From: Rhodothermia bacterium
Lineage (GTDB): Bacteria; Bacteroidota; Rhodothermia; Balneolales; Balneolaceae
Reading direction: 5' to 3'
Length of the DNA: 64,000 nt
Assembly (NCBI GenBank): GCA_030427885.1
Contig: JAUICM010000002.1
Coordinates: 124,001-188,000, forward strand
The position numbers and the translations under genes were made by a program. The notes beneath the pieces are model-generated. The model searched no databases and had not been told where the DNA came from. It saw only the letters and a list, made by a program, of their open reading frames with translations. Each line of letters starts with the position of its first letter. Position 1 is the first letter of the stretch. Shown here one piece after another: positions 1-64,000 of this stretch.

Positions 1-558
1 CGCAAAATTTTCTTTTCCAAAGGCAATTGTGAGCCCTACGACTACGGATATAAGTATCGAAATAATTGAAGCTGCTTTTCTTACACCACTAATATATTTT
101 GTATTTGCGTTAGCTATCGCAGCATCTATTCTTGAATCCAGGGCAAGTTCATATCTTCCCAATGCACTACGCTCGTCCTTATCCAGCTCATCTCCGGATC
201 TTAACTTGATTGCTACATTTGTAAGTAGATCTTTATCAATTACTCCAACACTTTCGGCCAAATCTGATGCTAACTCTTTAGTAAGTCCGATTCGGGCACC
301 CTGTCGTATCGTTTTAGATAACTCACCACTATCTTTACTGTTTCTAAACAGAGATTCCAAGTAGTGAGTAGCATTATTTCCGTATGCAACTTTCAGAGCA
401 TTCATTACTCCAGCTCCTAATTCTGTGGGTATTTTACTGAACCCTATGGAACCTACTTTTAACCATTCCCCTCCTTTCAAACCCTCAACTATTCCGAAAG
501 ATGCAGTACCTAATGCACCTGCTGCAAGTATGATATCCACCAAATGTGTGCCTTCCAT
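1..558 (-). CDS. Hypothetical membrane protein, cut off by the window edge
   Basis: An open frame of 186 codons begins at an ATG ending at 558 and runs off the left edge without a stop. A good ribosome site (GGAGG, about 5 nt upstream of the ATG) supports this start. The visible part begins with a hydrophobic stretch (residues about 6-24). A soluble charged middle follows, with lysine- and aspartate-rich helices at about 75-140, and then a second strong membrane segment (about 161-180, SIISILISVVVGLTIAF). I do not recognise the family. The gene is AT-rich compared with gcvP next door, as is the AIPR gene at 18.3 kb, so it may be an acquired gene. The stretch from 559 to 733 between it and gcvP holds nothing I can name. 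Confidence 0.7.
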   Translation of the reverse strand, partial: MEGTHLVDIILAAGALGTASFGIVEGLKGGEWLKVGSIGFSKIPTELGAGVMNALKVAYGNNATHYLESLFRNSKDSGELSKTIRQGARIGLTKELASDLAESVGVIDKDLLTNVAIKLRSGDELDKDERSALGRYELALDSRIDAAIANANTKYISGVRKAASIISILISVVVGLTIAFGKENFA

Positions 559-733
559 AAAACCTCCAATTTCATAATTAACTGTATTACAGTATTTAAA
601 TAATTGACATGAATGGAATTACATATAAGAATCTTTAAAAATCAAATTAAAAATTTTCTTATTGATCTGAATTCAGTTACATCATAAAGTATTACACTAT
701 TAGAAATGAAAAGCCTTGGTACCTATGGCCTCT

Positions 734-3622
734 TTATACTTCCTCTATAGCATAAGCATCAATCGGGATACAGGAGCAAACCAGGTTACGGTCGCCATAC
801 GCATCATCCACACGAGCCACACTTGGCCAGAATTTGTTGTATCTGAGTTCCTCAACCGGGAAGACGCCTTTTTCACGAGGATAAGAACGTTCCCAGGTAT
901 CAGCGGTAACTACTCTCATGGTATGAGGTGCATGCTTTAACACATTGTCTTGTGCATCCGCTTTTCCTTCTTCGATCTCACGGATCTCATTTCTGATTCC
1001 GATCATAGCATCACAGAAACGGTCCAGCTCTTCTTTACTTTCACTTTCGGTTGGCTCGATCATCAAGGTGCCTGCAACAGGGAAACTCATAGTTGGAGCG
1101 TGGAAACCATAATCCATCAAGCGCTTGGCAACATCCACCGCTTCCACACCTGCAGATTGTTTATAAGGTCTGAGATCTATGATGAACTCATGTGCAGAAC
1201 GTCCTGATTTGCCGGTGTACAGTACTGGATAATGATTCTTCAACCTGTCTTTCATATAGTTTGCATTCAGGATGGCATAACGGGTTGCGTCTGTAAGTCC
1301 TTCCGCTCCCATCATTCTGATGTATGCATAAGAGATCGTCAAAATACTCGCGCTTCCGTAAGGTGCCGCTGAAATAGCCTGTATTCCCTGCTCACCACCT
1401 GACTCAACCACAGCATGTCCTGAAAGGAACGGTGCCAAATGTTTTGTTACACCAATCGGACCCATTCCCGGTCCGCCACCACCGTGAGGGATACAAAATG
1501 TTTTATGCAGGTTCAGGTGACATACATCAGCGCCGATCTCGCCCGGACTTGTCAAGCCTACCTGGGCATTCATATTAGCTCCATCCATATACACTTGTCC
1601 GCCGTGTTTGTGAATCACTTCGCAGAAATCTTTTACTTTATGTTCAAACACCCCATGTGTAGATGGATATGTGATCATCAATGCGGCGAGACGGTCACTG
1701 TATTTTTCAGCTTTTTCATTCAGATCTTCGCTCGAAATATTACCATGGCTATCAGTAGCAACAACTACAACTTCCATACCTGCCATCACTGCACTTGCCG
1801 GATTCGTTCCATGCGCCGATGCTGGAATCAGCGCAACATTACGATGTCCTTCTCCCCTGCTCTTATGATACGCCCGGATCGTCATAAGGCCTGCATATTC
1901 TCCCTGAGCTCCGGAGTTTGGCTGGAGCGAGATCGCATCGAAGCCGGTTATCTCGCATAACCAGGCATTCAATTCATCAAATAATTGGGTATAGCCTTCC
2001 GCCTGATCTTTTGGAACAAAGGGGTGGATCTGCCCAAATTCAGGCCAGGTAACCGGGATCATTTCCGCAGTAGCATTCAATTTCATAGTACATGAACCCA
2101 GAGAGATCATGGAATGAACCAAAGAAAGATCTTTATTCTCGAGCTGCTTCATATAGCGAAGCATTTCGTGCTCGGTATGGTACAGATTGAACACCGGGTG
2201 TTCGAGATAGGTAGAAGTTCTGTTCAGCTCCTTCGGGAAAGAGACTTCCACTTTCTCAGACTCGGCTTTCACATCGAAAGCCAGGGTTTTGCCCAATGAT
2301 TCATCAAAGATGCTAAGTACTAATTCGACGTCTTCTATCTCTTTGGCTTCATCAAATGCTATACCAACCCGCCCATCTCCGAAGTACCGGAAATTAACCT
2401 CGTTCTTTTCAGCAATAGCTTTCAGTTTAGCCTCGTCAGTTTTCACGGTTATCGTATCAAAAAAGGTATCGGTCAGGACTTCGATTCCCAGTGATTCTAA
2501 TCCTTCTTTTGCCAGTTTGGTCAAACCGTGGATCTTTGAAGCGATCTTCTTCAGCCCTTCAGCGCCGTGATACACACCATACATTCCTGCCATCACGGCC
2601 AGTAAAACCTGAGCTGTACAAATGTTTGAAGTTGCCTTCTCCCTGCGAATATGCTGTTCCCGGGTCTGTAGTGCCATTCGGTATGCTGCCTTGCCTTCAG
2701 CATCCTGAGTCACGCCTATGATCCTTCCAGGTATCTGGCGCTTAAAATCTTCTTTTGTTGCAAAATAAGCCGCATGAGGTCCGCCATAGCCCATTGGAAC
2801 ACCAAAGCGTTGACTTGTTCCCACAACCACATCTGCACCCATCTCTCCCGGAGGAGTTAACAGGGTCAAACTCATCAGATCCGCCGCTACAACTGTATTT
2901 ACTCCATTCTCATGAGCTGCTGCGAACAGACTCGTATAATCTTCCACTGATCCGTCTGTTGCAGGATACTGTACCAGCACTGCATATAATTTTGGATCGG
3001 TTACATCCAGAATTTTATGATTACCCACCACTACTTCCACGCCGATCGGCTCCGCTCTGGTTTCGATCACATCAATGGTTTGCGGGTGACATAATTCACT
3101 AACAAAAAATACATTCGCTTCTTTTCTCTTTGCGCCTTTACGCTGGCCTAATAACATACTCATTGCTTCCGCGGCGGCAGTTCCCTCATCCAGCAGCGAG
3201 GCATTTGCGATCTCCATTCCTGTAAGGTCGCTAACCATGGTCTGGAAATTGATCAGTGCTTCCAAACGTCCCTGCGCTATCTCTGCCTGATACGGTGTAT
3301 AAGCTGTATACCAGGATGGGTTTTCCAGAATATTACGTTTGATCACATTGGGAACATGGGTGTCATAATATCCCATACCAATAAAAGATCGATATATCTT
3401 GTTTTTGGAAGCCAGCTTTTGAAATTCAGTTAGGAAATCAACCTCACTTAATGCGGCCGGCAGATCCAGTGATCTTGAAAGCCTTATACCATCAGGAATT
3501 GTTTCATCGATAAGCTGTTCAAGACTTTCTGCCCCGATGGTTTGTAACATTTCATTGGTTGCCTGTGTGTCTGATCCATTGTGTCGGTGTGCAAAAAGCT
3601 CCTTCCTGAAGTCTATACTCAT
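734..3622 (-). CDS. gcvP: Glycine dehydrogenase (decarboxylating), P-protein of the glycine cleavage system
   Basis: GcvP is the PLP enzyme that decarboxylates glycine and passes the aminomethyl group to the lipoyl arm of the H-protein in the cytoplasm. At 962 residues it is the fused, full-length form (the E. coli enzyme is about 957), with two related PLP-transferase halves (about 1-440 and 450-950). The PLP-binding lysine lies in HLNLHKTF near residue 706, followed by the glycine-rich IPHGGGGPG. Other family signatures are [14 protein letters not shown] near 110 and [11 protein letters not shown] near 500. No gcvT or gcvH is nearby, so the other subunits must be encoded elsewhere. I see no glycine riboswitch in the 209-bp leader it shares with the divergent gene at 3832. 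Confidence 0.97.
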
Positions 3623-3831
3623 TAGGGTAAAATCCTGATTTTAGATTGCTAAGAGATTAATAAAATATTGGGCTGCCTGCTTTTGAAGACTGCCCGTAAG
3701 ATGGTCTGGAAAAATACATAAATTCATATTTAAATAAGCGTAAAATCATTCTTTAAAGATTATCATTTCTCCTTTTTTTGTGATTAATTCAGTTTGCGAT
3801 CTCAGTATTCTTAATTAATCCATACACATCC

Positions 3832-5811
3832 ATGAAAAAGTCTTTAATAGCACTACTGGGAATGATATTCCTTGGTGCATCACAAGTATATGCTCAGGGG
3901 ACTAATGAACTCAAAATTGTAGTGAATCCTGATCCCATTAACATAAATGTGGGAGAAGAAATTCAGATCAATGCAAAAGTGGTAAATGCTGACGGAGTTG
4001 TTCAGCCCGACACGGTACTTTTCTTTTCACGTTCTCCCCGATCCCTTTCTGTTAGCCGCGAAGGATATGCCAAAGCGCTTAAACCCGGTACCAGTAATGT
4101 AATGGTATTTAAACCTGCTCAGGGTGAATCACCAAGTATCAGAACTACGATCGAGGTAATGGTGACCTATCCTAAGCTTGAGAAGTTGGTATTCACTGAA
4201 TCCACATCTGAAATGTATGAAGGAACCTCCTTCCTTACTTCCACTGTGATCTATGATGAAATGGATTTTCTCCGGGATGACCTGGAAATAACTGATTTTC
4301 GTTCTTCCAAACCTGATGTGGCCCAGATCAACCGCTATGGTAAGATCAACGCAAAAAAACCTGGTAAAACCACGATCTCTGCTACCTATGATGGTATTAC
4401 CACTTCATTCGATCTTAGGGTTGAAGAGAACCCGGTACGTTCTGTTGAACTTTCTGTAGATAAAGAATCTGCCCGAACCGGCGATGTACTTCACCTGACT
4501 GCAATTGCTAAAGACCGAAAAGATCGTGAAGTCGAAGATGCACCCATCGAATATTCCTTCACCTCTGTCCCTGACGACCATCGGGGACAAGGAGCTTCAG
4601 CTCAAATCGAGCAGGATGGGCGTTTTGTAGCAAATCACCCAGGTCTTTACACCATTATTGCCAGAAATGCAGGTTCCGTGGATGAGGTCACCGTTCGTAT
4701 TGAACCACGAAATGTGGGCCGTGATATTTCTGTAGCTGGTTTTGGCGCTGTCAGTGATGTATATACTTCTGACTTGTGGGTGTGGGAAGGAGTTGACGGT
4801 CGCGATTATGCCGTAACCGGAACCTGGAGTGCAAAAGGCGACGCTCTTTTTTGGGACGTTACAGATCCATCCAACATGCATATCATCGATACAGTAACCG
4901 TTGACGCCCGCACTGTTAATGATGTGAAAGTTTCTGAAGACGGGCGAATTGCTGTTATATCACGTGAAGGGGCTTCTAACCGTAAAAATGGATTGGTGAT
5001 CCTGGATGTTTCAGATCCCTCTGATGTTAAGATACTCTCCCGCTTCGATGACGGCCTGTCCGGAGGAGTCCATAACGTATTTATTGACAAAGGGTATGTA
5101 TATGCCATCAATAATGGCCGTAAATATGACATCATCAATATCAAAGACCCTGCAAATCCTTTCCGTGTCAGTGAGTTTGAACTGGATACTCCCGGCCATT
5201 CTGTACACGATGTATGGGTGGTAGATGGGATCGCCTATTCTTCTAACTGGACAGATGGTGTAGTGGCCGTTGATGTGGGAGGAAATGCCACTCCTGATAT
5301 GCCGGGAGCTGGTGGGTCACCGGAAAACCCAGTAAAACTTGGCAGCTATACGTACCCAAGTGGCTGGAATCATGCCGCATTCCCATTCAAGAGTAAATCT
5401 GCAGATAAATTTTATATCGCTGCTGGTGATGAAGCTTTTCCAAACGGAGAAGCAGCAGGATATATTCACTTCTTTGATCTGAGCAGTTGGGAAAATGGTC
5501 AGGAGGTTGCTCGCTATGAAGTACCCGAAGCCGGAACCCATAATATCTGGATCCAGGATGATGTCATGTATGTAGCTTATTACCAGGGCGGTTTACGCAT
5601 CGTTGATGTATCCGGCGAATTAATGGGGAATCTGTATGATCAGGGACGTGAGATCGCCAGGTACCTTCCAAAAGATCCTGATGGAAAAATTCCTAACTCA
5701 CCACAGGCATGGGGACCTCAGCCTTATAAAGATCTTATTTTTGTGTCCGACATGAACTCGGGACTCTGGGCTCTGAAACTCAGCCCACCTAATACAGCCA
5801 GCGCACAATAG
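3832..5811 (+). CDS. Secreted Ig-like / LVIVD beta-propeller protein, copy 1
   Basis: A 659-residue exported protein. A type I signal peptide (residues 1-21, ending VYA-Q) is followed by about three bacterial Ig-like (BIG2-type) modules (about 24-290). From about residue 295 a beta-propeller of LVIVD-type repeats follows, with recurring units such as LVILDVSDPSDVKIL and GLRIVDVSGELMG. The propeller opens with DLWVWEGVDGRDYAVTGTW at about 314. It has no lipobox, no C-terminal sorting domain and no membrane anchor. It is the first of three tandem paralogues, 25 bp before the next start, and most likely in one operon with them. LVIVD repeats are known in bacterial surface and periplasmic proteins but their ligand is unknown, so I assign no activity. 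Confidence 0.85.
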   Translation: MKKSLIALLGMIFLGASQVYAQGTNELKIVVNPDPININVGEEIQINAKVVNADGVVQPDTVLFFSRSPRSLSVSREGYAKALKPGTSNVMVFKPAQGESPSIRTTIEVMVTYPKLEKLVFTESTSEMYEGTSFLTSTVIYDEMDFLRDDLEITDFRSSKPDVAQINRYGKINAKKPGKTTISATYDGITTSFDLRVEENPVRSVELSVDKESARTGDVLHLTAIAKDRKDREVEDAPIEYSFTSVPDDHRGQGASAQIEQDGRFVANHPGLYTIIARNAGSVDEVTVRIEPRNVGRDISVAGFGAVSDVYTSDLWVWEGVDGRDYAVTGTWSAKGDALFWDVTDPSNMHIIDTVTVDARTVNDVKVSEDGRIAVISREGASNRKNGLVILDVSDPSDVKILSRFDDGLSGGVHNVFIDKGYVYAINNGRKYDIINIKDPANPFRVSEFELDTPGHSVHDVWVVDGIAYSSNWTDGVVAVDVGGNATPDMPGAGGSPENPVKLGSYTYPSGWNHAAFPFKSKSADKFYIAAGDEAFPNGEAAGYIHFFDLSSWENGQEVARYEVPEAGTHNIWIQDDVMYVAYYQGGLRIVDVSGELMGNLYDQGREIARYLPKDPDGKIPNSPQAWGPQPYKDLIFVSDMNSGLWALKLSPPNTASAQ

Positions 5812-5836
5812 AAATTCAATCATAAATACCCAAGAA

Positions 5837-7855
5837 ATGAAATATATATCTACTTTTAAAATAACCGCAGTATGCACATTAGTGCTGACCATAATTCTGG
5901 GATCAAACCTTCAGGCACAGGAGAAAAAAATTGTTTTTGAGCCATCTGAAGTTAATATGGCACTCAATGCCAATGCAACATTGAAAGCTAAACTGGTAGC
6001 TGCTGATGGAACTGTATTACCTGATACTGTACGTTTCTTTTCAAGAGCCCGAAGAGGATTGCAGCTTGATCTGGGAGACGAACTCAATTCCCTTATTATC
6101 AAATCTCTGGCCCCGGGTGAGTTTATGATCACTGCCATGAGTATCGGGGATGATCCGGTCCGGATGAATATTCCTGTTAATGTAGCGTATCCTCCGGTTA
6201 CAGCTGTTTCATTTGCTAACATGCCTGATAACTACTATTCAGACACATCTTTTCCACTGGAGTTTGTAGTGACAGATGCTTCGGGTGCAATTCGCGAGAA
6301 CGTGGATGTAACTGTGAGCAGTTCCGACACCAAAGTTGCCAGCGTGAATATGTTCAATGAGATCAAACTTCATAAAAACGGTAAAGCAACCCTCACTGCC
6401 AAAGCTGAGGACGTGAGTGTCAACTTAAGAATTGATGTTAAGAACAACCCTACCGATGTGATCGCACTTTCCAATAACTATGAAGATAAAACCATTCGTA
6501 CCGGTGATGTAGTACATTTTGAGGCTGAAGCCCAAACATCACGTGGCTCAAAAGTCGAGGATGCTCCTATTACTTATTCTTTCATCGCTACCCCTGACGA
6601 TGACCTCGGGCAGGGTGCTTCGGCGATGATCGAACAAGATGGTCGGTTTGTTGCCAATGTTCCCGGAAAATATACCGTACTGGCCCGTTCAGGAAACAAT
6701 GTAGCTGAACATTCATTCCGGGTTACTTACCGTAATGTTCAACGTCCGGTTGAAGTACTGGGACGTGGAATCGTGCCTGATGTTAAAACTTCAGACCTTT
6801 GGGTTTGGGAAGGTGTTGATGGACGTGACTATGCAGTAACTGGTACCTGGGGTGCACGCGGCGAAGCCTTCTTCTGGGATGTTACCGACCCTTCAAATAT
6901 CCATACCATCGATACTGTGCAGGTAGATGCACGTACAGTGAATGACGTTAAAGTTTCTGAAGACGGGCGAATTGCAGTGATCACCCGCGAAGGGGCTTCC
7001 AACCGTAAGAACGGAATCATCATTCTGGACGTAACTGATCCGAGCAATGTTAAGATACTGTCGGAATATACCGAAGGACTGACGGGTGGAGTTCACAATT
7101 CATTTATTTATAAAGATCATGTATACGCTGTTAACAATGGCCGTAAGTATGATATCATCAATATCGAAGACCCTACCAATCCACATACTGTAGGTGTGTT
7201 CGAATTAGATACTCCGGGACATTCAATTCATGATGTCTGGATCCAGGATGGTATCGCCTATTCTTCTAACTGGAGTGATGGCATCGTGGCTGTTGATATC
7301 GGAAGTAACACCAGTGCTGATATGCCCGGTGCCGGAGGTTCTCCTGAAAATCCGGTTCAGCTTGGAAGTTATAAATATCCAAGTGGCTGGAACCATGCTG
7401 CATTCCCATTCAAAAGTAAATCTACCGGCGACTTCTATGTTGCTGCCGGAGATGAAGCTTTTCCTTATGGTTTGAACTTTGATGGGCCTAACAGGGCAGC
7501 AGGTTGGGTTCATTTCATAAAATTTGATGGTTGGGATAAACCATCTGAAGTAGCCCGTTACCAGGTTCCTGAAGCAGGATCACACAACTACTGGATCGAG
7601 GATGATGTACTCTATGCAGCTTTTTACAATGGCGGACTCAGAGTAGTGGATCTTTCGGGCGAATTAATGGGGGATCTTTACCAGCAGGGAAGAGAAATTG
7701 CCATGTTCCTTCCATCTGATAAAAATGCCGCAATCCCTAACGCTACATTCACATGGGGACCACAACCTTATAAAGGTATGATCTTTATGTCGGACTGGGG
7801 ATCCGGGATCTGGTGTATCAAGCTCGGTGAAACTAATACCGATGGAACCAATTAA
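5837..7855 (+). CDS. Secreted Ig-like / LVIVD beta-propeller protein, copy 2
   Basis: A 672-residue paralogue of the preceding protein with the same layout: signal peptide (1-27, ending LQA-Q), Ig-like modules (about 30-300), and an LVIVD propeller beginning at DLWVWEGVDGRDYAVTGTW (about 320). The propeller half is very close to copy 1, including a stretch of identical DNA of about 20 bases (around 4930 and 6955). The N-terminal Ig-like half has diverged much more. It starts 25 bp after copy 1 and ends 7 bp before copy 3, so the three are almost certainly co-transcribed. An insertion (AYGLNFDGPNRA-like loop, about residue 545) is shared with copy 3 but not with copy 1. Function unknown. Confidence 0.85.
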   Translation: MKYISTFKITAVCTLVLTIILGSNLQAQEKKIVFEPSEVNMALNANATLKAKLVAADGTVLPDTVRFFSRARRGLQLDLGDELNSLIIKSLAPGEFMITAMSIGDDPVRMNIPVNVAYPPVTAVSFANMPDNYYSDTSFPLEFVVTDASGAIRENVDVTVSSSDTKVASVNMFNEIKLHKNGKATLTAKAEDVSVNLRIDVKNNPTDVIALSNNYEDKTIRTGDVVHFEAEAQTSRGSKVEDAPITYSFIATPDDDLGQGASAMIEQDGRFVANVPGKYTVLARSGNNVAEHSFRVTYRNVQRPVEVLGRGIVPDVKTSDLWVWEGVDGRDYAVTGTWGARGEAFFWDVTDPSNIHTIDTVQVDARTVNDVKVSEDGRIAVITREGASNRKNGIIILDVTDPSNVKILSEYTEGLTGGVHNSFIYKDHVYAVNNGRKYDIINIEDPTNPHTVGVFELDTPGHSIHDVWIQDGIAYSSNWSDGIVAVDIGSNTSADMPGAGGSPENPVQLGSYKYPSGWNHAAFPFKSKSTGDFYVAAGDEAFPYGLNFDGPNRAAGWVHFIKFDGWDKPSEVARYQVPEAGSHNYWIEDDVLYAAFYNGGLRVVDLSGELMGDLYQQGREIAMFLPSDKNAAIPNATFTWGPQPYKGMIFMSDWGSGIWCIKLGETNTDGTN

Positions 7856-7862
7856 GATCATC

Positions 7863-9896
7863 ATGAGATCTGAATACCAATATCTGACACTCACATTAGC
7901 CCTGATCTTCGGGGCTTTTGTGCCTTTTGAAACCGCTGTTGCTCAGAACGATGTACCAGACAGCCTGATATTCCTGGATCTTCAAACCAAAGAACTCAAC
8001 CTTACTGTAGGTGACCGCTCTAAGATCGAGTATAAGTTTGTTGATGACGATGGCAATGAATATGATCGTGACATCAGCTTCTGGATGGGAGTCCCGGGAA
8101 GTACCATTGGTGGAGTACCCACAGATAAGCTAACGGTTGATGATCAGGGTAATGTTGAAGCTCTGGCTCCTGGCGAATATATAGTCAGAGCCGTTACTTT
8201 CTACCGCAGTAAGAACTGGAATTACACCAAAATAAATGTCGCCCCTCTGCCAGTTACCACCATTGTATTTAATGAGGGACCAGATACATACTACGCAAAT
8301 TCAAGTTATGTTATTTCAGCAACACCAATGGACAGATCAGGGAATTCACGGGCTGACGCTCCTGTAATTTATACCAGCTCAGATAATGGTATTGCTTCGG
8401 TTACCAAGTCCGGGCGTTTAATCCTTAAAAAGAAAGGGACCGTTCAGATCACAGCATCATCAGAAGGGGTTGTGACCTCAAAAAAAATCTCTGTAAAAGA
8501 AAATCCGGTAGCTTCGGTTGAACTGGAGGCCAGCGAATCATCTGTACGAACCGGAGATGTAGTTCATCTAAATGTTTCTTTAAAGGATAAAAACGGCAAA
8601 ACAGTAACTGGTGTTCCTGTAACGTATTCTTTTACCGGAGAAGCGGAAGAGAAAGAAGGCACAAGCGGACTTGGACTGATCGAACAAAATGGACGTTTTG
8701 TAGCAAACAAACCGGGTTTCTTCACTATTGTGGCTAAATCCGGGAATATAAGTTCTGAGGTTTATGTGGAAGCATCGCCCCGTAATATTCATCGAAGTAT
8801 TTCTGTAGCAGGCCATGGTGCAATCAAGGTGATGATGGCTGACTTCTGGGTTTGGGAAGGGGTGGATGGCAGGGATTATGCTATTACCGGAACTCATTCA
8901 GCTAACGGTGAAGCCTATTTCTGGGATGTAACTGATCCATCTGAAATGCATATAATTGACACCGTAACTGTAGATGCCCGCACTGTGAATGATGTTAAAA
9001 TATCGGCTGATGGTACGATCGGAGTTCTGTCCCGTGAAGGCGCTTCAAATCGACGTAATGGCATTGTCATAATGGATGTCAGAGACCCCGGTGATGTTAA
9101 AATCCTCTCTACATTTGATGATGGTTTAACAGGCGGTGTTCACAATTTATTTATCTACGAAGATCATATTTACGCCACTAACAATGTTAAAAAGTATGAT
9201 ATCATCAATATTGAAGACCCGACACATCCATACCGGGTCAGTAAGTTTGAGTTAAGCCGGCCCGGCCATGTGGTACACGATGTTTGGGTTGAAGATGGGA
9301 TCGCATATTCATCTAATTTCGGGGATGGCCTTGCAATTGTAGATGTGGGAAGTAACAATAGCGAACTGGGTGATGCTGGTGGCTCCCCTGAAAATCCTGT
9401 TCAGTTAGCTTCTTTCAAATTTGATAAAGGCTGGAACCATGCAGCTTTCCCATTCAAGAGTAAATCAACAGGTGACTTTTATGTGGTTGCCGGAGACGAA
9501 GCATTCAAGGTGGGGCTCGACCCAAATCAAGCTGTACAACCTACAGGTTGGATCCATTTTGTGAAATTCAACGGCTGGGAAAAAGCAGAAGAGGTTGCCC
9601 GTTATGAAGTGCCTGAGGCAGGTTCACATAATATGTGGGTCAAAGACGATGTGATGTATGTAGGTTATTATAATGGCGGACTCAGAGTTGTTGATATTTC
9701 AGGTGAGTTGATGGGCAATTTATATGATCAGGGTCGTGAGATCACAAATTTCACTCCTGTGGACCCGGATGCCTGGACTCCAAATTCAACTATGACCTGG
9801 GGTGCTATGCCTTATAAAAATTATATCTATATCTCAGATGCTAATTCGGGACTTTGGGCTTTTGAACTTGGTCCCGACTCAAACGGAACAAATTAA
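7863..9896 (+). CDS. Secreted Ig-like / LVIVD beta-propeller protein, copy 3
   Basis: Third tandem paralogue, 677 residues from the ATG at 7863. I chose this start because it places a normal signal peptide (MRSEYQYLTLTLALIFGAF, cleavage near VAQ-N) at the N terminus. The frame also allows a GTG at 7827 and an ATG at 7842, but these overlap copy 2 and add a charged leader. Ig-like modules occupy about 30-310. The LVIVD propeller starts at DFWVWEGVDGRDYAITGTH (about 327), with FWVW and ITGTH replacing LWVW and VTGTW of the other copies. It lies 24 bp upstream of the YVTN protein. As with its sisters, the ligand or activity is unknown. Confidence 0.83.
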   Translation: MRSEYQYLTLTLALIFGAFVPFETAVAQNDVPDSLIFLDLQTKELNLTVGDRSKIEYKFVDDDGNEYDRDISFWMGVPGSTIGGVPTDKLTVDDQGNVEALAPGEYIVRAVTFYRSKNWNYTKINVAPLPVTTIVFNEGPDTYYANSSYVISATPMDRSGNSRADAPVIYTSSDNGIASVTKSGRLILKKKGTVQITASSEGVVTSKKISVKENPVASVELEASESSVRTGDVVHLNVSLKDKNGKTVTGVPVTYSFTGEAEEKEGTSGLGLIEQNGRFVANKPGFFTIVAKSGNISSEVYVEASPRNIHRSISVAGHGAIKVMMADFWVWEGVDGRDYAITGTHSANGEAYFWDVTDPSEMHIIDTVTVDARTVNDVKISADGTIGVLSREGASNRRNGIVIMDVRDPGDVKILSTFDDGLTGGVHNLFIYEDHIYATNNVKKYDIINIEDPTHPYRVSKFELSRPGHVVHDVWVEDGIAYSSNFGDGLAIVDVGSNNSELGDAGGSPENPVQLASFKFDKGWNHAAFPFKSKSTGDFYVVAGDEAFKVGLDPNQAVQPTGWIHFVKFNGWEKAEEVARYEVPEAGSHNMWVKDDVMYVGYYNGGLRVVDISGELMGNLYDQGREITNFTPVDPDAWTPNSTMTWGAMPYKNYIYISDANSGLWAFELGPDSNGTN

Positions 9897-9920
9897 ACAA
9901 TCATTTTTAATCATCAAGAC

Positions 9921-11060
9921 ATGAAGTTTGTAAAACAGACATTCATCCCACTAATACTGCTGGCGATCATTATTACACCAAAACTGATCGCACAAGATTA
10001 TTATGCTTATGTTGCTGCTGAATCAGAAGATGAAGTGCATTTAGTACATTTTAATGCCAATACTCAGAATCTCGAGATCGCCGAAACTATCCATGTTGGC
10101 AGATATCCAACAGAGATCGACGGACCTCATGGAATAACCGTTTCTCCTGACGGTAAAAACTGGTTCGTTTCTATTGCTCATGGTAATCCATACGGATACC
10201 TCGCAAAATACAGCACAGAAACCAATGAACTGATATCCACCGCAGAGTTGGGAATGTTTCCGGCTAGTATGGAGATCTCAGAAGCAACCGGATTGCTGTA
10301 TGTGGTCAATTTCAATTTGCATGGGGATATGGTACCAAGCACCGTTTCTGTTATTGATCCGGAGAGTATGATCCGCATTGTTGATGTGGATACCGGTATC
10401 ATGCCACATGGTTCACGTTTATCCACTGATGGAAGGCGTCAATATCATGTTTCAATGATGACCGATGAACTAATCGAGATCAATGCCCAAACACTGGAAG
10501 TATCACGAAGATTAAAGCTCGGAAAAGATGCCCAAAAGATGAATCATGAAGGAATGGATCATTCAAAAATGGATCACTCTGCAATGTCAGGTCCTAATGG
10601 ATCCATGCCAATGCATAAACCTGTAGAGAAGCCAACCTGGGCTGATCCACACCCAACCAAGCCTTTTGTATATGTGGCTGGTAATGGTTCCAACGAACTG
10701 CTTGAGATCAGTACCAAAGACTGGCAGATAACCCGCCGTTTCACTACCGGTAAAGCACCATACAATTTGGAAGTAAGCCCAAATGGCAAACTGGTTGTGG
10801 TAAGTTATAAAGGAGAAGGAGCTACCGGAGTATGGGACATTGAATCAGGCAAAGAGCTGGCAAAGATCCCCAACACCAGGAGAGTGAGTCATGGTGTGGC
10901 AATAACACCCGATAGTAAATATGCTTTCATCACCGTTGAAGGAGTGGGTGGTGAGCCCGGATCAGTTGATGTAATAGATCTAAATACGCTTAAAAATGTA
11001 GACCATGTGGATACCGGAAAACAAGCCGGTGGAATATATTTCTGGAAGCAGGTAAAGTGA
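9921..11060 (+). CDS. Secreted YVTN-type beta-propeller protein with Met/His-rich insert
   Basis: A 379-residue exported protein with a signal peptide (1-24, ending LIA-Q). Seven-bladed YVTN/cytochrome-D1-like propeller repeats follow, with units such as HGITVSPDGKNWFVS, MPHGSRLSTDGR and YNLEVSPNGKLVVV. Between blades, at about residues 205-232, sits a low-complexity Met/His/Asp segment (MNHEGMDHSKMDHSAMSG, then SMPMHK). It resembles copper-binding stretches of CopB/PcoB-type proteins. The fold is known for binding and scaffolding and is sometimes catalytic, but I see no haem motif. It is the last gene of the four-gene plus-strand cluster, so it probably works in the periplasm or at the outer membrane with the LVIVD proteins. 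Metal binding is inference from composition. Confidence 0.82.
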   Translation: MKFVKQTFIPLILLAIIITPKLIAQDYYAYVAAESEDEVHLVHFNANTQNLEIAETIHVGRYPTEIDGPHGITVSPDGKNWFVSIAHGNPYGYLAKYSTETNELISTAELGMFPASMEISEATGLLYVVNFNLHGDMVPSTVSVIDPESMIRIVDVDTGIMPHGSRLSTDGRRQYHVSMMTDELIEINAQTLEVSRRLKLGKDAQKMNHEGMDHSKMDHSAMSGPNGSMPMHKPVEKPTWADPHPTKPFVYVAGNGSNELLEISTKDWQITRRFTTGKAPYNLEVSPNGKLVVVSYKGEGATGVWDIESGKELAKIPNTRRVSHGVAITPDSKYAFITVEGVGGEPGSVDVIDLNTLKNVDHVDTGKQAGGIYFWKQVK

Positions 11061-11070
11061 TCTTAGCTTC

Positions 11071-11793
11071 TCAATAATTACGTTTAAGGAAAATAGAGTG
11101 GCTCACGCTTTCGCCACTCGCTTCCATATTCGCAATGTCCTCTTTTCTCAGTGGCTCAACTTCATAGCCAAGCTTATCGGCAATACCAATGATAAGGGGT
11201 TCTAGTTTGCCTTTATCAGTATTGAATTTCACATAGGCTCCCCGGGTTCTGATGTCGATCTTTTTTATCGCACGGCTCAACATATCAGCACATCTTACCA
11301 CCTCGGTAGCACTAAACGATTCCCTGCCTGAAATACGTGGGGTCTTGTACTTCTTTTTAGAGACACTCATCGTTTTAACTTCGCCAGTCTTCATATCTGG
11401 CTGCAGCCATTCAAACTGATGTTCTACCTCTTTTATATAATAGGCCAGGTATCGGGGATTTGAAGAATTCAGTGTGAAATTAAGATCAGCAACCCACACA
11501 TCCTTCACATTATCGGCTTTGATATCAAACCAAATGCACTCTTTACCAAAATTAAATATTACTTCCTGATCGTTGATCGCTTTGAATGTAACCGGGAAAT
11601 TCTGATCAAATTCAGGTATAGTAAAATCTTTTACCTCTTGTAAGTCAATCTTAAGGGATACTTCATCCTTTTCAACTTGTACAAAGTCAGGGGCATTGTT
11701 CTCTACTTCACATAAAATGGATCTTATTCGAATTAAGATCCTTGCGTCTCCTTCTCTTATAGGAGTCTCAAACGCTTTGGCCTCTATGGTCAT
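11071..11793 (-). CDS. Hypothetical cytoplasmic protein
   Basis: A 240-residue protein from the ATG at 11793; a TTG three bases upstream is possible but less likely. I do not recognise the family. It has no signal peptide and no membrane segment. The N-terminal half is rich in beta-type alternation (ILIRIRSILCEVE, VSLKIDLQEVKDF). The middle has a basic patch (VSKKKYKTPRISGRE, about 145-160). The C-terminal part (about 165-235) looks helical with a conserved-looking ADKLGYEVEPL. It converges on the YVTN gene with 10 bp between stops and is divergent from the ZIP transporter gene, so it is probably a single-gene unit. Confidence 0.65.
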   Translation of the reverse strand: MTIEAKAFETPIREGDARILIRIRSILCEVENNAPDFVQVEKDEVSLKIDLQEVKDFTIPEFDQNFPVTFKAINDQEVIFNFGKECIWFDIKADNVKDVWVADLNFTLNSSNPRYLAYYIKEVEHQFEWLQPDMKTGEVKTMSVSKKKYKTPRISGRESFSATEVVRCADMLSRAIKKIDIRTRGAYVKFNTDKGKLEPLIIGIADKLGYEVEPLRKEDIANMEASGESVSHSIFLKRNY

Positions 11794-11934
11794 CAATTTT
11801 TAATCCGTCAGATTTAGTTAGTTGAAAATATTGAAATTTTAACCCGGCAACATGAGAAAAACTTAACAATTCAATGAATACAAGGTTCTTCAGTTTTCAT
11901 CTGTGTAATCTTGAAATTATATTCATCGTTAAAA

Positions 11935-12762
11935 ATGGCAATTCCTACCTGGTTTATTGAACTCGGCCCTGTAACACAGGCTCTCCTTGGGGGCTTGTTT
12001 ACCTATGCTGTTACGGCACTCGGTGCAGCTTTAGTTTTTTTTACACGAAAGGTAAATATCGCTTTACTTGATAGTATGATGGGTTTTGCTGCAGGTGTTA
12101 TGATAGCAGCCAGTGTTTGGTCGCTCATAATTCCATCCATAGACATGGCTGAGGCTCATGGCTCAATCCCCTGGCTTCCGGCCGTTATTGGGTTTTTAAG
12201 TGGTGGATTGTTTCTGCGATTATGCGATCACTATCTGCCACATCTCCATATTGGCTTACCCAAATCACAAGCGGAGGGCATTTCTACCAGCTGGCGCAGA
12301 TCAACCTTACTGGTTCTTGCTATTACTTTGCATAATATTCCCGAAGGACTTGCAGTGGGCGTTCTTTTTGGTGCAGCAGCTTCAGGGGTGGATCCAACGG
12401 GCACCGCTACAGTTGCTTCAGCAATAGCACTAGCCGTAGGTATCGGAATACAGAATTTTCCGGAAGGTATGGCCGTATCCATGCCATTAAGAGGAGAAGG
12501 ATTGAGTATGGGTAAAAGCTTTTGGTATGGACAATTATCTGGTATGGTGGAACCTATTGCTGCAGTTTGCGGAGCTGCTGCTGTTTTATATGTTGAACCG
12601 GTTTTACCATATGCTCTTGCATTTGCAGCCGGAGCTATGATTTATGTTGTTGTGGAAGAGCTTATCCCGGAAAGCCAGCAACATGGAAATACTGATATTG
12701 CCACCCTGGGCACCATGATCGGGTTTTGCCTGATGATGGTGCTGGATGTTGCTTTGGGTTAA
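11935..12762 (+). CDS. ZIP-family metal (zinc/iron) transporter
   Basis: A 275-residue inner-membrane protein of about eight helices, of the ZIP family that imports divalent metals such as zinc or iron into the cytoplasm. The hallmark metal-site motifs are both present: HNIPEG at 133-138 in helix IV and QNFPEG at 163-168 in helix V, with EELIPES at 251-257. A His/Asp-containing loop ([11 protein letters not shown], about 97-107) lies in the variable cytoplasmic region between helices III and IV, where ZIP proteins often carry histidines. I start at the ATG at 11935; an upstream TTG at 11911 would add eight residues before a normal N terminus. Substrate specificity cannot be read from sequence. 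Confidence 0.9.
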
Positions 12763-12829
12763 GTTTATACAACTGCGGTCTCTTTTTTTTTAATTCCGAA
12801 CCAATCCGGCTTTTCAGAATATTCGTAAT

Positions 12830-12860
12830 GTTGAGTATATCGCAACAAACTTTACTCAAC
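12830..12860 (+). promoter_or_regulatory. Inverted repeat in the leader of the receiver pair
   Basis: GTTGAGT at 12830-12836 and ACTCAAC at 12854-12860 form a perfect 7-bp inverted repeat with a 17-nt spacer, ending one base before the ATG of the first receiver gene. It could be an operator or an mRNA hairpin covering the ribosome site. This is only a sequence observation. Confidence 0.35.
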
Positions 12861-12861
12861 T

Positions 12862-13245
12862 ATGAATTTTACAACTGACTCTGCACTTATAATTTCTGAC
12901 AATTTTATTCTATCACTCACTCTAAATGGGATTCTAAAAAAGAATGACGGACTTGCTGTTTATGAAGCTCAGGGATTCAATTCAACTAAAAATATTCTGG
13001 TTAATGAACACCCGGAAATTGTTTTTATAGATACCGATATCAAAAGTTCAAGTTTGCAAAAACTACATTCTTTGTTGTCAGAGAAATCAGACGCCCACCT
13101 TTGTTATATCTCCCATCCGGAAAATATTGAAGCGTTCAGGAACCAGATCCATTTTGATGAGTACAGAACTCATATAATATCCAAGCCTTTTGATCAGGAC
13201 GATATAAAAGAAGTGCTCAATACAAGAGAAATGGTTCTTGCTTAA
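12862..13245 (+). CDS. Single-domain response-regulator-like protein
   Basis: A 127-residue protein that is a stand-alone receiver (CheY-like) domain with no output domain. The expected landmarks align: an acidic residue at D13 (only one of the usual pair; the preceding residue is Ser), the phospho-acceptor D57 in IVFIDTD, a Ser in place of the switch Thr (S84), and the conserved lysine K108 in SKPF. The incomplete acidic pocket suggests altered phosphorylation. It overlaps nothing but sits 10 bp upstream of a second receiver gene, so the two are probably translated together. There is no adjacent kinase. Confidence 0.75.
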   Translation: MNFTTDSALIISDNFILSLTLNGILKKNDGLAVYEAQGFNSTKNILVNEHPEIVFIDTDIKSSSLQKLHSLLSEKSDAHLCYISHPENIEAFRNQIHFDEYRTHIISKPFDQDDIKEVLNTREMVLA

Positions 13246-13255
13246 TCTACTCGAA

Positions 13256-13627
13256 ATGACATTCCCAAGTTCCGTATTGATAGCTGAAGATGATCTGCTT
13301 ATAAGTCTGATCATCGAACGCATGCTTAATAAAATGGGAGTAGAAAAGGTAATTACTGTACAAACTGAAGATGATACTGTGGAAAAGACGTTTTCAGAAG
13401 ATCCTGATCTTGTTTTACTGGATGTTCATCTTCTGGAAGGTAACGGTCTGAATGCATTTTACAGGATACGGAAAACTTCCAGTGTTCCAATTATTGTAAT
13501 GACTGGAAGTTATCCCGAGATCGAAGAACATCCTGAGATCAGTAACTATTTGATCAAACCTTTTGAATCAAATGCACTGGAGGAAAGTCTTCGATTTGCA
13601 TTTCGTGAGCAATCAGCAACAGGCTAG
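13256..13627 (+). CDS. Single-domain response regulator (receiver)
   Basis: A 123-residue CheY-like receiver without an output domain. All catalytic residues are present: E11-D12-D13, phospho-acceptor D56 in LVLLDVHL, T83 and K101 in IKPF. I start at the ATG at 13256; a TTG at 13238 would overlap the previous gene. It follows the other receiver by 10 bp, and its 3' end overlaps the convergent DUF6428-like gene by 15 bp. Such orphan receivers usually act in phosphorelays or bind partner proteins. The partner is not in sight, although two HisKA_2 kinases without regulators lie at 34.9-38.5 kb. Confidence 0.85.
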   Translation: MTFPSSVLIAEDDLLISLIIERMLNKMGVEKVITVQTEDDTVEKTFSEDPDLVLLDVHLLEGNGLNAFYRIRKTSSVPIIVMTGSYPEIEEHPEISNYLIKPFESNALEESLRFAFREQSATG

Positions 13628-14056
13628 CGCTCCCTGCTCTGCCATTGAGGGCTTACATACAGGAGGCTTTACATACAGATCCAGACCTATTTCCGTATCA
13701 GTATTTTTTACCTCTTTAACAGAATATCGTGAAGTTGGAATGGTTGAATCACCATATTCAAAAAACAATTCACTTTCGTTCATATATGGCTGAATGTCCC
13801 CAACCTTGTCCAGGATCTTCAAGGCCTTATCAACCGTCCAGGTAGCCACCTTCTCTGAATGTTCGTTCTTCCAGAGCTGGATCGTTGTTTCTTCAAAACG
13901 ATGTGAGTTTGATCCACAGTCAGTTGAATCGATCTTTGCATTCATCACTTCCGTAATGTGAAGATCGCCTCCAAGTTTATTCCCATTGGGTAAATAAAAT
14001 GACAGGGCTTTGTTTCTATTGTTGTTTAGTGTATTTAAGAAAGTTTGTGTATTCAT
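13613..14056 (-). CDS. DUF6428-family-like protein, arsenic-type cluster
   Basis: A 147-residue soluble protein resembling the DUF6428 proteins that accompany ArsR regulators in Bacteroidota. The N-terminal MNTQTFLNTLNNN and LPNGNKLGGDLHITEV patterns fit that family. It carries cysteines at about 47 and 134 and ends in a Cys-Cys pair, as does the neighbouring ArsR protein. This hints at thiol chemistry or arsenite binding, but that is inference. Its start codon lies one base from a copy of the ArsR-type palindrome (14058-14073), so it should be repressed together with the upstream arsR gene. Its molecular role is unknown. Confidence 0.75.
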   Translation of the reverse strand: MNTQTFLNTLNNNRNKALSFYLPNGNKLGGDLHITEVMNAKIDSTDCGSNSHRFEETTIQLWKNEHSEKVATWTVDKALKILDKVGDIQPYMNESELFFEYGDSTIPTSRYSVKEVKNTDTEIGLDLYVKPPVCKPSMAEQGALACC

Positions 14057-14057
14057 G

Positions 14058-14073
14058 ATCGTTATATTACGAT
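14058..14073 (-). promoter_or_regulatory. Candidate ArsR operator, site 2
   Basis: ATCGTTATATTACGAT differs by one base from the perfect palindrome upstream of the arsR-type gene (14418-14433). It lies between the two genes, one base from the start codon of the DUF6428-like gene. Both copies share the flanking TAAT, which supports binding by the same regulator. Confidence 0.65.
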
Positions 14074-14090
14074 TAATGTTATAAAAAAAA

Positions 14091-14417
14091 TTAACAGCAA
14101 CTTCTGTTATCTGGTTCGCTCATAAACAGACCCAGTTGCCGGGTCCATTCATTCCAGCCTTCCGTATCTATGCAATAACAAACCGCTGCACCATCAACCT
14201 CGCCTTTAATAAGTCCTGCCTGTTTCAACTCTTTAAGATGTTGTGAAATGGTAGACTGGGACAAAGGAAGTTCATCTACAATATCTCCACATACGCAACT
14301 CCTTTTCTGCGCCAGATACTGAAGGATGGCGATTCTGGCAGGATGAGCCAGAGCTTTAGCCGTTGTAGCTAAACGGTTTTGATTTGCAGTAAATGCTGAT
14401 GTTTTTGATTTTCCCAT
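14091..14417 (-). CDS. ArsR/SmtB-family transcriptional repressor
   Basis: A 108-residue winged-helix repressor of the ArsR/SmtB family. The recognition helix region [18 protein letters not shown] is at about 52-69. A sensing motif SCVCGDIV (C41, C43) sits in the helix before it, at the place where arsenic sensors have ELCVCDLV. Extra cysteines follow at 80 and 82 and a terminal Cys-Cys pair at 107-108, so a trivalent metalloid (arsenite or antimonite) is the likely ligand. A perfect palindrome directly abuts its start codon and is the likely autoregulatory operator. Upstream on the same strand is arsN2; downstream is the DUF6428-like gene. Confidence 0.93.
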
Positions 14418-14433
14418 ATCGTAATATTACGAT
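14418..14433 (-). promoter_or_regulatory. Candidate ArsR operator, site 1 (perfect palindrome)
   Basis: ATCGTAATATTACGAT is a perfect 16-bp palindrome touching the start codon of the arsR-type gene. A second dyad, ACGATTAATAATCGT (14429-14443, odd-centred), overlaps its upstream end. A one-mismatch copy of the 16-mer sits at the start of the next gene. The position implies that the repressor would cover the ribosome-binding region or the transcription start of a very short leader. Confidence 0.75.
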
Positions 14434-14459
14434 TAATAATCGTGGTTTAAAATTCTTTT

Positions 14460-14900
14460 CTAAATTTTTATAGTCATACAAACAGCTGAAACTGGACAAA
14501 GCTCAGAAAATTCTGAACTTAATTTGAGCGCAGCGGGAACGTTTTCTCTGTCCATTTTAGTAAATCCTTTTCTTCCAAAGAACCCTTCTGCTGTTTCTGT
14601 GAGCAAGTAAAGCTCCCGGATTTCTTGCTTTGGAACTTCTGAGATCAGAAAATCGACGAAGGCAGATCCTATTCCTTTTCGGTTGAGTTCAGGTAATACT
14701 GCAACTGAGCGAAGCAGAGCGTCAGCACCAAATCTTTCAATGCCAGCACATGCCAGTAGCCTGCGACCTTCTCTTAGCACATAAAAAGTGATCTCAGAAC
14801 TTTCAATGTCACTTACCGGCAAATGATGTTCTTCCAGAAGCTCTTTAATCTCAGAAAGGTCTCCGGGATCAGCCTGATGGAAATTCAGAGTGATATTCAT
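14460..14900 (-). CDS. arsN2: ArsN2-type GNAT N-acetyltransferase (arsenic resistance)
   Basis: A 146-residue GNAT-fold acetyltransferase. The acetyl-CoA loop is RKGIGSAF (74-81), preceded by LLRSVAVLPEL. The pattern LYLLTETAEGFF..KGF, then R..VP..LK.S.EF..LCP.SA, is typical of the ArsN2 branch found in arsenic clusters. Some arsenic-cluster acetyltransferases act on organoarsenicals or phosphinothricin-like compounds; the substrate here is not certain. It overlaps the 3' end of the upstream PH-domain gene by 32 bp and is followed 42 bp later by the arsR-type gene, so it is embedded in the same minus-strand run. No arsB/acr3 or arsC gene is visible in the window. Confidence 0.82.
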   Translation of the reverse strand: MNITLNFHQADPGDLSEIKELLEEHHLPVSDIESSEITFYVLREGRRLLACAGIERFGADALLRSVAVLPELNRKGIGSAFVDFLISEVPKQEIRELYLLTETAEGFFGRKGFTKMDRENVPAALKLSSEFSELCPVSAVCMTIKI

Positions 14901-16332
14901 TTTTATTCTCCACTGACCATTTATAAACGCTCATTGCATCATCATAATCAAGATCTGAGATCGAGAAATTTATCCCTCCTGCTCCGGAAGCGGCTGTAAG
15001 CTGAATCGTTGCAAGCTTCTTCCTTCTCTGAAATGGATTTATAGTAAGCTGGGTTACCTGAGCTCTGTTTTTTTGTATAAATGCAGTAGTTCTAGCCAGC
15101 ACACGATACTGAAGTTTCATCACCCGTCCATCAATATTGAGTCTGGCATCATTAAATCTGAGCCATCCAAATGAAAATGCTGGAATTAACAAACTGAATA
15201 ACATCCAGCCCGGCTCCCAAAAAAACCAGATTATTGGAATAGCCAGAAACAACAGATATGCTGGCCTGCGAATATATCTCAGAGCTGATCTCTCAGGTGG
15301 GGTGATCACAGCCTTTGGCTCATGGTAATTGGGAAGAAAGTCTTTGAAGAAATCCTGAAGCATCTTCTTACTTACAAAAGGCAACAAGACGATTGATTTT
15401 TCCTTGTTTTGCTGCTCAAAACCAGCACTCTCCACATAAAGCATACCATACCCAAATGGTTGCCTGAATACTCCTTCAACAAAGCGTACTGCCTGTATCC
15501 GGTTATAAGGAACGGTAGTGTGTTTTCTTTCAAGCAGTCCGCTTGTGATGACCATTTCTTTATCATTCCGTTCCAGTTTGAAATCGGCATAGGTAAAGAT
15601 CACCCCAATGAATGAAATGATATAAGATATAATGAAAATGAACAGTGCTACCCAGAGTATCAATGTGGAGTCGGCGTATCCAGGTAATTTTTCTGCAAGA
15701 TAATTCAGATTTTCCTCATTGATGAATTCCTCCATCTGCCCCGATATAGCACCCAGAATCGAAGCGATCAATCCAAAATTACCTGATGTAAAGGCAGCCA
15801 AAACCAGATCTTTACTCGACAATCTCCAGCTTTTTGTATTCTCTTCTGGTTCTTGGGTTTCAAAGGATTCCTCTGATGATATATCTGTATTCACAGAAAC
15901 AGACTCTCCTCTCAGTATCTTCCTCAACTCCCCGGCCTCTCGTCTGGTAATGGCGCTTATGGTTGCACTTTCGGTTCCGCTACCAGCTGATTTGATCTCT
16001 ACTTTTACCAACCCGAAAGCCCGCTGTAATAAGCCTTCAGTTATATCGATAACCTGGATTCTGTCTTTGGTGAGATAGAGTTTCTTTCGAACAAAGATCC
16101 CTTTATTGATCTGAAGCTCATCCCCTTCAACCCTGTATGTAAATCTCATCCAGCTAAAAAAACCGATCACCAGTGCTGAGAGGATACCAAAACCAAAAAA
16201 GTACCAGAAGTAATCTCCCGAATTGCGGGATCCAACAAAAAAAAGGATGATTATTGTGACGATATTCTGTTTGAGAACAGCGAGAAGCTGTGCAATTGCA
16301 GCTACCGGATGTTGTCGCCGAAACTCAGACAT
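14869..16332 (-). CDS. Membrane protein with repeated bacterial PH (bPH2) domains, YdbT-like
   Basis: A 487-residue inner-membrane protein of the YdbT/YdbS type. A hydrophobic hairpin (about 18-60) is followed by a first bPH2 domain (about 64-140, with YRVEGDELQINKGIFVRK and LTKDRIQVIDITEG). Two membrane segments follow (about 170-190 and 220-245), then a second PH domain (about 250-335, with HTTVPYNRIQAVRFVEG). Another hydrophobic pair is at about 355-375, then a third PH-like domain (about 380-475, with TAFIQKNRAQVTQLTINP). The triple repeat matches the usual organisation. Its start overlaps the small PH protein by 8 bp, as expected for the ydbS-ydbT pair. In other bacteria such pairs are linked to envelope stress or antimicrobial resistance, but the mechanism is unclear. 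Confidence 0.88.
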   Translation of the reverse strand: MSEFRRQHPVAAIAQLLAVLKQNIVTIIILFFVGSRNSGDYFWYFFGFGILSALVIGFFSWMRFTYRVEGDELQINKGIFVRKKLYLTKDRIQVIDITEGLLQRAFGLVKVEIKSAGSGTESATISAITRREAGELRKILRGESVSVNTDISSEESFETQEPEENTKSWRLSSKDLVLAAFTSGNFGLIASILGAISGQMEEFINEENLNYLAEKLPGYADSTLILWVALFIFIISYIISFIGVIFTYADFKLERNDKEMVITSGLLERKHTTVPYNRIQAVRFVEGVFRQPFGYGMLYVESAGFEQQNKEKSIVLLPFVSKKMLQDFFKDFLPNYHEPKAVITPPERSALRYIRRPAYLLFLAIPIIWFFWEPGWMLFSLLIPAFSFGWLRFNDARLNIDGRVMKLQYRVLARTTAFIQKNRAQVTQLTINPFQRRKKLATIQLTAASGAGGINFSISDLDYDDAMSVYKWSVENKNEYHSEFPSG

Positions 16333-16840
16333 CTTCTTTAACCTGTCTTACCAATGTTGAGATAAGATCGCGCAAGTGATTTGCAGTCCCATCATCCAGA
16401 GCCGGGATCTCATGAGTGGTGGCAGCAGTGGACAATCTGATCGACGACAGCCCAAATTTTCTATAAACGGGGCCTTGTTTGGTGTCCACATGCTGAATTC
16501 GGTTTATAGGGATCATCGTTCGCTTGATGATGAACATTCCCCGATACATATCGACCCCCATTTCGGTCACATTATAGTGCCACCTTCGCCAGCGAACGCC
16601 GGGAACCACTATAAATGCAGTGAGATGAAAAAAGAGTGCAACCCATCCTGAGATCACTGCAAACCAGTAGTCTGCCCCACCCTCCATATAAACAAAGAAA
16701 CCAATAGCTGGAACCAGGTAGAACAGCAATCCGAATAAAAATCCTGATATGCGCCATGCCTTTATTGCGTTCTTATCGATCCTTTTATCAGGAACTGAGT
16801 GAATAAGATTATCCATATTATTTTGGGGCTCTTTTTTCAT
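16325..16840 (-). CDS. Small bacterial PH (bPH2) domain membrane protein, YdbS-like
   Basis: A 171-residue protein. Two transmembrane segments (about 30-50 and 60-82) are followed by one bPH2 domain (about 85-165) with WHYNVTEMGVDMYRG, TMIPINRIQHVDTKQG and LRLSTAA-type strands. It pairs with the longer PH protein downstream (8-bp overlap) as YdbS pairs with YdbT. I use the ATG at 16840; an ATG at 16816, one base after the upstream MFS stop, would give a shorter and equally plausible start. Probably a membrane-associated adaptor of unknown function. Confidence 0.85.
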   Translation of the reverse strand: MKKEPQNNMDNLIHSVPDKRIDKNAIKAWRISGFLFGLLFYLVPAIGFFVYMEGGADYWFAVISGWVALFFHLTAFIVVPGVRWRRWHYNVTEMGVDMYRGMFIIKRTMIPINRIQHVDTKQGPVYRKFGLSSIRLSTAATTHEIPALDDGTANHLRDLISTLVRQVKEDV

Positions 16841-18089
16841 CAACGGTCAGCATAATGCCAAGACCGACCACTAACATAATTAAAATTATACTCATCCCCG
16901 CCCTCTGACTGGCAAACAACAGTGTTACCCAACCTACAAGTATTGGTCCTGCGAAGGATGTGACTTTTCCTGAAAGTGCCAACAGGCCGAACATCTGGTT
17001 TCTATTCTCAACGGGTGCCATTCGCCCCATGAGTGTTCGGCTGGCAGCCTGTACCGGCCCTACAAAAACGCCCAGAATCAATCCCCAGATCCAGAACCAC
17101 AATGATGTTTGCACAAAAATAACCGCAACAACAGGCACTATCAAACCCAGCAAAGAGATCACTATCGTCTTTTTACTTCCTGCCCTGTCGTCAATCCAGG
17201 CAAAGCCATAAGCACCGATTCCTGCCGTTAGATTCAGACCTATCCCGAACAAAAATATATCACTCGTTTCAAACCCAAAGGTACCGGCTGCATAAATTCC
17301 GCCCATAGCAAAGATCGTCGCAAGACCGTCATTATAAAATATTCGGGCGATCAAAAACTTAGTGATATCCTTTTCGGACTTCAGTACTCTGAATCCATCT
17401 TTGAGTTGTTTGAACCCTTTTGAAATAGCCTGATTGTATTTTTTTCGTTTGGATGGATTGTCAGGTGTCCACAAAAAAAATGGAATACTAAAGAATGCAT
17501 ACCAGATACCTGTTAAGAGAAATGTAATCCTAACATTTTGAAATGAACTTTCATCCAGGCCAAGCCATTCCACCCCATTTTCAAAAAAAATAAAGTACCC
17601 GATTACAAGGCAGGCAAGGCCACCGATGTAACCCAGTCCCCAGCCCCAGCCCGACCATCGCCCGATCCTGTCAGAGGGAGACAGATCCGGAAGCATTGCA
17701 TTGTAAAAAATGAGTGACAGCTCCGAACCAAGAGTTGCAAAGAAAGCGGTGATCAGAGAAAACCATAAAAAGTCAATTGATGGTTCAGCGAAATAAAGTA
17801 ATGAGCTACCCAAAACACCCATCACAGTAAAAAAGAATACCCAGGGCTTACGGCGCCCGCCTTCATCGGCGATGGCACCTAATAAGGGAGCTAAAATTGC
17901 AATGAAGATACCAGCGATCCCCACCATGTTGCCCCAAAGAGCTGTTCCTGAATTATAATCTATTGCTATCTGACCTGCGAAATATGCCGAGAATATGAAG
18001 GTTTGAATCATTACAAAATAAGCACTGTTTGCCCAGTCGTACAGTGCCCAGGACATCAATCCCTTTCGTGATCCATTTTTTTCGGTCAT
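16818..18089 (-). CDS. MFS transporter, UMF1 (Atg22-like) family
   Basis: A 423-residue inner-membrane transporter of about 12 helices. The N-terminal ALYDWANSAYFVMIQTFIF and the following ISGTALWG-like loop are characteristic of the UMF1 subgroup of the major facilitator superfamily, related to fungal Atg22 vacuolar effluxers. A basic central loop (TPDNPSKRKKYNQAISKG, about 208-225) separates the two six-helix halves. Substrates of bacterial members are not known. It heads the minus-strand run of overlapping genes (PH proteins, arsN2). A role in exporting what ArsN2 acetylates is possible but only suggested by position. Confidence 0.88.
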   Translation of the reverse strand: MTEKNGSRKGLMSWALYDWANSAYFVMIQTFIFSAYFAGQIAIDYNSGTALWGNMVGIAGIFIAILAPLLGAIADEGGRRKPWVFFFTVMGVLGSSLLYFAEPSIDFLWFSLITAFFATLGSELSLIFYNAMLPDLSPSDRIGRWSGWGWGLGYIGGLACLVIGYFIFFENGVEWLGLDESSFQNVRITFLLTGIWYAFFSIPFFLWTPDNPSKRKKYNQAISKGFKQLKDGFRVLKSEKDITKFLIARIFYNDGLATIFAMGGIYAAGTFGFETSDIFLFGIGLNLTAGIGAYGFAWIDDRAGSKKTIVISLLGLIVPVVAVIFVQTSLWFWIWGLILGVFVGPVQAASRTLMGRMAPVENRNQMFGLLALSGKVTSFAGPILVGWVTLLFASQRAGMSIILIMLVVGLGIMLTVDEKRAPK

Positions 18090-18271
18090 AATAGTTGGTT
18101 AGTGAAAGCTGACCGAATATCGTGCGTGAAAATGACAGTTGAAAGTTGATTATTAAAGCTCATTAATTAGAACCTGTTTAGCTTAAGTTTATTAAGGATT
18201 TGTCTTTTTGATTATTAGCTAGTAGAATATGTGAATAATTCATAAAGGCACTAATTTTTTTATCTACTTGA

Positions 18272-20287
18272 ATGGCAAAAAATGATAAAATACTTATCGA
18301 TGGTATTATTGACGAACGAGTAGTGCTAAAACTACCATCAGCAAAAAGAGACGAAGCATTCGAGTTTTTTTCTTTTGAACAAATTCTTAAAGATTATGAT
18401 TTATCTAATGATGAATTGAAATCAGGTGTTGTTGATGGAAGAAATGATGGTGGAATAGACGGTTTTTTTATTTTCGTAAATGGACACTTGCTTTCTGATC
18501 CTGAGTCTTTCAGTTGGCCAAAGACGGGTTCTGTTTTAGAAGTATGGATCATTACTTGTAAGCATCATGATACTTTCAAACAAGCTCCTTTAGATAATCT
18601 TGCTGCAAGTACAACAGAGCTTCTAGATTTTGCTTTAGAAAGCATTGATTTAAAAGGAGACTACTCAGATCAATTAATTAGTCAGAGAGAAAATCTAAAA
18701 CTTGCCTATCGAAAGGTTTCACCTAGACTTAGTAGTTTTAAAGTAAATTATTGTTATGCTTCTCGAGGAAATACGGATAGACTTGGTGAGTCCATTGAAG
18801 CTAGAGCAGAACAAATCAAACAAATTACTACTGACTCTTTCGGAAAGTGTTCTTCAGAATTTCTGTTTCTAGGTTCTTCAGAACTGATTCAATTATTTAG
18901 ACAGATTCCTAACTTTTCTTTAGAACTGCCCTTTGTTGAAGATTTATCAAGAGGTGAAAGATATGTTCTCCTAGTCAACCTCCAAGATTATTATAATTTT
19001 ATTTCTGAGAACGGAAAACTTAGAAGGTATTTATTCGACTCAAATGTTAGAGATTTTATGGGGCTTAATAGAGTAAATGAAGATATTAAGTCCACTCTTT
19101 TAGATTTGCAATCCCCTGACTTTTGGTGGCTAAATAATGGAGTTACAATATTAGCTACAGGAGCAAGTGTGGTTGGGAAGTCTATTCAAATTGAAGACAT
19201 TCAAATTGTGAATGGGTTACAAACTTCGGAATCAATATTTAGGCACTTTTCAGAAGGAGGAAAGGATCCTAAAAACCGCTCTGTACTCGTTAAAGTTTTA
19301 GTAACAAATGAAGAAACTGTTCGAGATACAATTATTCGAGCTACTAATAATCAAACTACTGTTGAACTAGCATCTCTTCATGCTACTGATAAGATTCAAC
19401 GCGATATTGAAGACATTTTAAAAAAACACGAACTATACTATGAAAGAAGAACAAACTATTATAAAAATCAGGGAATTTCTTCTGAGTTAATATTGACTCC
19501 TTTGTATCTAGCTTCTGGATTCGTGTCACTAATTTTAAAATCACCAGATCAAGCTAGTAGATTAAGATCTCGTTTTATGAGATCAGAAAATTCTTATGAA
19601 AAGGTATTTTCTCAATCAACAGATATAAATGTTTGGCCCCAAATTGCATTTATTCTTAAAAAAACGGATGACTTCCTTGAAAGTGTACGACCAAAAGGAA
19701 ATAGAGGTAGTGAAAGATTCCTAAAGAAAAGGCGCCAAATCCTTAGTTTTTTAACGATATCCAAACTGTTAAATACCTTCAATTTTTCAATACACGATTT
19801 GATTAGTCTGGATTTAGCTAAATTCGAAAAAGCTGAGCTAAAAAAAGCTTGGAAGCTTATGTACTCACCAGATGAAGAATACTACTCGAATACTAAGCGT
19901 TTAAAAAGAAGTCATTTCATTCAATTATGTCAAAAAGCACATGATGAATGGAAAGTTATGGGAATTGAAAGAATTACAAAAGGAGGTGTTAGGGGGCTAA
20001 CAAATATTAAAAGAACCCCAAAAAAAGTAACCAGAGAATTTGCCCTAAAGATTAACTCACTATTGCCAGAACAACCATGGAAACCTGGAGTGCACAAAGG
20101 AATCGTAGCTGAGCTAGGTTGTAGTAACAATGAATATCACTCTGCTGTTGATTTACTAATTGAAGAAGGCCTTAGATATAAACAAATAGATGGTGTAGTT
20201 TTCGACTCTATTGGAAATGTAGTTGCATTTGACGAAGAAAGAGTTGATCCAAATACATTATCATTAAAAAAAGAAGAACCTTATTAA
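18272..20287 (+). CDS. AIPR-family protein (abortive infection phage resistance)
   Basis: A 671-residue protein. An N-terminal nuclease-like region (about 45-110) has DGRNDGGIDGFF (D63) and then EVWIITCKHHD (K97). This is spaced like a PD-(D/E)xK site with Thr where Gln or Glu is usual. The AIPR domain (about 240-490) shows DFWWLNNGVTILA, IQIVNGLQTSESIF, VRDTIIRATNNQT and LYYERRTNYYK, which are family hallmarks. AIPR proteins occur in phage-defence systems, sometimes alone and sometimes beside restriction-modification genes. The C-terminal part (about 600-660) looks like a winged-helix segment. The gene is clearly more AT-rich than its neighbours and stands alone, with 5 bp to the convergent response regulator stop. 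It was probably acquired. Confidence 0.88.
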   Translation: MAKNDKILIDGIIDERVVLKLPSAKRDEAFEFFSFEQILKDYDLSNDELKSGVVDGRNDGGIDGFFIFVNGHLLSDPESFSWPKTGSVLEVWIITCKHHDTFKQAPLDNLAASTTELLDFALESIDLKGDYSDQLISQRENLKLAYRKVSPRLSSFKVNYCYASRGNTDRLGESIEARAEQIKQITTDSFGKCSSEFLFLGSSELIQLFRQIPNFSLELPFVEDLSRGERYVLLVNLQDYYNFISENGKLRRYLFDSNVRDFMGLNRVNEDIKSTLLDLQSPDFWWLNNGVTILATGASVVGKSIQIEDIQIVNGLQTSESIFRHFSEGGKDPKNRSVLVKVLVTNEETVRDTIIRATNNQTTVELASLHATDKIQRDIEDILKKHELYYERRTNYYKNQGISSELILTPLYLASGFVSLILKSPDQASRLRSRFMRSENSYEKVFSQSTDINVWPQIAFILKKTDDFLESVRPKGNRGSERFLKKRRQILSFLTISKLLNTFNFSIHDLISLDLAKFEKAELKKAWKLMYSPDEEYYSNTKRLKRSHFIQLCQKAHDEWKVMGIERITKGGVRGLTNIKRTPKKVTREFALKINSLLPEQPWKPGVHKGIVAELGCSNNEYHSAVDLLIEEGLRYKQIDGVVFDSIGNVVAFDEERVDPNTLSLKKEEPY

Positions 20288-20292
20288 TCAAC

Positions 20293-20991
20293 TTATCCCA
20301 CAAATTTATATCCGAAACCATGCACTGTTAAGATATGCTTTGGGTAGCGACTGTCTTCCTCCAGCTTTTGGCGCAGCCAGGCAATATGTACATCAACTGT
20401 ACGGGTTGAAGGCAAAGCATCATAGCCCCAAACTTCATTAAGCAATTGGTCTCTTGTGAGAATAACGCCTTCATTCTCTGCCAGGAAACGCAATAACTGA
20501 AACTCTTTGGCCGAAAGCGACAGATCTTCCCCTTCCTTCTTGACGGTCATTCTTTTGAAGTCTATGACCACATCATCGAACTCGTAACCTTCAAGTAGCT
20601 CCTTTTTTTGAGGTACCCTTTTTTTCCTTAGCTGGACCTCAACTCTGGCCATGAGCTCCATCATCTCAAAGGGCTTCTGCATATAATCATCTGCCCCGAG
20701 TTTAAGACCTAATACTTTGTCCACAACCTGTCCTTTTGCAGTAAGCATTATGATGGGAGTCTCGATTCTGAGTTGCCTTAGATCACGGCAGATATCCAGC
20801 CCCCCTTTTTTGGGAAGCATCAGATCCAGAATGATCAGATCAAACGCCCCTAGTTTTGCTTTCTCGAAACCGACCAAACCGTCCATTGCCGTTTCAACCT
20901 CATATCGCTCCTCCTCCAACCGGTCGCGAATGGTCATTACCAGACCTGCTTCGTCTTCAATGAGTAATATTTTCGGTAGTTGTTCACCCAT
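20293..20991 (-). CDS. OmpR/PhoB-family response regulator
   Basis: A 232-residue two-component regulator. The receiver domain (about 5-118) carries E12-D13, phospho-acceptor D56 in LIILDLMLP, T84 and K106 in QKPF. The C-terminal winged-helix DNA-binding domain (about 130-230) has LSAKEFQLLRFLAENEG, TRDQLLNEVWGY and RTVDVHIAWLRQKLE. Its start overlaps the end of the histidine kinase gene by 8 bp, so the two are translationally coupled. The likely targets are its own operon and the divergent PDZ/ABC operon. A cluster of TTAACA repeats in the shared upstream region (22962-22998) is a candidate binding site. Confidence 0.96.
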   Translation of the reverse strand: MGEQLPKILLIEDEAGLVMTIRDRLEEERYEVETAMDGLVGFEKAKLGAFDLIILDLMLPKKGGLDICRDLRQLRIETPIIMLTAKGQVVDKVLGLKLGADDYMQKPFEMMELMARVEVQLRKKRVPQKKELLEGYEFDDVVIDFKRMTVKKEGEDLSLSAKEFQLLRFLAENEGVILTRDQLLNEVWGYDALPSTRTVDVHIAWLRQKLEEDSRYPKHILTVHGFGYKFVG

Positions 20992-22912
20992 GATTTACCG
21001 GAATGAGTAATGATATGGTGGTCCCAACATTTACTTTACTGCTCAACCGAACCTCTCCCCTATGGGCTTTTGCTACTTTTTGCACCAGGCTCAAACCAAT
21101 ACCATTTCCTTTCAATTGTTCCTCTATTGGACGCTTTCCTCTGAAAAATGGTTTGAATACCCTTGCTTGTTCATCTTCAGGGATACCTGTTCCTTCATCT
21201 TTCACTGAGATCAACAACATATGTAATTGCTTTGCACCCTGAACATCGGACACAGCCAGCCTGATGGTTTTACTCTCTCCACTAAATTTAATGGCATTTG
21301 TAAGCATATTGGAAATACTAAGGTACAATGCTTCATAATCTGCACGGATGTTTTTAACCTTAGTCACATTAGAATATTCCAATTGAATACCTGATTCTTC
21401 AAGTACTGACCTGAACTCATTCATCAGATCGTGGATAAGCTCATTCACATCAATGTCGGAAAAACTGTAGACTCGTTTTCCGGTTTGAATGCCGGAATAT
21501 TCCATGATCTGGTCGACCATATCACTCAGCCGCCGGCCTTCTTTCAGCATCAGGTAAGCATATTCCTTTTTACGTTCTTCGCTTTGGACAACCCCTTCAT
21601 TCAGGTTTTCTGCAGCTGATCTGATCACCGACAATGGTGTTCTCAATTCATGTGATACCCCTGCAACAAATAACATCTGTTGTTCGGCCAAATCTCTTGA
21701 TCTGGCCGAAAATATCACGATCATTGCCCCACTTACCCCCAAAATGAACAAAATTCCGAAGCTGATGATCAGGTTTCTATTCCTGGTCTTACTCACAAAA
21801 GCATCCAAAGAACCTTCTTTAAAATTTAGCCATAGCTGCCACACTGAATCTCCGCCAATGGAAGCGAATACGGAGGTATTTGACGAACTGTCTTTGATGA
21901 TCTTTCGGTTTTCGGAACTATCAATTTGATTTGAAGTGATCTCCTCAGAATAAAAACTCATATTGGAATTACCCTTCCTAACACGGAACGGAAATTCTTC
22001 ACCTGTACTATCTGTTGACTCCATTTTAGTTTGAAACGACATCGCAAAGGCTGAAGACGCCGAATCTCTCACATGCCAGTTTCCCAGGCCTTCTGTCGCT
22101 TTACTCAACATCAAAAGATTACCGAGCCCTGCTCTGTTAAGATTTGATCTGAAATCAGGCTTACGGTCAAATACCGAGTCTCCTTCAGAATCAAAGTAGA
22201 TCTCAGTCTGGTCATCCAAACCTTTAACAATGCTCAATCGGTATTGATCGCTATATGAATCCGAGAAATATTTTCTGGCCTTATCAGGAATAATCTTCTT
22301 TTTGATGAGGTTATCATCCAGCTTCAGAAGTACTACATCGTCCAGCTGATCCACATTCAACCGCACTTCAATCTGTTTCGCTTTATCGATGTTATCGATC
22401 TGGATCACATCCAGCAACTGAACCGGTATTGTAATAAATGAATGCTGCCCGAATTCAGGAAACGAGTTCCAGGAAAAGAATTTATGATCGGAATTTTCAA
22501 GCACCCAGCTTTCCATGATATCATTTTCATCAACAGGCATGAGCTGAACAGGGTCTGAAGTAAACAAGAAGACTTTTGGATCGCCTACTTCCTGTTTTCT
22601 TACCAGATATACGGAATCAATTAAGCCCGGATATTCAGAAGTACCCAACCAGGTCTGATACGATCTCGCCAGCAATGGAGCTATATCATCATAACTGTCG
22701 GTAACCTGTATCCTGAACGTCTGAGATAGATCCGAGAAAACGCGATTGAAATCAGCCGAGAAATTTTCTGAAGATGCTGATATCGATTCTTCCAAACGTT
22801 GTTTTTCTGCCTCACTGATGCTACCCAGCCATCGATATTGCAATACTGCCAGGGTGATAAGTGCTGACACCATCAAACCAAGAAATCCATATGTGAACCA
22901 TTTATTAGGCAT
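20984..22912 (-). CDS. Membrane sensor histidine kinase
   Basis: A 642-residue sensor kinase. A first transmembrane helix (about 7-25) is followed by a long periplasmic sensor region (about 26-380) of no family I recognise. A second helix (about 384-405) leads to a HisKA domain with the phospho-accepting histidine in SHELRTPL (near 421). The ATPase domain has an N box with NMLTNAIKFS, a G1 box DEGTGIPE and a G2 box GNGIGLSL. It is encoded with the OmpR-type regulator that follows. The large periplasmic region suggests detection of an envelope signal. It is transcribed divergently from the PDZ/NEW3/ABC operon, which is the best guess for its regulon. Confidence 0.95.
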   Translation of the reverse strand: MPNKWFTYGFLGLMVSALITLAVLQYRWLGSISEAEKQRLEESISASSENFSADFNRVFSDLSQTFRIQVTDSYDDIAPLLARSYQTWLGTSEYPGLIDSVYLVRKQEVGDPKVFLFTSDPVQLMPVDENDIMESWVLENSDHKFFSWNSFPEFGQHSFITIPVQLLDVIQIDNIDKAKQIEVRLNVDQLDDVVLLKLDDNLIKKKIIPDKARKYFSDSYSDQYRLSIVKGLDDQTEIYFDSEGDSVFDRKPDFRSNLNRAGLGNLLMLSKATEGLGNWHVRDSASSAFAMSFQTKMESTDSTGEEFPFRVRKGNSNMSFYSEEITSNQIDSSENRKIIKDSSSNTSVFASIGGDSVWQLWLNFKEGSLDAFVSKTRNRNLIISFGILFILGVSGAMIVIFSARSRDLAEQQMLFVAGVSHELRTPLSVIRSAAENLNEGVVQSEERKKEYAYLMLKEGRRLSDMVDQIMEYSGIQTGKRVYSFSDIDVNELIHDLMNEFRSVLEESGIQLEYSNVTKVKNIRADYEALYLSISNMLTNAIKFSGESKTIRLAVSDVQGAKQLHMLLISVKDEGTGIPEDEQARVFKPFFRGKRPIEEQLKGNGIGLSLVQKVAKAHRGEVRLSSKVNVGTTISLLIPVNHG

Positions 22913-22961
22913 GGTTAAAATTACCTTGTTTTGAGGCTATTCAAAAAGATTTAGCATTGAT

Positions 22962-22998
22962 TTAACATCCTTAACAAACATTTTGCGAGTGCTTAACA
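22962..22998. promoter_or_regulatory. Cluster of three TTAACA repeats
   Basis: TTAACA occurs at 22962-22967, 22971-22976 and 22993-22998, in the 146-bp region between the divergent kinase and PDZ genes. The starts are 9 and 22 bp apart, so they are only partly in helical phase. TTAACA-type direct repeats are used by some OmpR/PhoB-family regulators (for example PhoP of Bacillus subtilis). Binding by the regulator at 20293-20991 is inferred. Confidence 0.4.
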
Positions 22999-23058
22999 AC
23001 TCGTTGCTCATCGTTTCGAATATTCGCTCCGTCAATTTAAACATCCAAAAACGAAGCG

Positions 23059-23790
23059 ATGAAAAATATTTTAAACCTCTCATTTGCACTTCTGGTTTTA
23101 TTAATAGCATCCGGAACATCTGAAGCCCAGCAGCGACAAAGACTGGAACTGGACGCTAGCTCAAGTATGATCTTACCTGAATTCAGTGCAGTACTCGAAC
23201 AAGCTGACGGTGAAATAAAAGTTCGGATAAAACTGGGCCGTGAAGAAGCAGAACCCGGTCAGGATGTTCTTGAGCAGGGAGATGTATTGATCATGATGAA
23301 CGGCTCACGGATCGAGGATATCCCCGGACTCAGAGAGGCTTACGAAGCAATAGCAACCGATTCAGATATTAAATTCGGAGTTCGCAGAGGAGATGAACGC
23401 TTCATCATTACCCGGAAAAAAGGAGCTGAAATGGCTGGTGGAGGCGGAATGGTCATGCGTTTTGAAACCGACGGTGATGGTCCTCGCCCAACTATTGTTC
23501 CGGAACTTGGTTTGCTACTTACCGATACCGAGGATGGAAATATTCTGGTAAGTGAGCTACTTCAACCTGTTATGCCCGATGAACTCAAATCGGCAAACAT
23601 TAAGGAATACACGATAAGCGAATTAAATGGACAAAAACCGGGGAATGCAGCTTCCGTTCAACAAATACTTTCTGAGCTGGAAGTGGGCGCAGAAATAGAT
23701 ATTACATTTTCAAAAGCTGGCGATGAAAAATCTATCAGTCTCACCAAATCTGAGCCTCGCGGCAATTTCAACTTCACCATCGATAATTGA
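23059..23790 (+). CDS. Secreted PDZ-domain protein
   Basis: A 243-residue exported protein. A signal peptide (1-23, ending SEA-Q) is followed by one clear PDZ domain (about 45-115; VLEQGDVLIMMNGSRIEDI and IKFGVRRGDE). A second, weaker PDZ-like region lies at about 150-230 (LGLLLTDTEDGNILVSELL, ISELNGQKPGNAASV). No protease domain is present, so it is likely a peptide- or tail-binding adaptor in the periplasm. A Gly/Met-rich patch lies near 126-135. It is the first gene of a plus-strand unit with the NEW3-like protein, an ABC ATPase and two permeases, and is divergent from the two-component system. Confidence 0.82.
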   Translation: MKNILNLSFALLVLLIASGTSEAQQRQRLELDASSSMILPEFSAVLEQADGEIKVRIKLGREEAEPGQDVLEQGDVLIMMNGSRIEDIPGLREAYEAIATDSDIKFGVRRGDERFIITRKKGAEMAGGGGMVMRFETDGDGPRPTIVPELGLLLTDTEDGNILVSELLQPVMPDELKSANIKEYTISELNGQKPGNAASVQQILSELEVGAEIDITFSKAGDEKSISLTKSEPRGNFNFTIDN

Positions 23791-23797
23791 TCTATTC

Positions 23798-25297
23798 ATG
23801 AAACGTCTATTACCTCTTTTTATACTTGGCCTTATTTTTGGGCTTTTGCTTCCTGCTTCGGGAAGTGCTCAAAGTCCTTTTCCAAATGCCCGTGACGACA
23901 GTTATCCCCTCCTGGGACTTAAACGCGCCAAAAGTTCTTATGAGCGTGCCAGAAGTGAGCTTGAACGAAAAAAGGAACTCTTTGAAAAACAATTGATCTC
24001 TAATGAAGAGTTCGAGAGTGCAGAGAATACCTTCTCTGATGCAGAAGTCAATTACCAGCAATCGCTGTTGGTGCTGTTATTCGAACAGCAATTTGTGAGC
24101 ATCAAAAGGGCTGTTAAGTCCCAGACTCAGGATTCCAAGAAGATCGTCCGTGTTACACTCGACAATACTTCCGGAGCTACAGCTGAGTTTGCTCAGGTAG
24201 TGAATATGGAAGATGACCTTTTCCGGTCTCTTCAGCCTGATGTGATCCACAACATATATGTTTCACTCAGCAACGATGACGGGGCGATCATCAGTTCTCC
24301 CTACGAGATCAAAATTGAGCAGCTCAGGAATGGCTCTCCTGAAACGGTACAATTTGAACTACTTCAGGATCTGGACGAGGTCACCGTCAATATTATTTAC
24401 GGAAACGGTTCTTCACGAAATCCTAAGGTATACCTTGAGAAAGACGCCACTGCCAATAAAGTTCTTATTCAATCGGAGCGATTTTCTCAGGAGATCGAAT
24501 TGGGAAGTTCCGCCACTTATGGACTCGGACTTGAGCTTTTTAGCGGACTGAACGATACCTATAAACTTGAAGTACTAAATCTTCCAGCCTCCGTAACCAG
24601 ATATTTCAATGAACAGGGTGCTTCAGGTCGTATCAGCCAGATCAAATTCACAGAAAGCAAGAATAATATATCGGCTAATTTGCAGATATCACTGCCTGAC
24701 CGTCCCACGGATGACGTCCCTATGGACAAACCCATCAGTTTCTATGTGATCGCTGTACCGATCTCTCAACTCGACCAGATCAACAGCCGGTTGAATGAAA
24801 CCTGGACAGAGGCTGATATCAATGCTCTTGAGGTTGGATTTGTTCGCCTGGAAATGATCCCGAGAGGTGTTGGCAGATTGGTTATCAAGGCACCTCAGCT
24901 TTATAACGAAGGAGACGGTGAAAGCCCAGTTGAATTCACCTTCCAGGTGGTCAATGAGGGTTCGCGCCGGCTGGATAATATTGAATTCGAACTGGATGCC
25001 CCTTTCGAATGGGAAAAGAGAATTGAGCCGGCCATCATTCCTTCACTCGGAATTCGTGAAGAGAAAACGGTTAAGCTATATCTGACCCCACCAGAAGATA
25101 TCAGTGTTGGCCGATATGAGACCAGAATGAGGTCTACCAGTCTGTCGGACAGTCAACCGGTTAATGCAGAGGATAAAACCTTTACCGTTCAAATAGCTGC
25201 GCAAGCCAGTGTGCTTGGAACTTCCCTGATCCTGTTTTTGATCATAGGTCTTGTTTCAGGACTGGTATTCTTTGGAATCAAACTCTCGAAGAAATGA
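23798..25297 (+). CDS. Membrane-anchored periplasmic protein with coiled coil and NEW3-like domain
   Basis: A 499-residue protein. I start at the ATG at 23798, eight bases after the PDZ gene stop, because a signal peptide (1-23, ending GSA-Q) follows directly. The order is: a helical coiled-coil segment (about 40-95, with YERARSELERKKELFEKQLIS, reminiscent of membrane-fusion proteins), beta-rich modules (about 110-370), and a NEW3-like Ig domain (about 375-455, with VVNEGSRRLDNIEFELDAP and VGRYETRMRS). A C-terminal membrane anchor (about 470-494) ends in a short basic tail. With its neighbours it suggests an extracytoplasmic component of an ABC transporter. I know of no assigned function. Confidence 0.75.
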   Translation: MKRLLPLFILGLIFGLLLPASGSAQSPFPNARDDSYPLLGLKRAKSSYERARSELERKKELFEKQLISNEEFESAENTFSDAEVNYQQSLLVLLFEQQFVSIKRAVKSQTQDSKKIVRVTLDNTSGATAEFAQVVNMEDDLFRSLQPDVIHNIYVSLSNDDGAIISSPYEIKIEQLRNGSPETVQFELLQDLDEVTVNIIYGNGSSRNPKVYLEKDATANKVLIQSERFSQEIELGSSATYGLGLELFSGLNDTYKLEVLNLPASVTRYFNEQGASGRISQIKFTESKNNISANLQISLPDRPTDDVPMDKPISFYVIAVPISQLDQINSRLNETWTEADINALEVGFVRLEMIPRGVGRLVIKAPQLYNEGDGESPVEFTFQVVNEGSRRLDNIEFELDAPFEWEKRIEPAIIPSLGIREEKTVKLYLTPPEDISVGRYETRMRSTSLSDSQPVNAEDKTFTVQIAAQASVLGTSLILFLIIGLVSGLVFFGIKLSKK

Positions 25298-25359
25298 GGG
25301 AAGCAAAAAGTCAAAGCATAACAAATAAAGAAACCCAAAACTAAATATTAACCCTCGAT

Positions 25360-25401
25360 AATTATGGATTATGAATTACCTCCAATTCAATATCCATAAT
25401 T
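25360..25401 (+). repeat. 18-bp imperfect hairpin upstream of the ABC ATPase gene
   Basis: The arms at 25360-25377 and 25384-25401 are inverted copies with two mismatches around a 6-nt loop (ACCTCC). The hairpin is AT-rich, lies within the putative operon 21 bp before the ATPase start, and lacks a T-tract. It may shape mRNA processing or be a degenerate intergenic repeat. Confidence 0.5.
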
Positions 25402-25422
25402 CAGAATCCAAAACTCAACATC

Positions 25423-26214
25423 ATGGACGATCAACACAACGAAACCATCAAACAAGCACCTCTACTGGAAGCACGTAATCTCACCAAGGTATATGAGGAT
25501 GGTGTGAAAGCACTGGATAATCTACAACTTAAAGTACACCCCGGTGAGATCTTTGCAATGCTCGGCGGAAACGGTGCTGGCAAAACCACTACGATCAATA
25601 TTTTCCTTGATTTTATACAACCTACGAGTGGAAATGCCTTCATCAATGGTGTGGATGTCAACAAGGATCCACTCGAAGCAAAGAAAAATGTTGCCTTTGT
25701 TTCTGAGAACGTTCAGCTCTATCCCAATTTCACTGCTATCCAAAATGTGGATTTCTTTGTCCGTTTGGGTGGAAAAAGCAATTACAAGCGTAATGATTAT
25801 GAAGCCGCACTGCTTCGTGTGGGTTTACAGCGTGAAGCCTTTGACAAAAAGCTGAAGGACTTTTCCAAGGGGATGCGTCAGAAATGTGGAATTGCCATTG
25901 CCATTCTGAAAGATGCCCCTGCTATTCTGTTGGATGAACCAACATCTGGTTTAGACCCAAAGGCAGGAAAAGAATTTACCCGTCTGGTCGGTGAACTTCG
26001 TGATGAAGGTAAAGCGATCCTGATGAGTACTCACGACATCTTCCGGGCCAAAGAGATCGCAGATCATGTGGGCATACTTAATGCCGGTGTTCTGGTTGCT
26101 CAGAAGACTTACAATGAACTGAAAGGCGTAAATCTGGAAAACCTGTATGTAGAATACATGGCAGGCTATATGGAGGAGGCTACTGGTTCACTTATAAACA
26201 GTTTAGCAGAATAA
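25423..26214 (+). CDS. ABC transporter ATP-binding protein
   Basis: A 263-residue ABC ATPase of the ABC-2 exporter type. Walker A is GGNGAGKTT (48-56), the signature is FSKGMRQK (147-154, a variant of LSGGQ-type), Walker B is AILLDEP (167-173), the D-loop is SGLD, and the switch histidine is in MSTHD (H204). It energises the two membrane permeases encoded next in the same direction. The NEW3-like protein and PDZ protein upstream are probably periplasmic partners. The C-terminal 40 residues, after the catalytic core, resemble the regulatory tail of CcmA/NatA-type ATPases. The substrate is not predictable. Confidence 0.95.
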   Translation: MDDQHNETIKQAPLLEARNLTKVYEDGVKALDNLQLKVHPGEIFAMLGGNGAGKTTTINIFLDFIQPTSGNAFINGVDVNKDPLEAKKNVAFVSENVQLYPNFTAIQNVDFFVRLGGKSNYKRNDYEAALLRVGLQREAFDKKLKDFSKGMRQKCGIAIAILKDAPAILLDEPTSGLDPKAGKEFTRLVGELRDEGKAILMSTHDIFRAKEIADHVGILNAGVLVAQKTYNELKGVNLENLYVEYMAGYMEEATGSLINSLAE

Positions 26215-26223
26215 TAATGTATT

Positions 26224-26358
26224 AGTCCTCCCTTGAGGCCCGCCTGTCGGACGGACAGGGAGGTGTCATTTTTGGTTTACCAAAAAGATGGAGGGTGTAT
26301 ACCCCTCAGAAAAATTGAAGAACAAGTTCAACTTTTCATCTCCCCTCAAGGGGAGGCT
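26224..26358. repeat. Intergenic hairpin element (family copy inside the ABC operon)
   Basis: The left end AGTCCTCCCTTGAGG (26224) and the right end CTCCCCTCAAGGGGAGGCT (to 26358) are inverted versions of one another. An inner perfect hairpin, TTTTTGG-TTTA-CCAAAAA, is at 26269-26286, followed by GGAGGGTGTA. The same end sequences and GGAGGGTGT core recur at 40.4-40.8 kb, with a different inner hairpin. It has no coding potential and lies between the ATPase and permease genes. Confidence 0.7.
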
Positions 26359-26389
26359 TTTCCTCAAGTAATCACTTAATAAAAAAACC

Positions 26390-27799
26390 ATGTTCAAATT
26401 AATATTTATAAAAGAACTGAAAGAGATCATACAAAGCAGTCGTTTTACTATAAGTTTTGCCGTTTGTTCTGTGTTGATCATTCTCTCCTTTTTTATGGGA
26501 GCTCAAAACTATCTGGCAAGCCAGGCACAGTATGAAGCTGCAGTTCAGGAAAACAGGAAGCAGATCGCTGCCAATACCGAGTGGATCATGGTAAATCACA
26601 GCATCATGCTTCCCCCTCAGCCTCTTATGGCACTGGTGAATGGTATCTCTAATGATATCGGCCGAAATATAGAGATGAGCGGACGTGGTGAACTTCGGGC
26701 TGATAACACCCGCTTTAATGATGAGCCAATCTTCGCTGTTTTCCGTTTCATGGATCTGGAGTTCATATTTGGGATCGTATTATCATTGTTTGCGATCATT
26801 TTTGCCTATGATGCCATTAATGGTGAAAAAGTGGGTGGAACTCTGAAACTCTGCTTTGCAAATTCGGTTTCAAGAGCATCTTTCATTGGTGGTAAGCTTG
26901 CAGGGTCTTTTGTCGGTCTAAGTATCGCACTTCTTATTCCAATGCTTATCGGATGTACATTACTTCCTGTTCTCGGGGTACAGTTAACTTCCGATGAATG
27001 GATCCGGCTGGGAATTATTCTGGCTTCCGGTTTAGCCTACTTTGGACTGTTTCTGGCTCTCGCTATCGGAATTTCTGCAATGACCAATCGTCCATCCAAT
27101 TCTTTTCTTATCGGACTCGTATTCTGGATCTTTGCTGTACTCATTGTTCCGAGAGCTTCAGTACTCATCTCAGGACGCATGATCGACGTACCGAATGTAG
27201 ATGACATCACTTCACAAAAGAACCGGTACAGAACACAGTTGTTTGAAGAAGACCGACCAAAAATGTCCAGCTTCAAACCGGAAGGCACTGACCCTCAGAA
27301 CGTAATGCAGCAATTTTCCTCTTATATGAGAGAGCTATCCTCCAAACGCCAGGAAAAGATCGATGCTTTTACCGAGCGTATAAATGAGGATTATGAAAAT
27401 AAAAGAAGAGAACAGGAGAAACTGGCACTGAATCTTTCCCGGGTTTCACCTGCATCCGTATTTACCCTTGCATCTACAGAACTGGCCGGTACTTCGCTGA
27501 AACTCCAGAACAGGTTCATGGATTCTGCAACTGATTATCAGAATGTGTATGGAAATTTCATGCAGGAAAAAACAGGAGAAAATCAGGGCGGAGGATTCAG
27601 AATGATCATGATCACCACCGATGACCAGGAAGAACCGGAATATCTGGATCCCAATGAAATGCCCCGGTTTGAATACAAACCTGTCTCAGCATCTATGGCA
27701 ACGGCATCAAGTATGACAGATCTTGGATTACTGATTCTGTTCAATCTTTTGTTCTTCGGTGGCGCTTTTGCAGCTTTTCTGAAGTATGATCTGAGGTGA
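26390..27799 (+). CDS. ABC-2 type permease, copy 1
   Basis: A 469-residue inner-membrane permease. One helix near the N terminus (about 13-32) is followed by an extracytoplasmic loop (about 33-120). A block of five helices (about 122-262) contains the conserved YDAINGEKVGGTLKLCFANSVSR. A second long hydrophilic loop (about 265-440, with coiled-coil-like KRQEKIDAFTERINEDYENKRREQEK) precedes a last helix (about 447-465). This layout is that of DUF3526/NosY-like ABC-2 permeases. It is paralogous to the next gene, so the two probably form a heterodimer driven by the upstream ATPase. Confidence 0.9.
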   Translation: MFKLIFIKELKEIIQSSRFTISFAVCSVLIILSFFMGAQNYLASQAQYEAAVQENRKQIAANTEWIMVNHSIMLPPQPLMALVNGISNDIGRNIEMSGRGELRADNTRFNDEPIFAVFRFMDLEFIFGIVLSLFAIIFAYDAINGEKVGGTLKLCFANSVSRASFIGGKLAGSFVGLSIALLIPMLIGCTLLPVLGVQLTSDEWIRLGIILASGLAYFGLFLALAIGISAMTNRPSNSFLIGLVFWIFAVLIVPRASVLISGRMIDVPNVDDITSQKNRYRTQLFEEDRPKMSSFKPEGTDPQNVMQQFSSYMRELSSKRQEKIDAFTERINEDYENKRREQEKLALNLSRVSPASVFTLASTELAGTSLKLQNRFMDSATDYQNVYGNFMQEKTGENQGGGFRMIMITTDDQEEPEYLDPNEMPRFEYKPVSASMATASSMTDLGLLILFNLLFFGGAFAAFLKYDLR

Positions 27800-27822
27800 T
27801 CATGTCATCCTCATCCAAACAC

Positions 27823-27927
27823 TTAACCCTCCCCTTAATCCCCTCCCTGGAGCGGAGATTCTTTGATCATGTATCATTTCTTTTTCCAGATGTTCCCCTC
27901 TTGAGAGGGGATACAGGGGTGTGTTTA
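27823..27927. repeat. Intergenic inverted repeat between the two permease genes
   Basis: A C-rich left arm (CCCTCCCCTTAATCCCCTCCC) and a G-rich right arm (CCCCTCTTGAGAGGGGATAC, then AGGGGTGTGT) form an imperfect long inverted repeat that fills most of the 160-bp gap. The right arm matches, in reverse orientation, the piece at 40382-40434. It therefore belongs to the same family of intergenic hairpins. Confidence 0.65.
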
Positions 27928-27959
27928 CCGAATCTATCAACCAGTAAATTTCCTACATT

Positions 27960-29426
27960 ATGCTATCACTATTAATTCAAAAAGAGCTTAAGAACATCCT
28001 GCTCAGTCCGAAGTTTGCAGCTACTTTTCTGGTCTGCTCAGTACTTATCCTTATCAGTATTTTTATCGGTATAAATGAATATGAAAATGCTGTTCGACAA
28101 TTTGAAGCAAACCAGCAGATAGCCCAACAGGATATAGCTCAGGCATCAAGCTGGGGGCAGGTACGCAACATAGCTCACCGTGAACCAACTCCCATGCAGA
28201 TCTTCGTTTCTGGTATTCATTTCGATGTCGGACGTCTTTCCGGTATCTCCAGCTTTGATGATGTTAAGCTGGTTAGAAGTCCTTATTCCGATGAAACTCT
28301 GTTCGCTATCTTCAGAGTCATTGATTTTGCATTTATCGTACAGATCGTACTCTCTTTGTTTGCCATACTTTTTACTTATGATGCTATAAATGGTGAGCGA
28401 GAGAACGGGACCCTGAAGCTGGCATTTGCAAATTCAGTTTCACGGGTTAATTATCTGTTTGCAAAATTTGCAGGTATCTGGCTGGGTCTCATCATTCCAC
28501 TTCTTATCCCAATATTGATCGGGCTTTTATTGCTGCTTGTATTTAAAGTACCTGTCGGAGCAGATGAATGGATGAGTATTTCCGGCCTTATCGGACTTTC
28601 TGTTCTTTATGTAACGTTCTTTATCGGGATCGGGATCCTGGTTTCTGCTTTAACCCGAAAATCATCCCTTTCCTTCTTGCTCCTTCTGGTAATATGGATA
28701 GGGAGCGTCCTGATCCTTCCCCGGATGGGAGTGATGGCGGCAGGTCAGATCGTGCCAACAGAATCTATTGCCCAACTTGAAGCGAAACAGGAAGCCTTCC
28801 AGAAAGCACGCTGGGATCAATATTCTGCAGAATTATCAGATATCTGGAGATCGCGCGAAGCCGAAATGGAAGGTATGGATGAAAATGAGCGCCGGGCTTA
28901 TCGCGATGACAAAGAATGGGAATGGCTGGAGAAAGATGATGTACTCAGAAAAAAAGTTCAGTCTGATATCATCGAAAACAACCGGACTTTGATGGAAGAA
29001 TCCCGAAATCGTAAGAAGGTTCAGGAGAAACTGGCTTTTAATATCGCCCGTTTGTCACCCGTTTCTTCTTTCAGGCTTGCTGCCATGAATCTGGCAGGTA
29101 CCGACATCGACCTGAAAAACCGATATGAACAAAGCATGCGAATCTATAAAGACGACTTTACACAGTTTGTGGAAAAGAAGCAGGAAGAGGATGGCGGACA
29201 TGGAGGATTCCGGATCTCGGTCGATTCTGAATCCGGCGTTCAGCTCGATTTCGGCAGAAACGACCAAACTCTCGATACCAGTGATATGCCCCGGTACTCA
29301 GCTCCTAAAACCAGTCTTCAGACTTCCATAGCATCAAGCATCCCTGATTTTGGACTGCTAGGACTTTTTATTCTTCTTGCATTCGGTGGTAGTTTTATTG
29401 CCTTCCTGAGATATGATATGAGATAA
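27960..29426 (+). CDS. ABC-2 type permease, copy 2
   Basis: A 488-residue paralogue of the preceding permease with the same topology: helix 1 (about 15-34), periplasmic loop (about 35-120), helix block (about 122-260) containing YDAINGERENGTLKLAFANSVSR, a long charged loop (about 265-455) and a terminal helix (about 462-483). The large loop is acidic and helical (WRSREAEMEGMDENERRAYRD). It ends the plus-strand unit and is followed by a strong bidirectional terminator. Together with copy 1 it is the likely membrane channel of the exporter. Confidence 0.9.
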   Translation: MLSLLIQKELKNILLSPKFAATFLVCSVLILISIFIGINEYENAVRQFEANQQIAQQDIAQASSWGQVRNIAHREPTPMQIFVSGIHFDVGRLSGISSFDDVKLVRSPYSDETLFAIFRVIDFAFIVQIVLSLFAILFTYDAINGERENGTLKLAFANSVSRVNYLFAKFAGIWLGLIIPLLIPILIGLLLLLVFKVPVGADEWMSISGLIGLSVLYVTFFIGIGILVSALTRKSSLSFLLLLVIWIGSVLILPRMGVMAAGQIVPTESIAQLEAKQEAFQKARWDQYSAELSDIWRSREAEMEGMDENERRAYRDDKEWEWLEKDDVLRKKVQSDIIENNRTLMEESRNRKKVQEKLAFNIARLSPVSSFRLAAMNLAGTDIDLKNRYEQSMRIYKDDFTQFVEKKQEEDGGHGGFRISVDSESGVQLDFGRNDQTLDTSDMPRYSAPKTSLQTSIASSIPDFGLLGLFILLAFGGSFIAFLRYDMR

Positions 29427-29454
29427 CCTTGATTTCGATCCGGTTATCTTCCAC

Positions 29455-29487
29455 AAAAAAAAGCCGCATGTTCAGTGCGGCTTTTTT
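29455..29487. terminator. Bidirectional rho-independent terminator
   Basis: The stem AAAAAAGCCGCA / TGCGGCTTTTTT (29457-29468 and 29476-29487) has a 7-nt loop, with an A-run on one side and a T-run on the other. It lies between the convergent permease gene (stop 29426) and lipoprotein gene (stop 29503) and serves both. Confidence 0.93.
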
Positions 29488-29502
29488 GCATCTATTCACC
29501 TG

Positions 29503-31215
29503 TTATTGGTTTGTCAACATATACGAATTGCCGGTGGCTACTTTCCAGATCTTGTCATATCCAAATTCGGATTGTCGTCTGGTCATTTCCTGAATCGACT
29601 GTCTGATCAGTCCAAGAATCACATCTTTCTGGCCTATTCTGTTCAGTGCATCCAGATCTGAAAATTCTTCTCTGCTAAATGGCACTCCCGGTCCTTCGAA
29701 GCTGCCTTGCAGCCATGTACTGGCTATTCCGTCAAAGCCCTGATTCTGGCCTGTTACCTGATAACTGACCAACGGAAGCAACACGATCTTATCTTCTTTA
29801 TTAGCTGCAACCCTGTAATCGATGGAAATACTCATTAGTGCATCCATCCCCATATCCCGAAGCAATGTTGGCAAAGGGTCTGCATCAGCGATCATGATGG
29901 TCTTCCTGTCGGCCAGTGCCTCCCCTAACGAAGCAGGGAAAAGTCTTTTGGTGTCCCTTAAATTCTTACTGATATATTTTTCCGTGTTTTCATCTTTGGG
30001 CTCATAGAATTCATCATAAATCGGATTCGATGTGATCTCATTTACATCCACTACCGTAGCTCCATATTCATTCTCCATCATCGAAACCATATCTGAGTAG
30101 ATATTTTCCAGGAATTGATTCCAGTATACATCATCAAGTTGTGGGAACTGGAACGTAGTTGTGGTGGTAGTAGTCGTGATCACTTTATAATCCTGATAGT
30201 AATCAGTTGAAGTACTTTCCGATGTTTCCTGTCTGAACAGTACTCCCTCTACTGAAACTGAAGCTATTCCGATCTTCATATTGCCGGAATTCAATGGACG
30301 TGCATACCATGCATTTGAAGAAGTTACTCCATATTTGAACTTTCCACTTTCGGCCATGTATTCGCCATTAGCACGGATATAAGCCCGTCCTTCAGTACTT
30401 CCGGTAACAGTAACCGGCTTGGTATCATAAATGGTAGATGCTTTCTTGAAATAAGGAAATGGCATTCCTTTTACATCACGATCTTCCTCGACCAGTGTGA
30501 TTTGAATATGATTTTCGCCAGTCATCCAGTTTGTCGCCTCCTTACCCGTCGGGCCTCCACCTGAGATGTGCTTGTGCTTAAAGGCATCAGCTGGAATCGT
30601 TACTTTCGATTGGATTGGAAATGATTGAAAATTTGCGAATCCTTTTGCACCAACTGCGTTTGTGATCAATGCCACTTTAACTCTTTTACCCTCAGCCGCA
30701 GCATTATAATCCAGTTCCAACTCCACTGGCTTTGTGAGATCAATAGTTGCATTTTCAGTCGCACCGTTTACACTTTTAATGGCTACATATGGTGGTGGTG
30801 CGATCTCAAATTCGGCTTCCTGACCGTCAGCATTTACTATTTTCACTGTCTTGGGATCGAGATCTTCATGATCAAAAAGTACACCATAAACCCCTCCGCC
30901 ATAGTATGTGGCTGCTTCTCCATCAACAGTAACAGTTCCATCGAGTTCAATCACACCGATAGCACCATCCGCTTTAATGAGTTGTACTCCGGCCGAATTC
31001 TGGCCTGCAAGCCAGTCTTCCGTTCCAAGCGTTGAAATCCCTACATCAGCCGGATATAAGTTACGTTGATACTGACCTATGGCTGCTATGTTATTGAAGT
31101 CTTTCTCTTTCTTGGTCATCATTTTCAAAACCAATCCACCCATTTTTTGCTGAATGGTGGCACATGACATCAGAAAAAGAGAAACCCCGAAAAAGCCTAT
31201 GATAATTTTCTTCAT
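29503..31215 (-). CDS. Hypothetical lipoprotein
   Basis: A 570-residue protein from the ATG at 31215, which gives a lipoprotein signal peptide with a lipobox LMSC (Cys 18). Upstream codons in the same frame extend 21 residues but spoil the signal. I do not recognise the family. Visible regions are a beta-rich N-terminal half (about 60-200, with a VIELDGTVTVDG strand pair and an Ig-like PPPYVAIKSVNGATENATIDL), a Thr run of eight residues at about 345-352, and a C-terminal domain (about 370-560) with LFPASLGEALADRKTIMIADA and MDALMSISIDYRVA. The C-terminal domain resembles the nucleotide-independent fold of secreted lipoproteins of unknown role. It is attached to the outer or inner membrane by lipid. 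Confidence 0.72.
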   Translation of the reverse strand: MKKIIIGFFGVSLFLMSCATIQQKMGGLVLKMMTKKEKDFNNIAAIGQYQRNLYPADVGISTLGTEDWLAGQNSAGVQLIKADGAIGVIELDGTVTVDGEAATYYGGGVYGVLFDHEDLDPKTVKIVNADGQEAEFEIAPPPYVAIKSVNGATENATIDLTKPVELELDYNAAAEGKRVKVALITNAVGAKGFANFQSFPIQSKVTIPADAFKHKHISGGGPTGKEATNWMTGENHIQITLVEEDRDVKGMPFPYFKKASTIYDTKPVTVTGSTEGRAYIRANGEYMAESGKFKYGVTSSNAWYARPLNSGNMKIGIASVSVEGVLFRQETSESTSTDYYQDYKVITTTTTTTTFQFPQLDDVYWNQFLENIYSDMVSMMENEYGATVVDVNEITSNPIYDEFYEPKDENTEKYISKNLRDTKRLFPASLGEALADRKTIMIADADPLPTLLRDMGMDALMSISIDYRVAANKEDKIVLLPLVSYQVTGQNQGFDGIASTWLQGSFEGPGVPFSREEFSDLDALNRIGQKDVILGLIRQSIQEMTRRQSEFGYDKIWKVATGNSYMLTNQ

Positions 31216-31300
31216 TTTGATACCCTTATATAAATGTTCGAAGAAAAAATCCTGAATAAGCCTCCTTATATCTATCACCCGAAGTAGGTATTTTGTAACT

Positions 31301-31333
31301 AAAAAAGGCGTTTCCTTATTGAAAACGCCTTTT
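31301..31333 (-). terminator. Rho-independent terminator after the amidohydrolase gene
   Basis: An AAAAGGCGTTT / AAAACGCCTTTT stem with a short loop lies 20-55 bp downstream of the stop at 31357. On the minus strand the second arm runs into TTTTTT. It separates the amidohydrolase gene from the lipoprotein gene, which therefore needs its own promoter. Confidence 0.88.
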
Positions 31334-31356
31334 CTTAATTTAGTGTTTCGGAAAGC

Positions 31357-34300
31357 TTATTTATCCATTCCCGGTAATACAGAAGCATCAGGAATTGCCT
31401 GCTCCCAGTTTTTCTTACCAAAGGCTTTCTTTTCAGGATACACCTGATCGAGTGTATCACCATCATACAGACGACCATTTATCATCACTTGTGATACTGT
31501 ATTCGTATTTCTGATGTTGTCGAGGGGATTTGCATTAAGGATCACCATATCTGCCAGTTTACCCGGCTCGATGGAACCCAGATCACCGTCCATGCCAAGA
31601 GCTTCCGCTCCCACAATGGTGGCTACTTTAAGTGCCTGATGATTCGTTAAACCACCTGAAGCAACCGACCATAGTTCCCAGTGATACCCAAGACCCTGCA
31701 ACTGGCCATGACTACCAATTCCTATCAGTCCGCCGGCATCAAGGATCTGCTTCGATTTCTCAGCGTGTTTTGGGAAGATATAATCTTCCTTTACTGACCA
31801 GAATGGTCGGCGCCTGCTGCTCGATGAGAGTACGTCATTGGGTACAAACGTTGAAAGCTTGGGATCGTTATATACCTCCTCGGTTTCATAGTAATAATTC
31901 TCAGCCCATGGACCACCATATGAAACCAGCATGGTCTGAGTTACAGCCATTTTAGCATCTGCAATAGTTTTAACCAGATCGTTATAGATCGGGTAAATAG
32001 GGATATTATGTTCATGTCCCGGGTAGCCATCTATCAGTTGAGTATAATTCAACCGGATATCCAAACCGCCTTCGGTAGTAGGCATCAGCTTTTGCTCCTT
32101 TGCTGCCATGATCACCCATTGGCGCTGCTTTCGGTTGCCCACCAGGTACATCTTGATGTATTGGGTATCATAATATTCGCTGTACTGACGGAGTACTTCT
32201 TTGGTATGATCCAGGTCTTTCAGATTATACGCCCAGAAACCAACTCCAGGGCCTGTTGAATAGATCCTTGGACCGATCATATCGCCGGCATCCACTCTAT
32301 CGCTATACGACAATACATCTGTTGTTCCCGTTTGGGGATCACGAGTAGTTGTAACACCATAAGCCAGATTTGACAAATAACTCCACTCCTGATCTCTGTG
32401 AATCAACCGGGTCGATCTGAGGTGAGCATGAGTATCAACAAAACCAGGAACTACCGTTTTACCACTCAGATCAATGGTTTCGGTACCAGATGGGACTGTC
32501 AGTGATCCTGTTGCCCCAACAGCTGATATTCTATTATTTTCTACCAGAATATCTCCTTTTTCAAGTACCTCATCACCATTCATGGTAATAACTCTTGCGT
32601 TGGTGAACAGTACCTTCCCTTCAGGTATATCTCTGTTGAAAGCCACCTGGATTTTTAACTCTTCTGCCTTGTATTCTGCTGTTTTTTTCTTTTCCTCTTT
32701 CTCTTCTTTTTTATCCTCCGCAGCTACTTCTTCTTTTTCCCCGTCTTCATTGTCATCCTTATCAGTTTTTGCTTCCTCCTCCGCTTTTTTGGCAGCTTTC
32801 ACGCTATCTGCAAAAGCTTTAGAATCAGACAGGTCATAAATAAAATGCCCTTTACCAAGCGACCAGTGAACTTTATCGGCATCATCTGACCAGTGAGGAA
32901 ACTCACCACCCAGTACGGTAAGTTTTTTTGCAGGGAATGCTGCGTTATCCGCATTAGCTACCGAGATGGTAACTGTCTCACCAGTTTGTGGAACCGTAGC
33001 CACGTAGATCTCATTATTGACCTGTGCAAGAACCTGATCGCCCTCCCGAGCCATATACAATACACTGGCATCACTTGGGGAATTGGTTTCTGAAGTACCA
33101 TAAGTTGTTATACCCGTGATCTTCACATGTTCCTTCTCATCTGTTCCATCCCACCTTACTGATACCAGATTCCCGTCATTCCCGGTCAGATAGATCCTGT
33201 CGTTCGATTTGATGAAATGCGGATATGCTCTGCCCTTACGTTTAGCTATAAAACTGACATCACCCCCACCTGAAGGGATCCATGCTATATCATCCATAGC
33301 TGAAGAAAATGCTCCGGAACTACTGGAAGTAAGTACATCATATTTACTACCCGTTATAAAAACAATACGGTCACTGTAATACGACCATGCAGGCATCAGG
33401 TACACTCCGCTTTCCTTAGTCAGTTTCTCAGGTCTTGGACGTCTTGCATTTGGGTTTACTTTATAGATATCACCGCCATTATTCTCATCCCAGCTTACAT
33501 ATACCAATGACTTCCCATCTGGCGACCAGGCCGGCATTGCTTCTGTAAGATCAGAGTTTGTAACTCTTTCCGGGGCTCCATCAGGCAGATTCTTGATATA
33601 CAATTTATTTAGCGCTGTAAATGCCAGTTGCTTTCCATCCGGAGATGGTACCGCATCACGGATCTGAGTGGCATAATCCACCGGATCATCACTAATCGGA
33701 TATTTAAAGGTCAGCTTAGGACCAAGCGGAAGCTCCACATCTACTTCAAACGGAATTTCCTTCTCAGCGCCATCTGCTATTGAGATGCTGTGGATCTTTC
33801 CTCCATAGAACAGCACCAGGTTTTTACTATCTGGTGTAAAACTCATAGCTGGTAATACGCCCAGCATAGCCTGTGACTCCTGATCGTCTCGTTGTACTGG
33901 ATACGCTAACCAGCGCTCACTTCCCGTGTTCAGGTCTCGAAGTACAATTCCGGTTTCTGTTTCAAATCGGGATCCATACACCAGCCATTTTCCATCCGGG
34001 GAAACTGCAGGGGTGAAGGTGGAACCATAACGAGTGGTCAGGATTGAGTGTGCAGCATCTTCCCTGTCATATACTCCGATGGAGTACTGTGGAAACTGAG
34101 CATTATAGTTCCATGCGGACGTTCTGCGGGAATAATAGATCAATTGGCCGTCAGCACTGAATGTTGGGTCGATCGCTTTGGTTGATGAAGAAGGATCCAC
34201 CATTTTCACTCCGGTACCACCATCTTTATGATAAAGCCAGAGCTTCATATTACGACGACCCCGGGCAACAACGATATAATCCCCATCAGGTGACCAATCG

Positions 34301-34737
34301 CCGTTAATCATGTCATCATTATTATCTTTTGTTACCTGATGCTCTTCCTTAGTCTCCAGGTTTATATACCAGGCATTACTGTTGCCCGATCGGTCTGAGA
34401 TGAACAAAATATGTTTTCCATCGGGGCTGAATTTCGGATGGGAGTCGAAAGCCATACCACCGGTTATTAATGTGGCTTTCCCCCCTTTTAAAGGAATAGT
34501 ATAAATATCTCCCATCATGTCGAATGCGATTGTTTTACCATCCGGACTCACATCAAGTGACATCCATGTACCTTCATTCGTTGTAAATGAGATCAGGCGC
34601 TCAGGATCCATAGGCAGATCCTTGTTTTTCTTTTCGATCTTAGTTGTGTCCTCTGGCTCATCCTGTGCTCTCGAAAATGTAGTAACAGAGAGCATAATTA
34701 ACAGAGTGCATAATACCCGAAGTATTCTTTGATCCAT
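31357..34737 (-). CDS. Secreted TolB-like propeller / amidohydrolase fusion protein
   Basis: A 1126-residue exported protein. A signal peptide (1-25, ending SRA-Q) is followed by an N-terminal beta-propeller of PD40/TolB-type repeats (about 45-640, with repeated FSPDGKHILFISDRSG-like units). A highly charged Glu/Lys linker comes next (about 640-685). The C-terminal metal-dependent amidohydrolase domain (about 690-1110) has the metal-binding HxH in VPGFVDTHAHL (near 770) and a late conserved GSIEPGKLADMVIL strand. This architecture is known in Bacteroidota and related bacteria as amidohydrolase with WD40-like repeats. The substrate is undefined but is probably a cyclic dipeptide, peptide or imidazolone-type amide. 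It has its own terminator and a divergent promoter region shared with the PAS kinase gene. Confidence 0.9.
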   Translation of the reverse strand: MDQRILRVLCTLLIMLSVTTFSRAQDEPEDTTKIEKKNKDLPMDPERLISFTTNEGTWMSLDVSPDGKTIAFDMMGDIYTIPLKGGKATLITGGMAFDSHPKFSPDGKHILFISDRSGNSNAWYINLETKEEHQVTKDNNDDMINGDWSPDGDYIVVARGRRNMKLWLYHKDGGTGVKMVDPSSSTKAIDPTFSADGQLIYYSRRTSAWNYNAQFPQYSIGVYDREDAAHSILTTRYGSTFTPAVSPDGKWLVYGSRFETETGIVLRDLNTGSERWLAYPVQRDDQESQAMLGVLPAMSFTPDSKNLVLFYGGKIHSISIADGAEKEIPFEVDVELPLGPKLTFKYPISDDPVDYATQIRDAVPSPDGKQLAFTALNKLYIKNLPDGAPERVTNSDLTEAMPAWSPDGKSLVYVSWDENNGGDIYKVNPNARRPRPEKLTKESGVYLMPAWSYYSDRIVFITGSKYDVLTSSSSGAFSSAMDDIAWIPSGGGDVSFIAKRKGRAYPHFIKSNDRIYLTGNDGNLVSVRWDGTDEKEHVKITGITTYGTSETNSPSDASVLYMAREGDQVLAQVNNEIYVATVPQTGETVTISVANADNAAFPAKKLTVLGGEFPHWSDDADKVHWSLGKGHFIYDLSDSKAFADSVKAAKKAEEEAKTDKDDNEDGEKEEVAAEDKKEEKEEKKKTAEYKAEELKIQVAFNRDIPEGKVLFTNARVITMNGDEVLEKGDILVENNRISAVGATGSLTVPSGTETIDLSGKTVVPGFVDTHAHLRSTRLIHRDQEWSYLSNLAYGVTTTRDPQTGTTDVLSYSDRVDAGDMIGPRIYSTGPGVGFWAYNLKDLDHTKEVLRQYSEYYDTQYIKMYLVGNRKQRQWVIMAAKEQKLMPTTEGGLDIRLNYTQLIDGYPGHEHNIPIYPIYNDLVKTIADAKMAVTQTMLVSYGGPWAENYYYETEEVYNDPKLSTFVPNDVLSSSSRRRPFWSVKEDYIFPKHAEKSKQILDAGGLIGIGSHGQLQGLGYHWELWSVASGGLTNHQALKVATIVGAEALGMDGDLGSIEPGKLADMVILNANPLDNIRNTNTVSQVMINGRLYDGDTLDQVYPEKKAFGKKNWEQAIPDASVLPGMDK

Positions 34738-34926
34738 ATCAAATTATCCTTTTATATTTATGATTTAATCGTTTAGAACTCCTATCCCGTTCGAATGTCA
34801 ATAAAAAACATTTCCATGTTTGTAAAAAATTTAGTTTTGTGACGAAACGCTAAAAAATCGTATCTATAAGAGATATAATATTCTGGGCACATAAAAAAGT
34901 ATAGCATCTCTACTGGTTAGCACATA

Positions 34927-36705
34927 ATGATCCATAAAAGTGACATACGAAGCATTATCGGTGTGCCGCTCTACGAAAGTGAAAAGCTTGCCTGCTGCCT
35001 TACCGATGATAATTTAGATCTGGTTTTTGTAAACAAAGCATTTGAGAATGTAACCGGGTTTCTCGAGTCAGAAGTGCTTGGCAAATCAATTGCCTTGTTA
35101 CTCACCTCAGATTCCTACGACAGTGGCGAGCAGGATCCTTCTGAGTTTAGAAAAGTAGCCTCTCTCGTCCGGACAAACTGGTTCATTAAAAATAAAAACG
35201 GTGGTAAAATGGAAACCTCCGTTGAGTATCATCAAATACAGATTAATGGTAACCGATATCAGCTTATCGTTGCAGCGGATATTACTCATGTAGTACACGA
35301 ACAGGTTAAACTAAGTGAGGAAAGATACCGGCAGCTTACAGAAACCCTGCCCCATATACTCTGGACTTTCGACGGTGATGGCTCATTACAGTATATAAAC
35401 CAAACAGGAAAAGAATATCTTGGTATTTCTGATTTCTCACCCGAAGAATGGTCCTGGAGACCCTATTTATACGATGATGAATTGGGGATGATCAATGAAA
35501 AGTGGGAGGAAGCATTTAAGAATAAAGAAGCTTTTCATACGCTTCATCGCCTGAAAAGGTATGATGGCAGTTTTCGGTGGTTTCAGGCTATCGTTTTTCC
35601 TCAGTTGAATAGTAAAAATGAGCTTATATCATGGACCGGAGTTTGTACCGATGTTGATGAAAGAATAAAAGCATTGGATTCCCTGAAAATTACCAATACC
35701 CGGCTTCGCTCATTGATTAATGCTTCACCAATAGCTATTTACTCCATAAACACTGAGGGAATTGTACAGGATTTCTGGAATCCCGCTGCTGAACGTATGC
35801 TGGGTTGGAAAAAGGAAGAGGTTACAGGAAAATTTTTACCTCATGTTCGGGAAGAACACAGAGACGAATTCTTCGGTCTGATTAAAAAAACGCAGCAATC
35901 AGGTCAGCTGAATGCACAGGCAATTCGTAAAGACCGGGCCGGTAATAACATTACCCTTGATATTACCGGTGGCTGTGTATACAACGAAAAAGGTGAGGTA
36001 ACTGAGATCCTGGTTACAGTAATGGATGTTACGGAGATCGAGAAGAACCGCAAAAGGCTTAATAAGTCGTTAAATGAAAAAGAAACACTACTTCAGGAAA
36101 TCCATCACCGGGTTAAAAATAACCTCGCAATAGTGGTTAGCCTGCTTCAATTACAGGTTTTTCGCTCAACTGATGAAAATGAAAAGTACCGTCTTACTGA
36201 GGCGCAAAATCGCGTTCACTCCATTGCTATGGTTCATGAGTTGTTATATCAGTCGGAAGATTTCAATAATGTAGACCTTCACACTTATTATGACAAGCTT
36301 ATCGGCACCATAAAATCTAACATGCTCATCAGCGGAATGGATGTAGAGCATAGCCTCAATATTTCTATTCATTCGCTGAATATAAACCAGGCTATCCCTC
36401 TTGGATTATTAGTAAATGAATTAGTGACAAACTCGCTCAAATATGCATTCCAGAATTCTGATCAGGGAAACAGGATAGATCTGACTATTAAGCCAGACGG
36501 TGACGATATCATCGTTGATTATACCGACAATGGCTCAGGCTTCGACATGAGTGCTAATAATTTCACTTCGGGACTGGGCATGAAGATCATAGACTCTCTG
36601 CTTCATCAGTTGCAGGCTACTTATGAAATTGACTCTGATGATGGCTTTTCGATCAGCTTCAGATTTCACAGTAACTCCCGGGGCCCTCATTCTAATCTTA
36701 ACTAG
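34927..36705 (+). CDS. Cytosolic multi-PAS sensor histidine kinase (HisKA_2 type)
   Basis: A 592-residue kinase with no membrane segment. Three PAS modules occupy about 10-110, 130-250 (LPHILWTFDGDGSLQYIN, with a PAC tail) and 255-375 (SPIAIYSINTEGIVQDFW). A HisKA_2 dimerisation domain follows, with the phosphorylated histidine in LLQEIHHRVKNN (near 393), then an ATPase domain with NELVTNSLKYAF, DNGSGFDM and GLGMKIID. This kinase class often works with stand-alone receivers or HWE/PhyR-like regulators rather than OmpR partners, and none is adjacent here. The stop overlaps by 8 bp the stop of the convergent kinase at 36698. Signals are probably redox or small-molecule cues bound by PAS domains, which is inference. 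Confidence 0.92.
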   Translation: MIHKSDIRSIIGVPLYESEKLACCLTDDNLDLVFVNKAFENVTGFLESEVLGKSIALLLTSDSYDSGEQDPSEFRKVASLVRTNWFIKNKNGGKMETSVEYHQIQINGNRYQLIVAADITHVVHEQVKLSEERYRQLTETLPHILWTFDGDGSLQYINQTGKEYLGISDFSPEEWSWRPYLYDDELGMINEKWEEAFKNKEAFHTLHRLKRYDGSFRWFQAIVFPQLNSKNELISWTGVCTDVDERIKALDSLKITNTRLRSLINASPIAIYSINTEGIVQDFWNPAAERMLGWKKEEVTGKFLPHVREEHRDEFFGLIKKTQQSGQLNAQAIRKDRAGNNITLDITGGCVYNEKGEVTEILVTVMDVTEIEKNRKRLNKSLNEKETLLQEIHHRVKNNLAIVVSLLQLQVFRSTDENEKYRLTEAQNRVHSIAMVHELLYQSEDFNNVDLHTYYDKLIGTIKSNMLISGMDVEHSLNISIHSLNINQAIPLGLLVNELVTNSLKYAFQNSDQGNRIDLTIKPDGDDIIVDYTDNGSGFDMSANNFTSGLGMKIIDSLLHQLQATYEIDSDDGFSISFRFHSNSRGPHSNLN

Positions 36706-38476
36706 ATAATTCCTTCCGGGCCGGGGATTCGATCTTATAAATGATAGCAAAACGGGTCCATTCACCACTGCTAACTTCCAATTTTCCATTCATTTGCTGA
36801 ACAAAAACATTTACCAGGTTTTTCCCTAGGGATGTACTTCCTGAGTCATTGGTGAAATCTTCCTTCAGAGGATGGCCATTATTCTCAATAGTAAGAATCA
36901 CTTTCCCTCCTCTTTTCATGAGCAACACTCTCAGAATCCCTTCTTTGAGTTCCTTAAAACCATGTTTATACACATTTGTAATGATCTCGCTTAATACCAA
37001 ACCTGTAGGTATGGCCTGAACAGGCAATAACTCTACCCTCTCCAGATCAAGTTCTACTTCAACATTCTGCTCTGATTGTTTATATGTACTCACGATCTCA
37101 CTTATCAATTCACGAATATATATATCCATTTTAATAGATTTGAGATTTTCACTCCTGTAAAGCTTCTCATGGATCTTCGAAATGGACATGATCTTTGACT
37201 GGCTTTCACTTATAATATTCCTGATATCTCCTTCCTGACTTTGTTTCTGAATCTCAAGAAGATTTGATACGATCTGTAAATTATTTTTCAATCTATGATG
37301 GATCTCTCGCAATAATATCTCTTTATCATCATGGGATTGCTGCAAAGTTTCGAGCATTCTTTTCTTATCAGTCACATCTCTGATGTTACCCACAATCGCC
37401 AGAGCTTTTCCTTTGGAGTCTCTTGTTAACTTCTGATTAAGATTTACCCACCTGTATGTACCTTCACTATTTTTTATTCTGAATTCCAATGATGGAGAAT
37501 AATCATCTTCCTGCATATCAGGACCTAAAGCACCGGATTCCTCGAGAAGTTCATCTATATCATCTGGATGAACCTTGGCAAGTACAGTATTTCTACCTTC
37601 CTTCATCCATTCATTTGCTTCAAAACCCAACATATCCTTTAGTCCGGGGCTTACATACTCGAACCCGTCCGTTATCACATTATATTTGAAAAGAACATCT
37701 TTTGAATTCTCCAGTACGGTTCTGAACTTCTGTTCGCTCTCATTCAATGTACTGGCCCACTTTTGAGTACTTTTCATAAAACTGAATACGAAAATAAAGC
37801 CCATTCCCAACATCAATAAGCCCATCGAGATATAGCTCCATTTCAATACTCGATCCAGAAATCTTCCAGATTCTCCCATAGCATTTGAAAAAGCTACTTC
37901 CAGATCCGTAAGTTCAATATCCATGTCCCTTAATTCAGCCATCCAAAGCTCTTTTTGAGTATCATTTGCTTCTGCAAGATTAATACTTCTATCAATTTTC
38001 TCGCCCAGTTCGATCAGCTTCTCAATTTTTGTATCAGCCTCTGTCCATATTTCAATAGCAGTTTTAACCTGAGGAACCCAATTAAAACTCCGATATACAA
38101 AGATAAGGTCTGGAATATCCTGTCTGTCATTCCTTCCCTGTTCGAATCCCCGAAATGCTGTTATATAATCGAAATCAGGTTTTGAAAGCTCCTCACGCGC
38201 GATGCGGTCTCCAAGATTGACCCTTAGATTTTCATTAAACGCCTGATAATACTTTCTCTCTTCGGTGAAGATGTAGTTCTGGAGATTAAGAGTAGCTTCT
38301 TTCTGTGCTTTGGTCCAAAGCCCTTCTCCTGCAACATAGGCTCTCATACCAGAAGCCATGTTTATTGAAACAATAACCAAAAGTATCAGGGAAAGAACGC
38401 TTATGATACTAAAACCACTCAAATAGTATATATGCCGGGACACATTCAGAGTCCTCGTCTTATTGCTACTTTTCAT
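36698..38476 (-). CDS. Membrane PAS sensor histidine kinase (HisKA_2 type)
   Basis: A 592-residue kinase. A transmembrane helix (about 18-38) is followed by an extracytoplasmic helical sensor (about 40-210, with EERKYYQAFNENLRVNLGDR and a CHASE3-like all-helix look). A second helix lies at about 214-234, followed by one PAS domain with PAC (about 250-365, KFRTVLENSKDVLFKYNVITD). The HisKA_2 domain has LLREIHHRLKNN (histidine near 393) and the ATPase domain has LSEIITNVYKHGF and SLGKNLVNVF. It has the same length and kinase-core order as the convergent kinase, so the two are likely old duplicates with different sensors. No response regulator is encoded next to it. Confidence 0.92.
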   Translation of the reverse strand: MKSSNKTRTLNVSRHIYYLSGFSIISVLSLILLVIVSINMASGMRAYVAGEGLWTKAQKEATLNLQNYIFTEERKYYQAFNENLRVNLGDRIAREELSKPDFDYITAFRGFEQGRNDRQDIPDLIFVYRSFNWVPQVKTAIEIWTEADTKIEKLIELGEKIDRSINLAEANDTQKELWMAELRDMDIELTDLEVAFSNAMGESGRFLDRVLKWSYISMGLLMLGMGFIFVFSFMKSTQKWASTLNESEQKFRTVLENSKDVLFKYNVITDGFEYVSPGLKDMLGFEANEWMKEGRNTVLAKVHPDDIDELLEESGALGPDMQEDDYSPSLEFRIKNSEGTYRWVNLNQKLTRDSKGKALAIVGNIRDVTDKKRMLETLQQSHDDKEILLREIHHRLKNNLQIVSNLLEIQKQSQEGDIRNIISESQSKIMSISKIHEKLYRSENLKSIKMDIYIRELISEIVSTYKQSEQNVEVELDLERVELLPVQAIPTGLVLSEIITNVYKHGFKELKEGILRVLLMKRGGKVILTIENNGHPLKEDFTNDSGSTSLGKNLVNVFVQQMNGKLEVSSGEWTRFAIIYKIESPARKELSS

Positions 38477-38563
38477 TATTAACCCAGTTTTTTAACTCCT
38501 TTAAAAAAAGGGTTTGCCGGGTTTAGCGCAACCTAAATATTAAAAAATTTTAATATTTCTAAG

Positions 38564-40270
38564 TTACCGGGTAAGCTTCTTGTAATGAATTCTGTGAGGC
38601 TGATCATCTGTGATACCCAGTCGCTCTTTACGATTTGCTTCATATTCTTCGTAATTCCCTTCGAACCAATACACCTGGCTATCACCTTCAAAAGCCAGAA
38701 TATGAGTAGCTACTCGATCCAGGAACCATCTGTCGTGGGAAATAACCACAGCACAACCAGCAAAACTCAACAGGGCTTCTTCGAGTGCGCGGAGTGTATT
38801 TACGTCCAGATCGTTAGTGGGCTCATCAAGAAGCAGTACATTTGCACCCTCTTTCAGCATTTTAGCAAGGTGAACACGGTTTCTTTCCCCACCTGATAAC
38901 TGAGAAGTTTTTTTCTGCTGATCGCTGCCGGTAAAATTGAACTTCCCGACATAGGCACGTGAATTCACTTCACGATTTCCCAGTTTCAGAATATCATGTC
39001 CGCCTGAGATTTCTTCCCATATGGTCTTATTTGGATCGAGTGGACGTTTCTGATCGATATATCCTAACTCCACTGTTTCCCCTAATTCAAGAGAACCCTT
39101 ATCCGGTTCTTCCTGACCAATGATCATTTTAAACAATGTGGTTTTACCCGCACCATTGGCCCCGATCACTCCAACAATCCCACCAGGGGGCAATTGGAAA
39201 TTCATGTCTTCTACCAGCAACTTATCATCATACCCTTTAGATATATGATTCGCTTCAATGACTTTGGTGCCCAGTCTTGGCCCGGCCGGAATGAAGATCT
39301 GCATATCATCATTTCGTTTTTCAGTCTCCTGCGCCAGTAACTCTTCATACGCATTGATACGTGCTTTACTTTTTGCACGCCGGCCTTTAGGATTCTGGCG
39401 TATCCATTCCAATTCCTGCTGCAGAGTTTTCTGCCGGTTTGACTCCTGTTTTTCTTCCTGTTTCAGGCGCGCTGACTTTTGCTCCAGCCAGCTGGTATAA
39501 TTCCCTTTGAATGGAATACCTTCACCGCGATCCAATTCCAGGATCCAGCCTGCCACATTATCCAGAAAATAGCGATCGTGAGTTACTGCGATAACAGTAC
39601 CTTCATATCTCGCCAGATGTTGCTCTAACCAGCCCACTGATTCAGCATCCAGGTGGTTGGTAGGCTCATCTAATAAAAGTACATCCGGTTTTTTGAGGAG
39701 TAAACGGCATAGTGCCACACGACGTGCTTCCCCACCCGACAGAACCTTTACAGGAGTATCGCCAGGAGGACAGCGAAGTGCATCCATAGCCTGACTCAGT
39801 TTTGCGTCCAGATCCCAGGCATCTAAATGATCGATCTTTTCCTGAAGTTTAGCTTGTTTGGCGATCAGGGCGTCGAAATCAGCGTCCGGGTCTCCAAAAC
39901 CTGCATTCACCTCTTCATATTCTTTCAGAAGATCTACGGTTTCCTGCATGCCTTCTTCCACGATCTCTTTTACCGTTTTATCAGGATCCAGATGAGGTTC
40001 CTGTGGCAGGTAGCCAAATGTGATCCCCTTCTGTGAACTGATATCCCCGATATAGTCTTTGTCTTCGCCCGCTATGATGCGCAATAACGTTGACTTACCT
40101 GCTCCGTTCAATCCCAGAACGCCGATCTTGGCCCCGTAGAAAAAGGACAGGTAAATATCTTTAAGTACAGTTTTGTTGGGCTTGTGAACTTTACTCACCC
40201 CAACCATCGAAAAAATGATTTTCTGGTCGCTCAAGGTATTGTGTTTTTTTGCAGTTTGATAATGCATCAT
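38564..40270 (-). CDS. ettA: Energy-dependent translational throttle protein EttA (ABC-F)
   Basis: A 568-residue cytoplasmic ABC-F ATPase with two nucleotide-binding domains. Walker A motifs are GLNGAGKST and GANGAGKTT, signatures LSGGEARR and LSGGERNR, and Walker B motifs LLLDEPTNHLD and LLLDEPTNDLD. The segment LEWIRQNPKGRRAKSKARI belongs to the inter-domain ribosome-contacting (PtIM) arm. EttA binds the ribosomal E site and gates the first elongation step according to ADP/ATP. The N terminus is uncertain. The frame opens at ATG 40270, but close homologues typically begin like SDQKIIFSMVGVSK, which here would follow a TTG at 40234. A perfect hairpin (40271-40302) abuts the ATG. Confidence 0.93.
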   Translation of the reverse strand: MMHYQTAKKHNTLSDQKIIFSMVGVSKVHKPNKTVLKDIYLSFFYGAKIGVLGLNGAGKSTLLRIIAGEDKDYIGDISSQKGITFGYLPQEPHLDPDKTVKEIVEEGMQETVDLLKEYEEVNAGFGDPDADFDALIAKQAKLQEKIDHLDAWDLDAKLSQAMDALRCPPGDTPVKVLSGGEARRVALCRLLLKKPDVLLLDEPTNHLDAESVGWLEQHLARYEGTVIAVTHDRYFLDNVAGWILELDRGEGIPFKGNYTSWLEQKSARLKQEEKQESNRQKTLQQELEWIRQNPKGRRAKSKARINAYEELLAQETEKRNDDMQIFIPAGPRLGTKVIEANHISKGYDDKLLVEDMNFQLPPGGIVGVIGANGAGKTTLFKMIIGQEEPDKGSLELGETVELGYIDQKRPLDPNKTIWEEISGGHDILKLGNREVNSRAYVGKFNFTGSDQQKKTSQLSGGERNRVHLAKMLKEGANVLLLDEPTNDLDVNTLRALEEALLSFAGCAVVISHDRWFLDRVATHILAFEGDSQVYWFEGNYEEYEANRKERLGITDDQPHRIHYKKLTR

Positions 40271-40302
40271 CCGTAAGGGCGTATGGCAATACGCCCTTAC
40301 GG
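40271..40302. repeat. Perfect 14-bp inverted repeat touching the ettA start
   Basis: CCGTAAGGGCGTAT and ATACGCCCTTACGG are separated by GGCA, so this is a perfect hairpin of high GC content. It lies immediately upstream of the first ATG of ettA and has no T-tract on the gene side. It resembles short palindromic intergenic repeats more than a terminator. Confidence 0.8.
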
Positions 40303-40431
40303 AGAAGGATCACAAAGGTACGGAGAGTTAGATGCTTTTCAATGGAGATTTTTGGAGGCTCTTGAAAATTTTGATCCCTTTTCTACACACCCTGAATCCC
40401 CTTGCCTGTCCTTCAGGCAAGTCTCAAGAGG

Positions 40432-40570
40432 GGACTTCTCTTAGTCCTCCCTTGAGGGAGGTGGCGTTTTCGCCCTGGCGAAAAGACGGAGGGTGTCGGG
40501 TGAGTACTTAGCTACTTAACCACACAGACACCCCTCCCGCTTCGCGGCACTCCCCTCGAGGGGAGACTTT
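40432..40570. repeat. 140-bp intergenic repeat unit, copy 1
   Basis: The unit matches 40671-40810 except for one missing base and two substitutions (all in the right half). Its ends are inverted repeats of each other, so it can fold into one long hairpin. No open frame is present. Confidence 0.9.
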
Positions 40571-40670
40571 CTATCCGAACCAAATTAGCCCTCTCAAGAG
40601 GGGACCTTCTTTATAGCCAAACTTCCAGATTACCCGATCTTATTAAGATCTATATCCTACACTCCCGAAA

Positions 40671-40810
40671 GGACTTCTCTTAGTCCTCCCTTGAGGGAGG
40701 TGGCGTTTTCGCCCTGGCGAAAAGACGGAGGGTGTCGGGTGAGGTACTTAGCTACTTAACCACACAGACACCCCTCCCGCTTCGCGTCACTCCCCTCAAG
40801 GGGAGACTTT
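40671..40810. repeat. 140-bp intergenic repeat unit, copy 2
   Basis: Second copy of the unit at 40432-40570 in the same orientation, ending 25 bp before the stop of the phosphoesterase gene. The near-identity of the two copies suggests recent duplication or conversion. Confidence 0.9.
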
Positions 40811-40834
40811 TAGCTTTTTATTGAGTTTGGAATT

Positions 40835-42418
40835 CTATCGCTCTTCAATTCTATAACTATGCTCCCCGAAGAACTGACGGCCCCAAAGATCGGTTACTCT
40901 GAATAGCATGGTGTACTCACCAGATGGCATTCCCTTAGGAACGCCGGTCTTCCAGAGATGGGTTGATACTTCCGGGTTACTCGGTCTTTTTCCGGCAGGA
41001 AGGACATCGGACTTATCCCATGAAGATCTCAGATCGGTAATAAATGGATCACCCATCTTAACACGGGACATCCTTCTCCATTCATCTTCAGAATCTTTGA
41101 GCTTATACTCCACTAATGTAGAATCATTGCCCAGAAAATAATTCACATAAAATTCTGTGCTAAACCATTCCGCTCTGGGCACTACTTTTGGTCCCCAGAT
41201 ACTCATTTTTACCGAGGCTTCCTGGCGGGCTACTTTGTAATCGATGGTGAACTGGTTTCCTTTAAAACGCAGCATGGCATACCCGTTTGGAGTTCCATCC
41301 CTCATGGTTGTTTCAGGAATATCTTGCTGATCCGGTGTCCCTGACCACCAGTCCCCGCTGGTAGTTCCTACATTGTAATGAAAGTGAGGGTACTGACCAT
41401 TCCATCCAAATTTATTGTCTACGAAAAAGATGCCCTGCATATGAGTATGAGCTGACAGAGTGAGTGTGTTCTCAAAAGGAATCAATAACTCAAATAGTCT
41501 TTTCTGATCTGCTTCCCTGAATGTAGCAGGATTAGCTCCCTCATAAATGGTTGGTATATGAAATGATACAATTACCAGCCGATCTTTGGGAACAACCGCA
41601 AGGTCGTTTTTAATGAATTCAAGCTGCTTTTCAGTAAAGCCTCCCACATAGCCTCCCAGGCCATCTTCTCTGGGATAGATCACATCGTCCAGATTTATGA
41701 AGTGTACTTTACCATGATTGAATGAATACGTAGCCGGACCATAGGTCGCCTCCCAGGTTTCATCAGCATACTCTCCATCCTCAACGTCAAAATTCATATC
41801 GTGATTTCCATATACATTGAACCATGGTATACCGATCCTGGCAACAGAATTGATATAGGGCGTGTATAGGTCCAGATCGTCTCCTACGATATCACCCAGG
41901 CTCAATCCAAATTCATAGCCTTCAACACCCTCCAGTTCATTCACGATATCGCGGTCAAAATAGTCTACTTCTTTCTCGGTGTACGGCTGTGGGTCGCCAA
42001 AAACAAGAATATCATACTCCTCTTTATATTCTCCTTCCCATAAAGCAAAATTCACTTCTTTTGGTAATGGTCCTGTCGGATCCACTCCTTTGTATTTAAG
42101 TTCAGGGGAGCCTTCTGGCTTATGGATGTAGTAAAACTGAGGTAGATTCTTGTCATTCACAGGTAAATTATACTCCGAGGGTTTGATCACAAAAATGATC
42201 TCATCGTCATCAACAGGCAACTCATACCTGCCATCCTTATCTGTGAGTACCACCTCTTTACCATTTGATACGGCTACATCAGCTATCCCTTTCTCTCTTC
42301 GGTCGATCTTATTATTCTTATTCGAATCAAGATAGACCCTTCCCTTTGCAATTTCCTGAGCTGAGACTGAATTCAGGCTTACGAGTACCACAAAACAGGT
42401 AAGAAATATATTTTTCAT
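40835..42418 (-). CDS. Secreted calcineurin-like metallophosphoesterase
   Basis: A 527-residue exported protein. The signal peptide is 1-20 (ending VSA-Q). A short N-terminal Ig/SdrD-like module comes next (about 22-90, GRVYLDSNKNNKIDRREKGI). The metallophosphoesterase domain (about 130-345) has the metal ligands in order: DILVFGDPQ, SLGDIVGDD, YGNHDMNFD, SFHIPT and SAHTHMQG. A C-terminal beta-rich domain (about 370-525) is typical of this secreted family. It hydrolyses phosphate esters in the periplasm; the substrate is unknown. It is a single gene, divergent from the uup-type gene. Confidence 0.92.
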   Translation of the reverse strand: MKNIFLTCFVVLVSLNSVSAQEIAKGRVYLDSNKNNKIDRREKGIADVAVSNGKEVVLTDKDGRYELPVDDDEIIFVIKPSEYNLPVNDKNLPQFYYIHKPEGSPELKYKGVDPTGPLPKEVNFALWEGEYKEEYDILVFGDPQPYTEKEVDYFDRDIVNELEGVEGYEFGLSLGDIVGDDLDLYTPYINSVARIGIPWFNVYGNHDMNFDVEDGEYADETWEATYGPATYSFNHGKVHFINLDDVIYPREDGLGGYVGGFTEKQLEFIKNDLAVVPKDRLVIVSFHIPTIYEGANPATFREADQKRLFELLIPFENTLTLSAHTHMQGIFFVDNKFGWNGQYPHFHYNVGTTSGDWWSGTPDQQDIPETTMRDGTPNGYAMLRFKGNQFTIDYKVARQEASVKMSIWGPKVVPRAEWFSTEFYVNYFLGNDSTLVEYKLKDSEDEWRRMSRVKMGDPFITDLRSSWDKSDVLPAGKRPSNPEVSTHLWKTGVPKGMPSGEYTMLFRVTDLWGRQFFGEHSYRIEER

Positions 42419-42577
42419 GATATGATTGGTTTTGAATTATAACCAAGTATAAGATTGTTATCTGACGATGGTGTTAATTCTGCATTAAGTAAAGAAAATA
42501 AATCTCAACTCCTTTGCTTAAGACACTGCTATTCCCCGTATATTGGTGTCTTTCCAAGATTCTGATCACATTTATTC

Positions 42578-44470
42578 ATGACCTATTTATCGGTAGAAAA
42601 TCTCAGCAAGAAATACGGGCTGAAAACTTTATTCGAGGGAATCACTTTTGGTATCTCCAAAGGAGATAAAACTGCACTGATTGCACAAAATGGAACAGGT
42701 AAGTCCACTTTGCTCCGAATTCTTGCAGGAAGAGAAACACCGGATGCCGGTGAAGTGATGGTTCGAAACGGTATCAGAATAGGATTGCTTGAACAAGAAC
42801 CGGAACTCGATGATTCTATGACCATCAACGAGTTTATTACTCATGGTTCTAATGAGATGGTGAAGGTGGTGCGTAATTATGAACGTGCCGTTGAAGCTCA
42901 GGCCGAGAACTACTCAGATTCCACTCAGAAGGCGTTCGATAAAGCCCTTGCTGAGATGGACGCCAAAAATGCCTGGGATTATGAGCAGCGCCTGCAACAG
43001 ATCCTCGGACACCTTGATATTCATGACCTGGATCAGGCTATTTCTTCTCTTTCCGGGGGACAACGAAAGCGGGTTGCCCTGGCTTTTGTATTACTTGATG
43101 AACCTGATCTGCTGATCCTTGACGAGCCCACCAACCACCTTGACGTGGATATGATCGAATGGCTGGAAGCTTATCTCACAAAAAGTACCATGACCTTACT
43201 TATGGTTACGCACGACCGGTATTTTCTGGACCGGGTTTGTAATCATATCATGGAAATTGAAGATGGGGAGCTGTATCACCATAAAGGTAATTATGCCTAC
43301 TTCCTCCAAAAGAAAGAAGAACGTGAGGAAGTGTATGCCACAGAAGTAGCCAAAGCCGGTAAACTTGCCAGGAAGGAATTGGAGTGGATGCGCCGACAGC
43401 CAAAGGCCCGCACAACCAAATCCAAATCACGTATAGATGCTTTCTATGAAACCGAAAAGAAAGCGAACTCTGGCAAAGTAAAAAAGGAGATTAAACTGGA
43501 GGTTGGAGTATCCCGTATCGGTGGACAGGTTCTGGAACTCAAACATGTGAATAAAAGCTTTGATGATCTGGTGATCCTCAACGATTTCGAATACTCCTTC
43601 AATAAGGGTGAAAAGATCGGGGTAATCGGTAAAAACGGAGTTGGCAAAAGTACGTTTCTGAAAATCATCACCGGGGAAGAACCTGTGGATTCCGGTGAAG
43701 TACTGACGGGCCAAACCATTGTGTATGGCCATTACAAACAACAGGGCATCGTTATCAAAGAATCAGAGCGTGTGATCGATGTGATAAAAGAAATCGCCGA
43801 GGTGATCCAGCTTTCAGATGGAAATACGATCTCAGCTTCTCAGTTCCTGGAACATTTTATGTTTGATTCCAAGATGCAGTACACTCCGGTTGCCAAACTA
43901 AGCGGGGGTGAAAAACGCCGGCTTGGATTGATGCTGGTTCTCATCAAAAACCCTAATTTCCTGATCCTTGATGAGCCTACCAACGATCTGGACCTGATCA
44001 CACTTGAGAAACTTGAATCGTTCCTGGCCGACTTCGGGGGTTGCCTGATCATCGTTTCCCACGATCGATACTTCATGGATACTCTTGTCGATCACTATTT
44101 TGTATTTGAAGGGGATGGTGTGATCCGTGACTTCAATGGCACCTATTCTGAATATCGAGAATCAATTCAGCTGAAAGAAGCCGAAGCTGTCAAGGCAAAA
44201 GCTCCTAAACCTGAAAAGTCACCCGATCACAGCCCTGCAAAAGACTCATCCAATTCTCAAAAGCTGAGTTATAATGAGCGCAGGGAATACAAATCCCTCG
44301 AAAGAGAGATCGAAAAACTGGAAGAAGAGAAAAAAGCTGTTTCAGCTGAGATGAATTCCGGAATTACTGATTACGAAAAACTACAGGAACTCTCTCTTCG
44401 TTTTGAAGAGATCAAAGAAGAACTTGAGCAAAAAGAACTCCGATGGCTGGAACTTGCTGAAAGAGCTTAA
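42578..44470 (+). CDS. uup: ABC-F ATPase of the Uup type
   Basis: A 630-residue cytoplasmic protein with two ABC ATPase domains. Walker A motifs are AQNGTGKST and GKNGVGKST, signatures LSGGQRKR and LSGGEKRR, and Walker B motifs LLILDEPTNHLD and FLILDEPTNDLD. A linker arm contains ELEWMRRQPKARTTKSKSRI. The C-terminal extension (about 540-630, YKSLEREIEKLEEEKKAV) is the coiled-coil DNA- or ribosome-binding tail that separates Uup from EttA. Uup proteins affect precise excision of transposons and ribosome function in E. coli. Its stop is directly adjacent to the stop of the convergent DUF1080 gene. Confidence 0.92.
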   Translation: MTYLSVENLSKKYGLKTLFEGITFGISKGDKTALIAQNGTGKSTLLRILAGRETPDAGEVMVRNGIRIGLLEQEPELDDSMTINEFITHGSNEMVKVVRNYERAVEAQAENYSDSTQKAFDKALAEMDAKNAWDYEQRLQQILGHLDIHDLDQAISSLSGGQRKRVALAFVLLDEPDLLILDEPTNHLDVDMIEWLEAYLTKSTMTLLMVTHDRYFLDRVCNHIMEIEDGELYHHKGNYAYFLQKKEEREEVYATEVAKAGKLARKELEWMRRQPKARTTKSKSRIDAFYETEKKANSGKVKKEIKLEVGVSRIGGQVLELKHVNKSFDDLVILNDFEYSFNKGEKIGVIGKNGVGKSTFLKIITGEEPVDSGEVLTGQTIVYGHYKQQGIVIKESERVIDVIKEIAEVIQLSDGNTISASQFLEHFMFDSKMQYTPVAKLSGGEKRRLGLMLVLIKNPNFLILDEPTNDLDLITLEKLESFLADFGGCLIIVSHDRYFMDTLVDHYFVFEGDGVIRDFNGTYSEYRESIQLKEAEAVKAKAPKPEKSPDHSPAKDSSNSQKLSYNERREYKSLEREIEKLEEEKKAVSAEMNSGITDYEKLQELSLRFEEIKEELEQKELRWLELAERA

Positions 44471-45106
44471 TCACAACTTCTTCACATAAATATCTTTATA
44501 GAACACCGTACTTCCCGGATCGTGGCCCTGAAGTGCAAAAGTACCACTTGAAAGCTTTCGGGTTCCTTCCACAGAATCAGGTTCTGTATAGTCAGTGATT
44601 ACCTGGTCGTTGATACTGATCACAATATGTTTGCCATCCACTTTGATGTAATAGTCCATCCATTCATCATCTGGAAATGTGATCTCGGTGTTATCATCCA
44701 CGGCATATAAACTTGCGGTTCTTCTCGGATCAACATCGTAACTGTTATTCACCTGAGCTTCATAGCCATGTGAAGGCCATCCTCTTTCCTGATATTCTGT
44801 ATGAATAAAGATCCCTGAATTGGAATGGGCTTTGGTCATGACTTTAGCTTTGAACTCAAAATCCTTGAAATCGTGATCGGGACCATCATAAAACAGATGG
44901 GAACGTTCACCATTCACCTTGATCATTCCGTTTTCAATGCTAAACGTTTCCGGATGCTCATTCTTCTTCCATCCATCAAAACTTTCTCCATCAAACAGGG
45001 AGATCCATTCTGTTTCCGGAGCAGCTGAAGATTTCTGATCTGCTTTCTTTGAACAGGTTATGGTCAGTATTGTAATGGTGCAGATAATCAGGGCTGGCTT
45101 TTTCAT
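44471..45106 (-). CDS. DUF1080 (3-keto-disaccharide hydrolase-like) lipoprotein
   Basis: A 211-residue protein from the ATG at 45106 (a TTG just upstream is less likely). The signal peptide ends in an atypical lipobox TITC, with Cys 18 followed by SKK. The rest (about 35-210) is one DUF1080/LamG-like beta-sandwich: WISLFDGESFDGWKKNE, then FEFKAKVMTKAHSNSGIFIHT, the YEAQVNNSYD strand, DEWMDYYIKVDGKHIVISIND, and a terminal GTFALQGHDPGSTVFYKDIYVK. Related proteins hydrolyse 3-keto sugars or bind carbohydrates. It is downstream of a class III cyclase gene and upstream of nothing on its strand, so its pathway link to the mannan locus is only by position. Confidence 0.88.
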   Translation of the reverse strand: MKKPALIICTITILTITCSKKADQKSSAAPETEWISLFDGESFDGWKKNEHPETFSIENGMIKVNGERSHLFYDGPDHDFKDFEFKAKVMTKAHSNSGIFIHTEYQERGWPSHGYEAQVNNSYDVDPRRTASLYAVDDNTEITFPDDEWMDYYIKVDGKHIVISINDQVITDYTEPDSVEGTRKLSSGTFALQGHDPGSTVFYKDIYVKKL

Positions 45107-45173
45107 CAAGTATCAGGTTGGACTAAGTTTATTTAATAAATTGAATGATAAATCTAATTCAGAATCGAAATTG

Positions 45174-46250
45174 TTAAAGCTCTTTAAGGCCATGAAGTTG
45201 CACGGATTCCATTTTCCCTCTGAGTACAAAATCACCTTTATGGGAACTGCTGTATCTTTTGGTGATGTCCAATGATTCAAGCAGGTCTACCGAAGTTAGC
45301 AAGAGCTCTTCTAATTCGTTGCACATGCTTTGAATTCTGGCTGTGGTATTTATCACATCGCCGTGATACGCTATTTCTTTTTTGATAACCCCGATCTCAG
45401 CCACCATTAGCTCTCCCCCGTGAATACCTGCCTTAAATACCGGAAGAACACCAAAATTCTCAAGATAGTATCCTTTCCTGCTCTCCAGCTTTTTTCTAAA
45501 TGCAAAGAATAGCTCAACACATTCATTTTCTTGAATACCTTTATCATAATCCCAGCATATTACAGCTTCATCCCCCACATATTGGTAGATGTCACCTGAA
45601 TAGATCGATATCACTTCATTCAAATCAAAAAAGCATTGTTGTATCATCAGGCTGTACTTATGCAGGCCTAACTCTTCCGCTAGTGTTGTAGACCCTCTCA
45701 AGTCAAGAAACATGAAGATTTTCTTCTCAATTCTTGGCGGCGAATATCTTCCGGTGAGCATCTTCCAGAATACTCCCGGACCGAATTTCTCATGAACCAG
45801 TTTATAAAAAGAGAACATCATACTGGACAAAAGAAAAAATATCAGAAACGAATAAACCCCGGCCGTTCTATATAATTCTGGCAAAGTATATATTTCCCAC
45901 CCCTTATTTCCGATCGTCAACACATTCACCCCTAATTCCGAATCCAGAGTAAACACCAAACTATAACAGACTAATTTGGTCAATAACCTCAACCCCATTG
46001 TCTTTCTCTTGAACCATTTATTATCCAGAAATAACTCTATCACATAATAGAATACCCCTGTTATCAACCCCAAAACAAGAACCAGATCCAGGTTACTGAT
46101 CCAGGTGACACCTTCCTTCAGGTTCTCTCTTGGAACCTCAACAATGCCTGCATATCTGAAGATATTGAAGAAAAAGAAAGCAATGGTCCAGAATAAAACT
46201 GTTGTAAGTAAAAGCTTAATCTGGCTTATTATTACATAACGGGTATTCAT
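45174..46250 (-). CDS. Membrane-bound class III adenylate/guanylate cyclase
   Basis: A 358-residue protein with four membrane helices in the N-terminal half (about 10-30, 52-70, 85-105, 130-150) and a cyclase homology domain (about 180-350). The metal-binding aspartates are in FLDLRGST and YVGDEAVICWD. The transition-state Asn and Arg are in VINTTARIQ, so the catalytic core is intact. It is expected to make cAMP, or less likely cGMP, in the cytoplasm. The small membrane part may sense or only anchor. It follows the NTF2-like gene by 22 bp on the same strand, so these genes may be co-transcribed with the end of the mannan locus. Confidence 0.9.
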   Translation of the reverse strand: MNTRYVIISQIKLLLTTVLFWTIAFFFFNIFRYAGIVEVPRENLKEGVTWISNLDLVLVLGLITGVFYYVIELFLDNKWFKRKTMGLRLLTKLVCYSLVFTLDSELGVNVLTIGNKGWEIYTLPELYRTAGVYSFLIFFLLSSMMFSFYKLVHEKFGPGVFWKMLTGRYSPPRIEKKIFMFLDLRGSTTLAEELGLHKYSLMIQQCFFDLNEVISIYSGDIYQYVGDEAVICWDYDKGIQENECVELFFAFRKKLESRKGYYLENFGVLPVFKAGIHGGELMVAEIGVIKKEIAYHGDVINTTARIQSMCNELEELLLTSVDLLESLDITKRYSSSHKGDFVLRGKMESVQLHGLKEL

Positions 46251-46272
46251 CTGAAAATGAGATCAGTTTTGC

Positions 46273-46785
46273 TTACTGGCCATCCAGGTATTCATCAGGG
46301 ATCGGGGCGTCATTTGTTTCACCAGCCCAGAATACCGATACGATCCACCAGCGATCATTGTCATAGAATAGCTGAATACTATTGATCCCACGTGCGATTA
46401 CCTCACCTTCTTCGGTTCTGCGGCTTTCATAGGTACTGAATACATGTGCCACATAACGGTACTGAACCACTTCCTTAGAAAGTTCGGTTTCAAAAAAACC
46501 ATTCTGCTTAAAGTAATCCGTAACCTGTTCGGTGTATTCTTCAACTCCCCATGTACGATAGATCACTTTCCCGTCAGGAGTGATGCCCGTGGGCATAAGT
46601 TTAGCCTCAGGTATAAAGAGATATTTAAACCGATCCCAGTCCCGGTCAGCTCCTGCTTCTCCTGATATTGACGCATACAGAGCTTCAATTATTGAATCGA
46701 TTGACTCAACATCCGACTCATATTGAGCTTTTACATTCACATTAACACCCAAAAATATGATACCGATTAACAGAAGCTTATTCAT
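46273..46785 (-). CDS. Exported NTF2-like (SnoaL/DUF4440-type) protein
   Basis: A 170-residue protein. The signal peptide is 1-20 (ending VKA-Q). The mature domain is a cone-shaped NTF2-like fold, judged from DSIIEALYASISGEAGADRDWDRF, a YTEQVTDYFKQNGFFE helix, then VVQYRYVAHVFSTYESR and the final INSIQLFYDNDRWWIVSVFW strand pair. Such proteins are small-ligand pockets; catalytic residues are not evident. It lies between the aldo/keto reductase and the cyclase gene. Confidence 0.8.
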   Translation of the reverse strand: MNKLLLIGIIFLGVNVNVKAQYESDVESIDSIIEALYASISGEAGADRDWDRFKYLFIPEAKLMPTGITPDGKVIYRTWGVEEYTEQVTDYFKQNGFFETELSKEVVQYRYVAHVFSTYESRRTEEGEVIARGINSIQLFYDNDRWWIVSVFWAGETNDAPIPDEYLDGQ

Positions 46786-46834
46786 TGTATTATGGTTTAT
46801 TTGTAATTATTAAGGAATTAAAGGTTTACCAGTG

Positions 46835-47821
46835 TTAATTCATACGAAGAATCTCTTCGATATCAGCTGCTTCAGCCACACTTAATTCCAGGTTCTTGAG
46901 AGTTTCCAGATTATCTTCCAGCTGTTTAATGCTGCTGATACCAACCAAAGCTGAAGTCACTTCCTTTCTTCGTAATACCCAAACTAAAGCAAGCTGGGCA
47001 AGTGATTGTCCTCTTTTTTCAGCAATTGTATTCAGTTTTTTGATCTGCTCCAGTCTTTTCTCAGTAAGTTCTTCTTTTTGAAGAAAACCTTTCGGATCAG
47101 CTATTCGGGAACCTTCCGGAATTCCTTTTATGTATTTATTAGTGAGTAATCCCTGAGCCAGAGGAGAAAAAGGAATACACCCAATACCTTCTTCTTTAAG
47201 TACGTCAAACAAACCGTCTTCAGGGTTGCGCACAAACATACTGTACTTTGGTTGATGGATCACAACAGGAACTCCCCAGGATTTCAACATTCTGAATGCC
47301 TCACGGGCTTTTTGTGCAGGATAATTAGAAATACCAACATACAATGCCTTCCCTGATCTTACGATCTGTTCCAAAGCTCTCATACTTTCTTCTAAGGGAG
47401 TGTCTTCATCCGGTCGGTGGTGATAAAAAATATCCACATACTCCAGCCCCATTCTTTTCAGGCTTTGATTTAGACTCGAGATCAGATACTTCCGTGAACC
47501 TCCATCACCGTAGGGCCCCGGCCACATGTCATAACCGGCTTTGGATGAAATAATAAGCTCATCCCTACGACCGGCAAACACGGTCTTTAGCGCGCGGCCA
47601 AATTGTTCCTCTGCTGATCCATATGGAGGGCCGTAATTATTCGCAAGATCAAAATGAGTGATCCCCATTTCAAATGCCCGGCTTAGCATTTCATCCACTT
47701 TAACCGGAGAAACCAATCCCCCGAAGTTGTGCCACAATCCCAGTGAAATGGCCGGAAGGTATAAGCCGCTGTTACCACATTTTCGGTAGGGTATCTGTTC
47801 GTACTGAGGAGAAGAAAGCAT
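46835..47821 (-). CDS. Aldo/keto reductase (YghZ / glyceraldehyde reductase type)
   Basis: A 328-residue TIM-barrel NADPH-dependent reductase. The catalytic tetrad can be placed: Asp and Tyr in FDLANNYGPPYG, Lys in ISSKAGYD and His in IFYHHRPDEDTP. The N-terminal YRKCGNSGLYLPAISLGLW and the C-terminal VLRRKEVTSALVGISS are typical of the YghZ/Gpr subgroup. It acts in the cytoplasm on aldehydes, sugars or methylglyoxal-like compounds. It sits 55 bp downstream of the GH26 gene and may serve the mannan locus, but its substrate is unproven. Confidence 0.92.
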   Translation of the reverse strand: MLSSPQYEQIPYRKCGNSGLYLPAISLGLWHNFGGLVSPVKVDEMLSRAFEMGITHFDLANNYGPPYGSAEEQFGRALKTVFAGRRDELIISSKAGYDMWPGPYGDGGSRKYLISSLNQSLKRMGLEYVDIFYHHRPDEDTPLEESMRALEQIVRSGKALYVGISNYPAQKAREAFRMLKSWGVPVVIHQPKYSMFVRNPEDGLFDVLKEEGIGCIPFSPLAQGLLTNKYIKGIPEGSRIADPKGFLQKEELTEKRLEQIKKLNTIAEKRGQSLAQLALVWVLRRKEVTSALVGISSIKQLEDNLETLKNLELSVAEAADIEEILRMN

Positions 47822-47876
47822 ATTATAGTGGTTAAATGTAGTAGCGATGATTCTCCTGAGTATAAAAATAAAAAAG

Positions 47877-49052
47877 CTATTTATTCAGGGTATATAGATC
47901 CGGAAGTTCATCTTCAAAAACGATCAACTCATTATCCCTGAACGCTTTCATATCCGATGCACTTGGGTGCCCCGGATGAGATGCAAAAAAGTGATCACGC
48001 TGTTCCCGCTCATAGTTTGCATTACGCCAGGTTAATACATACGCAATTCCTTTTGCAGCCGGATCAGCCTGAAAAGCCGCGAGTACCTGTTCGGTCCACC
48101 ATTTAGGATTTGGAATACCTTCGACTCCTGTTTCCGACAATGCTGCGATTTTATTTCGTTTCGTTGCTTCCCCAACCAGCCAGGCCAGTTCTTTACTGAA
48201 TTCTGCGGGATCCCGTTGATTCATACTCCCGTAATCATCCATTCCAAGGATATCCACATAATCGTCCCCGGGATATTTATTCATATAGTTAGCAAACTCT
48301 CTGCCCGCCTGATTATCCGGTGAATACGCATACAAAATATTATGAACCCCCTTCTCGTCCCGAAGATATTCTACTGTAAATCTCCAGAGTGCCACATACT
48401 CATCCACGCTGGTTTGATCTTCTCCCCACCAAAACCAGGATCCTGTATGCTCATGGTATGGCCGGAAAATAACAGGTATATGCTCACCATTATCGCCTTT
48501 CAGATCTTGCACAAAATCTGCAAATTTATCCAGCCAGATTTTAAATTTATCATGCTGTGCCCCTCCCGGGATAACTGCTGCGACCCCGGGGGTTCTGTCC
48601 CAGGTGCTTCCATCAGTTACGGGGTGATTCATATGCCAGCTAATGGTATTGATTCCGCCTCGCTCATAGCTTTCCCTTATCCACTGCTTTATGCTTTCAA
48701 AGTTTACGTTATCAAGTGATACTTCTTTATCCTGTCGCAGATCACCTATCTCCCATCCATAAACTGCGGGATATGATCCCGTTACTTCTTTTACATCAGA
48801 TCGGCCGGGTTCGGCCCACCATGAATAACCATATGCCAGATCATCCTGATGGCCGTACAGTACCTTGGTTTTAGCAAGTTCACGTAAGTTATAGTACAGG
48901 GCCCTGGTTTCCCGAGTGGCATTTGTATCTATGGGTAAATCTGATCTTTCCAGTGTGAAGGAGTCGTTTGTAGTACATCCTGTAACCGAAAGTAAAATCC
49001 CTAAAACTATGAGTGAAAGTGATGTCCTTTTTAAAGCTAACATAGTATCCAT
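47877..49052 (-). CDS. GH26 beta-mannanase lipoprotein
   Basis: A 391-residue lipoprotein (signal with VTGC, Cys near 26; a second start at M4 would shorten the signal only). The catalytic TIM barrel of glycoside hydrolase family 26 covers about 45-385. The acid/base glutamate is in IFRPYHEHTGSWFWWG (about 200), the nucleophile glutamate is in IAALSETGVEG (about 304), and the -1 subsite motif SWHMNHP is near 145. GH26 enzymes cleave internal beta-1,4-mannosidic bonds or release mannobiose. As a lipoprotein it should sit at the cell surface or in the periplasm, feeding the TonB receptor system. It is separated from the GH5 gene by 172 bp. Confidence 0.94.
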   Translation of the reverse strand: MDTMLALKRTSLSLIVLGILLSVTGCTTNDSFTLERSDLPIDTNATRETRALYYNLRELAKTKVLYGHQDDLAYGYSWWAEPGRSDVKEVTGSYPAVYGWEIGDLRQDKEVSLDNVNFESIKQWIRESYERGGINTISWHMNHPVTDGSTWDRTPGVAAVIPGGAQHDKFKIWLDKFADFVQDLKGDNGEHIPVIFRPYHEHTGSWFWWGEDQTSVDEYVALWRFTVEYLRDEKGVHNILYAYSPDNQAGREFANYMNKYPGDDYVDILGMDDYGSMNQRDPAEFSKELAWLVGEATKRNKIAALSETGVEGIPNPKWWTEQVLAAFQADPAAKGIAYVLTWRNANYEREQRDHFFASHPGHPSASDMKAFRDNELIVFEDELPDLYTLNK

Positions 49053-49224
49053 TGGTAAGTATTGATCTGAAATCCCACCGTATTATTACCCAGTTACAAA
49101 GCGATTTCCTGAGTGAGTTTTCTCAGTTCAGATCCGGTTGTATTTCCTTTAAGTATATTCTACTGTCCTCTTAAATTCACCGCGTTTTACATCATTTTAA
49201 TCGCGATGTGTCTTTTAACATAAA

Positions 49225-50526
49225 TTACTTTTTTAGCGATTTCAGCTTTTGGGAATGAGCTTTAATGATCTCCAGCGTGGAGCTGTCATTGGCGAATACA
49301 GAGTTCAGTCCCTGTGGTTCCTGAGGAGGGTCGCCCACAAAAGGGTCTCCACTTCTCCACCAGTAATCATCATGTTGAGCTACTCCAAGGCCACCCCAAC
49401 TCCAGAAATTAGATCCTGCCAAAGCTTCATACTCTTCAACCATCCCAAATACTTCCTGATAGTACTTGTCGCGATAAGTAACCGGCGTTCCGCGCTCTAT
49501 TGATTCCAGATCTCTTCCCAGTCCGAATTCTGAAAGAACAATAGGTTTATTCAATTTCTCAGCAATACCAACATGCAGCTTTATATATTCAGCAGCATTT
49601 TTAAGTGAATTGTCAAAGGTCGCTTCTGCATTTTGGGCATCGTACCAGCTCCAGTTTTTAGCCCACATGTGAAAAGTCAGATAATCAACATTGGGTGTGT
49701 CATGCGCATCGATATAAACCTCTTCTGATTCCAGGCTACCCATTGTTCCTTCATTTCCTGTTGAAACCAGGTGGTTTGAATCTAACGATTTAATATAAGC
49801 CGCGGTTTGATCGATCCATTTCACAAATGCTGGAACATCCTTCATGCTTTCTTGCCCTTGCCCGGGACGGGGTTCGTTAGCTAATTGCCAGGACATGATC
49901 GCCGTGTCTTCGGTGTAAGGCCTGCCTGTCACCGTATTCGTTCTGGATACCAGTGTTTTGATATATTTTCTGAACTGTTCGTTTGCAACCTCATTCGTAT
50001 AGAATTTTGCTGAAAACCTCATGAACCCGGTCCAGTCGCCGGTTTTAGCAGGATCGATCGGAGTACCTATATTCGTCCAGCCATTCCATGTTGACATCCC
50101 CCCTGACCATTCCCAGAAATTATTCAGGAAGATCACTGCTTTCATATTCCGTTTTTCCATCTCAGCCAATAGAAAATCCAGCCCAATCATCAGATTTTCG
50201 TCATAACTCCCATCTGCTTTGATAAAAGCGGGAGACAATGAATTCTCAAGTTCCGTTTCCTCCGAGGAGCCTAAAACCCTGAGATTTGTAATTCCATTTT
50301 CAACCAGGATATCCAGTTCTTTTATCAGTCGTTCTCTGTCGCCTGCTTCACCGGCTCTGCCCAGATATGCTCCATACCAAAAATTCGTACCTACAAAGGT
50401 ATACGGTTCTCCATCTATCTGAAATTCAGTTCCGGATACCGTTACAAAATCATTTCTTTCCTGATTGGACCGTTTTGTACAATTTCCAAGAGTAACAATT
50501 AAAGCCAGTGCTAATATCAATCTCAT
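49225..50526 (-). CDS. GH5-family endo-beta-mannanase lipoprotein
   Basis: A 433-residue lipoprotein (signal with lipobox LGNC, Cys 16). The barrel (about 30-425) is of glycoside hydrolase family 5, mannanase subfamily. The acid/base is in WQLANEPRPG (about 215), the nucleophile is in IVLSEFGLGRD (about 332), and there is a substrate wall motif HMWAKNWSWYD. It should cleave internal beta-mannan bonds. It lies 7 bp downstream of the other GH5-type gene, so both come from one transcript. Confidence 0.92.
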   Translation of the reverse strand: MRLILALALIVTLGNCTKRSNQERNDFVTVSGTEFQIDGEPYTFVGTNFWYGAYLGRAGEAGDRERLIKELDILVENGITNLRVLGSSEETELENSLSPAFIKADGSYDENLMIGLDFLLAEMEKRNMKAVIFLNNFWEWSGGMSTWNGWTNIGTPIDPAKTGDWTGFMRFSAKFYTNEVANEQFRKYIKTLVSRTNTVTGRPYTEDTAIMSWQLANEPRPGQGQESMKDVPAFVKWIDQTAAYIKSLDSNHLVSTGNEGTMGSLESEEVYIDAHDTPNVDYLTFHMWAKNWSWYDAQNAEATFDNSLKNAAEYIKLHVGIAEKLNKPIVLSEFGLGRDLESIERGTPVTYRDKYYQEVFGMVEEYEALAGSNFWSWGGLGVAQHDDYWWRSGDPFVGDPPQEPQGLNSVFANDSSTLEIIKAHSQKLKSLKK

Positions 50527-50533
50527 ATCTTAG

Positions 50534-51628
50534 TCATTTAATAGTGGTTGCTCCAGGGTATTTTTCGTGCATTTCTTTTATCAAAGGAAGAGAATTCAAC
50601 CAGCTTTGGGCATGTCCACCTTGTGTACGGTTGCTATACCAGTCGACCCACTGCCATGATAAAGCACCAGCATATCCTCCATCATATAGTCTCTGATAGT
50701 GCTCTTCCCCCGGAACTCCAAAGAGGTCATCATCCGGGACTCCAAATTCTGCCACAACCAGTTCTTTGTCATCAAGCCCCCAATAATCTTTCGGGTGATG
50801 AAAAGGCGACAGTTCTGTACCAGCCCATGAATAGTAATGAACCATATAAAAATCGAGTGTCCCGAGCGAATCCCCACCTGCAGCAATGAGTTCTTCGTCA
50901 GAATAATAATTTTTAGCATGAGGGTGTTCAGCCCCCTCCCATAAAGCCCTGAAACTCCAGGCTCCGTTAGAAACCATCGCATCAGGATCAGTTCTATGAA
51001 TTGCACCTGTCGTCTGATTTATAAACCGCTGTATTGCCGACATCGGGACATGACGATTAAACTCCCAACCAAATTCATTACTCATTCCCTCTGGTTCGTT
51101 GAATATCTCCCAGGCTATAATAGCTGGATGATCTCCTAATGCTTCTACCATTGGGATCAGAGCGTTATCAATATATCTTTGAGTAAGAACGGAGCTTTCC
51201 AATAATGCTTTTGCCCGATCTGTGATAAGCTCTCCGTTGCGGGCTCTCAGCATGTCAAAAGACCATAAGCACAGAACCATGCCAACTTTGTACTCCCATG
51301 CCTTATCAAGAATAGACCTGAGGTCCTCAATAGTTCCTTCGCCTGGCCCTGTTACTTCAAACCCATCAAATTCGGGACTTACTGCACCGGTAGTATGTAA
51401 CCAAAGCCTCATCGCATTTCCGCCGTGCTCACTTACATTCCTGAACATATCTTCAAACGCATCCATTCTTGTATTTCCAGGACCGATATCCCTGGCGAAA
51501 TTAACCCAGGCCACGTTTCCACCATTCAGCCACAAATCCTGGTTATTGTACCGAATCTTTCCTTTTTCCTGAGCAAAAATTGAACTACTCACGATTAATA
51601 TCAGTGCATTTGTTAATAAGAATTTCAT
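50534..51628 (-). CDS. Secreted GH5-like clan GH-A glycosidase
   Basis: A 364-residue exported enzyme. The signal peptide is 1-19 (ending IFA-Q), with no lipobox. It is a clan GH-A barrel. The acid/base glutamate is in IAWEIFNEPEG (about 177), the nucleophile is in LVVAEFGVPDD (about 296), and WLHTTGAVSPEFDG and MVHYYSWAGTELS line the site. It is related to GH5 mannanases and cellulases but is more divergent than the neighbouring GH5, so a mannosidase or glucomannanase role is inferred from the locus. The start lies 20 bp downstream of the epimerase gene. Confidence 0.85.
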   Translation of the reverse strand: MKFLLTNALILIVSSSIFAQEKGKIRYNNQDLWLNGGNVAWVNFARDIGPGNTRMDAFEDMFRNVSEHGGNAMRLWLHTTGAVSPEFDGFEVTGPGEGTIEDLRSILDKAWEYKVGMVLCLWSFDMLRARNGELITDRAKALLESSVLTQRYIDNALIPMVEALGDHPAIIAWEIFNEPEGMSNEFGWEFNRHVPMSAIQRFINQTTGAIHRTDPDAMVSNGAWSFRALWEGAEHPHAKNYYSDEELIAAGGDSLGTLDFYMVHYYSWAGTELSPFHHPKDYWGLDDKELVVAEFGVPDDDLFGVPGEEHYQRLYDGGYAGALSWQWVDWYSNRTQGGHAQSWLNSLPLIKEMHEKYPGATTIK

Positions 51629-51648
51629 TTCGCCACTGGTTTTAAGGT

Positions 51649-52878
51649 TTACCCTTCAAGTACTTTCTTCTTCGTAAATACTTTATCGGCTCTTCTGATC
51701 ACTTCCAGAATTGTGCGTCCATTGTGGTAGGGTGCTTTCCACGATCTGATCTTATCCATGATATAGGGTTTTCCATCCCGGCTCACCTTCTCATGCCATT
51801 CACCATATTCGGCATCTATAAACATATCTTTAATTGCAGTCCAGATATTCCATGCCGCTTCCAGATATTTTTCATCACCACTTATTTCCCATACATTAAT
51901 AAAACCTACGATCGCTTCTGCTTGTGGCCACCAGTCTTTATTTGGATCATGTATACCTTTTGAATCAGCCTCATTGATAAGTGCACCGTCCGGATCGATC
52001 GCATTCTCAAGTACATCATCAGCTATCGAAATTGCGATTCTTTGCGCTCTGTTCAAAAGAGCCTGATCACCCAGAGCTTCAGCTGCTTCGCACATAAGCC
52101 AGGCTGCTTCGATATTATGTCCGTATGAAATAAGATCTGAACTTGGTACCCAATCAACCTGCATAAAGTTGTTTAATGAAGTACCTGAATGATTTACGAT
52201 ATGATCAAAAAAGATATTCAGGAGTGATTCCAATCTTATTTTGACCTCTTCATCCGGGGCATATTTATAAAGTGATGTATAGGCTTCAAGAATGTGCAAA
52301 TGCGTATTCATCCCTTTTGGAGCATTCTTGTCTTTCGCACTTAACCGAACATCCTCTATCGCCCCCCATTTCCTGTTATAGGCTTCGAAATACCCACCGT
52401 TCTCTTTGTCGGAAGCATGTTCTTCTATGAGTGAGAATGTTTTTTGGGAAAGTATGAGAGCTTCATCCACTCCGAATGCAGAGTAATACTCGATCAAACC
52501 GTATACCGAAAATGCCTGGGCATATATATGTTTACGGTCATCCAACATGTTCCCTTTATGGTCTGTCATCCAGTAAAACCCGCCATATTCATGATCCAGA
52601 AAAAACTTTACGAGATAGTCGTAAGCACGCCTGGCAGCGACTTCTAATTCAGGAAGTTTAAATTCTTTATACAAAGCAGAAAAAGCCCATACCAATCGTG
52701 CATTCAGGATAATGCCTTTATCTGCATCATAGATCTTTTCACTGTAATGCGTTGCCCGGCCAATAAATCCCCCATTTTTTTCATCTAACGCAAATTCCGT
52801 CCAGTAGGGTAACAGATCATCAAAGAATTCTTTCTTTAACTCGTCACTTAGTTTTTTTAGAAGATTTTTTTTCTTCAT
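51649..52878 (-). CDS. AGE-family epimerase (mannobiose/cellobiose 2-epimerase type)
   Basis: A 409-residue cytoplasmic enzyme from the ATG at 52878, 4 bp after the GH130 stop; a TTG at 52896 is less likely. It folds as an (alpha/alpha)6 barrel. Conserved histidine-containing motifs of the cellobiose 2-epimerase branch are present: SYGHNIEAAWLMCEAAE, DWWPQAEAIVGF and WKAPYHNGRTILEV. In mannan-degrading Bacteroidota this enzyme converts beta-1,4-mannobiose to mannosylglucose, which the GH130 enzyme made by the adjacent gene can phosphorolyse. The pair strongly supports that pathway here. Confidence 0.92.
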   Translation of the reverse strand: MKKKNLLKKLSDELKKEFFDDLLPYWTEFALDEKNGGFIGRATHYSEKIYDADKGIILNARLVWAFSALYKEFKLPELEVAARRAYDYLVKFFLDHEYGGFYWMTDHKGNMLDDRKHIYAQAFSVYGLIEYYSAFGVDEALILSQKTFSLIEEHASDKENGGYFEAYNRKWGAIEDVRLSAKDKNAPKGMNTHLHILEAYTSLYKYAPDEEVKIRLESLLNIFFDHIVNHSGTSLNNFMQVDWVPSSDLISYGHNIEAAWLMCEAAEALGDQALLNRAQRIAISIADDVLENAIDPDGALINEADSKGIHDPNKDWWPQAEAIVGFINVWEISGDEKYLEAAWNIWTAIKDMFIDAEYGEWHEKVSRDGKPYIMDKIRSWKAPYHNGRTILEVIRRADKVFTKKKVLEG

Positions 52879-52882
52879 CTGC

Positions 52883-54064
52883 CTATTCCAGTTCAATCCC
52901 TTTATTCCCTGCCACGATCTTTTTGATCGTTTGAACGCTTGTTATGGATCTGTAACCATCTTCCGGTGTATTGATTGCATAATCTATCAATTGATCCAGA
53001 GAGCTCTCCGCTACATGCATTCGGGTATCTGATGAAGCATAATAGATGTATACCTTACCGTCATCGTCAAGGATCCAGCCATTTGCAAAAGTCACATTCG
53101 AAACATCTCCAACCCTCTCATCTCCTTTAGGGGCAATAAAATGCCCTCCCGGTCGGTATGTTACTTTCCATGGCTCAGACAGATCTGTCAGAAATACATA
53201 CAGAACATATCGTAACCCTGCGGCTGTATTCCTTACACCATGAGCCAGATGCAGCCATCCATTTTCCGTTTTAATCGGAGCTGGTCCCTGACCATTCTTA
53301 ACTTCTTTAATGGTGTGATATACACGTTCATCTATCACCATTTCTTTATCTACAGAGGCATTTTCCATGGACTCGCATAATGCCCAACCAATTCCTCCTC
53401 CTGTTCCCGCATCAATAAATCCATCCTGTGGACGTGTGTATAGTGCGTATTTTCCATCTACAAACTCAGGATGCAAAACCACATTTCTTTGCTGGTCTGA
53501 TTTAGTTTTCAGATCAGGAAGTCGTTCCCAGCTTTCAAGATCTTTCGTTCTTGCTATTCCAGCCTGAGCCACTGCGCTACTGGTGTCGTGCGCCGGTACG
53601 CGTTTATCTTTACGCTCAGTACAGAAGATCCCATAAATCCAACCATCCTCATGCTTTGTAAGACGCATATCATACACGTTTGTATCCGGTTCGCTGGTCT
53701 CTTCCATCAGAATGGGTTCTTCTCTGAACCTGAATCCTTCTGTCGGCGAATCACTTTCAGCTATCGCAAAAAAAGATTTCCGATCGTTGCCCTCAACACG
53801 AACAACCAGTACATACTTCCCATCATGTTTGATAGCTCCTGCATTAAATGCTGCATTTATTCCAAAACGCTCCATCAGGAATGGATTGCTTTCCGGATTG
53901 AAATCATATCTCCATTTCAGTGGAGCGTGCTCTGATGTTACTACAGGATTAAGGTATCTCTTGTAAATCCCATTACCGATCTGTTCGGCTGTGTTCTTCC
54001 TGTTGAGCAGTTCCTTATACTGCTCAACAAGTAGTTTTTTTCTTCGATTAAATACTTCAGACAT
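52883..54064 (-). CDS. GH130 4-O-beta-D-mannosyl-D-glucose phosphorylase
   Basis: A 393-residue cytoplasmic phosphorylase (about the size of the Bacteroides fragilis enzyme, near 390). The five-bladed propeller bears the family motifs [32 protein letters not shown], the proposed acid/base aspartate in NVYDMRLT (132), then [17 protein letters not shown] and [14 protein letters not shown]. It cleaves mannosylglucose with phosphate to mannose 1-phosphate and glucose. Together with the AGE epimerase it completes the mannobiose pathway and saves one ATP per disaccharide. Confidence 0.94.
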
Positions 54065-54091
54065 TTGAGTGAGTGAATGAGTCTTATTTAG

Positions 54092-55918
54092 TTATGCAGG
54101 CAATCTGTCGTACCAGGTTTTCTTAAGGATCAGGGTTGTAACAATTGCAATTGCAATACTTATCGCCAGCGGAATTCCCTGCATCAAAACCAGATAGATC
54201 GGAAATACAACAAGAGCGGTTTGCCAGATAATGCCAATGAATACATTGAACATGTCTTTTTTGAAATTGCTGTTCTTCACAAAAGAAGGATCTTCTGCTA
54301 CAACTTTCTCGTGTACTGGTCCCCAGAAACCCCATGGACGTACAGATTTATAAAATTTCTTGAGTACTTCTTCATCAACAGGTGGTGAGCTGTAGGTTCC
54401 GATCAGGCAGGCTATTACTGAGATCAACAACATTAATGGAAATGTGTAGGTATCGAGTACACCATCGAATATAAAGCGGAATGTTAGCGCCGGGATCAAT
54501 CCACCTACCATTCCCCAGAAAAATCCATTCCCGTTGAACCTCCACCAGTACCACTTCAGAATATTAGCCGCAACATAGCTACCGTACAGTCCGCCAACGA
54601 TCCATTGCAATACATCATTTACATCTTTGGCAAAGAATCCCAGGATCACACTCAATACGACCATGCCCAAACCTGCCACAATATTCATGGATTGGATCTT
54701 CGCGTTTTCTGCCTTCGGATTTACATATTTGATATAGATATCGTTTACCAGATACGCCTGCGCTGCATTCAGGGTTCCTGCAAAAGTGGACATAAATGCT
54801 GCCAGTAAACCAGCCAGCAGAAGTCCTAAAAATCCTATTGGAACGAATTGATTTATCGCAGACGGCAGGATCTGTTCAAAATCGATTCCCCGACCAGGTA
54901 CCATAAGGTTAAGTTGCTCATAGAAAAGCAATCCCAGTACCGCAAATCCAGCGATCATGAAGTACCTTATCGGCATTAAAATGGCTGAAACAGATCCACT
55001 CATTAAAGCGGCTTCACGCTCTGATTTTGCAGACAGGATCTTCTGCATATCATAGTTCGGTGCCGGGCCAGCCAGACTTACCAGCACCCCTTTAAAGATC
55101 ATCATCATGAACAAAACAGTAAACAGACCAAAACCGTCATCCTTTATTTTTTGATTTACTTCAGGAATAATAGCAGACCAGTCCATATTTAACTCCCATC
55201 CAAAAAACGGACTCAGCCATCCATCAGGAATATCTAATGGATTGTTGGAAAGCGCGGTCATCGCGATTATTCCGATCACAATCCCGGATATAGCCATGAT
55301 ACCATATTGAACCACATCGGCCCAGACAATACTCATCATCCCTCCCATCAATGCATAAAAGATCGCGAAACAGGTAAATATGATTCCGTAGAAATGTGCT
55401 ATGTAGGCTTCGGGAATATCAAAGGGCACAAACTGACTTACGAATTCCCATGGAACAAAGATCATCACAAATTTACCCAGTCCGATAAAACCGTAGGTCA
55501 GGTATCCCAATCCCATGATCAAAGCGAATACGACTACAATGATATGCGATTTTCTGGCTCCTTCTTTATACCCAAAACGGGTACCTATCCATTCCGCTCC
55601 TGTGGAAACATTGGAGCGCCTCAGCCACATTGAGAGAAAAACCATTAAGAAGATCTGGTTGAATACCGGCCATAGCCAGGGCAGCCATATACTCTTAATT
55701 CCATAAACAAACAGGATAGTTACCAACCATACAGTTCCGGATATATCAAACATTCCGGACGCGTTTGAAAGTCCCAGCATATACCATGGCAATTGATTGC
55801 CACCAAGCATATATGAATTCTTGGATTCCTGAGCTTTCTTCTTTAGTGCAAAACCAATTACAACAGTGGTAAGCAGATAGGCCAATACAATTAGTGCATC
55901 TATTAAATGAAGTTTCAT
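54092..55918 (-). CDS. Sodium:solute symporter (SSS family)
   Basis: A 608-residue inner-membrane transporter of about 14-15 helices with the LeuT-like core. The start (LIVLAYLLTTVVIGFALKKK) and the ISGTVWLVTILFVYG and GMMSIVWADVVQYG segments are typical of SSS sugar symporters. It is placed between the GH130/epimerase genes and the T9SS gene. It is therefore the likely uptake system bringing mannobiose or mannosylglucose across the inner membrane with sodium, which is inference from position. A strong terminator upstream (55995-56027) separates it from the T9SS gene. Confidence 0.9.
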   Translation of the reverse strand: MKLHLIDALIVLAYLLTTVVIGFALKKKAQESKNSYMLGGNQLPWYMLGLSNASGMFDISGTVWLVTILFVYGIKSIWLPWLWPVFNQIFLMVFLSMWLRRSNVSTGAEWIGTRFGYKEGARKSHIIVVVFALIMGLGYLTYGFIGLGKFVMIFVPWEFVSQFVPFDIPEAYIAHFYGIIFTCFAIFYALMGGMMSIVWADVVQYGIMAISGIVIGIIAMTALSNNPLDIPDGWLSPFFGWELNMDWSAIIPEVNQKIKDDGFGLFTVLFMMMIFKGVLVSLAGPAPNYDMQKILSAKSEREAALMSGSVSAILMPIRYFMIAGFAVLGLLFYEQLNLMVPGRGIDFEQILPSAINQFVPIGFLGLLLAGLLAAFMSTFAGTLNAAQAYLVNDIYIKYVNPKAENAKIQSMNIVAGLGMVVLSVILGFFAKDVNDVLQWIVGGLYGSYVAANILKWYWWRFNGNGFFWGMVGGLIPALTFRFIFDGVLDTYTFPLMLLISVIACLIGTYSSPPVDEEVLKKFYKSVRPWGFWGPVHEKVVAEDPSFVKNSNFKKDMFNVFIGIIWQTALVVFPIYLVLMQGIPLAISIAIAIVTTLILKKTWYDRLPA

Positions 55919-55994
55919 GATCGGGTTAGTAAGGTGTATTAATGATCCAGTTTTTTGGAAAGAACCCTTTTTTGATTTAGAAACAAAGTGTTTA

Positions 55995-56027
55995 CAAAAA
56001 AAAGGATGGTGGCCTCAGCCACCATCC
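55995..56027 (-). terminator. Strong rho-independent terminator after the T9SS gene
   Basis: A perfect 10-bp stem GGATGGTGGC / GCCACCATCC with a 4-nt loop (56004-56027) is followed on the minus strand by eight T. It sits 25 bp past the stop of the beta-helix gene and should stop or attenuate transcription before the symporter gene. Confidence 0.93.
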
Positions 56028-56052
56028 ATATGAGGAATTATACTTCAACTGA

Positions 56053-58674
56053 TTACTTGATCAGTGTCATCTTACGTTGCAGTGTAAAATCACCTGCTTT
56101 CAATTGATAGAAATACACACCTGAAGCAAGACTTCTTGCATCGAATCGTACTGTGTGTTTCCCTTGAGATCTTCTTCCGTCGATCAACGTTGCTACTTTC
56201 TGACCTAACAGATTGTATACAGTTAACTGCACATTTGCTGAAGCAGGAAGGCTGAAGTTGATATTGGTAGTCGGGTTGAATGGGTTTGGATAGTTTTGAG
56301 TCAACTCAAATCCATTTGGAACTCCTTCTTCTACTTCATTTGCCACACCTGTAACAAGGAAATATGAAACGTTATCCAGACCAACACCACCACTTACACT
56401 GCTGATCTTAACTTCATTATCTCCACTTTCGAGTCCAATATAATTACTACTTACAGAAGTGAATGCTCCTTCTGTTCCGGTAAGTGTAACCGTTCCCGAA
56501 GACTCACCATTAATGGTAAGTTCAACATCCGAATCATCTCCTCCATTTTTGTACAATAGAGAGAGTAGATAAGTGCCGCCTTCTTCTGCAGGTAAGTTAA
56601 GAGTAACACTGCTACCAGCATTCAGAAGATCTACGTGATAGAACCCGCTTGAGGCTGCCGGATCAGAATCATTCACCTGCTGAAATAAGGCTTGTCCGAC
56701 AAGAATGGCATCATTAGCGCGCAGAGTATCTATGGCTGTTTCGCCGTCAAAAATGATCACATCACCAAATACCATCCATCCCCAATCTTTATTGATCGTG
56801 AGAGTATTTTCTCCAGCTACCACCGTACCGGTAGCGTCTGTTGCCAGATAAGGAAGATATTCATCGATAGTTGTATCGGCAGCAAACCACATTCCCCAGC
56901 TATAGTCCGGGTTAACGTTGTCATTTATAAGAGCTGTCTCGTTCAATGCTATAGTATTACCTTTTTCACCACAGCAAGAGATATCGTATAGAAAACGGAA
57001 GGTATAATCACCCGCAGACTCCATATCAAAAGTCCAAGTAATGGCATCGCCGCTTCCGGTTCCTTCCTGAAGAAAGATCTCGAGAGGATAGTTATATACG
57101 ATCGCTTCAGCTCCTCCATCAAGTGTTCCGCTTTCAGCCTCAATGGTACCGATCACTTCAGTTGTAATCTCAACACCGGCCAGATCCTTAATTGCAGACA
57201 TGTAGCTGGCTTTGTTAGACTCCCAATCAGCCCTTGCACCGTCGTGGTAATTCAGGTTACCCAGTGGCAAGCCATCGGTACCGGCAGTCAGGTAAGTCGA
57301 ATTATCATATGAGAAATCACCCGGATTTAAGAATTCAGGTAGTATGCCCTGTACGCTATAGCTTGAAGGTTCCGGATTCCGACCTGGATCCCAAGACCAA
57401 TCAGTAAATGGAGATTGGCGAGCTTCACGTAGATCACGAATATTTGCAATCATTTTTGGAACTAAGTCCTCCAGTGGGATCTCAGTTGCAGCAAAATCTG
57501 AACCCAGATCCGGAGCTGTATGATACACTGCAATGTTTGGATCGGTTCCAACCCAATTATCACCTCTGTAAAGGCTACCTAGTCCACCTTCTACATTAAA
57601 CGTGTTAAACATAGAATCTGTCAATGCATTAAAAACCGGCTGAGCATTAATAGAATCAGAATAATATGTTGTTAACTGAGGGTCAGTCCAAAATGCGTTA
57701 TTCGAAACTACCATACGCCGTCCGATATCAGTATATCCTACACCTGGCCCAACAGGACCAACTGTAATAAATCCTGTATATGGGTATTCACGGTCCGGAT
57801 TCTGATCTGCAGCACCTTCACCATGCCAATAGGGGTTCACAAACAGGTTGTTTGCCACATAAGCTTCTTTCCAGAAGTTACCAGTATTAAATATACGTCC
57901 AACGTTTATTACTGTATTATGAACAAACCGGGTGTAATTAATTGGACCTGCTTCTGATTGAAGAACTGTCATACCCAGGTTCATATAAGTAGTATTTTCT
58001 ACAATAAGAGTATCAGCACCTGCTTCAAAGCGAATACCACGACCTTCCCATTGCTGGGTTTTATTAATGTGGTTTCTGAACATGCTGTCATAGATATATA
58101 CTTTATTATTTTGGCTGTCAAATCCGAAAAGAGCAAAATCAGTTTGTTCAAAAATACTGTTCTTAACAACGATTCTTGCATTGTCAGCGCTAACTCTGAT
58201 AGGAAGGTAGTTACCTGTACTACCACCATCATGCATACCAGTAACAAAAACCCCATCCAAAGTAAGGTCACCTTGAACGGTCATCAATCGACCTGCTGAT
58301 CCACCAGCTTCATCTGTTTTCAATTGAATTCTTGCTGGTCCAAGATAGTTTTCTGATCCTACTTCAGCTTCTGTCTGAGATCTGATATTCAGATGAAAGC
58401 CCTGGTTTACGATTGCATCAACCGTGAAGTAGGTACCGCCGGTCTCAAGTACGTAAACTCTGTCCGGATGCTTACGGGCCCCGTCAAGGGTATCATTAAG
58501 TATCGTATTACGTAATGCATTATGGTAAGGAATGAAATCCCCGTTGTGATATTCGACCAGACACTCCGCTTCTGTTTCTGAACAGACGGTGAAATCCTGA
58601 GCTACAGTATCTAGAGGGATTAATCCAAGCCCCATTACCAATATGGCTAAAAGGAGTTTGTAGTTGTATCTCAT
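56053..58674 (-). CDS. Large secreted beta-helix protein with CBM-like modules and T9SS sorting domain
   Basis: An 873-residue protein from the ATG at 58674, supported by a GGAGAT ribosome site 6 bp before it; an earlier TTG is less likely. The order is: signal peptide (1-25, ending TVA-Q), right-handed parallel beta-helix (about 35-400, repeated N-rich strands such as NARIVVKNSIFEQTDFALFG), and a spacer. A first CBM6/35-like module comes next (about 505-640, IEAESGTLDGGAEAI), then a second (about 645-770, YHVDLLNAGSSVTLNLPAE). A C-terminal type A sorting domain (about 790-873) has NYPNPFNPTT and ASGVYFYQLKAG. It is expected to pass the type IX secretion system to the surface. A lyase-like or binding role toward plant or algal glycan is possible; no catalytic residues were identified. 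Confidence 0.88.
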   Translation of the reverse strand: MRYNYKLLLAILVMGLGLIPLDTVAQDFTVCSETEAECLVEYHNGDFIPYHNALRNTILNDTLDGARKHPDRVYVLETGGTYFTVDAIVNQGFHLNIRSQTEAEVGSENYLGPARIQLKTDEAGGSAGRLMTVQGDLTLDGVFVTGMHDGGSTGNYLPIRVSADNARIVVKNSIFEQTDFALFGFDSQNNKVYIYDSMFRNHINKTQQWEGRGIRFEAGADTLIVENTTYMNLGMTVLQSEAGPINYTRFVHNTVINVGRIFNTGNFWKEAYVANNLFVNPYWHGEGAADQNPDREYPYTGFITVGPVGPGVGYTDIGRRMVVSNNAFWTDPQLTTYYSDSINAQPVFNALTDSMFNTFNVEGGLGSLYRGDNWVGTDPNIAVYHTAPDLGSDFAATEIPLEDLVPKMIANIRDLREARQSPFTDWSWDPGRNPEPSSYSVQGILPEFLNPGDFSYDNSTYLTAGTDGLPLGNLNYHDGARADWESNKASYMSAIKDLAGVEITTEVIGTIEAESGTLDGGAEAIVYNYPLEIFLQEGTGSGDAITWTFDMESAGDYTFRFLYDISCCGEKGNTIALNETALINDNVNPDYSWGMWFAADTTIDEYLPYLATDATGTVVAGENTLTINKDWGWMVFGDVIIFDGETAIDTLRANDAILVGQALFQQVNDSDPAASSGFYHVDLLNAGSSVTLNLPAEEGGTYLLSLLYKNGGDDSDVELTINGESSGTVTLTGTEGAFTSVSSNYIGLESGDNEVKISSVSGGVGLDNVSYFLVTGVANEVEEGVPNGFELTQNYPNPFNPTTNINFSLPASANVQLTVYNLLGQKVATLIDGRRSQGKHTVRFDARSLASGVYFYQLKAGDFTLQRKMTLIK

Positions 58675-58774
58675 GTTTATCTCCAAACTTAATTATGGTT
58701 TGTTTTGGTTTATTCTTTTGCCGGTATATCCTGTCTGAAATAACACAACAGAATAAACTCCGACTAAAAATTTC

Positions 58775-61700
58775 TTAGAATCTCAATCTCACTCCGAGAT
58801 CCATTGTAAATCCGTAATATTGAACAAAGGTGGTGCTTCCAAAGCCTTTTGATCTGTCGCCTCCACTTTCTCCAATGATATTCCTGTCCGGTCTGCTGGT
58901 CAGGTTGCTGAAGTTCCCAAACACCTCGATCATGTTATTGATCCGCTGCTTTACTGTCAGATCCCATCTTTGATATTCGGCTGAATAACTATCTGTTACT
59001 GGTGTACTCACATATCTGTAGCCGGTAAATCTGTCGCCCTGGTAGAGGTACGAAATGCGAGCTGAAAATCCTTTGAAATCATAGCCAAGCGTTACATTCA
59101 TCAAATTCGCAGGCTGATCATAGGCTCTTCCACTTCTTGTAGAATCGGTATACACTTCAACCGTTTCCTGGAACGGAGTCCCGCATCTGGAAATACATAC
59201 TACATCTCCGGTTTTAATAGATTGCTGATAGGTAGTCTCAGAAAACATTCTGGTATAATTGATACTCAAAACCAGACCTTTCAAAAACGAAGGCAAGTAC
59301 CAGAAGTTAGTCTGCCAGTCGAGTTCTATTCCTCTCACTTTAGTATCAAAAGGAGCATTGATATAGGTTTGCAAGGTTGGGGACCCATTCAACCAGGTTC
59401 TAGTGTCGGTGTTAGGAATGTTAAACGCATCGACCTCGGCTGCAGTTAGTGTATCAACTCCCCTGATTATATGCCTTTCCGTCCAGATAGGGAGGTCTTT
59501 GATCGTTTTATGGAAAGCAGATACCGTGATTAGACCCACATGGTTCTGGAATACCGATACCGACAAATCATAGCTTGAAGATTCTGCTGGTTTCAGATTT
59601 GAGTTATTAGCGGTAATGGTAGTTGATAACGCATTATAACTGGATCTTGGGATATATTGCGTAAAATTCGGTCTTGAAAGCGTTTCGGTATAGGCCATCC
59701 TTACTTTCAACCAATCAATAGGATCGACCTGTAAATGTACCATTGGCAATATGAAGTCATAATTGCGCTTAACATTCAGAGTATCAAGAAAAGAGATCGA
59801 AGGGCCTGTTCCGGTTTCTATCAACTCAAAAGTTTCCGTTGAGAATCTGGAGTAATCATTTTCCCACCTGATACCTGGGATAAAAGTGATCTTATCACCA
59901 ATTTTTATCTCCGACATCACATATACAGCATTGTACTGCTCTTCACCCTCATAGTCGTTTCCTCGCGAACTGTTGTAGTCTTCCAATAGTCCCGGACGAC
60001 CATCGAGAGTACAATTTTCGGTAGCATTGATAAATTTCTTCATGTCTTCAATGCTTGGTGTATAACCGATTGGAAAACCGTCTCCACCCTCTCCCGTTAG
60101 AAAATTATTTCTTTCGTAACCCGTATCGAAATAGTAGATCGGAATATATGGATCTGGAGTATTAGCCGAATTTACTACTAGTTCATCATATAGATTATAT
60201 CCATTTAGAGATCCGGTTTGATCATAAATACATTTCAGAAACTGACCTGCATTATTTGGAACTCCGGTTGTTTCGTTGATGTCTGGCTGTAGATATGCCC
60301 ATGACCCACGGCTGTATGTTTGCTGATCGTTGGTACGATCAAGCCACCTCATTTTACCTCCAATTTTCAGGTAACCATTTATGGAAGCGTTAAGATCGAA
60401 TGGAAAGGTCAGGTTTAACTGAACTCCGTAATTGGATTCATCTTTCTTCGTACTGTTAAAATTAGTGGTTCCAAGGATATTGGTTGAAGAATCAGGTCTA
60501 ACATATGGCAATACATCCAGAGGTTGTGCTCCAAGTGTATCGGATGGCCATAGCGGAGCCCCTTCTGAGTCTTTGATCAATACATCCGAAGCAGACTCAT
60601 GTCTGAAGCTTGCAAGGAAATTTCTTGGCGCTTCAGAAATATTTCGGGTGTAAGACACACCGGCATCCATTTTAACCCATCCAAAGTTCTGCTCTGTACT
60701 TATACCTGTGGTGAAAACGGAATTTGTGCTTTCGTTGCTGGTAATTTGGTTCCCTGCCCTTCCCCAGGTTTGAATATTGAAAATACTGTTCGTTCTGACT
60801 GTCCCATCATCTTTCAGCCTGTTATAAAAAGAATTAGCTGTGATCTTACCTCTGGGCAGCTTGTAGTCCGATACAAGACTCCAGCCAAGCCTGTTTCTTA
60901 TGTTTTTAGACTCCTGTGCATTCACTGATTCAAGGAATACTGCATCATATTCTTCCGTAACAGGATTTTGATACCGATCATAACTCGCATTCATCTGGTC
61001 AGCGCTACGATCATATTGATCGGCATTCACCGTTGCAATAACACCCAACTTATTATTTAAAAACCGATTACTTACCGTACCTGAGATCTTATAGTTCTCA
61101 TAATACTTTTGAAGCTGAGTATATCCACCCTGAGCAGTCACATCTACCAGCAAACCTTCGGGTGCTTCCCGTAGTTTTAAGTCTACAGAACCTGCTACGG
61201 CGTCGCCATCCATGTCAGCTGTAATTGCTTTTTTCACCTCAATTCCGTCAAGAATACTAGATGATATCAACGCCAGATCAACACTCCGATCATCCCCACC
61301 GGAATTGGGGAGCCGCACTCCATTTACCGTTACAGTACTAAACTTTGGAGAAAGCCCCCTGATCAATACCTTATTTGCTTCTCCACCACTTCTTTGAATA
61401 GCAATACCCGGGAGACGTCCGATAGATTCCGCAGCGTTCACATCCGGTATTTCCTGAATTCTGTCTTTTGAAACTATATTTGAGATCGTATTTGAACTCA
61501 GTTGCTGATTTATTGCCGCAACCTGACCACGAGCCTGGGCAGTAATTGTAACCTCCTCGCCTTGCACCCCTTCCCATTCAAGCTCAATCTCAAGCTCCAA
61601 AGTCTCTCCATCAACAATAACCACAGGAACCTCTTTAGATTGGAAACCCAAATATGAAACAACCAGAATCTGATCTCCGGCGGGGATATTATTTATAACA

Positions 61701-61963
61701 AATTCACCGTCTGCGTTTGTCGCATTCCCTTTCAAAGTTCCTTTAACCAAAATACTTGCCCCGATCAGTGGTACATCAGTACCTGCTTCTGTAACAGTAC
61801 CTGAAACCCTGCCGGCAAAATTAATTCCTGTCGCATTAACACCAAGAAGCGCTTCCAAATTTTCGCCAGTTAAAACAACATCTTTGGCCTGAATAGAAGA
61901 AATGCTCGCTAATAAAAATAGCGTTAGCATTATATGCCTGTTTATACTGATATTAGATTGCAT
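58775..61963 (-). CDS. TonB-dependent outer-membrane receptor (SusC-like) of the mannan locus
   Basis: A 1062-residue receptor. The signal peptide is 1-26 (ending IQA-K). A carboxypeptidase-regulatory-like domain follows (about 50-130, VSGTVTEAGTDVPLIGASILVKGT). The plug is at about 155-275 (IQEIPDVNAAESIGRLPGIAIQ, VLIRGLSPKFSTVTVNG), and the 22-strand barrel ends with the aromatic C terminus LGVRLRF. It imports oligosaccharides across the outer membrane with energy from TonB. No SusD-type gene lies beside it. The divergent ROK regulator and the repeat pair in the gap suggest inducible control. Confidence 0.93.
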   Translation of the reverse strand: MQSNISINRHIMLTLFLLASISSIQAKDVVLTGENLEALLGVNATGINFAGRVSGTVTEAGTDVPLIGASILVKGTLKGNATNADGEFVINNIPAGDQILVVSYLGFQSKEVPVVIVDGETLELEIELEWEGVQGEEVTITAQARGQVAAINQQLSSNTISNIVSKDRIQEIPDVNAAESIGRLPGIAIQRSGGEANKVLIRGLSPKFSTVTVNGVRLPNSGGDDRSVDLALISSSILDGIEVKKAITADMDGDAVAGSVDLKLREAPEGLLVDVTAQGGYTQLQKYYENYKISGTVSNRFLNNKLGVIATVNADQYDRSADQMNASYDRYQNPVTEEYDAVFLESVNAQESKNIRNRLGWSLVSDYKLPRGKITANSFYNRLKDDGTVRTNSIFNIQTWGRAGNQITSNESTNSVFTTGISTEQNFGWVKMDAGVSYTRNISEAPRNFLASFRHESASDVLIKDSEGAPLWPSDTLGAQPLDVLPYVRPDSSTNILGTTNFNSTKKDESNYGVQLNLTFPFDLNASINGYLKIGGKMRWLDRTNDQQTYSRGSWAYLQPDINETTGVPNNAGQFLKCIYDQTGSLNGYNLYDELVVNSANTPDPYIPIYYFDTGYERNNFLTGEGGDGFPIGYTPSIEDMKKFINATENCTLDGRPGLLEDYNSSRGNDYEGEEQYNAVYVMSEIKIGDKITFIPGIRWENDYSRFSTETFELIETGTGPSISFLDTLNVKRNYDFILPMVHLQVDPIDWLKVRMAYTETLSRPNFTQYIPRSSYNALSTTITANNSNLKPAESSSYDLSVSVFQNHVGLITVSAFHKTIKDLPIWTERHIIRGVDTLTAAEVDAFNIPNTDTRTWLNGSPTLQTYINAPFDTKVRGIELDWQTNFWYLPSFLKGLVLSINYTRMFSETTYQQSIKTGDVVCISRCGTPFQETVEVYTDSTRSGRAYDQPANLMNVTLGYDFKGFSARISYLYQGDRFTGYRYVSTPVTDSYSAEYQRWDLTVKQRINNMIEVFGNFSNLTSRPDRNIIGESGGDRSKGFGSTTFVQYYGFTMDLGVRLRF

Positions 61964-62306
61964 AGATAATTTGTTAAAAATTCTGAGTTTCTAACGTTGT
62001 TTATACCGAACTCAAAAAAATGTGGTTAATAACAATTATTTGACGTATTGCTAATGAATTAGTCAATTCTATTTACTAATCATAGATTAATCAATTCATT
62101 TTACTAAACCAAATATATTTCATGGAATCGCTTCTTGTTTTTTGAGATTTATTGAAACACTTTAATCAAAATGATTTAAGGTTTTTTGACTAGCGATAAT
62201 TAACTTCTGCGGGGTAATTCATTAACAGTGAGCCTTTTATTCGATTTATAAAATTAACCTTACACCGAAAAAGGATTTAAAAATTTATAGACCAGGGAAA
62301 GACGGA
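61964..62306. promoter_or_regulatory. Divergent control region between the receptor and ROK genes
   Basis: A 343-bp AT-rich, gene-free region. It contains two 22-bp direct repeats (62059-62080 and 62087-62108; 18 of 22 bases equal, starts 28 bp apart). The first reads TTAGT-N11-ACTAA (a dyad) and the second TTAAT-N11-ACTAA. They lie 96-145 bp upstream of the receptor start and about 200-250 bp upstream of the ROK start. AT-rich dyads of this kind suit ROK-family repressors, so I take them as candidate operators. No clear promoter consensus was assigned. Confidence 0.55.
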
Positions 62307-63524
62307 ATGCTTACCGGAACGAATTTAACTTATACCAAGGCCTACAATTTTCGCATCGTTTTTGAAACTATTCGATTGCAAGGACCTATTTCAAGAGCGG
62401 ACATTGCGAGAAGAACAAGTCTGACAGCCCAAACGGTTTCTAACATTGTAAGCAGGTTACTGGAACGTCAATTTGTACAGGAAGGAAAGAAACTCCAAAA
62501 GAAAAGAGGGGCTCCATCCACCACTCTTCAGGTTAACCCGGAAGGTGCTTTTTCCATTGGACTGGATTTCAACCGGGACCATCTTACCGGGATCTTAGTT
62601 GATCTTGCTGGTTCTGTAAAGCGAAAAATATTTTATGAAGTTGACTCACCTTCTCCTGATGAAGCTATAGACCTTATGGTTTCAACGATACGGCAATTGT
62701 CTTCGGCATCAGATCTTAAGAATTCTCATTTTTCTGGAGTGGGCGTTGGCCTACCAGGACCTCTTGAGATCAACAGTAATAATGAGGTATCAAATTTCAT
62801 TAACCCTACTGCTTTCCCAAACTGGAAAAATGTTCCTATAGGCAGTATGCTCAAAAAGCATACTGAAGTACCCATCTTTATTGAAAATAATGCCAGTGCC
62901 GCTACTATAGGTGAGCGTTGGTATGGAGCAGGCCGAAATATTTCGAATTTCCTGTACACCTTTTTTGGTGCTGGTCTCGGAGGCGGACTTGTATTGAACG
63001 GAAGCATTTATGAGGGGCAGTATCGTAATGCCGGTGAGCTAGGATATTTTCCCTTCATTAATGAAAAGAGCCCATTAAGCAATTCCAGCCAACCTCATAT
63101 TGGAGAGCACTACAACTTAAACAGATTGTATAAGTGGCTTTCTGAATTTGATATAACTGTTCACCGCCCTGAAGATCTTGAGACTTTATTCAATGATGGC
63201 AATCCTAAATTTATGGAGTGGCTAGATCAGGCTAAACAATATTTATTACCCGTTTTTCTGGCTGCTGAATATATGATGGATATTGAAGTGATCATTCTTG
63301 GAGGGCGTCTACCACAAGTGATCATTGAAGATATTGCAAATGACCTTCCGAGACTTATGGAGGGGATAAGGGTGGATATAAAGAAGAATGTACCCAAATT
63401 TCAGTGTGGTACGGCTGGAGCAGACTCAGCTGCTCTGGGAGCAGCAACCCTTCCCATGTTCGATCTTTTTGCAGCGCAAACTGATGTTTTAATTAAGAAC
63501 AACTCTTTATCTAATGGCGACTAA
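62307..63524 (+). CDS. ROK-family transcriptional regulator
   Basis: A 405-residue regulator. The winged-helix DNA-binding domain (about 15-75) has GPISRADIARRTSLTAQTVSNIVSRL. It is followed by a sugar-kinase-like ROK fold (about 80-395) with SIGLDFNRDHLTGILVDL, GVGLPGPLE, IFIENNASAATIGERWYGAG and GAGLGGGLVLNG. The usual zinc-binding CxCGxxGC motif is absent: the corresponding segment after NAGELGYFPF contains no cysteines. It is probably a repressor relieved by a mannan-derived sugar, acting on the divergent receptor operon. The start has a GGGAAAGACGG-like ribosome site. Confidence 0.93.
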   Translation: MLTGTNLTYTKAYNFRIVFETIRLQGPISRADIARRTSLTAQTVSNIVSRLLERQFVQEGKKLQKKRGAPSTTLQVNPEGAFSIGLDFNRDHLTGILVDLAGSVKRKIFYEVDSPSPDEAIDLMVSTIRQLSSASDLKNSHFSGVGVGLPGPLEINSNNEVSNFINPTAFPNWKNVPIGSMLKKHTEVPIFIENNASAATIGERWYGAGRNISNFLYTFFGAGLGGGLVLNGSIYEGQYRNAGELGYFPFINEKSPLSNSSQPHIGEHYNLNRLYKWLSEFDITVHRPEDLETLFNDGNPKFMEWLDQAKQYLLPVFLAAEYMMDIEVIILGGRLPQVIIEDIANDLPRLMEGIRVDIKKNVPKFQCGTAGADSAALGAATLPMFDLFAAQTDVLIKNNSLSNGD

Positions 63525-63553
63525 GTCATTTATTCTCTTTGTTAAATAAAAGA

Positions 63554-63579
63554 ACCTGACCCCCTTCCGGAGATCAGGT
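63554..63579. terminator. Possible bidirectional terminator
   Basis: ACCTGA at 63554 and TCAGGT at 63574 form a short stem with an imperfect C/G-rich interior. TTCTTTTATTT follows on the minus strand and ACATTTT on the plus strand. It lies between the convergent ROK gene and the next T9SS gene; the stem is weak, so this is tentative. Confidence 0.45.
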
Positions 63580-63615
63580 ACATTTTAAGTATAAGACATC
63601 GTCAATTTCGCGATC

Positions 63616-64000
63616 CTATTTAACAAGGATCATTTTCTTCACCGATGTGAAGTTCTCACCTGAGTCAGATTTAGCTCTGATTATGTACAGATACATTCCA
63701 GAGGCAAGTGCTTTGGCATCCCATTTAACTTTGTAGTATCCCGGATTCTGATTTTCGTCTACCAGTGTAGCAACCTTACGGCCTAATACGTCGAAAATGG
63801 TAATATTAACCTGCGCTTTCGAAGCCAGATCATATTGAATATTAGTTGTCGGGTTAAATGGGTTTGGATAGTTCTGAGCCAGATTGAATGTCTCAGGAAT
63901 GATATCGGACAGGTCAACGGCTGTTTTCATAGCGGATCGAACAGGCGTTACCACATTTTCCAACCTGATATCAGAAGTTATATCCACATCGGAACTTCCC
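63616..64000 (-). CDS. C-terminal part of a T9SS-exported protein, cut off by the window edge
   Basis: The frame is open from the stop at 63616 to the window end without interruption, so at least 128 codons of a longer gene are visible. The last 80 residues are a type A sorting domain: NYPNPFNPTT, TIFDVLGRKVATLVDE and ASGMYLYIIRAKS, ending in a short basic tail. It is related to the domain of the beta-helix protein at 56-58.7 kb. The catalytic or binding part of this protein lies beyond the right edge. The protein is probably another secreted mannan-locus enzyme. Confidence 0.9.
   Translation of the reverse strand, partial: GSSDVDITSDIRLENVVTPVRSAMKTAVDLSDIIPETFNLAQNYPNPFNPTTNIQYDLASKAQVNITIFDVLGRKVATLVDENQNPGYYKVKWDAKALASGMYLYIIRAKSDSGENFTSVKKMILVK

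Follow-up and report, generated by a model that had tools for sequence, protein, structure and literature searches.

Secreted LVIVD propellers with a predicted metal site are conserved as a pair with a YVTN-like propeller

A secreted LVIVD propeller protein and a second secreted propeller of the YncE/YVTN type are encoded as a conserved gene pair, which we read, on balance, as a metalloenzyme with an obligate and probably metal-handling partner. In the window (the whole 64,000-nucleotide stretch of a Balneolaceae genome analysed here), three co-oriented LVIVD genes, A, B and C, are followed by the partner gene, D, with gaps of 25, 7 and 24 bases between successive genes (Table 1). The four genes form one operon, whose promoter is presumed to lie in the intergenic region upstream of A. 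Each of A, B and C encodes a signal peptide, an Ig-like region of ~270 residues (Big_1/Big_2-like) and, at the C terminus, an LVIVD propeller of ~370 residues. For C, the listed GTG start at 7827 gives a poor leader and the ATG at 7863, 7 bases past B, a clean signal peptide. The first-pass annotation had proposed this shared layout with D close behind, and both the coordinates and the domain matches bear it out. AlphaFold2 models built from family alignments comprise three Ig-like domains and a seven-bladed propeller for B (mean pLDDT 90.4) and a seven-bladed propeller for D (mean pLDDT 90.9).

Table 1 Features of the propeller gene cluster, in window positions
Feature	Position	Strand	Remark
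gcvP	734-3622	-	divergent from A
Intergenic region	3623..3831	.	between divergent gcvP and A; same gcvP neighbour in nearly all Balneolaceae loci; presumed promoter
A: secreted, Ig-like + LVIVD seven-bladed propeller, 659 aa	3832..5811	+
B: secreted, Ig-like + LVIVD propeller, 672 aa	5837..7855	+
Predicted metal-site residues of B	7094..7585	+	matching motifs in A and C
B H420	7094-7096	+
B H465	7229-7231	+
B H520	7394-7396	+
B D539/E540	7451-7456	+
B H583	7583-7585	+
C: secreted, Ig-like + LVIVD propeller, 677 aa from ATG 7863	7863..9896	+
D: secreted YncE/YVTN-like seven-bladed propeller, 379 aa	9921..11060	+	partner of LVIVD protein
Met/His-rich loop of D (MNHEGMDHSKMDHSAM...)	10524..10631	+	between blades 3 and 4, conserved face
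ZIP-family metal transporter	11911..12762	+	kept 3' of D in Balneolaceae loci examined

What is conserved as a unit is a single LVIVD gene together with D. The three tandem paralogues stressed in the first-pass annotation are present here but are not that unit, since most genomes have a single LVIVD gene with D. All Balneolaceae that carry the pair have B; some also have A (L050-L054, L056 and L070), which in every case lies upstream of B, and C was encountered in the source genome only. A clear B orthologue occurs in 11 of 39 relatives, and D comes after it in all 11, in one genome (G003) past one inserted gene. A 750-base gap between B and D in one relative is explained by an inserted gene (L041:8669-9361) that looks sulfotransferase-like by eye.

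Scanning genome contigs yielded 79 loci with close LVIVD relatives from about eight phyla (judged by record title, and drawn from Balneolaceae, Bacteroidota, Rhodothermota (Salinivenus), Acidobacteriota, Planctomycetota, Calditrichota, Marinimicrobia and Gemmatimonadota), and in 71 of them D is the adjacent gene. Of the eight remaining sequences, five stop at or within ~250 bases of the LVIVD gene (in L110, soon after another LVIVD-like frame begins), L117 runs on for 1.3 kb and L106 contains Ns, which leaves L077 as the one clear case without an adjacent D. All three of L077, L106 and L117 come from genomes that carry D elsewhere. Searching from the D side, we found an LVIVD gene adjacent in 30 of 30 D loci fetched. 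The suggested search for conserved neighbours thus returns D as a near-universal neighbour of the LVIVD gene; the homologues are usually paired, whereas the outcome that the first-pass annotation had named as counting against it was homologues usually found alone. L110, a close LVIVD homologue, is filed in a Pelagibacteraceae bin, probably a binning error.

The two genes also occur together at the genome level. Across 394 genomes of the phylum, both genes are present in 42, LVIVD alone in one, D alone in none and neither gene in 351 (43 with LVIVD and 42 with D; Fisher P 6e-56, uncorrected for relatedness). Genera such as g7 and g19 contain some genomes with both genes and others with neither, which argues that the two are acquired and lost together. 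Co-occurrence outlasts lost linkage, both in the genome of L077 and in seven genomes of family f13, which retain LVIVD and D on different contigs. In the eighth f13 genome, G289, which is the one with LVIVD only, D is absent even at E 1e-5; in this single case the LVIVD protein is altered at N369, E385, D539 and Y597, all otherwise conserved.

No third neighbour conserved across phyla was found, the operon neighbours being ordinary genes, and the examined LVIVD loci held no catalytic neighbour gene conserved across phyla. We considered gcvP and the ZIP transporter as parts of the system, but their conservation was seen in Balneolaceae only and is probably synteny; the transporter downstream of D may be plain synteny. 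A PhoX-family phosphatase adjoins the unlinked LVIVD gene in two of eight f13 genomes (L193:7761-9122 and L195:4237-5565); we discarded it as a functional clue because it appears at none of the other loci.

The two halves of the LVIVD proteins have diverged unequally. Pairwise identity among A, B and C is 66-72% in the propeller halves and 32-39% in the Ig-like halves (Ig and propeller identities of 0.39 and 0.72 for A-B, 0.32 and 0.67 for A-C, and 0.32 and 0.66 for B-C), as the first-pass annotation had observed. B and its orthologues in other genomes differ in the same way (mean 0.43 for Ig, 0.77 for propeller). Aligning by domain and computing substitution rates, as had been proposed, gave a dN of 0.69 for the Ig half and 0.21 for the propeller in the A-B comparison. 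This gap upholds one of the two causes that had been offered: strong selection on the propeller explains the likeness of the propeller halves.

The other cause, gene conversion among the tandem copies, is very improbable. The exact DNA stretches of about 20 bases cited as its sign do exist, at 20-26 bases, but permuting codons while keeping the protein alignment produces similar runs (longest run P 0.08-0.24), about what a conserved protein allows. Between A and B, 39 of 59 four-fold sites are changed in the Ig half (0.66) and 78 of 133 in the propeller (0.59); this divergence hardly differs between halves, which rules out recent homogenisation of the propeller DNA. Both halves alike are saturated at silent sites, and in the tree of either half A groups with A orthologues and B with B orthologues, so conversion does not explain the pattern. 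Recent conversion is thereby refuted, with room left for a short, old tract. The propeller and full-length trees place C, on a long branch, as sister of the A clade; the Ig tree does not resolve its position.

Four histidines and a glutamate at the hub recur in every LVIVD propeller of the set. Counting strands in the B model places the inner-strand starts of the blades at D320, N369/D370, H420, H465, H520, H583 and W640. The four histidines, invariant in 51 sequences, thus begin the inner strands of consecutive blades 3-6, and D539/E540 sits in a blade 5 loop on the same face. The alignment shows the five-residue H/H/H/E/H set retained in TIGR04312 relatives and in a haloarchaeal protein, the exceptions being three rows with one misaligned or gapped cell each; the hub histidines are also invariant in FG-GAP-LVIVD paralogues of ~27% identity. 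Invariant positions number 54 of 175 in the top half of the propeller versus 35 of 171 in the bottom half (P 0.04), and all conserved histidines lie on top. Structural histidines at the inner-strand start of blades are found in other propellers too.

The hub residues match those of a known metalloenzyme, and the first-pass annotation was too pessimistic in holding that nothing in the sequence tells what these proteins bind. Sb-PTE, the haloalkylphosphorus hydrolase/phosphotriesterase of Sphingobium sp. TCM1, is a metal-dependent enzyme that breaks down organophosphates. Like B it is a seven-bladed LVIVD-like propeller; unlike B it has no Ig-like domains, and the two share ~20% identity. Searching the PDB with a propeller-only profile recovered Sb-PTE (5hrm/5ioj) at E 1.8e-4, an hmmsearch match summed over repeats that each score weakly; no second chain came in under 0.1. 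With a full-length B profile the matches were confined to Ig-like or unrelated chains, and neither A by itself nor the two other LVIVD paralogues of the source genome gave a meaningful PDB match. With the B model, 5hrm headed the compact propellers listed by Foldseek (TM 0.54 by target, rmsd 4.9).

Aligning the B family with Sb-PTE in hhalign (99.3% probability, with an E-value that is pairwise and not database-wide) paired all five residues: H420 with H258, H465 with H317, H520 with H389, E540 with E407 and H583 with H475, the Sb-PTE members being residues that we take to be its metal ligands. E201, presumably the sixth ligand, has no equivalent in B, where T367 occupies the aligned position and the invariant E385 sits elsewhere; a full binuclear site is therefore not established for B. 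The title of a paper cited in PMC11656708 describes Sb-PTE as having a binuclear metal centre embedded in a seven-bladed propeller. A, B and C all keep the complete hub motif, which suggests that all three are probably active as enzymes and differ in their stalks.

D has a conserved face of its own. Invariant residues occupy 36 of 189 positions in its top half versus 5 of 152 in its bottom half (P 4e-6), a sharper contrast than in the LVIVD propeller, and its conserved histidines (H70, H87, H134, H163 and H324) all lie on the top face. The loop between blades 3 and 4 is 11% His and 11% Met, against 2.8% each elsewhere in D. About three-quarters of 46 homologues have a loop rich in Met and His, often with MDHSxM repeats, and in roughly a dozen of the 46 it is missing or short. 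Repeats of the MDHSxM type are of a kind seen in copper-handling proteins, and together the face and the loop hint at soft-metal handling. By Pfam, 45 of 46 family members match YNCE and 42 match Lactonase at E 0.001. E. coli YncE, the archaeal surface-layer YVTN propeller 1l0q, NirF and hydrazine synthase beta share the fold and distant sequence similarity with D, but the D family is set apart by its own invariant His/Met face and by the Met/His loop.

We propose that the locus expands on an exported system of two proteins, B having been duplicated as A and C. The four hub histidines on consecutive blades, with the glutamate, would hold one or two metal ions, of a kind that we can only infer, at the mouth of the propeller as in Sb-PTE. 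The LVIVD protein would then most likely hydrolyse an ester or phosphoester outside the cytoplasm; phosphoester hydrolysis in particular is possible, and we hold it tentatively. The three Ig-like domains may serve as a spacer or targeting stalk, whose divergence would allow each copy its own location or partner with the active site preserved. D, as the obligate partner propeller, presumably contacts the LVIVD protein and might supply or guard the metal, or complete the site. A wider proposal would make all LVIVD propellers, so far known only as surface repeats, members of a large hidden superfamily of exported metalloenzymes, with this branch being two-component and D obligatory for loading or completing the metal site; it strikes us as conceivable and somewhat doubtful.

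The same residues could be read differently. If the metal in the LVIVD hub were redox-active (copper or iron) and D donated copper or served as redox partner, the two proteins would be an oxidase or oxygenase; nitrous-oxide reductase and the four-histidine iron oxygenases with propeller folds are parallels. The four-histidine hub and the MDHSxM-type loop of D agree with this, as do the PDB matches of the D profile to hydrazine synthase beta, NirF and YncE and the resemblance of the D model to cytochrome cd1 and NosZ. D alone matches L-NosZ weakly, and its scores for L-NosZ (52/700 bits) and hydrazine synthase beta (48/560 bits) are below the curated cut-offs. Against it, the LVIVD propeller is linked to Sb-PTE in both sequence and fold, the glutamate included, and no cupredoxin or conserved redox neighbour was seen. 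We regard redox chemistry as unlikely.

Exported binding or adhesion proteins, with conserved faces that bind a glycan, a peptide or each other without catalysis, are a further candidate that we consider improbable. Adhesive protein faces usually vary, whereas the LVIVD face is highly conserved, with an H/H/H/E/H set that is invariant in bacterial and archaeal relatives and matches an enzyme site. Secretion, Ig-like stalks and tandem duplication with diverged stalks fit adhesion, and LVIVD repeats were first described in cell-surface proteins (PMC2447325). Since the four-His/one-Glu pattern of a known metal-dependent enzyme is present, the LVIVD protein is probably an enzyme rather than an adhesin, as judged from its sequence.

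In Pfam terms, A and C exceed the LVIVD cut-off (PF08309) and B falls below it at 14.3 bits; TIGR04312 (choice-of-anchor B) matches A, B and C at 69.6, 60.0 and 47.6 bits, all below its cut-off of 100. The AlphaFold2 model of B and the alignment show the seven-bladed propeller and the hub signature shared with these families. They differ from other choice-of-anchor B proteins in that most other TIGR04312 loci examined have no D-like neighbour. LVIVD and choice-of-anchor B proteins are widespread in bacteria and archaea, and we found no assigned function for them; the literature on LVIVD function yielded only a 2004 description and passing mentions. A tie to a solved metalloenzyme, with five mutable residues, would turn a nameless repeat family into a testable enzyme family, and the LVIVD-D pair, retained even when unlinked, is a clean new two-component target.

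The Sb-PTE link would, in addition, suggest where a phosphotriesterase that degrades pollutants came from. An Sb-PTE homologue (L155:2302-4053) lies on a conjugative Sphingobium plasmid recovered from e-waste sediment; it is 97% identical to Sb-PTE over a 74-residue query, is annotated 'hypothetical protein' and sits close to an IS6100 transposase. The annotated surrounding genes include no D-like gene.

Related modules occur elsewhere in the source genome. On another contig, L032:5033-10457 encodes an FG-GAP+LVIVD protein, a YVTN propeller (D2) and a VCBS/FG-GAP lipoprotein, a module also conserved in relatives (L034-L036). It resembles the A/B/C-D locus in pairing an LVIVD propeller of the same hub residues with an adjacent YVTN propeller, but an FG-GAP propeller replaces the Ig domains, a third gene is added and identity is ~27%. 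D2 has weak SBP56 and methanethiol oxidase matches. A third LVIVD protein (L033:5834-8688), with an H/H/H/DE/H pattern by eye, is encoded directly after a DUF305 protein with an MDHTKM motif. The same genome also has a tandem TIGR04312 pair of about 490-500 aa (G000:C8:334977-337677), and its TIGR04312 match rows number 11 in all.
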